Source of the DNA: a virus
DNA: 23,340 nucleotides
Strand: one strand, 5' to 3'
IMG/VR virus record: IMGVR_UViG_3300020457_001513
Span: 1-23,340 of that record
This document shows, piece after piece, positions 1 to 23,340 of this stretch (positions are counted from its first letter, which is position 1; each line of letters begins with the position of its first letter). The translations under genes and the position numbers were made by a program. The notes below the pieces were generated by a model. It was not told where the DNA came from. It searched no databases and saw only the letters and a program-made list of their open reading frames with translations.

Positions 1-1
1 A

Positions 2-292
2 CACGATCCAGAAGTAGTATTTGCTGTATGTGTATTTTCAGATGGACATTTAATTGACCATAAAGGTGCAGATAATATGTCCGATTGCTTGAAGACTAAA
101 AGAGAAGTTGAAAAACTTTGGAGAAATAGAGCAGAAGGTACAGATAGCGTAGAGATTAATGGTATCACGTATCAAATACACGGTGACTCATTAAACTTTA
201 TGTGTGATTTAGTTGACGCAGAAGTACATCATTACGAAGATGGTACTTGGGAAATAGTTAAGATACTAGGCAAACATAAAAAAGACGAGTAA
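2..292 (+). CDS. Conserved hypothetical protein, 5' end outside the window
   Basis: The reading frame is open from the first bases of the window through an in-frame ATG at 77 to the stop at 290-292, so the gene very probably starts upstream and only the last 96 residues are seen. The visible part is acidic and soluble, with no membrane segment or cysteine motif, and ends in a Lys-rich tail (KHKKDE). An internal start at 77 would give 71 residues, but the upstream codons read like continuous protein, so I prefer a partial gene. It ends 3 bases before the tape-measure-like gene and is probably cotranscribed with it. I do not recognise the family; its position suggests a tail or baseplate accessory role, which is inference only. 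Confidence 0.6.
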   Translation, partial: HDPEVVFAVCVFSDGHLIDHKGADNMSDCLKTKREVEKLWRNRAEGTDSVEINGITYQIHGDSLNFMCDLVDAEVHHYEDGTWEIVKILGKHKKDE

Positions 293-295
293 TAA

Positions 296-2095
296 ATGGC
301 AATAGAGAGAGTACAAACACCTAGAGGTGAGCGAACTAGAGATACCGAAACAGGTAGGTTCGTTTCTAACTCAATAAAAGAATTTGCAGATAAGGTTGTA
401 GATGGCCAAAAAGCTGCAGCTGATTCCATAAAAGGTGTTGTTCAAACACTTCAACAAAAAGTAGGCGGGGCTATAGTACCATTTGCTTCAGGTACAACTG
501 AAGCATTTGCTAACGAAAGAACTGACCCTCAAGGTGTTATGGCTATGTCAATGGGAGACCATTTAGTAGAACTTGGTGATAGAATAGTAGATGAACTTTA
601 CAATATGGGTATGTTTTTAGGTCAATCTATACAAGACGCAGCTACACAAATTGTTGATGGTGTATCAAGTGTTTTTGGACAATTGTTAGATTATGAGAAA
701 GATAAAGATAGAATGGCAAAAGACCAAAGCTCAGAATTATTAAAAGAAGGTATTGGTTCTGGTTCTGGTGGAGATGAATTTACAGATGAAGGTCCAAAAA
801 TGAAAGCAGACGGTTTTTGGAAAGGTCTGATGGCAGGTGTAATAGCATTAAAGGCAGCGATGTTGGCAAGATTGGCACCAATAATTAAATTTTTTGGTAA
901 AACAGGACCTTTTGGTAAGATATTAGCAAGATTAGGAGTTTTAGGTGCATTATTAGGAAGATTTGGTCCATTAGGTTTATTAATAACGGCTATTATGCTT
1001 ATTATGCATTATGCAGACGATTTAAAAGAAGCATTGGCTCCTGTAATAGACGCAATCAAAGTAGTAATAGAAGAATTAAAACCTATATTAGCCGCCTTAA
1101 TGGTGGTAGGAGACCTTATGATAAAGTCAGGTATTGCTATTATAGGTGCAGCTTTAGAAATTGCATTTTTAACATTGGCAGAAAGTTTAAAAGCATTTAA
1201 AGATGTAATAGTAGGTCTTGGTAAGATAGCAAAAGGTATATTTACACTTAATCCTGATTTAATTAAAGAAGGTTTTGAGCAGATAGTAGGTGCATTTAGA
1301 GAATGGTGGAAGGCCGTCACCAAAATTGTAATAGATACATTTACTAAATTAGGTGATAAATTAGGAGAGATATTTGGTATAGAAGACTTTAATGAAAAAG
1401 TAATGGAAATAGCTGGTAATGTTTTTGGTCCATTATGGATTTCACTTCAAGCTATTGTAGACAATATTAAGGCCATATTTAATGGTGAAGAAGTGTTAGA
1501 AAATCTTAAAGGTTTAGTATTTAATTTAACCGATGTTATATTGTGGCCAATTAATCAAGCAATTATTTTGATTGGTAAAATGTTTGGTTGGGATGGAACA
1601 TATGACGGCGAACCTTTTAGTATACAATCTTGGATTTCTGGTAAAGTAAGAGAAATATGGGAAGGAATAAAAAGTTTCTTCTCTTTTGATTTACCAGAAA
1701 TGCCTAAATTTAGATTACCTAGTTTTGCAGAAGTATGGGACAAAATGGTGGCAGCTGTATTACCAGAACCAGATGGTTGGTTTGGAAGTTGGTTCTATAA
1801 GTTTTTCCCTGGTTTAAAAACAGCGGCTTCGGATGCTGTATCATCAACTAACGTAGCAAAATCATATGATAGTATTGTAGAACAAACAAGTGGTGATACG
1901 GTTTCAAATAATGTTGATAATTCTAAAGTTAGTAAATTGGCAAAAACTGAATTAGAAGATAATAGTTTCAATCTTATAAACAGCAATTCAGGCAATATGA
2001 TGACTAACAATAAATCAGATAGCAATACTATAATGGCAGTTAATTTGAAAAAAGAGAAATATCACGTTGATCCTTGGGGAGAAACAGCCGCATAA
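296..2095 (+). CDS. Tape-measure-like tail protein (gp29-position)
   Basis: A 599-residue protein. Seen: a hydrophilic N-terminus (about 1-170), a long central stretch (about 175-420) of Ala/Leu/Ile/Gly-rich amphipathic and hydrophobic helices with several membrane-like segments, and a Ser/Asn-rich C-terminus. Known: tail tape-measure proteins have this build and set tail-tube length; T4 gp29 has a similar length (about 590 residues) and lies just before gp48 in T4. Here a gp48-like gene follows two genes later. I therefore infer a tape-measure or other internal tail protein that would sit in the tube and reach the host membrane. No catalytic motif is seen. It shares one base with the next gene (TAATG). 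Alternative: another internal virion protein. The assignment rests on composition and position, not on a recognised signature. Confidence 0.5.
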   Translation: MAIERVQTPRGERTRDTETGRFVSNSIKEFADKVVDGQKAAADSIKGVVQTLQQKVGGAIVPFASGTTEAFANERTDPQGVMAMSMGDHLVELGDRIVDELYNMGMFLGQSIQDAATQIVDGVSSVFGQLLDYEKDKDRMAKDQSSELLKEGIGSGSGGDEFTDEGPKMKADGFWKGLMAGVIALKAAMLARLAPIIKFFGKTGPFGKILARLGVLGALLGRFGPLGLLITAIMLIMHYADDLKEALAPVIDAIKVVIEELKPILAALMVVGDLMIKSGIAIIGAALEIAFLTLAESLKAFKDVIVGLGKIAKGIFTLNPDLIKEGFEQIVGAFREWWKAVTKIVIDTFTKLGDKLGEIFGIEDFNEKVMEIAGNVFGPLWISLQAIVDNIKAIFNGEEVLENLKGLVFNLTDVILWPINQAIILIGKMFGWDGTYDGEPFSIQSWISGKVREIWEGIKSFFSFDLPEMPKFRLPSFAEVWDKMVAAVLPEPDGWFGSWFYKFFPGLKTAASDAVSSTNVAKSYDSIVEQTSGDTVSNNVDNSKVSKLAKTELEDNSFNLINSNSGNMMTNNKSDSNTIMAVNLKKEKYHVDPWGETAA

Positions 2096-2403
2096 TGTTA
2101 ACAATATTAGAAAAAGCAAAAAGCAGATTAAAACATTTAACATTAGCAAATGGTAAGAAATTTGTTAGACTATCTGTTAAAGGTGGTGGTTGTGCTGGTT
2201 TTGGTTATGATTGGTCATTTGAAAATGACAAAAATGAGAAAGACATACTCATAGATGATTTATTACTAGTGGATCAAATATATGAAATGTATATAATGGG
2301 TATGCAATTAGATTATAAAGATGATGTATTTGGTGCTAATTTTGTATTTAATAATCCTAATGCCAAATCCTCTTGTGGTTGTGGCACATCCTTTTCTATT
2401 TAA
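2095..2403 (+). CDS. A-type iron-sulfur carrier protein (HesB/IscA/ErpA-like)
   Basis: A 102-residue protein starting at the ATG that overlaps the previous stop (TAATG). An upstream in-frame ATG at 2074 is inside the preceding gene and would add seven residues not typical of the family. The three cysteines that define A-type carriers are present: C33 in GGGCAGFGY and C94/C96 in SSCGCGTSF at the extreme C-terminus. Family members hold or pass [2Fe-2S]/[4Fe-4S] clusters to apo-enzymes in the cytoplasm. HesB-like genes are known from marine T4-like phages. Its last 8 bases overlap, tail to tail, the end of gp4 on the other strand. In this window it could supply clusters to the cysteine-rich U32-like protein encoded at 10257; that link is inference. 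Confidence 0.88.
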   Translation: MLTILEKAKSRLKHLTLANGKKFVRLSVKGGGCAGFGYDWSFENDKNEKDILIDDLLLVDQIYEMYIMGMQLDYKDDVFGANFVFNNPNAKSSCGCGTSFSI

Positions 2404-2827
2404 AGCCTAATTGTTTTTCAGTAATTAATTTAAATTGCATATTATTTTTATTACAATATGCTTTTGCAGCTGACCATTTGGCTTTGTTTTTGATATAGTT
2501 AAATGATTCACGCATAAATGATTTAGTTTTGCGTTTAGGTGTTTTAGGTCTAACTATTTGTCTTGATGGTTTAATTTCTATCATATACTTTGAATTGTTA
2601 ATTGTCTTGATAACAAAATCTGGAAAGTATCTATGAAATTTCTTGTCAATAGGATTATAATATCTGATAGGCAATTCTTCACTTGCCCAATGTAATATAT
2701 CAGGATTTAGGTCGCAATAACGCATAAACCTACGCTCTAATAATGACCTGTATACAATCATATTAGGATCACCAACATACTTTTTTGGGTGTTCTGGTTT
2801 GTATATTCCTTTATAACTCTTCTTCAT
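2396..2827 (-). CDS. 4: Head completion nuclease-like protein gp4
   Basis: A 143-residue protein on the minus strand. It matches T4 gp4 along its length: start KSYKGIYKPEHPKKYVGDP, then IVYRSLLERRF, then FHRYFPDFVIK, then YMIEIKP. These hold a PD-(D/E)XK (TnsA-type) arrangement: E31, D70, and E84-x-K86. In T4, gp4 is needed to finish packaged heads before tails attach. The C-terminal third is rich in Lys/Arg, fitting DNA contact. It is the only head-assembly gene here and is embedded, in reverse orientation, between a tail gene block and gp48. It overlaps the Fe-S carrier gene by 8 bases at the 3' end. No TATAAATA late promoter is seen upstream on the minus strand, which is odd for a late protein. 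Confidence 0.85.
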   Translation of the reverse strand: MKKSYKGIYKPEHPKKYVGDPNMIVYRSLLERRFMRYCDLNPDILHWASEELPIRYYNPIDKKFHRYFPDFVIKTINNSKYMIEIKPSRQIVRPKTPKRKTKSFMRESFNYIKNKAKWSAAKAYCNKNNMQFKLITEKQLGFK

Positions 2828-2844
2828 AATTTGCTTCTAAACCA

Positions 2845-2852
2845 TATAAATA
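2845..2852 (+). promoter_or_regulatory. T4-type late promoter
   Basis: An exact TATAAATA followed by GTA, 27 bases before the gp48-like ATG. An AGGA at 2865-2868 can serve as ribosome binding site. It lies in the 52-base gap between the divergent gp4 and gp48-like genes and would start the 48-53-27-5 baseplate hub operon. Confidence 0.75.
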
Positions 2853-2879
2853 GTAATAACATATAGGAATATTTAGTCA

Positions 2880-4019
2880 ATGGGATTTAAACCTTTTAAA
2901 AGTTTAGTAAAAAATTTAGCTACACCGTTCTTGAATAATGCAATAAACAACGCTGTTTCAAGCTTTACTAGTGGTGTAAGTGGTTCACAAGCAAAAGTGG
3001 CAGCTCAATTATTAAAGAAATCGCCATTTGAGGTTGCAGATAGCGAACAAGAAGGATTGAAAAGAGATCCATTAGCATTTTCACACGTACAATATCCATT
3101 AGATTTAGGTTCAGCAGAATACGGACACTATATACTGTTCTATACATTTGCCAATAATTTTTCAAGAGCAGGTAATAAGGATATGGCAGTATCACAAAAA
3201 TTAGGATTTACTACTGACCAAGGAGATGGTGAGGATAATGTATTGGATAATATTAAAAGTTTAAGAGGTGGTAATACTCAAAGAGGTGTTAAAATGGATA
3301 ATTCCATTTATGCAGAATTACCTACACACTCTACTATGACAAGTGCCATTGCATTATATATGCCACCAGGAACTAGTGTATCTTATACCAATACATATGA
3401 AAATGAAGCAGCAGAATTATCTGGTGATGTTGTAAAAACAATAGGAAAAATGAATGCTTCAGCTGAAACAGAAGGAAAAGTTAAAGCAGTTATTGCTGGT
3501 GTTACCGCTGGTTTAGGACAATATGGTAAGAACATTTTAGGAGAGGCAGTATCTATGATAGGTGCTGGTGATCCAGCTAAAGTTGCTACAAAAGCATTTG
3601 GTATGGCAGTTAATCCTAACCAAGAACAATTTTATGTAGGACCAAATTTTAGAAACTTTAATTATACATTTGACTTTTGGCCTAGAAGTAAAGAAGAATT
3701 AAAAGCAGTAGAAGATATTATATTTTTATTCAAATATCACTCACATCCAGATTTAGATTTCAATAAAGCAGGTGGTCGTTTATTTACAACTCCTAGTGAA
3801 TTTGAAATCCAATATGCTCATTTAGAAAAAGCTAACCAACACTTAAATAAAATATCAAGATGTGTATGTACAGGTGTTGATGTAGGATATGGACCAGAAA
3901 ATCAATATAGTACATTTAAACCTGATTCAAAAGGTGCAGCTCCAGTAACCTATTCATTGTCATTGAAATTTACTGAACTAGAAATAATGACTAAAGATAA
4001 AATTTATAGAGGATTTTAA
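2880..4019 (+). CDS. 48: Baseplate tail-tube cap protein (gp48-like)
   Basis: A 379-residue protein. The N-terminal part is Ala/Ser-rich. Around residues 255-285 it has the NYTFDFWPRSKEEL type motif, which corresponds to the FTWDLTPRS segment of T4 gp48, and it ends like gp48 (LSLKFTELEIMTKDK...RGF). In T4, gp48 and its relative gp54 sit on the hub and start tail-tube assembly. The gene is first in the operon after a late promoter and overlaps the gp53 start by one base (TAATG), so it belongs to the baseplate block. A gp54-type identity is the main alternative, since gp48 and gp54 are related and only one such gene is seen here. Confidence 0.68.
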   Translation: MGFKPFKSLVKNLATPFLNNAINNAVSSFTSGVSGSQAKVAAQLLKKSPFEVADSEQEGLKRDPLAFSHVQYPLDLGSAEYGHYILFYTFANNFSRAGNKDMAVSQKLGFTTDQGDGEDNVLDNIKSLRGGNTQRGVKMDNSIYAELPTHSTMTSAIALYMPPGTSVSYTNTYENEAAELSGDVVKTIGKMNASAETEGKVKAVIAGVTAGLGQYGKNILGEAVSMIGAGDPAKVATKAFGMAVNPNQEQFYVGPNFRNFNYTFDFWPRSKEELKAVEDIIFLFKYHSHPDLDFNKAGGRLFTTPSEFEIQYAHLEKANQHLNKISRCVCTGVDVGYGPENQYSTFKPDSKGAAPVTYSLSLKFTELEIMTKDKIYRGF

Positions 4020-4558
4020 TGTCTGCTTATTTTCAACAATTTCCTAAAATGTTATATGACCTTAAAGGTAATGACAATTTTAAATTAGTTCCAGATATAT
4101 TTCGTAGAATAAAAGTAAGGTCTAAAATGAAAGATAATTTATCTATGTTGGATAAATTTGATATAGATAGTGGAGATAGTCCTGAATCAGTTGCATATAA
4201 AGTATATGGTAATACAGATTATTTTTGGGTAATTTGTTTATTGAATAATATTGTAAACAGATTTTATGATTGGCCTTTAGATGAGTACTCATTCCAAAAA
4301 TACATTAGTGAAAAATATACAAATCCTGACGCAATACATCATTATGAGAAACCACAATCTAGTGGTGAAACAGAAAGTCAAGGTCCTGGAGACTATTCTC
4401 ATATGATTGAGGTTAATAGTACTGTTGTTGGAGCACAAGCAGTTTCAAATGCTGAATATGAGAGAAGAATCCAAGATGAGAAAAGACAAATACAAATATT
4501 ACAGCCTCAATATCTATCAGCATTCGTTTCAGAATTTAGAAAGTTGATTAGAAAATAA
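4019..4558 (+). CDS. 53: Baseplate wedge protein gp53
   Basis: A 179-residue protein. The N-terminal half carries the gp53 signature: a PDIFRRIKVR segment (cf. MTDIFRNYK in T4), then SPESVAYKVYGN (51-65) and YFWVICLLNN (66-77), parallel to PEELANAIYGNPQLYWVLLMCND in T4 gp53, a LysM-like fold that clamps neighbouring wedges. The C-terminal region is charged and probably helical and ends in basic residues. T4 gp53 is of similar length (about 196). It follows the gp48-like gene with a one-base overlap and lies 4 bases before the hub gene, in an order close to other T4-like phages. Confidence 0.88.
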   Translation: MSAYFQQFPKMLYDLKGNDNFKLVPDIFRRIKVRSKMKDNLSMLDKFDIDSGDSPESVAYKVYGNTDYFWVICLLNNIVNRFYDWPLDEYSFQKYISEKYTNPDAIHHYEKPQSSGETESQGPGDYSHMIEVNSTVVGAQAVSNAEYERRIQDEKRQIQILQPQYLSAFVSEFRKLIRK

Positions 4559-4562
4559 TGAT

Positions 4563-6047
4563 ATGTCAAATCCACACCAAATAACACAAGCTGGTGAATA
4601 CCAGATAGACACAGCAGAAATAATATCTTACAGAATACACGGAGAAGAAAATGAACCGTATAGAATGGATATTAGAGGTATCATATTAACAATAGAAGTT
4701 ATAGAAGATATATTTTCTCCTACTATTATGGGTACTATAACTGTATACGATACCCAAGATGTTAGAACGGTATTACCTATTACAGGAATGGAGAAATTGA
4801 ATTTAAAATTTAGCACACCAGGAACTCCTGGTATAAATGCAATAGAAGGTGATGGTTATCCATTTCAAATACATAAAATAGAAGAGGTTAGAGTAGATGA
4901 AAAGAATCCAAAAGGTCAAGCATACATAATACATTTTTGCTCTGTTGAAGCATATACAAATGGAATAACTAGAGTATTCAGCGCTTTTGATAAACCATTA
5001 GAGACCAATGTTAATACAATATTAAGACAAAAGTATCAAGGATTGGATACTAAAAAACCATTATACTATGAACCAAGTAGAACAAATACAAAATATGTTT
5101 GTCCTTCATTAAAACCATTTTCAGCAATACGCCAAATGGCAAAGTATACACAATCAGCGTTATACGACAACGCAGGATACTTATTCTATGAAACACACCA
5201 AGGATATTTTTTAAGAAGTTTTGAATCAATGATGGCAATGGGTGGTGCAATTGCCAGACCAGAGAAATGGCATTACAAATATCAAGTGGCCAATGTTAGA
5301 CCACAAAATCAAGATGTAAGACCAGTTAGATTTGATATGAGAAGTGTTATTAAATATGATTTTACAAATCCTGTTAGTGTATTGGAAGGTATTAATGCTG
5401 GTCAATTTGCAAGCCTATTAATAACCCACGATGCTTTTTATAAGAAATACAAATATCATAATTACAATTACAAAGAACAATTTGGTAAGCATTTTCATAC
5501 TGAACACGATAATGGAAAAAGACCAAAAGATAAAATGGTAATACCTGAATATAAAATAGATGGATTAAGAGCATTATACGAAACTCCTGGTTCTAAACAT
5601 ATGTTGAAATCAGAAACAAGTAAAAAACACAATCAGTTTGAATCAGCAGATCCAGCAAGTAATTTTAATTTACAGCATAAGATATCACAAATAGCGACAA
5701 TCAAGAATAGAAATTTAGACCTATTAGTATTTGGTAATAGTTTATTATTACCAGGAGATATTATTAGATTTGATGTACCTATGATGACACCTTTAGGTCA
5801 CAATAAGAAACAAGAAATGAATCCATACGATAGTGGAAGATATCTAATAACTAGAGTAAAACACCTAATATCAACTTCTTCTGGAAGGTATGAGCAAGTA
5901 CTTAATTGCTTTAAGGACAGCGTCCAGACCCCTTATCCGAAGGAGAAAGACTATATATCCACGCAAGATAAGAAAGGAAAGAACTCTAATATATACGAAG
6001 AAGATAAGACTATATTGTCTACAGGTGGATTATTGGAGATGATGTAA
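4563..6047 (+). CDS. Baseplate hub protein (gp27-like)
   Basis: A 494-residue protein. The N-terminal part (about 1-130) reads as a beta-rich domain with the segment IEVIEDIFSPTIMGTITVYD, common in hub proteins of the gp27/gpP type. The middle part has VSVLEGINAGQFASLLITHDAFYKKY (about 275-300), and towards the end LLPGDIIRFDVPMM and SGRYLITRVKHLIS (about 400-440), which are typical of the hub ring domain that carries the spike. Gene order (53, this gene, small gene, gp5) places it where the spike-holding hub should be. It is longer than T4 gp27 (391 residues). Its last roughly 150 bases change in codon style toward that of the next two genes. Function is inferred from motif style and position. 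Confidence 0.62.
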   Translation: MSNPHQITQAGEYQIDTAEIISYRIHGEENEPYRMDIRGIILTIEVIEDIFSPTIMGTITVYDTQDVRTVLPITGMEKLNLKFSTPGTPGINAIEGDGYPFQIHKIEEVRVDEKNPKGQAYIIHFCSVEAYTNGITRVFSAFDKPLETNVNTILRQKYQGLDTKKPLYYEPSRTNTKYVCPSLKPFSAIRQMAKYTQSALYDNAGYLFYETHQGYFLRSFESMMAMGGAIARPEKWHYKYQVANVRPQNQDVRPVRFDMRSVIKYDFTNPVSVLEGINAGQFASLLITHDAFYKKYKYHNYNYKEQFGKHFHTEHDNGKRPKDKMVIPEYKIDGLRALYETPGSKHMLKSETSKKHNQFESADPASNFNLQHKISQIATIKNRNLDLLVFGNSLLLPGDIIRFDVPMMTPLGHNKKQEMNPYDSGRYLITRVKHLISTSSGRYEQVLNCFKDSVQTPYPKEKDYISTQDKKGKNSNIYEEDKTILSTGGLLEMM

Positions 6048-6048
6048 T

Positions 6049-6474
6049 ATGATTAAACTTGCAGACTTTCCGAGAGACTCGAAAATTTTTAGAGATTCGC
6101 CGTTTCCAGAGGCTAGGCGTGTAAGACTATATCAGCTGGCCATAATAGAACATATGACAGATAGATACAATATGATAGAGAGAACATTTAGAGAACATCT
6201 ATGGTATTCGCTTGACTTTGTGAGAGAACTAGATTATATCAGAGCAATACTGAAACAATCAAAGTCTATACGCCAGCATATCTATGGTGTCCAATGTAGT
6301 CTCCGAGATTTAACAGACTTACGCAAAGTCAGCGCAAAGGTACGCAATGGGGGCCTGCGTAGTCGCCATTACACGCAATCTATTTTAGACGAGGTGCGTA
6401 AAGGTATTCTAAATAGTTTCGTAATGCGTATATGCGGCTTTTTAAAAGAAAACAAATATAGGAATTTTTTATGA
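6049..6474 (+). CDS. Conserved hypothetical protein in baseplate hub operon
   Basis: A 141-residue, Arg-rich and mainly helical protein with no membrane segment and only two cysteines. It starts one base after the hub gene and overlaps gp5 by 4 bases (ATGA), so translation is coupled to the spike gene. I do not recognise its family. The size and position (between hub and spike) would suit a hub assembly factor, comparable to the small T4 hub genes such as 26 or 51, but I see no specific similarity. Its codon use is unlike most of the window: many CGC/CGT arginine codons and GGCC tetranucleotides in place of AGA and AT-rich codons. Confidence 0.72.
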   Translation: MIKLADFPRDSKIFRDSPFPEARRVRLYQLAIIEHMTDRYNMIERTFREHLWYSLDFVRELDYIRAILKQSKSIRQHIYGVQCSLRDLTDLRKVSAKVRNGGLRSRHYTQSILDEVRKGILNSFVMRICGFLKENKYRNFL

Positions 6475-7550
6475 AAGACAATAACTTTTTAGGACGGAAT
6501 GATTTTATCTGGTTCTCTGGCGTAGTAGAAGATAGAAAAGATCCACAGAAAACTGGCCGTGTGCGAGTACGTTGTCTTGGCCATCATACGCAAGGTACTA
6601 GTGAGTTGCCAACGGAAGATTTACCTTGGGCGCAAGTTATTATGCCATCTACATCGCCAGGCGTAAGCGGACTAGGCCAGTCGCCAAGCTTTTTGGTTGA
6701 AGGGGCCTGGGTCTTTGGATATTTTAGAGATGGTGATAGTTGCCAAGAGCCAGTTGTAATTGGCAGTATGCCTGGCCATCCAATGGATTATTCTATAGAT
6801 TTTTTAGGTTTCAATGATCCAAATGGTATCTATCCTAAATACAAAAATGAGCCAGATGTAAATAGACTGGCGATTAACAATCCTGACTTGCCTCACGGTT
6901 CGTTAACTTTGCGTAAAGCAGTACGTAAAACAAATATACCGACAGCAGACTTTAACGCATTAAAGGCCGCTGATGATTCTGATATATTTGCCTCCGATGG
7001 CGACCAATGGTCCCAGCCAGAAATTCCATATGGCACAATCTATCCATATAATCACGTATACGAAAGTGAAAGCGGCCACCTTATGGAGTATGATGATACA
7101 CTAGACAATGAGAGAATATATCAGGCGCATAAAACTGGAACGTCTTATGAAATATCTCCTGATGGTACAAAAACTGAAATAATCAAAGGCGACCATTATA
7201 ACATAACATTAGGTAAGAGTCAAGCCGCAATAGAAGGCCAGTCAGATATATCAATAGACGGCCGCCATAAAGTCTATATCAATAAAAGCGGATCGGCCAA
7301 TAACCATTACGATATACAAATAGGTCCGAATTCAAATATTAATATACAAGTAGATAAAGGTAATATTAATCTGGTCACCGTAGAAGGCAATATCAATATA
7401 AACAGCGGTGGCGATTATAATTTAAAAGTGGCTGGTAATTATACAAGTAAAATACTTGGTAATAAAACAGAAACTATTGAAGGTACTAAAACAAGTAATA
7501 CTACTTCATCGGTAATTCATAGAGGTTCTACAATAGACCTTAACCCATAA
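6471..7550 (+). CDS. 5: Baseplate spike protein gp5, without lysozyme domain
   Basis: A 359-residue protein. Residues 11-115 form the gp5 OB-fold: FSGVVEDRKDPQKTGRVRVR, then ELPTEDLPWAQV, then an FxDPNGxYP segment near 114-122, all matching T4 gp5. Residues 195-230 (HVYESESGHLMEYDDT...ERIYQAHKTGTSYEISPDG) match the junction into the T4 triple-stranded beta-helix. Residues 235-359 are the helix itself, rich in short repeats such as VEGNINI and VAGNYTSKI. The lysozyme domain that T4 has between OB-fold and helix (about 165 residues) is replaced by a roughly 75-residue linker, so this spike is a needle without peptidoglycan hydrolase. The PAAR tip protein is encoded separately at 13743. Base composition is richer in GGCC and CG than in the neighbouring genes. 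Confidence 0.92.
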   Translation: MKDNNFLGRNDFIWFSGVVEDRKDPQKTGRVRVRCLGHHTQGTSELPTEDLPWAQVIMPSTSPGVSGLGQSPSFLVEGAWVFGYFRDGDSCQEPVVIGSMPGHPMDYSIDFLGFNDPNGIYPKYKNEPDVNRLAINNPDLPHGSLTLRKAVRKTNIPTADFNALKAADDSDIFASDGDQWSQPEIPYGTIYPYNHVYESESGHLMEYDDTLDNERIYQAHKTGTSYEISPDGTKTEIIKGDHYNITLGKSQAAIEGQSDISIDGRHKVYINKSGSANNHYDIQIGPNSNINIQVDKGNINLVTVEGNININSGGDYNLKVAGNYTSKILGNKTETIEGTKTSNTTSSVIHRGSTIDLNP

Positions 7551-7734
7551 TCCTCCAAGTCGCCATATGGCTGCCTGACAGAAAAGGGCTATTGTTTAAC
7601 TCATAAAAAAATTTAATCTATAAATGCAATAACAATCATTAGATATATCCTTAAATCATTATTTAATTTTTTCCTAGGAAATCCGCCGACTATAAAAAGC
7701 CTCTCCAAAGTTGTTTCCAATAAATAGTATTATA
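7551..7734 (+). other. Intergenic gap between gp5 and the accessory island
   Basis: These 184 bases hold no convincing gene. They include a 10-base palindrome GCCATATGGC (7562-7571), a near late-promoter TATAAATG (7619-7626), a 12-base palindrome TTTCCTAGGAAA (7670-7681) and the AATAAATA element listed separately. No hairpin with a U-tract is clear, so I do not call a terminator. It marks the left edge of the accessory island. Confidence 0.5.
7719..7726 (+). promoter_or_regulatory. Late promoter variant close to a start codon
   Basis: AATAAATA followed by GTA, with only 8 bases between it and the ATG at 7735. It shares ATAAATAGTA with the elements at 2845, 8586, 11931 and 18952. With T4-like spacing, transcription would start within a few bases of the ATG. 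Confidence 0.5.
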
Positions 7735-8097
7735 ATGGCTATTTCAAGAAAAGATTACGAAGACTTAAAAGAGTATTGGGACTTTCAGCGTCTTATAGAA
7801 TATAACAAAGAGAAAGTACAACTTATGGTTAAGAGAACAGTAGGTCGTGTTTACAATGAATTTGGTATGATGTCGGAAGATGAGTTATTTAATGGTATAT
7901 GGTCTAAACTTCCACAAGACGCATATGAACAACCTACTACAGATTGGATTCCACAAAACGAATCTTACAGATTTGAATGGGAACCTGAACCTGGTCCTGC
8001 TCGTATAGAATATAAGAATCCTTATAGTGGTAAGTCTGGTCGTAAAGTAGTCTTACGTGCAAAGGAGAAATTAGACGATAATATAGATGACATTTAA
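7735..8097 (+). CDS. Hypothetical protein, acidic C-terminus
   Basis: A 120-residue soluble protein (start MAISRKDYEDL). I chose the ATG at 7735; a TTG at 7711 would place the promoter-like AATAAATA inside the coding sequence. The N-terminal part is helical and charged, the middle is rich in Trp/Pro/Glu (EWEPEPGP), and the end is acidic (DDNIDDI). No catalytic motif is seen and I do not recognise it. The next small gene starts 11 bases before its end. No Shine-Dalgarno sequence is apparent, which fits a leaderless message from the nearby promoter. Confidence 0.7.
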   Translation: MAISRKDYEDLKEYWDFQRLIEYNKEKVQLMVKRTVGRVYNEFGMMSEDELFNGIWSKLPQDAYEQPTTDWIPQNESYRFEWEPEPGPARIEYKNPYSGKSGRKVVLRAKEKLDDNIDDI

Positions 8098-8179
8098 AGA
8101 GTTAATATTAATGTTTGTTATATTGTTTCTTATATCAACAGCGTTAGGTTATTATCACGGAAACTTATGGTTTATGTAA
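8087..8179 (+). CDS. 30-residue single-span membrane peptide
   Basis: ATG at 8087 inside the end of the previous gene, reading MTFKELILMFVILFLISTALG and then a short polar tail to TAA at 8177-8179. It is almost all one hydrophobic helix (about residues 5-21). GGAG at 8064-8067 is too far upstream to be a normal binding site. The next gene begins one base after its stop. The tight packing suggests a real gene, but the length makes this a tentative call. Function unknown. Confidence 0.45.
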   Translation: MTFKELILMFVILFLISTALGYYHGNLWFM

Positions 8180-8180
8180 T

Positions 8181-8399
8181 ATGAGAAAATTATTAAAAAG
8201 AATAGGAAGAAAAATACCACTTAATATACAACTTATACTATTAGGTATACTAGCATTTTTATTCAACTGGAAAACGTGGGCGTTCTATATCTTTCTTGGT
8301 ATTGTATTTACGTTAGTGTTATTAGACGCTGGTATAGTTAAAGCGTTTATGGTTATACCTATTATGTTTGGTTTAAAATGGCTTGGTCGCTTATTCTGA
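8181..8399 (+). CDS. Small two-span membrane protein
   Basis: A 72-residue protein with a strongly basic N-terminus (MRKLLKRIGRK), then hydrophobic segments at about residues 15-28, 32-50 and 53-70, giving two or three membrane spans. The basic N-terminus suggests it stays inside. It starts one base after the preceding membrane peptide, so the two may act together. Holins can look like this, but there is no endolysin in this window to support that. Function unknown. Confidence 0.62.
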   Translation: MRKLLKRIGRKIPLNIQLILLGILAFLFNWKTWAFYIFLGIVFTLVLLDAGIVKAFMVIPIMFGLKWLGRLF

Positions 8400-8556
8400 A
8401 AAATCAAACTTTTATATATATGTGTGTAGACACTCCAGAGAATGCTGCTAAGACTCTCTAAAGACATATCACAGCGAATCCGCAAAAAAAATCAAAAAAC
8501 TGAATAAAAAATAAAACGGCCGAATCTTGCGAATCTCGGAGAATCTTTAAGGGTCT
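8400..8556 (+). other. Gene-free gap with A-tracts and GAATC repeats
   Basis: No gene is convincing here; a 13-codon frame beginning MCVDTPENAA is too short to support. The stretch has a run of A-tracts (about 8483-8516) and a GC-richer end with repeated GAATC words leading up to the next gene. It could be an upstream regulatory region or a small RNA; nothing in it is diagnostic. Confidence 0.4.
8522..8556 (+). repeat. Short direct repeats of GAATCT, about one helical turn apart
   Basis: GAATCT occurs at 8522, 8531 and 8541, followed by the near match GGGTCT at 8551, giving spacings of 9, 10 and 10 bases. A further GAATC is at 8476. The series ends directly at an ATG (8557), 30 bases before the TATAAATA element at 8586. 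Helically phased repeats beside a promoter can be a binding site for a regulator; this is inference. Confidence 0.5.
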
Positions 8557-8585
8557 ATGAGATATTTTGAGTTTAACTTACGCCG

Positions 8586-8593
8586 TATAAATA
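8586..8593 (+). promoter_or_regulatory. T4-type late promoter abutting a start codon
   Basis: Exact TATAAATA, then GTAGT, then ATG at 8599. The 15 bases ATAAATAGTAGTATG (8587-8601) recur exactly at 11932-11946 before another gene. The implied transcription start is at or next to the ATG. Confidence 0.65.
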
Positions 8594-8598
8594 GTAGT

Positions 8599-9249
8599 AT
8601 GATTGAAGTGAAAGAAATAACACAATTAGAGGCATTGAAATATATGGCTGCTAGATACTTTGATAATGTACTTAACAAAGCTTCCAACAAATTTAACATT
8701 TACATTTTACACACGATTAACGGCAATTACGAATTAAAAGGTAATGACGAAACTAAAGATATGAAAGGTGAAGTCTTTAGATGGTGCGATAGAGCTAAGA
8801 ATAGTTGGATTGGTGCTTATGAAAATGGTGTCTGTGTTGGTGTACAATGGTTTAGACTTTTAGAAACGATTGGTTGGATGTATGATGGTTATAGACACGG
8901 AGAAAGTAATGAGATTATTATTAAGATGAGTAATTGGTTATATAGTAAAACTAAACATAGAATTAAAATCAATTATTCAGATATTACAGAAGGCGATATG
9001 ATATGGGCAGATAAAGATGAACCATTAACTGTAAAAGATTTAGAAGAAAAAGCAGGTTATAAAGCTTGGGCTTGGGTAGATTATCCAAATTACAATGCTT
9101 ATTATAGAGTTAATATGTTAAAAGATATTATTAACGATCCAAGTAAGTTTGATAATAAAGAATTAACAAAGAAACCTTTACGATTAACTTTTCTTAAAAG
9201 ACTAGGTGATTTAGATGAAGGTTTAAAAGATTACACATTAAAGGACTAA
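8599..9249 (+). CDS. Hypothetical protein, 216 residues
   Basis: A soluble protein with mixed alpha/beta character and many Trp/Tyr residues. The segment WIGAYENGVCVGVQWFRLLETIG followed by a helix (about residues 75-125) is reminiscent of an N-acetyltransferase (GNAT) core, but the acyl-CoA signature is not clear, so I give no function. Two starts are possible: ATG at 8557 (adding 14 residues), or ATG at 8599, directly after the late promoter. I prefer 8599 because the upstream start would be transcribed only from a different, unseen promoter. It probably forms an operon with the 41-residue membrane peptide that follows. Confidence 0.7.
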   Translation: MIEVKEITQLEALKYMAARYFDNVLNKASNKFNIYILHTINGNYELKGNDETKDMKGEVFRWCDRAKNSWIGAYENGVCVGVQWFRLLETIGWMYDGYRHGESNEIIIKMSNWLYSKTKHRIKINYSDITEGDMIWADKDEPLTVKDLEEKAGYKAWAWVDYPNYNAYYRVNMLKDIINDPSKFDNKELTKKPLRLTFLKRLGDLDEGLKDYTLKD

Positions 9250-9251
9250 CA

Positions 9252-9377
9252 ATGAAATACTTTTTATTAGGTATGTTTATTGCAATGACTTATATAGGAA
9301 CATTTTATTTAGGTTATATATTTTCAATAGATATATTTGAATTAATCTGTTTTAGAACTGATTTACCAACGTTATAA
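9252..9377 (+). CDS. 41-residue membrane peptide
   Basis: Starts with MKYFLLGMFIAMTYIGTFYL two bases after the previous stop and ends at a TAA (9375-9377) that lies inside the next late promoter. Residues 3-26 are continuously hydrophobic, so it is a single-span membrane peptide or an uncleaved signal anchor; no lipobox is present. The close packing supports a real gene. Function unknown. Confidence 0.5.
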   Translation: MKYFLLGMFIAMTYIGTFYLGYIFSIDIFELICFRTDLPTL

Positions 9378-9380
9378 ATA
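9373..9380 (+). promoter_or_regulatory. T4-type late promoter
   Basis: Exact TATAAATA, 21 bases before the ATG at 9402, with GGAG at 9390-9393 as ribosome binding site. It is the nearest clear promoter upstream of the run of genes that leads through the U32-like and HemB genes. Confidence 0.72.
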
Positions 9381-9401
9381 ATAATAAACGGAGATTAAAT
9401 T

Positions 9402-9872
9402 ATGGACAAAGAAGCATTCGCTCAAATGATAGCGCAACAAGAAGATAGTGGTAATGTGAATCCTAACGGAAACATATATGCCGCCACTTACGATTTTGAA
9501 TCAAGTCCTAAAGAAGACTTTTTAGATGATATCGCAAACAACACACCAAACGAAAACCAATTTAAAGAATATTGTAGTAAGAAGTATGATAAGCACTACA
9601 TTAAAAAAATGCCTAGACTCACAAATAAGGCACCAAAAGAAAAAGTAATTAATTTAAATAAGTACGAAAGATTTTGGGAAACATCAACACCAACTGGACA
9701 TAAAATTACAATTTATTCGCAAGACAATACTTTATTAACAATTAATTGTAATTGGCCTAAAGATTATTATCCACGTTTACACAACATAGACAAGGAGAGA
9801 TATGGTAAAAGAAGCACACAAAGAGTTAAAGCGAAAAGTAAATCTACAAGAAGAGGTAAGAAAAAACGATAG
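9402..9872 (+). CDS. Hypothetical protein with basic C-terminus
   Basis: A 156-residue protein. The first 60 residues are acidic and low in complexity (Asn/Asp/Glu), the middle (about 80-120) looks like a small beta domain, and the last 25 residues are a Lys/Arg/Ser tail (KAKSKSTRRGKKKR), suited to nucleic-acid or surface binding. It has a proper GGAG and late promoter. I do not recognise the family. Its 3' 71 bases are overlapped in another frame by the next small gene. Confidence 0.7.
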   Translation: MDKEAFAQMIAQQEDSGNVNPNGNIYAATYDFESSPKEDFLDDIANNTPNENQFKEYCSKKYDKHYIKKMPRLTNKAPKEKVINLNKYERFWETSTPTGHKITIYSQDNTLLTINCNWPKDYYPRLHNIDKERYGKRSTQRVKAKSKSTRRGKKKR

Positions 9873-9978
9873 GTCTTATTCATCTTGGCAAGAGTTAAAA
9901 GATTTAAAGAAATTGAAGTTAAGAGCAAAAGATAATTTACAGTATGAGAAGAGAGGCAAGGTTAAAGTTAATAATTGA
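9802..9978 (+). CDS. Small helical protein, DUF465-like
   Basis: A 58-residue protein with a strong AAGGAGAG site 4-11 bases before its ATG. The sequence is highly charged and helical, and its core WQELKDLKKLKLRAKDNL resembles the LKKxKLxxKD hairpin of DUF465 (YdcH-type) proteins, whose function is not well known. The 71-base overlap with the preceding gene is large, but the ribosome binding site and the family-like motif favour a real gene. Confidence 0.58.
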   Translation: MVKEAHKELKRKVNLQEEVRKNDRSYSSWQELKDLKKLKLRAKDNLQYEKRGKVKVNN

Positions 9979-10093
9979 AAAACTAAATGATGGTTATCCA
10001 AAGTTTTTGAAACAGATACCAAAGAACGATATAAAAAAACTTAAATGGTTTTTTGATTTATTAGAGGAGTTAAAAAGATGTATGACGAAATGA
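9944..10093 (+). CDS. Small basic helical protein
   Basis: A 49-residue frame starting MRREARLKLIIEKLNDGYPK, with a second predicted helix ending ELKRCMTK. It begins inside the end of the DUF465-like gene (35-base overlap) and ends inside the next gene (16-base overlap). Such nested overlaps are common among tiny phage genes, but there is no family match, so the call is tentative. Confidence 0.45.
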   Translation: MRREARLKLIIEKLNDGYPKFLKQIPKNDIKKLKWFFDLLEELKRCMTK

Positions 10094-10254
10094 ATGGACT
10101 ACAAGTGCTTTGGTATTTGTTAACAAACTGGGAAGAAGGTAAAGGTCTTTGGTTTATAATTGCAATTGCAATGGTTGCTTTATGTTTATCAATTATATCG
10201 GATAGATATGGCAATGATGTAAAAGTTAAACCAGAAGATTGGCATCCATATTAA
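10078..10254 (+). CDS. 58-residue single-span membrane protein
   Basis: ATG at 10078 is preceded by GAGGAG at 10064-10069. The protein has a polar N-terminus with two Trp residues, a hydrophobic helix (about residues 23-41, LWFIIAIAMVALCLSII) and a hydrophilic tail ending KPEDWHPY. The good ribosome binding site and the two-base gap to the U32-like gene support it. It may be a membrane partner for the metabolic genes that follow, but nothing shows that directly. Confidence 0.55.
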   Translation: MYDEMNGLQVLWYLLTNWEEGKGLWFIIAIAMVALCLSIISDRYGNDVKVKPEDWHPY

Positions 10255-10256
10255 TA

Positions 10257-11087
10257 ATGAAAATAAGTTGTTCAAGTAGAGCGAAAGAGCCAGGCGTTCC
10301 TATACAAGTACATTTAGATTTACACATAGAAAGAGCAAAAAGATTTGCTCCATTTAATTTTAAATATGAAGATATAGATTGTGTTTATGGACAAGTAGAA
10401 GAATATATTCCATTATATGGTGGAAGACCTGCATACTGGCCAGAAATAATGAAACACGATTTACCTTTTGTATATGATAATGGTATTGGTGTTAAATTAA
10501 CTTTACAAAATAAAACACCAACAGAAGAAGCATATAAGAAAAGTAAATCAGCATTAAAAGAATATAATAGAAAAGGAAACGCTGTTATTGTTAATAGTGA
10601 TAAGTTAGCAGAATGGATTAAAAATGATTTTTCTAATTATAATATAGAAGCAAGTTGTATACAAGATATTACTGATAATGAAAAGTTTGAAAAGAAAGCT
10701 GCATTAGGTTTATATGATACAATTGTTTTACCTATTCATTGTAATGATGATATGAAATTTATAGAAAGTATTAAAAGAAAAGATTTGTTAAGATTGTTTA
10801 TGAATATAGAATGTTCTTATAATTGTCCTAGTAAGACTTGTTATGGAACAACATCTAAAATTAATTTAGAATTAAAAAGAAAATTTGTTTGTAGTTTAAT
10901 ACATCTAGGTCAAGAACGATCCTTTTATAATGATGATATAAAATGGGATGAATTTTATTTTGATTTAAAGAAATATGAAGCAATGGGTATAAATAAATTT
11001 AAGTTGGTTACGCCAATTGAACAACAACAAAGAACAGCATTAATGTATAAAAGAAATCATAATCAATTAGCAAAGTCAGTAGTATGA
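10257..11087 (+). CDS. U32-like TIM-barrel protein with a Cys cluster motif
   Basis: A 276-residue cytoplasmic-type protein starting at the ATG that follows the previous stop by two bases. The alternating strand-helix pattern includes GIGVKLTLQN (76-85), NAVIVNSDKLAEWIK (108-122), NIEASCIQDI (129-138), YDTIVLP (153-159), and near the end YEAMGINKFKLVTP (240-253). This order (strand for a neighbouring locus, a 'go to the next residue' helix, a final GIxxFKLxxx strand) is typical of the U32 peptidase-type TIM barrel. A cysteine motif ECSYNCPSKTCYG holds C186-x3-C190-x4-C195, with further Cys at 5, 42, 134, 162 and 212. Known U32-type proteins such as UbiU/UbiV bind a 4Fe-4S cluster. Whether this one does is inference. 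It overlaps the HemB gene by 4 bases (ATGA), so the two are translationally coupled. Exact function unknown. Confidence 0.5.
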   Translation: MKISCSSRAKEPGVPIQVHLDLHIERAKRFAPFNFKYEDIDCVYGQVEEYIPLYGGRPAYWPEIMKHDLPFVYDNGIGVKLTLQNKTPTEEAYKKSKSALKEYNRKGNAVIVNSDKLAEWIKNDFSNYNIEASCIQDITDNEKFEKKAALGLYDTIVLPIHCNDDMKFIESIKRKDLLRLFMNIECSYNCPSKTCYGTTSKINLELKRKFVCSLIHLGQERSFYNDDIKWDEFYFDLKKYEAMGINKFKLVTPIEQQQRTALMYKRNHNQLAKSVV

Positions 11088-11935
11088 GATTAATACAACC
11101 AATATTCGCTAGTTATTCTACAAGAGAAACTGGACTAGGAGAAGATAATAAAATCTATAATGCGTGGAAAGAAGTTAATGAACGTGTTAAGAAAGATATG
11201 GATTTAGGTGTAAAAGAATTTCTTTTATTTTATATTCCAGAATTTAAATTAGGTGAGAAAGCAGATACACATAGAGGCAACGAACATATAGACGCTCATA
11301 AGTTTGACCAAGTGTGTGTTACCGCTGCCAGTCTTTCAAGAGATATACAACCAGAAAATAGATTGATTGTAGATTTATGTTTATGTTCATACACGCAAGA
11401 TGGTCATTGTTGTATTATAGGTGACCAAGAAAAAACAGATAAGTTATTATTACAATCCGCAAAAGATATTTACACAGCGTCTGGTGCTACAATAGCGCCA
11501 AGTGATTGCCAAGATAATACGGTTAAAAATATTAAATCATTAAAAGATGGTAATATAGATGTTATGAGTTATAGTACAAAGTTTCGTTCTACTTTTTATA
11601 GAAACTGGAGAAGTGCTATGAAGATAGCAAAAGGTATTTACAGACCATATCAATTAGATGTTGATGATAGAGAAGGTGCAATTGAAAGGTCAGTAAAATA
11701 TTCAAATGATGGTGCAGATGAATTAATGGTTAAACCAGGTATTACGAGTTTAGATTTAATTAAACCTATCAAAGAAGCAACTGGTAAACCTGTTGGTGCT
11801 TATCAAACATCTGGAGAATGGTTAGGTATAGGTGCTCCAGGCAGTTTAGAAGAAACTTATGATATATTCAAAAGAGCTGGTTGTGATTATATGATTACTT
11901 ACGGAGCAAGGAGATTAGCGTCATTATATTCATAA
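11084..11935 (+). CDS. hemB: Porphobilinogen synthase (delta-aminolevulinate dehydratase), HemB
   Basis: A 283-residue TIM-barrel enzyme. HemB joins two 5-aminolevulinate molecules into porphobilinogen, the first common tetrapyrrole precursor of heme. Family signatures are all present: DLCLCSYTQDGHC with zinc-type cysteines C99, C101 and C109; APSDCQDNTV (138-147); MSYSTKFRSTFY (161-172) with Schiff-base lysine K166; ADELMVKPG (211-219) with catalytic K217; and PVGAYQTSGEW (236-246). The end FKRAGCDYMITY is also typical. The usual HGHCG is DGHCC here, so one conserved His is changed. The protein begins at the DLIxPIF strand, about 28 residues into the E. coli enzyme, so the N-terminal arm that packs subunits into octamers is missing. 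No longer start fits because the gene begins inside the end of the upstream gene. Heme-precursor supply during infection is the inferred role. Confidence 0.88.
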   Translation: MRLIQPIFASYSTRETGLGEDNKIYNAWKEVNERVKKDMDLGVKEFLLFYIPEFKLGEKADTHRGNEHIDAHKFDQVCVTAASLSRDIQPENRLIVDLCLCSYTQDGHCCIIGDQEKTDKLLLQSAKDIYTASGATIAPSDCQDNTVKNIKSLKDGNIDVMSYSTKFRSTFYRNWRSAMKIAKGIYRPYQLDVDDREGAIERSVKYSNDGADELMVKPGITSLDLIKPIKEATGKPVGAYQTSGEWLGIGAPGSLEETYDIFKRAGCDYMITYGARRLASLYS

Positions 11936-11938
11936 ATA
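11931..11938 (+). promoter_or_regulatory. Late promoter variant abutting a start codon
   Basis: CATAAATA, then GTAGT, then ATG at 11944. It overlaps the hemB stop codon. The 15 bases ATAAATAGTAGTATG are identical to those at 8587-8601. Confidence 0.6.
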
Positions 11939-11943
11939 GTAGT

Positions 11944-12555
11944 ATGACGACTACGTATGAAATAATAGAAGACCTAGATATTAATTTAGAAGAGTTAAGA
12001 AAGTGTTATGAAGAGTTTAAAGAGAAAAAAGGTTTTTCTACAGATAACCCAGCAAATATAGATTTCAATGCTATATGCGTCAACCGTAAGCCTGGGGATC
12101 CAAAATCAATATCTGGTGGTAATGTCCGTGGAATCTATTGGACCCGTCCTGATGATTCAGGTAAAGAAGAACAAAGATGTGAGAAAGTTGAAGAAGAAGA
12201 ATACACCGAAATATGTCCAGAATTTAAAGGAACGTATGTTCAAACTCTTTACGATTACTTAAAGTTAAGATTCAAACTAGGTCGTGTTCGTTTTCTAATG
12301 AAACCACCTAGAAGTTGTTTAAGTTGGCATAGAGATCCAGACAAAAGATTACATATTCCTATTACTACAAATAAAGGCTGTAAGATGGTTATTGAAGATG
12401 AAGCGTTCCATATGCCAGCAAATGGTAATGGTTATATAACTGACAATACTAGATATCACAATTTCTTTAATGGAGGCGAAACGCAAAGAGTTCACCTAGT
12501 TGCGGTGTTGTTAAATGACGAAAATGATGATTATTTTATGAAAGAAGATTATTAA
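11944..12555 (+). CDS. 2-oxoglutarate/Fe(II) oxygenase, aspartyl-hydroxylase type
   Basis: A 203-residue protein. The N-terminal half is charged and helical. The C-terminal half (about 110-190) is a double-stranded beta-helix with the motif SWHRDPDKRLHIPI: iron ligands H129-x-D131, distal H172 in RYHNFFNGG, and R182 in QRVHLVAVL ten residues later, the usual 2-oxoglutarate-binding spacing in the aspartyl/asparaginyl hydroxylase family. The predicted reaction is O2-dependent hydroxylation of a protein or small substrate with release of succinate and CO2; the substrate cannot be read from sequence. Such oxygenases are common in marine T4-like phages. It follows hemB and has its own promoter-like element directly before the ATG. 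Its last 4 bases overlap the convergent membrane protein gene. Confidence 0.78.
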   Translation: MTTTYEIIEDLDINLEELRKCYEEFKEKKGFSTDNPANIDFNAICVNRKPGDPKSISGGNVRGIYWTRPDDSGKEEQRCEKVEEEEYTEICPEFKGTYVQTLYDYLKLRFKLGRVRFLMKPPRSCLSWHRDPDKRLHIPITTNKGCKMVIEDEAFHMPANGNGYITDNTRYHNFFNGGETQRVHLVAVLLNDENDDYFMKEDY

Positions 12556-12758
12556 TCTTTTTCAGCGTACAATGCTTGAGAGTATAATGCTAAAATAAAC
12601 ATAGCAATACCTAATAATGATAATGCTCCACAAGCAAACCAATTATCGTTCATTGGAATACCTTTATAACCACCGTCAATTGCACCAACAGCGCCTATAA
12701 ACATCAAAGTACCTAATATTGAACAAATAATTGTTGTATATTCATATAGTTTTTTCAT
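12552..12758 (-). CDS. Small two-span membrane protein, minus strand
   Basis: A 68-residue protein on the minus strand. It has two hydrophobic helices at about residues 9-28 and 43-64, joined by a Gly/Asn-containing loop (GGYKGIPMNDNW). A GGAAAC site lies shortly upstream on the minus strand. It is divergent from the lipoprotein gene at 12835 and ends tail to tail with the oxygenase gene. No TATAAATA is seen for it, so it may be expressed at another stage. A holin or a membrane immunity/exclusion protein are possibilities; neither is shown. Confidence 0.65.
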   Translation of the reverse strand: MKKLYEYTTIICSILGTLMFIGAVGAIDGGYKGIPMNDNWFACGALSLLGIAMFILALYSQALYAEKD

Positions 12759-12784
12759 AATGTTTCCTTTTTTTCAACTTATAC

Positions 12785-12792
12785 GATAAATA
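12785..12792 (+). promoter_or_regulatory. Possible late promoter variant in a divergent gap
   Basis: GATAAATA followed by TATAC, 42 bases before the lipoprotein ATG. It differs from the consensus in the first base and lies in the 76-base gap between the minus-strand membrane gene and the lipoprotein gene. Confidence 0.4.
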
Positions 12793-12834
12793 TATACTAA
12801 AAATACAAGAAAGTCAAGGGAAAAATTAAAAAAA

Positions 12835-13014
12835 ATGCAAAAAATCAATATTTTTTTAATTCTTTGTTCTCTTTTTGTTCTAGTTTCTTGTGGAAATCTA
12901 AAAAATTGTAAATTTTCGCCTGATTATGAACGAATCGGTAAATCGGCAACTGAAAATGCAAATAATTTAATGGAAACCGACATAAGAAGTGCCATAGCTC
13001 ATTGTAATTTCTAA
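12835..13014 (+). CDS. Small lipoprotein
   Basis: A 59-residue protein with a signal peptide (MQKINIFLILCSLFVLVSCG) ending in the lipobox LVSC-G, with the modified cysteine at residue 19. The mature part would be about 41 residues, polar and probably helical, with two more cysteines (25 and 57). The signal fits export and lipid attachment to the outer membrane by host enzymes. A tiny outer-membrane lipoprotein in a phage may be an outer-membrane spanin or a superinfection-exclusion factor; no inner-membrane spanin partner is recognised next to it. AAGGG at 12816-12820 may be the ribosome binding site. Its stop codon lies one base before the next promoter. Confidence 0.7.
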   Translation: MQKINIFLILCSLFVLVSCGNLKNCKFSPDYERIGKSATENANNLMETDIRSAIAHCNF

Positions 13015-13022
13015 TATAAATA
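13015..13022 (+). promoter_or_regulatory. T4-type late promoter close to a start codon
   Basis: Exact TATAAATA with 7 bases before the ATG at 13030. It would drive the Cys-rich peptide, the 68-residue protein, bL12 and the PAAR gene as one message. Confidence 0.65.
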
Positions 13023-13029
13023 TACTATT

Positions 13030-13191
13030 ATGACATATTGCAATAATTGTGGGAGAAAATCCCATTGTGGAAAAATCTTATACGAAATGATGGAGACTTT
13101 TCGTTTAGAAATCTGTAAATTTTGTAGATGTGAAGATAAAAAATGTAAAGTGAAAAGGAATAAACAAGATGGCAAAGGAAAGAGTATTTAA
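13030..13191 (+). CDS. Cys-rich zinc-binding-type peptide
   Basis: A 53-residue protein with cysteines in zinc-ribbon-like groups: C4-x2-C7 and C13 near the start (YCNNCGRKSHCGK), then C29-x2-C32-x-C34 and C39, plus H12. The tail is Lys/Arg-rich (KVKRNKQDGKGK). Two Cys groups separated by about 20 residues suit a small treble-clef or zinc-ribbon fold that binds nucleic acid or protein; this is inference. It overlaps the next gene by 23 bases and is the first gene of the operon that holds ribosomal protein bL12. Confidence 0.65.
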   Translation: MTYCNNCGRKSHCGKILYEMMETFRLEICKFCRCEDKKCKVKRNKQDGKGKSI

Positions 13192-13375
13192 ATTTACCGA
13201 TGGTAAAGAAATAAACGAAGAGATAACTTCTAATAGTTGGAAAAAAGCAGTTAAATCTTTTCAAAATAAAGTAAAAAGTAAATTAATCTATATTGAATGG
13301 ATTAGTAAAAAAGGCGTAGAGATGACAAAATGGCAAACACTACCAATAGGTAGAGAAAAGAAGTTAGGTAAGTAA
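13169..13375 (+). CDS. Hypothetical small basic protein
   Basis: A 68-residue, Lys-rich protein with a beta-strand/helix pattern: VFKFTDGKEI, then a helix (SWKKAVKSFQNKV), then LIYIEWISKKG. It has no Cys and no membrane segment. It begins inside the Cys-rich gene and shares one base with the bL12 start (TAATG), so it is translationally coupled to bL12. I do not recognise the family. Confidence 0.7.
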   Translation: MAKERVFKFTDGKEINEEITSNSWKKAVKSFQNKVKSKLIYIEWISKKGVEMTKWQTLPIGREKKLGK

Positions 13376-13743
13376 TGGCAAATATTGATACGTTAGTTGA
13401 AGAGTTAGGAAAGTTAACTGTACTAGAAGCTGGTGAATTAGCAAAGAAATTAAGTAAAGAATGGAATATTGATTTAGATAATTTAGCACAAGCAGGCGCA
13501 CCTGCTCAAGCAGCTGCTGAAGCTCCATCTGAATTAAAAAAGATTACATTAAAATCATTTAAAGAAAACTCAAAAATACCTGTTATCAAAGTAGTAAGAA
13601 GTATATTAGATTTAGGTCTATTAGAAGCAAAGAATTTCGTAGAAGCTTTACCTAAAGAGATTAAATCTGATTTAGAAAAAGACGAAGCTGATAAGATAGT
13701 TAAAGATTTAGAGGCTGCAGGTGGGGAAGTAGAAGTTAAGTAA
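13375..13743 (+). CDS. rplL: Ribosomal protein bL12 (L7/L12), phage-encoded
   Basis: A 122-residue protein, essentially the normal bL12 length. Residues 1-34 match the N-terminal dimer and stalk-binding domain (LVEELGKLTVLEAGELAKKL); residues 38-53 are the Ala/Pro-rich hinge; residues 54-122 are the factor-binding C-terminal domain with IPVIKVVRSILDLGLLEAK (K72, R75, G81) and the ending AAGGEVEVK, almost as in bacterial bL12. The usual LKEAK is LLEAK, so one positive residue of the factor-binding helix is lost. bL12 recruits and activates EF-G, EF-Tu and initiation factors on the ribosome. Viral bL12 copies are known from marine viruses. It is flanked by one-base overlaps on both sides and sits in a late operon with a structural gene, so it should be made late and may exchange into host ribosomes. 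Confidence 0.93.
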   Translation: MANIDTLVEELGKLTVLEAGELAKKLSKEWNIDLDNLAQAGAPAQAAAEAPSELKKITLKSFKENSKIPVIKVVRSILDLGLLEAKNFVEALPKEIKSDLEKDEADKIVKDLEAAGGEVEVK

Positions 13744-14045
13744 TGCCAGCAGTAAGTAGAGAAGGTGATGAATTATCAACAGGTCATATCTGTACATCAA
13801 CAACAATATTAGATACACCTCAACAATCTACGGTTAGAGCAAATAGTATTTTAATTGCTAGAGTTACCGATCCTACTATAGCTCATCCAGCACCTCCAAT
13901 GCCTCCTTGTCCAGACCACGTTAAATTTGTTAATGTAGGTTCTTCAACCGTTAGAGTACATAGTCTATCTGTTGCTAGAATTGGTGATAGTACAGACGCA
14001 GGACAAATGACTAAAGGTTCTCCAAATGTTTTTGCAGGTGGCTAG
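13743..14045 (+). CDS. PAAR-domain baseplate spike tip (gp5.4-type)
   Basis: A 100-residue protein that begins MPAVSREGDELSTGHIC and repeats VR/A-S-x-x-VARxxD turns (SILIARVTDPTIAHP and SLSVARIGDSTDAG), which is the PAAR pattern. Likely metal-binding residues are H15, H48, C56 and H59. In T4, gp5.4 caps the gp5 beta-helix as a metal-stabilised cone. The length is typical. It starts in the last base of bL12, so it is translated together with a ribosomal protein, and lies some 6 kb from its physical partner gp5. Confidence 0.85.
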   Translation: MPAVSREGDELSTGHICTSTTILDTPQQSTVRANSILIARVTDPTIAHPAPPMPPCPDHVKFVNVGSSTVRVHSLSVARIGDSTDAGQMTKGSPNVFAGG

Positions 14046-14054
14046 TTAAAGCCA

Positions 14055-14062
14055 TATAAATA
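14055..14062 (+). promoter_or_regulatory. T4-type late promoter close to a start codon
   Basis: Exact TATAAATA with 8 bases before the gp25 ATG at 14071; no purine-rich ribosome binding site fits in the implied leader. Confidence 0.68.
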
Positions 14063-14070
14063 TTAGAGTT

Positions 14071-14496
14071 ATGGCAATATACGACTCATCAAGTACGAAT
14101 AAAAGTAAAAGGAATTCAAGAAGATTCAAGGATATAGACCTTGATTTTGGAAGAAACCAGGTTACTAATGATGTCAATACCGTTGAAAACGTTATTGCTA
14201 TTAAAAGAGCTGTAAAAAACTTAATACAGACAAATTTTTATGAGAGACCATTTCATCCTGAATTAGGATGTGGTATTAGAGGTTTATTATTTGAAAATTA
14301 TACTCCTATTACAGGAATATTCTTAAAAAGAAAAATTGAAGAAGTAATAACAAATTATGAACCTAGAGTACAACTAGACTCTGTTAGTTTAGATGATGAT
14401 CCAGATAGAAACAGATTAGTATGTGATATATATTTTTATGTTCACGGTATACCAGGTCCTCAACAGGTTACAACAATGCTACAAAGGTTAAGATAA
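14071..14496 (+). CDS. 25: Baseplate wedge protein gp25
   Basis: A 141-residue member of the gp25/GPW family. Seen: RRFKDIDLDF (17-26), then VIAIKRAVKNLIQTNFYERPFHPELGCGIRGLLFE (about 42-77), the hallmark of gp25, and the EEVITNYEPRVQLDSV segment typical of the fold. In T4, gp25 ties the wedge to the sheath base. T4 gp25 has 132 residues. It lies 3 bases before gp6 and is read from the promoter at 14055. Confidence 0.93.
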   Translation: MAIYDSSSTNKSKRNSRRFKDIDLDFGRNQVTNDVNTVENVIAIKRAVKNLIQTNFYERPFHPELGCGIRGLLFENYTPITGIFLKRKIEEVITNYEPRVQLDSVSLDDDPDRNRLVCDIYFYVHGIPGPQQVTTMLQRLR

Positions 14497-14499
14497 TAG

Positions 14500-16353
14500 A
14501 TGTCGCAACACAAATTAAATATATCAGATTACGATTTTGATTTAATCAAAGCTAATTTAAAAACATTTTTACAAGGTCAAAAAGAATTTCAAGACTATGA
14601 TTTTGAAGGATCAAGTTTAGCAATTCTATTAGATGTATTATCTTATAACACACACTATCTTGCTTACTTGGCTAATATGTCTAGTAATGAAATGTTTTTA
14701 GATAGTGCTGATATTAGAAATAATATTGTATCATTAGCAAAAATGTTAGGATATAAACCTAACTCTCCACACGCACCAATGGCTCAAATAGATGTTAAAT
14801 TAAATACTGGCACAGGTTCATCGGTTACAATGGATAAAGGAACAATATTTACAACTAAAGTTAACGATACGGATTATCAATATGTAACCAATGAAGATAT
14901 TACAATTTCTCCAATTAATGGTGTTTATCAATTTAATAATGTAAAAATTTATGAAGGTACATTGGTAACTTTTAAATATACTTTTAATGAAAGTGATGTA
15001 GACCAAAAATTTATTATACCAAGTACAGACGCTGATACAACAACATTAAAAGTTTCAGTACAAACTAGTGCTACAGATACTACAGAAAAAACTTATAATT
15101 TAGCAGGTGGTTATAATGATGTATCAAGTGATACAAGAGTTTATTTTTTACAAGAAGGATCAGATGGAAAATTTGAAGTTTATTTTGGTGATGGTATTGT
15201 AGGTAAAAAATTAGATGATGGTAATATAGTTATATTAGAATATATTGTTACCAATAAAGCAGATTCAAATGGTGCTTCAAAATTTTCATTATCAGGAAAC
15301 ATTGATGGCAATACAGATGTTACCATTACAACTGATTCAGTTTCGCAAGGTGGTGCAGAAGCTGAAACAAATGACTCAATAAAATTTAATGCACCTTTAC
15401 AATACGCAGCTCAAGATAGAGCAGTAACCGCTACTGATTACGAAACGTTAGTTAAATCAATTTATCCTAATGCTCAATCTGTAAGTGCTTGGGGTGGAGA
15501 AGATGATGAAACTCCAACTTATGGTGTTGTAAATATTTCAATCAAAGCAAAATCTGGTTCAGTATTAACAGACTCAACTAAAACAGATATAGTAACCAAA
15601 TTAAAACCATACAACGTTGCTTCTGTAAGACCTGTTATAAAAGATCCAGAAATAACTAACATACTAATAACTTCTAATGTTAAGTTTGATGAAAAGGCTA
15701 CTACAAAAACTGCTGACAATTTAAAAACAGATGTTATTACAACATTAACAAATTATAATACAGGCACTTTACAAAAGTTTGACGCAATATTCAGATATTC
15801 AAAAGTTGTAGGTTTAATAGATGGTACAGATCCAAGTATCTTATCTAACATAACAACAATAAAAGCAAGAAAAGAATTTACACCAACAATTTTAACATCT
15901 TCAAAATATAATGTGTATTTTAGAAATGCATTATATAATCCACATACAGGACATAATAAAGATGGTGGTGGTATTTTAAGTTCAACAGGATTTAAAATTG
16001 ATGGTAATGATAATGAAATGTTTTTAGATGATGATGGTTCTGGAAATGTTCGTATGTATTATATGGCAAGTGGTGTAAAAAATTATATTAATAATACGCA
16101 AGGTACAATTAATTATTCAACAGGTGCTATTACAATCAACTCATTAAATATTGCTAGTATATCAAATATTAGAGGTGTTGCTTCAACTACAATTGAATTA
16201 ACGGTACGACCAAGTTCTAATGATGTTGTTCCAGTTAGAGACCAAATTATAGAAATTGATGTTGCAAATTCCAATATAACAGTTACCGCTGATAGTTTTG
16301 TAGGAGGAAGTGCTGAGGCAGGTGTGGGATACACAACTACTTCCAGCTACTAA
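14500..16353 (+). CDS. 6: Baseplate wedge protein gp6
   Basis: A 617-residue protein. It starts with LNISDYDFDLIKANLKTFLQGQKEFQDYDFEGSS pattern (about 4-38), followed by LDVLSYNTHYLAYLANMSSNEMFLDSA (46-72), the gp6 signature. The middle has the baseplate-J-like segment with QYAAQDRAVTATDYETLVKSIYP (about 305-328). T4 gp6 has 660 residues and forms the inner iris of the baseplate as dimers. Only the gp25-gp6 order seen in related phages is expected here. The C-terminal 100 residues are Ser/Thr-rich beta sequence. Confidence 0.93.
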   Translation: MSQHKLNISDYDFDLIKANLKTFLQGQKEFQDYDFEGSSLAILLDVLSYNTHYLAYLANMSSNEMFLDSADIRNNIVSLAKMLGYKPNSPHAPMAQIDVKLNTGTGSSVTMDKGTIFTTKVNDTDYQYVTNEDITISPINGVYQFNNVKIYEGTLVTFKYTFNESDVDQKFIIPSTDADTTTLKVSVQTSATDTTEKTYNLAGGYNDVSSDTRVYFLQEGSDGKFEVYFGDGIVGKKLDDGNIVILEYIVTNKADSNGASKFSLSGNIDGNTDVTITTDSVSQGGAEAETNDSIKFNAPLQYAAQDRAVTATDYETLVKSIYPNAQSVSAWGGEDDETPTYGVVNISIKAKSGSVLTDSTKTDIVTKLKPYNVASVRPVIKDPEITNILITSNVKFDEKATTKTADNLKTDVITTLTNYNTGTLQKFDAIFRYSKVVGLIDGTDPSILSNITTIKARKEFTPTILTSSKYNVYFRNALYNPHTGHNKDGGGILSSTGFKIDGNDNEMFLDDDGSGNVRMYYMASGVKNYINNTQGTINYSTGAITINSLNIASISNIRGVASTTIELTVRPSSNDVVPVRDQIIEIDVANSNITVTADSFVGGSAEAGVGYTTTSSY

Positions 16354-16359
16354 TGAATA

Positions 16360-18945
16360 ATGGCAAAGTTTAATGATAAAATTTCAAACTTACTTAGCAA
16401 TCAACTACCCGAATACGTAGTTAGTGACCACCCAAAGTTTAAAGAATTTCTTAAAGTCTATTATCAATTATTAGAATCTGCTCAGATATCGGTTACTTCT
16501 GTTAAATCTACAGAAGGTATCTTATTAGAAACAGAAACAAATCAAGCAAACAATCTTGTATTGGACGCAAGTAGACTTGATACAGCAAGAACATCTTTAG
16601 ACGCTGGTGATAAAATTATATTTGAAACTTATTCAGGTACTGAATATGGAAAATTTACAAGAGGTGAAACAATTACAGGACAATCTTCTGGTGCAACTGC
16701 TGTTGTATTAACAGAAGATTTAGATAAAGGACGTTTATTCATATCTGCTCAAAACAAATTTATTAAAGGTGAAACAATTGTAGGTGGTTCTTCTAATGCA
16801 TATGCAACACTAGATAGTTATAGACCAAATCCTGTAAACAATATTGTTGACTTAATTAAGTTTAGAGATCCAGATGGAACAATTGACCAGTTCTTATCAA
16901 ATTTTAGAGATGAGTTTTTACAAACTTTACCTGAAGCATTAGCAAACGGTGTTGATAAAAGAAGTTTAATTAAAAATGTTAAATCTCTTTATCGTTCAAA
17001 AGGAACACAAAGAGCTCACGAAGTATTTTTTAGATTATTGTTTAATGAAGAATCACAAACGTTTTATCCTAGAGAACAAATATTAAGATTATCGGATGGT
17101 AAATATGATACATTAAAAGTTTTAAGATGTATTTTAGATGTTGGAATAATTGCAGATTTGGTTGGAAGAAAAATAACTGGTGCAACTAGTAATGCTGTTG
17201 CTCTTGTTGAAAGTCTTGCTAGTTTTCAAATAGGTGCTGATACTGTTTCTGAATTAGTTTTGAATTCAGATAGTATGGAAGGAAATTTTCAAATAGGAGA
17301 ACAAATACAAGGTACTGGTTCAGATGAAGATGATTATTTTATTAAAGCAACTATAACAGGTATACCTGGTACTAAAACAATTACAAATGATGGTGCATTA
17401 AATTTAACTTCTGATACTATTAAAGTAAATGCAGGTGGTACTGGTGCTATATTTACCGTTGATGAAGTTGGTAATGGAAATATTACAGATATAGTTGTTG
17501 ATAATGAAGGAACAAATTATTCAATAGGTGATAAATTAATATTTGATAATACAGGAACAAATGGTAATTATGCAGCTGGTTTCATAAGCAATATTAATGG
17601 AAGTATTGCAGGAGAAACAGCAACAAATGCTGACCAAATTATTTTAGAAGATGGTACAAACTCTATGGACTCTTATTCAGGAAGTGCCATAATGCAAGAA
17701 AGAGGAACAGGTAATGGAACAATTGACAAAATATATATTTCAAATAAAGGTTCTGGTTATAGTTCTTTACCTACGGTAACTATAGATACTTCAACAGGTA
17801 ATAGTGGAACATTAAGACCTTGGGGTGATGACATTGGAAGAATTATTGCATTAAAAACTTCTGAATTAGGAAAAGCATATCAAACAAGTCCTGCACCAAC
17901 TTTACAATTTTTCAATAGTGTATTATTAAAAGGTTCTACAGGAGCATTTAATATAGGAAGTTCTTGTACGTCAGCAAGTGGACAAGGAACAATTGTTTCT
18001 TGGGATTCAAATAAAAAGATTTTAAGAATAAAAAATATAACAGGTTCGTTTCCAGTAGGTGAAGTTATATCAGCAGATTCAGGTGGTTCAGGAACTATTG
18101 CAAAAAATGATGTTGCAACAGCTACAGTTAATGTAGTTGCAATTTCAGATACAGATGGAAGATTTATTAATGAAGATGGTAAGTTATCTGAAACTACAAT
18201 GAGAGTACAAGATAGTAAATACTATCAAGATTTTTCTTATGTATTAAAAGTTGCTCGTTCTATTGCAGTATGGAGAGATTCATTTAAAAAGACAATGCAT
18301 ACAGCAGGATTTTATTTTACAGGTCAAGTTGATATTGCAAATAGAATTGATGTTAGAGCAGCTTTACCTATGGTTGGTTCAGTTTCTGGATCAGTTGAGA
18401 TACCTTTATTCCAAATATTAAATACTTTATTCTCTACAATATTTGGCAGAAGATTAGGAACTGTAGATGATGGAACATCTTTAAGACCTAAAGCACACGA
18501 AGGTGGAACAATATATATGCCAGAAGATAATATTGAACACTTTGCAGCTAATCAAAGAGATTTAACTTTAACAAGACCTGGATTACATATTGATTATGTA
18601 AGTAGAAAAAGAACAACGATAGATGGAGTTCAATTTAGACAAGGATACGCATACGCAGGACCACGTTGGACAACACTTAACAAATATGCTAATACAATAT
18701 TCAATACATCAATTGCAGGTACTGGACATACGTTTCAACAATTACACGCATTAAAAGTATTTGGAACAAGGTCTGCTTTAGATGGAAGAGCTGGTGCTTT
18801 TTTATTATCTTCTCATCCTGAAGGAAAAGATGTTAAGTCTAAACTTGCTATTCCGTCAATATTAACTTATAGTAATAACGAATTTAGTAATACGGTTACT
18901 AACTTTGCTCAAACAGGTCCAACTTTTGATGATACAACACCATAG
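16360..18945 (+). CDS. Large baseplate wedge-type structural protein (gp7-position)
   Basis: An 861-residue protein. The N-terminus (LPEYVVSDHPKFKEFLKVYYQLLE, 17-39) and the segment KSLYRSKGTQRAHEVFFRLLF (208-228) are conserved marks of virion structural proteins after gp6 in marine T4-like phages. Between and after them lie several short beta modules of the type GETITGQSSGATAVV (102-116), GETIVGGSSNAYA (137-149), and a longer one at about 525-585. The C-terminal domain is rich in aromatic and Arg residues (about 770-830). The place after gp6 is that of T4 gp7 (1032 residues), but sequence alone does not prove gp7 identity. It is cotranscribed with gp6, with 6 bases between. Confidence 0.65.
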   Translation: MAKFNDKISNLLSNQLPEYVVSDHPKFKEFLKVYYQLLESAQISVTSVKSTEGILLETETNQANNLVLDASRLDTARTSLDAGDKIIFETYSGTEYGKFTRGETITGQSSGATAVVLTEDLDKGRLFISAQNKFIKGETIVGGSSNAYATLDSYRPNPVNNIVDLIKFRDPDGTIDQFLSNFRDEFLQTLPEALANGVDKRSLIKNVKSLYRSKGTQRAHEVFFRLLFNEESQTFYPREQILRLSDGKYDTLKVLRCILDVGIIADLVGRKITGATSNAVALVESLASFQIGADTVSELVLNSDSMEGNFQIGEQIQGTGSDEDDYFIKATITGIPGTKTITNDGALNLTSDTIKVNAGGTGAIFTVDEVGNGNITDIVVDNEGTNYSIGDKLIFDNTGTNGNYAAGFISNINGSIAGETATNADQIILEDGTNSMDSYSGSAIMQERGTGNGTIDKIYISNKGSGYSSLPTVTIDTSTGNSGTLRPWGDDIGRIIALKTSELGKAYQTSPAPTLQFFNSVLLKGSTGAFNIGSSCTSASGQGTIVSWDSNKKILRIKNITGSFPVGEVISADSGGSGTIAKNDVATATVNVVAISDTDGRFINEDGKLSETTMRVQDSKYYQDFSYVLKVARSIAVWRDSFKKTMHTAGFYFTGQVDIANRIDVRAALPMVGSVSGSVEIPLFQILNTLFSTIFGRRLGTVDDGTSLRPKAHEGGTIYMPEDNIEHFAANQRDLTLTRPGLHIDYVSRKRTTIDGVQFRQGYAYAGPRWTTLNKYANTIFNTSIAGTGHTFQQLHALKVFGTRSALDGRAGAFLLSSHPEGKDVKSKLAIPSILTYSNNEFSNTVTNFAQTGPTFDDTTP

Positions 18946-18951
18946 AAACAT

Positions 18952-18959
18952 TATAAATA
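18952..18959 (+). promoter_or_regulatory. T4-type late promoter
   Basis: Exact TATAAATA followed by GTAG, 24 bases before the fibre gene ATG at 18984. Confidence 0.72.
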
Positions 18960-18983
18960 GTAGAAACAAATAGAGAAATTTAA

Positions 18984-21026
18984 ATGGTAAAACAATTAAT
19001 CAATAGAGGATCAGCAGCTAATGACGGAACAGGTGATAACCTACGTAATGCTGGTCTAAAAATCAACGATAACTTTAATGAAATCTACACAGCTGTAGGT
19101 GATGGTACTAATTTAACAGGTTATATAAGATTTAGTGATGGTACAACTAACGTTGACCGTAATTTAGGACAAGATATTCAGTTTATAGGTGGTACTGGTA
19201 TTAACTCAACAATATCAGGAAATCAAATAACTTTAGCTGTAGATGGTACAATTGTAACCACTACATCAACAAACGCACTTTCAAATAAAACTATTGATTT
19301 AACTGATAACACAATTACAGGAACATTAGCAGAATTTAATACAGCAGTTTCAGACGGTACTTTAGCTTCAACTGCTGGTTCTGAAACACTTACTAACAAG
19401 ACTATTAATTTTGCAGATAACACAATTACAACTACAACAGCAGGTTTTAATACTGCTTTAACAGATGGAGATATTGCTACATTAGCAGGATCTGAAACAT
19501 TAACAAACAAAACATTAACAAGTCCAGTTATTAACTCTCCAACAGGAGATGTTGCAACTAAAACTGGAGTACAGACTTTAACAAATAAAACACTTACAAG
19601 TCCTACAATTAACGGTGGTACTTTAAGTGGAATTAATCTATTTACCGTTGCAGATACATCATCAACGGTTTCAACAATTACTAGTGGAGATGTTTTAAAA
19701 TTAATTGGTGGTACTGGAATAACAACAACTGTAAGTGGTGATGAGGTTACGGTAACTGCTTCAGGACTTACAAATGCTTCATTAAGCGGAAGTGCTGGAA
19801 TTACAAATGCTAATTTAGCAAATGATTCAGTAACCGTAGGTTATACAGCAATTGCTTTAGGATCTAGCGCAACAACTGTAAATGGTTTATCTATTACAGG
19901 TAATGCAACACTACAATGTTCTGGTAATGCAAGTGCTATTGGATTTAATCACGCAAACTTTGCTAGTTTTCCAGCAGCTGCAACTTATCCAGGTTCTCCT
20001 GCAATTGATGAAACAACAACAAAACTTTATATGGCTTCTGGTTCTGGTTGGATTGAATTGTTATCAGAAAACTCAGCTGTAGAAAATTTATCTAATGTAA
20101 ATACAACAGGAATTGCAGATGGACAAGGACTTGTTTGGAGTTCTTCTAATACAAGATTTGAGGCAGGTTCAGTTGGTGGGGCACCTGCTAGATACGAAGA
20201 CGCAACAGCAAGATTAGCAGTAACCGCTAATAGTTCAACTTCATATAGATTTACTTCTCATTATGGAAATACTGACAACCCAGCAATTTATACAAGACAA
20301 GGTCAAACTATTGCTTTTGATTTAAGTGGTTTATCTGGATCACATCCATTTGTATTACAAACTTCAAGTGGTGCTTATAATTCAGCAAATAGAATTTCAA
20401 CTGGTTTAGTACACGTAGAAAATGGAACGGTTACAACTGGATTAAATGCTCAAGGAAAAACTACGGGTACTTTATTCTGGGAAGTGCCACACGACCAAGA
20501 TACAGTTTATTATGTATGTACTGCTCATAGTGCTATGGCAGGTACGGTAGTTGTTAATAAAAAAGGACAAGGTTTAGAGGCCTCATCAATGTGGTTATTA
20601 ACATCCAATTTAGCATTAACTGGAAACTCTAGTTTTGCAGATATAACTGCTAACCTTTCAGAAAGTTCTTTAACAGGATATGGAAGATTAGGTGACGCTA
20701 TGACTGAATCATCTGGAGAATTTACTTTTCCATCTACTGGTATTTGGGAAGTAGAAGCAGTATACAACTTTAGTGGTTCTGATGGTTATGGAAGAGGTGA
20801 AATTAAAGTAACCACTAATAATTCAACATATTCAACGGTTGCTCAATCGCAAGAAGAAACTGATAATGATGAATACGCAAGTATGGCATTGATGGCACAA
20901 GTTGATGTAACCGATACATCACAAGTAAAAGTCAAGTTTACACAAGGTGGAACCGCAACATCATTAGCAGGTGATTCAGGTTTTATGAGAACAGGATTTA
21001 AATTTAAAAGATTGGGAGATACATAA
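18984..21026 (+). CDS. Fibre-like structural protein with cupredoxin and C1q-like domains
   Basis: A 680-residue protein. Order: an N-terminal attachment-type segment (GTGDNLRNAGLKINDNFNEIY, 15-35); Thr/Asn-rich shaft repeats around SETLTNKT at 133, 170 and (as VQTLTNKT) 196; a cupredoxin-like domain at about 400-525; and a C-terminal C1q/TNF-like jelly roll (about 535-680, ending in RLGDT). The cupredoxin has all four type-1 copper ligand types: H454 in GSHPFVLQ, and C512, H515 and M518 in YYVCTAHSAMAGTVVV. The layout suits a trimeric tail or baseplate fibre that touches the host surface; copper binding is predicted, not shown. A late promoter lies 24 bases upstream. Gly/Ser/Thr content is high and no protease or chaperone domain is seen. 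Confidence 0.75.
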   Translation: MVKQLINRGSAANDGTGDNLRNAGLKINDNFNEIYTAVGDGTNLTGYIRFSDGTTNVDRNLGQDIQFIGGTGINSTISGNQITLAVDGTIVTTTSTNALSNKTIDLTDNTITGTLAEFNTAVSDGTLASTAGSETLTNKTINFADNTITTTTAGFNTALTDGDIATLAGSETLTNKTLTSPVINSPTGDVATKTGVQTLTNKTLTSPTINGGTLSGINLFTVADTSSTVSTITSGDVLKLIGGTGITTTVSGDEVTVTASGLTNASLSGSAGITNANLANDSVTVGYTAIALGSSATTVNGLSITGNATLQCSGNASAIGFNHANFASFPAAATYPGSPAIDETTTKLYMASGSGWIELLSENSAVENLSNVNTTGIADGQGLVWSSSNTRFEAGSVGGAPARYEDATARLAVTANSSTSYRFTSHYGNTDNPAIYTRQGQTIAFDLSGLSGSHPFVLQTSSGAYNSANRISTGLVHVENGTVTTGLNAQGKTTGTLFWEVPHDQDTVYYVCTAHSAMAGTVVVNKKGQGLEASSMWLLTSNLALTGNSSFADITANLSESSLTGYGRLGDAMTESSGEFTFPSTGIWEVEAVYNFSGSDGYGRGEIKVTTNNSTYSTVAQSQEETDNDEYASMALMAQVDVTDTSQVKVKFTQGGTATSLAGDSGFMRTGFKFKRLGDT

Positions 21027-21035
21027 GATTTTTAG

Positions 21036-21043
21036 TATAAATA
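21036..21043 (+). promoter_or_regulatory. T4-type late promoter
   Basis: Exact TATAAATA, 18 bases before the gp8 ATG, with GAGG at 21051-21054 as ribosome binding site. Confidence 0.72.
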
Positions 21044-21061
21044 TATGAAAGAGGATAATAA

Positions 21062-22522
21062 ATGCCAGCAATTATAACGAATAGATTTAGAATACACAAC
21101 TCGGAGCAATTCCAAGAAGCTTTTTCTGAAGCTTCAGGAAATACTTTTTATCTAGGTATAGGAAGACCGCAAGGTTTTGCTACTTCTACAAGAGCAGACG
21201 GAAGAACAAATAACGAAGGTACAGACGCTTTACCAATTACACCATCAGACAACGAAAATACACAAAATTACACATTTGACGATATGTTGGCTTGTAAAAA
21301 AGTAGCAGCTTCTAACGTTTCTTTTGTAATTCCAAGAAGAAACTGGACAACTGGCACAGTCTATGATTATTACAGACACGATTATGGAGATTATATAACA
21401 GGTGGAACAACAGCGCAAACTTCAAATAGTGGTGCAGCTACTTTATATGACGCAACTTTCTATGTTTTATCTTCTGCTAGAAACGTATATAAGTGTTTAG
21501 ATAATAATAATGGATCAACTTCAACTGTAGAACCTACAGGAACATCAACAACAATTTTATCAACTGCTGACGGATACAAGTGGAAATATATGTACACTTT
21601 ATCTGCTTCACAACAAGCAGATTTCTTATCTGTAGATTTTATGGCAGTTTCAACAAACTCAACAGTATCATCAGCTGCTATTGATGGTGCAATTAATGTA
21701 GTTAAAGTTAAAACAGCAGGTTCTGCTGGTACAGACGGAACACACACAGGAATTCCAATAAGAGGTGATGGTTCAAATGGTGCAGTATCGGTAACAATTA
21801 GTTCTGGTGCAGTTTCGGCTGTGACCGTTACCAACGTAGGATCAGGATATACATATGGTTATATTAGACTTGCAGATATTAATTCTGCTGGTGCTGGTTC
21901 ATTAATTAGTACAGAATTGGATTGTATAATTGAACCAAAAGGTGGTCACGGATTTAATGCAGTACAAGAGTTAGGTGGTTTCTTTGTAATGTTAAATACA
22001 AGTTTAGAAGGAACTGAATCAGCAAACTCTGGAGACGTAACCGTTGCTAACGATTTTAGAAAAGTATCACTAATAAGAGATCCTAAATCTGGAGGTTCAG
22101 CTGCTACGTCAACAACAATGAGAGCAACTACAGCAGTTGTTGGTTCAGGAAGTACAGGTTCGTTTTCTGTTGATGAAAAAATATCACAAGCAAGTACAGG
22201 TGCAGTTGGAAAAGTTGTAGAATGGGATCCAACAAATAAGATTTTATATTTCATACAAACAAGACACAATGATGAGGGAGTAGATACTAACGGTAATCAA
22301 ACAGCTTTTAGTGGCACAAATATTATTACAGGTGCAGATACATCGGCAACATTAACACCTGATACGACAACAGGAACAGTTAATAGTCAATCATTTACAA
22401 GTGGATATTCTAGTTCAGAAATTGACCACGGTAGTGGAGACGTAGTTTATGTAGAGAATAGAGCGCCAATTACAAGAGCTGCAGACCAAACCGAGAATAT
22501 CAAACTGATTATAGAATTTTAG
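21062..22522 (+). CDS. 8: Baseplate wedge protein gp8
   Basis: A 486-residue protein. T4 gp8 marks: AIITNRFRIHN near the start (T4 AIVTSKFRTEK), VSFVIPRRNW (86-95; T4 DAVIPRRDW), NVYKCLDN (141-148), DGYKWKYMYTL (170-180; T4 DGYVWEYLFEI), and the end SGDVVYVENRAPITRAADQTE (458-478; T4 SGEMIYMENRPPIIMAMDQTE). It is about 150 residues longer than T4 gp8 (334), partly because of an inserted beta module at about 366-432 (FSVDEKISQASTGAVGKVVE). In T4, gp8 dimers lie in the wedge and bind gp7 and gp10. Own late promoter; followed by the DUF4815-type gene. Confidence 0.88.
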   Translation: MPAIITNRFRIHNSEQFQEAFSEASGNTFYLGIGRPQGFATSTRADGRTNNEGTDALPITPSDNENTQNYTFDDMLACKKVAASNVSFVIPRRNWTTGTVYDYYRHDYGDYITGGTTAQTSNSGAATLYDATFYVLSSARNVYKCLDNNNGSTSTVEPTGTSTTILSTADGYKWKYMYTLSASQQADFLSVDFMAVSTNSTVSSAAIDGAINVVKVKTAGSAGTDGTHTGIPIRGDGSNGAVSVTISSGAVSAVTVTNVGSGYTYGYIRLADINSAGAGSLISTELDCIIEPKGGHGFNAVQELGGFFVMLNTSLEGTESANSGDVTVANDFRKVSLIRDPKSGGSAATSTTMRATTAVVGSGSTGSFSVDEKISQASTGAVGKVVEWDPTNKILYFIQTRHNDEGVDTNGNQTAFSGTNIITGADTSATLTPDTTTGTVNSQSFTSGYSSSEIDHGSGDVVYVENRAPITRAADQTENIKLIIEF

Positions 22523-22531
22523 GAGAGTTAA

Positions 22532-23340
22532 ATGCCAAGTCCAACAGATTTTAACCTCTCTCCTTATTATGATGACTTTAACGAAAGTAAAAAGTTTCAT
22601 AGAGTATTGTTTAGACCAGCATTTGCTGTTCAAGCGAGAGAGTTAACACAATCACAAACACAATTACAAAATCAAGTAGAGAGAGTATCAGACCATCTAT
22701 TTGAAAAAGGTGCTATGGTTATACCTGGTGAAATCGGGTATGATTTAAATTATAGTTCAGTAAAACTTTCCGCAAAATCAAACTCAACATTAGCAGATTA
22801 TAATGGAATAGAAATAACTGGCGCAACGTCTGGTGTAGTTGCAAAAGTTGTAGGTGTTGCAGTTGCAGACGGAACTGATCCAGATACTTTATTTGTAAAA
22901 TATTCTAAAACAGGAACAAATAATTCAGCAGTAGAATTTTCAGCAAGTGAAACATTAAATTGTACAATTAATAGTTTGGCTGCTACAGCAACAGTTGATT
23001 CAGTTCATACAGGTTGCGCTGCTCAAGTTCAAAAAGGTGTTTACTATATTAATGGATATCACGTTGAAGTTTCTGAACAAACAATTGTTCTTGACAAATA
23101 TACAAACACACCATCATATAGAATAGGTTTAACAATTACAGAATCTTTTGTAACCCCTAATGATGACGCAAGTTTAAACGATAATGCTCAAGGAACATCA
23201 AACGTAAATGCTCCTGGTGCTCATAGATTTAAGATTCTTTTAACATTAGCTAAAAAATCTCTTACTGCTACAGATGACGCAAACTTTGTAGAGTTATTAA
23301 GATTAAAAAATGGTATTATTCAAAACCAAGTTAGAACAAC
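22532..23340 (+). CDS. DUF4815-type virion structural protein, 3' end outside the window
   Basis: ATG at 22532 with AGGAG at 22521-22525. The frame is open to the right edge (269 codons seen). The N-terminus (FNLSPYYDDFNESKKFHRVLF, then RPAFAVQARELTQSQTQLQNQVERV) is the DUF4815 signature of large structural proteins in marine T4-like phages. The conserved YINGYHVEVSEQTIVLDKY follows at about 172-190. A beta module ITGATSGVVAKVVG occurs at about 94-107. By position it may replace T4 gp9/gp10 in the peripheral baseplate, where long fibres or short fibres attach; that is inference. The protein is incomplete. Confidence 0.82.
   Translation, partial: MPSPTDFNLSPYYDDFNESKKFHRVLFRPAFAVQARELTQSQTQLQNQVERVSDHLFEKGAMVIPGEIGYDLNYSSVKLSAKSNSTLADYNGIEITGATSGVVAKVVGVAVADGTDPDTLFVKYSKTGTNNSAVEFSASETLNCTINSLAATATVDSVHTGCAAQVQKGVYYINGYHVEVSEQTIVLDKYTNTPSYRIGLTITESFVTPNDDASLNDNAQGTSNVNAPGAHRFKILLTLAKKSLTATDDANFVELLRLKNGIIQNQVRT

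Follow-up and report, generated by a model that had tools for sequence, protein, structure and literature searches.

Porphobilinogen synthase (PBGS, HemB), which produces the earliest ring unit of heme, is the textbook enzyme regulated by assembly switching, and its N-terminal arm is the part that switches. The known enzymes (PF00490; E. coli 1b4e and 1i8j, human 1e51 and 1pv8) are TIM barrels with Schiff-base lysines, a zinc-type cysteine triad and a common set of lid residues. The arm functions in octamer formation and in lid closure, with the arm of a neighbouring subunit packing onto the barrel at the allosteric magnesium interface and stabilising the closed lid (PMC535902, PMC7729013). 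In human PBGS an arginine occupies the site spatially equivalent to the allosteric magnesium (PMC7729013).

Some phage genes for tetrapyrrole metabolism have already been published, namely those for AlaS (vAlaS), HemO and PcyA/X (PMC11480375), for HemF and HemC in deep pelagimyophages (PMC7029224), and for ferrochelatase in pelagiphages (PMC9599517). They concern the same host group and the same pathway as the gene described here, and some of the phages discussed below carry AlaS, HemO and FDBR, as in the published set. The published texts searched do not name HemB or HemE, and contain neither a HemF-HemC-HemE-HemB cluster nor an armless enzyme. More generally, no report of phage HemB, phage HemE or an armless HemB was found in the open-access literature searched, where absence is not proof. 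PHROGs contains no ALAD family, BFVD has no ALAD match, and no close phage isolate was found for the HemB described here, in line with the initial annotation that HemB is not a well-described phage gene.

The window, which here means the whole stretch of viral DNA analysed (23,340 nucleotides), forms a T4-like module of tail and baseplate genes, encoding tube cap, hub, gp25, gp6, gp8 and gp9/10. At the DNA level it is related to the Pelagibacter phages Mosig EXVC030M and HTVC008M. The hemB gene (Table 1) lies among these virion genes on a viral contig and has SAR11 hemB as its host homologue, as expected of a phage auxiliary metabolic gene. No other hem gene is present within the window.

Table 1. 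Features of hemB and its immediate surroundings, in window coordinates.
Feature	Position	Strand	Basis or remark
C13, conserved cysteine-rich protein of 276 aa	10257..11087	+	Overlaps the start of hemB; alternative TTG start at 10239
In-frame TAA stop, 8 codons 5' of the hemB ATG	11060..11062	+	Sequence; excludes an in-frame arm
hemB, armless porphobilinogen synthase	11084..11935	+	PF00490, E 2.9e-48; PDB matches to PBGS in sequence and fold; 81 viral relatives
C99, C101 and C109 codons, zinc-type triad DLCLCSYTQDGHC	11378..11410	+	Invariant in viral alignments
K166 codon (E. coli K195, Schiff-base lysine)	11579..11581	+	Alignments
Active-site lid region RSTFYRNWRSAMKIAKGIYRPYQL	11585..11656	+	Lid Arg kept, then a one-residue deletion
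R202 codon, at the E. coli allosteric-Mg Glu232 position	11687..11689	+	Alignments
K217 codon (E. coli K247, Schiff-base lysine)	11732..11734	+	Alignments
Asp/Arg beta-hydroxylase-type 2OG oxygenase	11944..12555	+	PF05118, E 2.7e-9; downstream of hemB

The gene starts with ATG and encodes 283 residues. The product scores 165.1 bits against the Pfam ALAD profile (gathering cut-off 24.6), covering positions 27-316 of 317. A sequence search of the PDB returned PBGS only, the best match being the E. coli enzyme (4e-28). An AF2 model built on an alignment of 16 viral sequences (pLDDT 80.8) has the PBGS barrel fold, the top Foldseek matches being PBGS crystal structures with TMq of about 0.80-0.83. 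The profile search and the structure matches thus confirm the original assignment to the HemB family. The NCBIfam scores fall below the PBGS equivalog cut-offs (155.7 against 297 bits for NF006762, and 119.7 against 507 for NF009923) because the arm is missing and the sequence has diverged, both of which lower the score; the protein is therefore to be regarded as strongly divergent.

It had also been proposed that every catalytic signature is kept, and this is correct. Residues C99, C101, C109, K166 and K217 align with E. coli C120, C122, C130, K195 and K247 and do not vary among 16 aligned viral sequences. The two lysines, neither of which is substituted, sit in SYSTK and VKP motifs, and PVGAYQTSGE is found at residues 236-245. 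In 25 viral representatives D118, C120, C122, C130, S165, K195, Y201, R205, Q220, K247, S273 and Y312 (E. coli numbering) are all unchanged, while the position of E. coli Y270 is Phe in some viral copies. An apparent loss of the lid residue Arg216 proved to be a matter of alignment only, the arginine standing 11 residues past Arg205 as in E. coli. The allosteric magnesium ligand Glu232, which is found in a subset of bacteria, is absent both from the window HemB and from its SAR11 relatives. Its position holds a basic residue (Arg or Lys) in each of the 20 armless representatives, and a serine in the freshwater viral copies and in those of SAR11. The phage enzyme therefore differs from the known E. 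coli and human enzymes in having no N-terminal arm, shorter loops, a lid one residue shorter, and a basic residue in place of Glu232.

One could argue that an ALAD-fold enzyme has here turned to a different substrate, perhaps in some other amino-ketone condensation, and makes little porphobilinogen. Identity to bacterial HemB is 36-40% (about 37% to SAR11 HemB), the scores are below the equivalog cut-offs, Tyr270 has become Phe in some copies, and most viral hemB loci have non-heme neighbours (C13, 2OG oxygenases, PolB). However, the lysines and the zinc triad are unchanged, as are D118, S165, R205, Q220, S273 and Y312, and HemC, HemE and HemF, which carry out the next steps of the pathway, adjoin hemB in several different arrangements. 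We consider a change of substrate unlikely, and retain the assignment as a porphobilinogen synthase.

The initial annotation noted that about the first 28 residues are missing. In the alignment residue 1 of the window HemB corresponds to residue 29 of E. coli PBGS, so that 28 residues are absent; the protein begins at the first barrel strand, and the usual (non-catalytic) assembly arm is lacking. The arm cannot be regained in frame because of the upstream TAA (Table 1), and the ATG of hemB is overlapped by the stop of the preceding gene (ATGA). Related phages were checked for an in-frame extension that might restore the arm, and they do not have one: full-length viral relatives of at least 47% identity have at most 13 open codons 5' of hemB, and the same armless start. 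At one of the more distant loci, with 43-44% identity (L151), up to 30 N-terminal residues are possible, given an earlier start. Supply of the arm by a separate upstream ORF was rejected, since C13, DUF454 and small 62-aa ORFs vary among the phages and match no HemB model.

The assembly is metagenomic, and a number of phage-labelled INPHARED records containing HemB of 29-32% identity (OR847151, OR844993, CAKLQH020000030 and others) look like bacterial DNA. It was thus necessary to consider whether the armless gene is an artefact, arising from a wrong start, a frameshift, truncation or decay of the gene, or contamination by bacterial DNA. The upstream stop, and the same start in all the full-length relatives of at least 47% identity, argue against a wrong start codon or a frameshift. 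Contamination of the window is rejected because T4-like tail genes flank hemB and many contigs carry relatives. The dN/dS of viral hemB is about 0.1 (0.09-0.18, with pairs containing L018 left out as a one-codon gap is not aligned), in the range of purifying selection. The present data refute an artefact.

Two scans of IMG/VR yielded 81 viral loci with identities of 43-100%. In a tree of 82 rows the 34 viral HemB rows form a single clade (100/99), which is sister to the SAR11/Pelagibacteraceae clade (100/96), a placement that calls for caution as the internal branches are long. The bacterial rows are the best-scoring matches from one scan, and a closer unsampled relative is possible. The SAR11 enzymes (L062-L089) share with the phage enzymes an LIQP(L/I)F first strand and neighbours from the same pathway, the operon being hemC-hemB-hemE-hemH-hemF-hemJ; they differ in having Ser at position 232 and in keeping about 18 arm residues. 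The marine viral copies begin right at the first barrel strand, whereas freshwater viral copies have N-terminal remnants of about 4-13 residues. Copies with such remnants and 43-44% identity come from phages in which a T4-type capsid gene adjoins hemB (L154). Since the closest bacteria already have a shorter arm, its loss looks stepwise: most bacteria have about 28 arm residues, SAR11 about 18, freshwater phages 4-13 and marine phages none.

A survey was made of 142 genomes of the SAR11 class (the class of a SAR11-type genome). Among the 112 that are ALAD-positive, none of the essentially full-length matches is armless: they start at ALAD profile positions 2-4, except for three that start at 17-18, and no start is close to 27. 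In two further SAR11-type genomes the match starts at positions 13 and 16. Within the sample surveyed, the armless form is seen only in viruses.

The arrangement of the viral loci gives further information. In 26 of the 81, hemB adjoins hemC, hemE or hemF. The order HemF-HemC-HemE-HemB occurs in 12 contigs (several of them nearly identical), HemF-HemB-HemC in 8, HemF-HemB in 3, HemE-HemB-HemC in 2 and HemB-HemC in 1. The remaining 55 loci, many of which are short fragments, have no second hem gene near hemB. The identities of HemC, HemE and HemF were checked with Pfam and NCBIfam. HemC, HemF and the HemE of L121 pass the NCBIfam equivalog cut-offs and the HemE of L137 does not; the phage HemC retains its cofactor Cys and Asp. 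The HemE (uroporphyrinogen decarboxylase) genes adjoining hemB are of two divergent types (L137:7027-8004 and L121:3719-4711).

Five of 14 phage records encode a full-length PF00155 enzyme (E < 1e-66), and all three of the proteins tested pass the TIGR01821 model for AlaS (5-ALA synthase), with 566-580 bits against a cut-off of 338.6. Heme oxygenase (HemO) and a bilin reductase are found in three phage records, and the 107-kb record behind L149 has matches for seven enzymes: AlaS, HemB, HemC, HemE, HemF, HemO and bilin reductase. HemD and ferrochelatase were not found in the 14 records, although these may be fragments and such absences carry little weight. With related viruses carrying up to seven heme and bilin genes, hemB belongs to a viral toolkit for the heme pathway and is not a stray gene. 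The benefit first suggested for the phage was a supply of heme or vitamin B12-type precursors. Since relatives of the gene occur within clusters of hem genes, a phage tetrapyrrole toolkit is the better description of this presumptive benefit.

C13 adjoins hemB in several phages, and in others (L166-L186) lies near thyX with no hemB. It has six invariant cysteines (C5, C134, C186, C190, C195, C212) and a CSYxCPxKxCY motif and matches nothing in Pfam, NCBIfam or PDB, and its AF2 model has an unusably low pLDDT of 33. It is possibly an Fe-S protein. Its identification as a divergent HemE or HemD was rejected, given the lack of matches and its occurrence by thyX without hemB. In L026-L032, hemC stands in place of the downstream 2OG oxygenase. 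In some phages a small membrane protein of the DUF454 (YbaN) type adjoins hemB (L004:768-1178; L006:4018-4434), and in another phage a small protein of similar look adjoins alaS (L200:2517-2981), so that a link of this protein type to tetrapyrroles is possible. A protein with a DruA-like domain (PF14236) is encoded directly 5' of hemB at L023:6895-8004; the same phage encodes PolB, RecA and DnaB.

It is worth adding that the window contains a homologue of ribosomal protein L7/L12 in which both domains are present (PF00542 and PF16320) at 13375-13743, in the same place as in T4-like relatives. In the baseplate module towards its left there is an A-type Fe-S cluster carrier-like gene (PF01521, 2074-2403), and a protein with a TnsA-N-like endonuclease domain (PF08722) is encoded on the opposite strand within the structural module (2396-2827, minus strand).

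On the basis of these observations, the phage protein is very probably a trimmed, catalytically competent PBGS, which serves as a module in a tetrapyrrole pathway of phages in a SAR11-type host. We infer its activity, zinc use, host and benefit as follows. The enzyme would condense two molecules of 5-aminolevulinate to porphobilinogen, with Schiff bases at K166 and K217 and a catalytic zinc at C99/C101/C109, in the infected SAR11-type cell. Different phages would contribute subsets of AlaS, HemB, HemC, HemE, HemF, HemO and bilin reductase, leaving the host to supply HemD, ferrochelatase and protoporphyrinogen oxidation, and the product may be heme for respiration, bilins, or both. With the arm gone, the phage enzyme would lack the arm-to-barrel interface at which the known enzymes stabilise the closed lid and bind the allosteric magnesium. 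An altered oligomeric state, as the initial annotation suggested, is therefore a plausible hypothesis, and the phage enzyme may function without allostery in a smaller oligomer, for which a dimer is the likeliest form.

The specific absence of the known assembly control element (PMC535902, PMC7729013), together with the basic residue at the allosteric magnesium position of the armless copies, could also suggest that the viral subunit acts mainly on the host HemB, joining or competing with host subunits and locking one assembly state. Identity to SAR11 HemB is however only about 37%, purifying selection acts on the viral copy, whose active site is complete, and phages with AlaS-HemB-HemC-HemE-HemF point to flux rather than to a decoy. 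Control of the host enzyme is thus highly improbable, and a catalytic module is preferred. A more detailed proposal, which we make tentatively and which falls a little short of being probable, is that the enzymes of the marine viral clade are armless PBGSs by nature, active as a dimer or other low-order oligomer with no octamer-hexamer switch, that their arm was lost stepwise, and that they work in phages which encode nearly all of the route leading from glycine and succinyl-CoA to porphyrins and bilins.

The hemB gene of the window is a variant of a known enzyme family, in a partly known phage theme that is now considerably widened. Viral tetrapyrrole metabolism is extended from isolated genes to clusters, with up to seven genes in one phage record, and why phages of nonphotosynthetic ocean bacteria make tetrapyrroles becomes a directly testable question. 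A natural family that has no arm and yet has an active site would reveal the purpose of the arm, and whether catalysis needs it.
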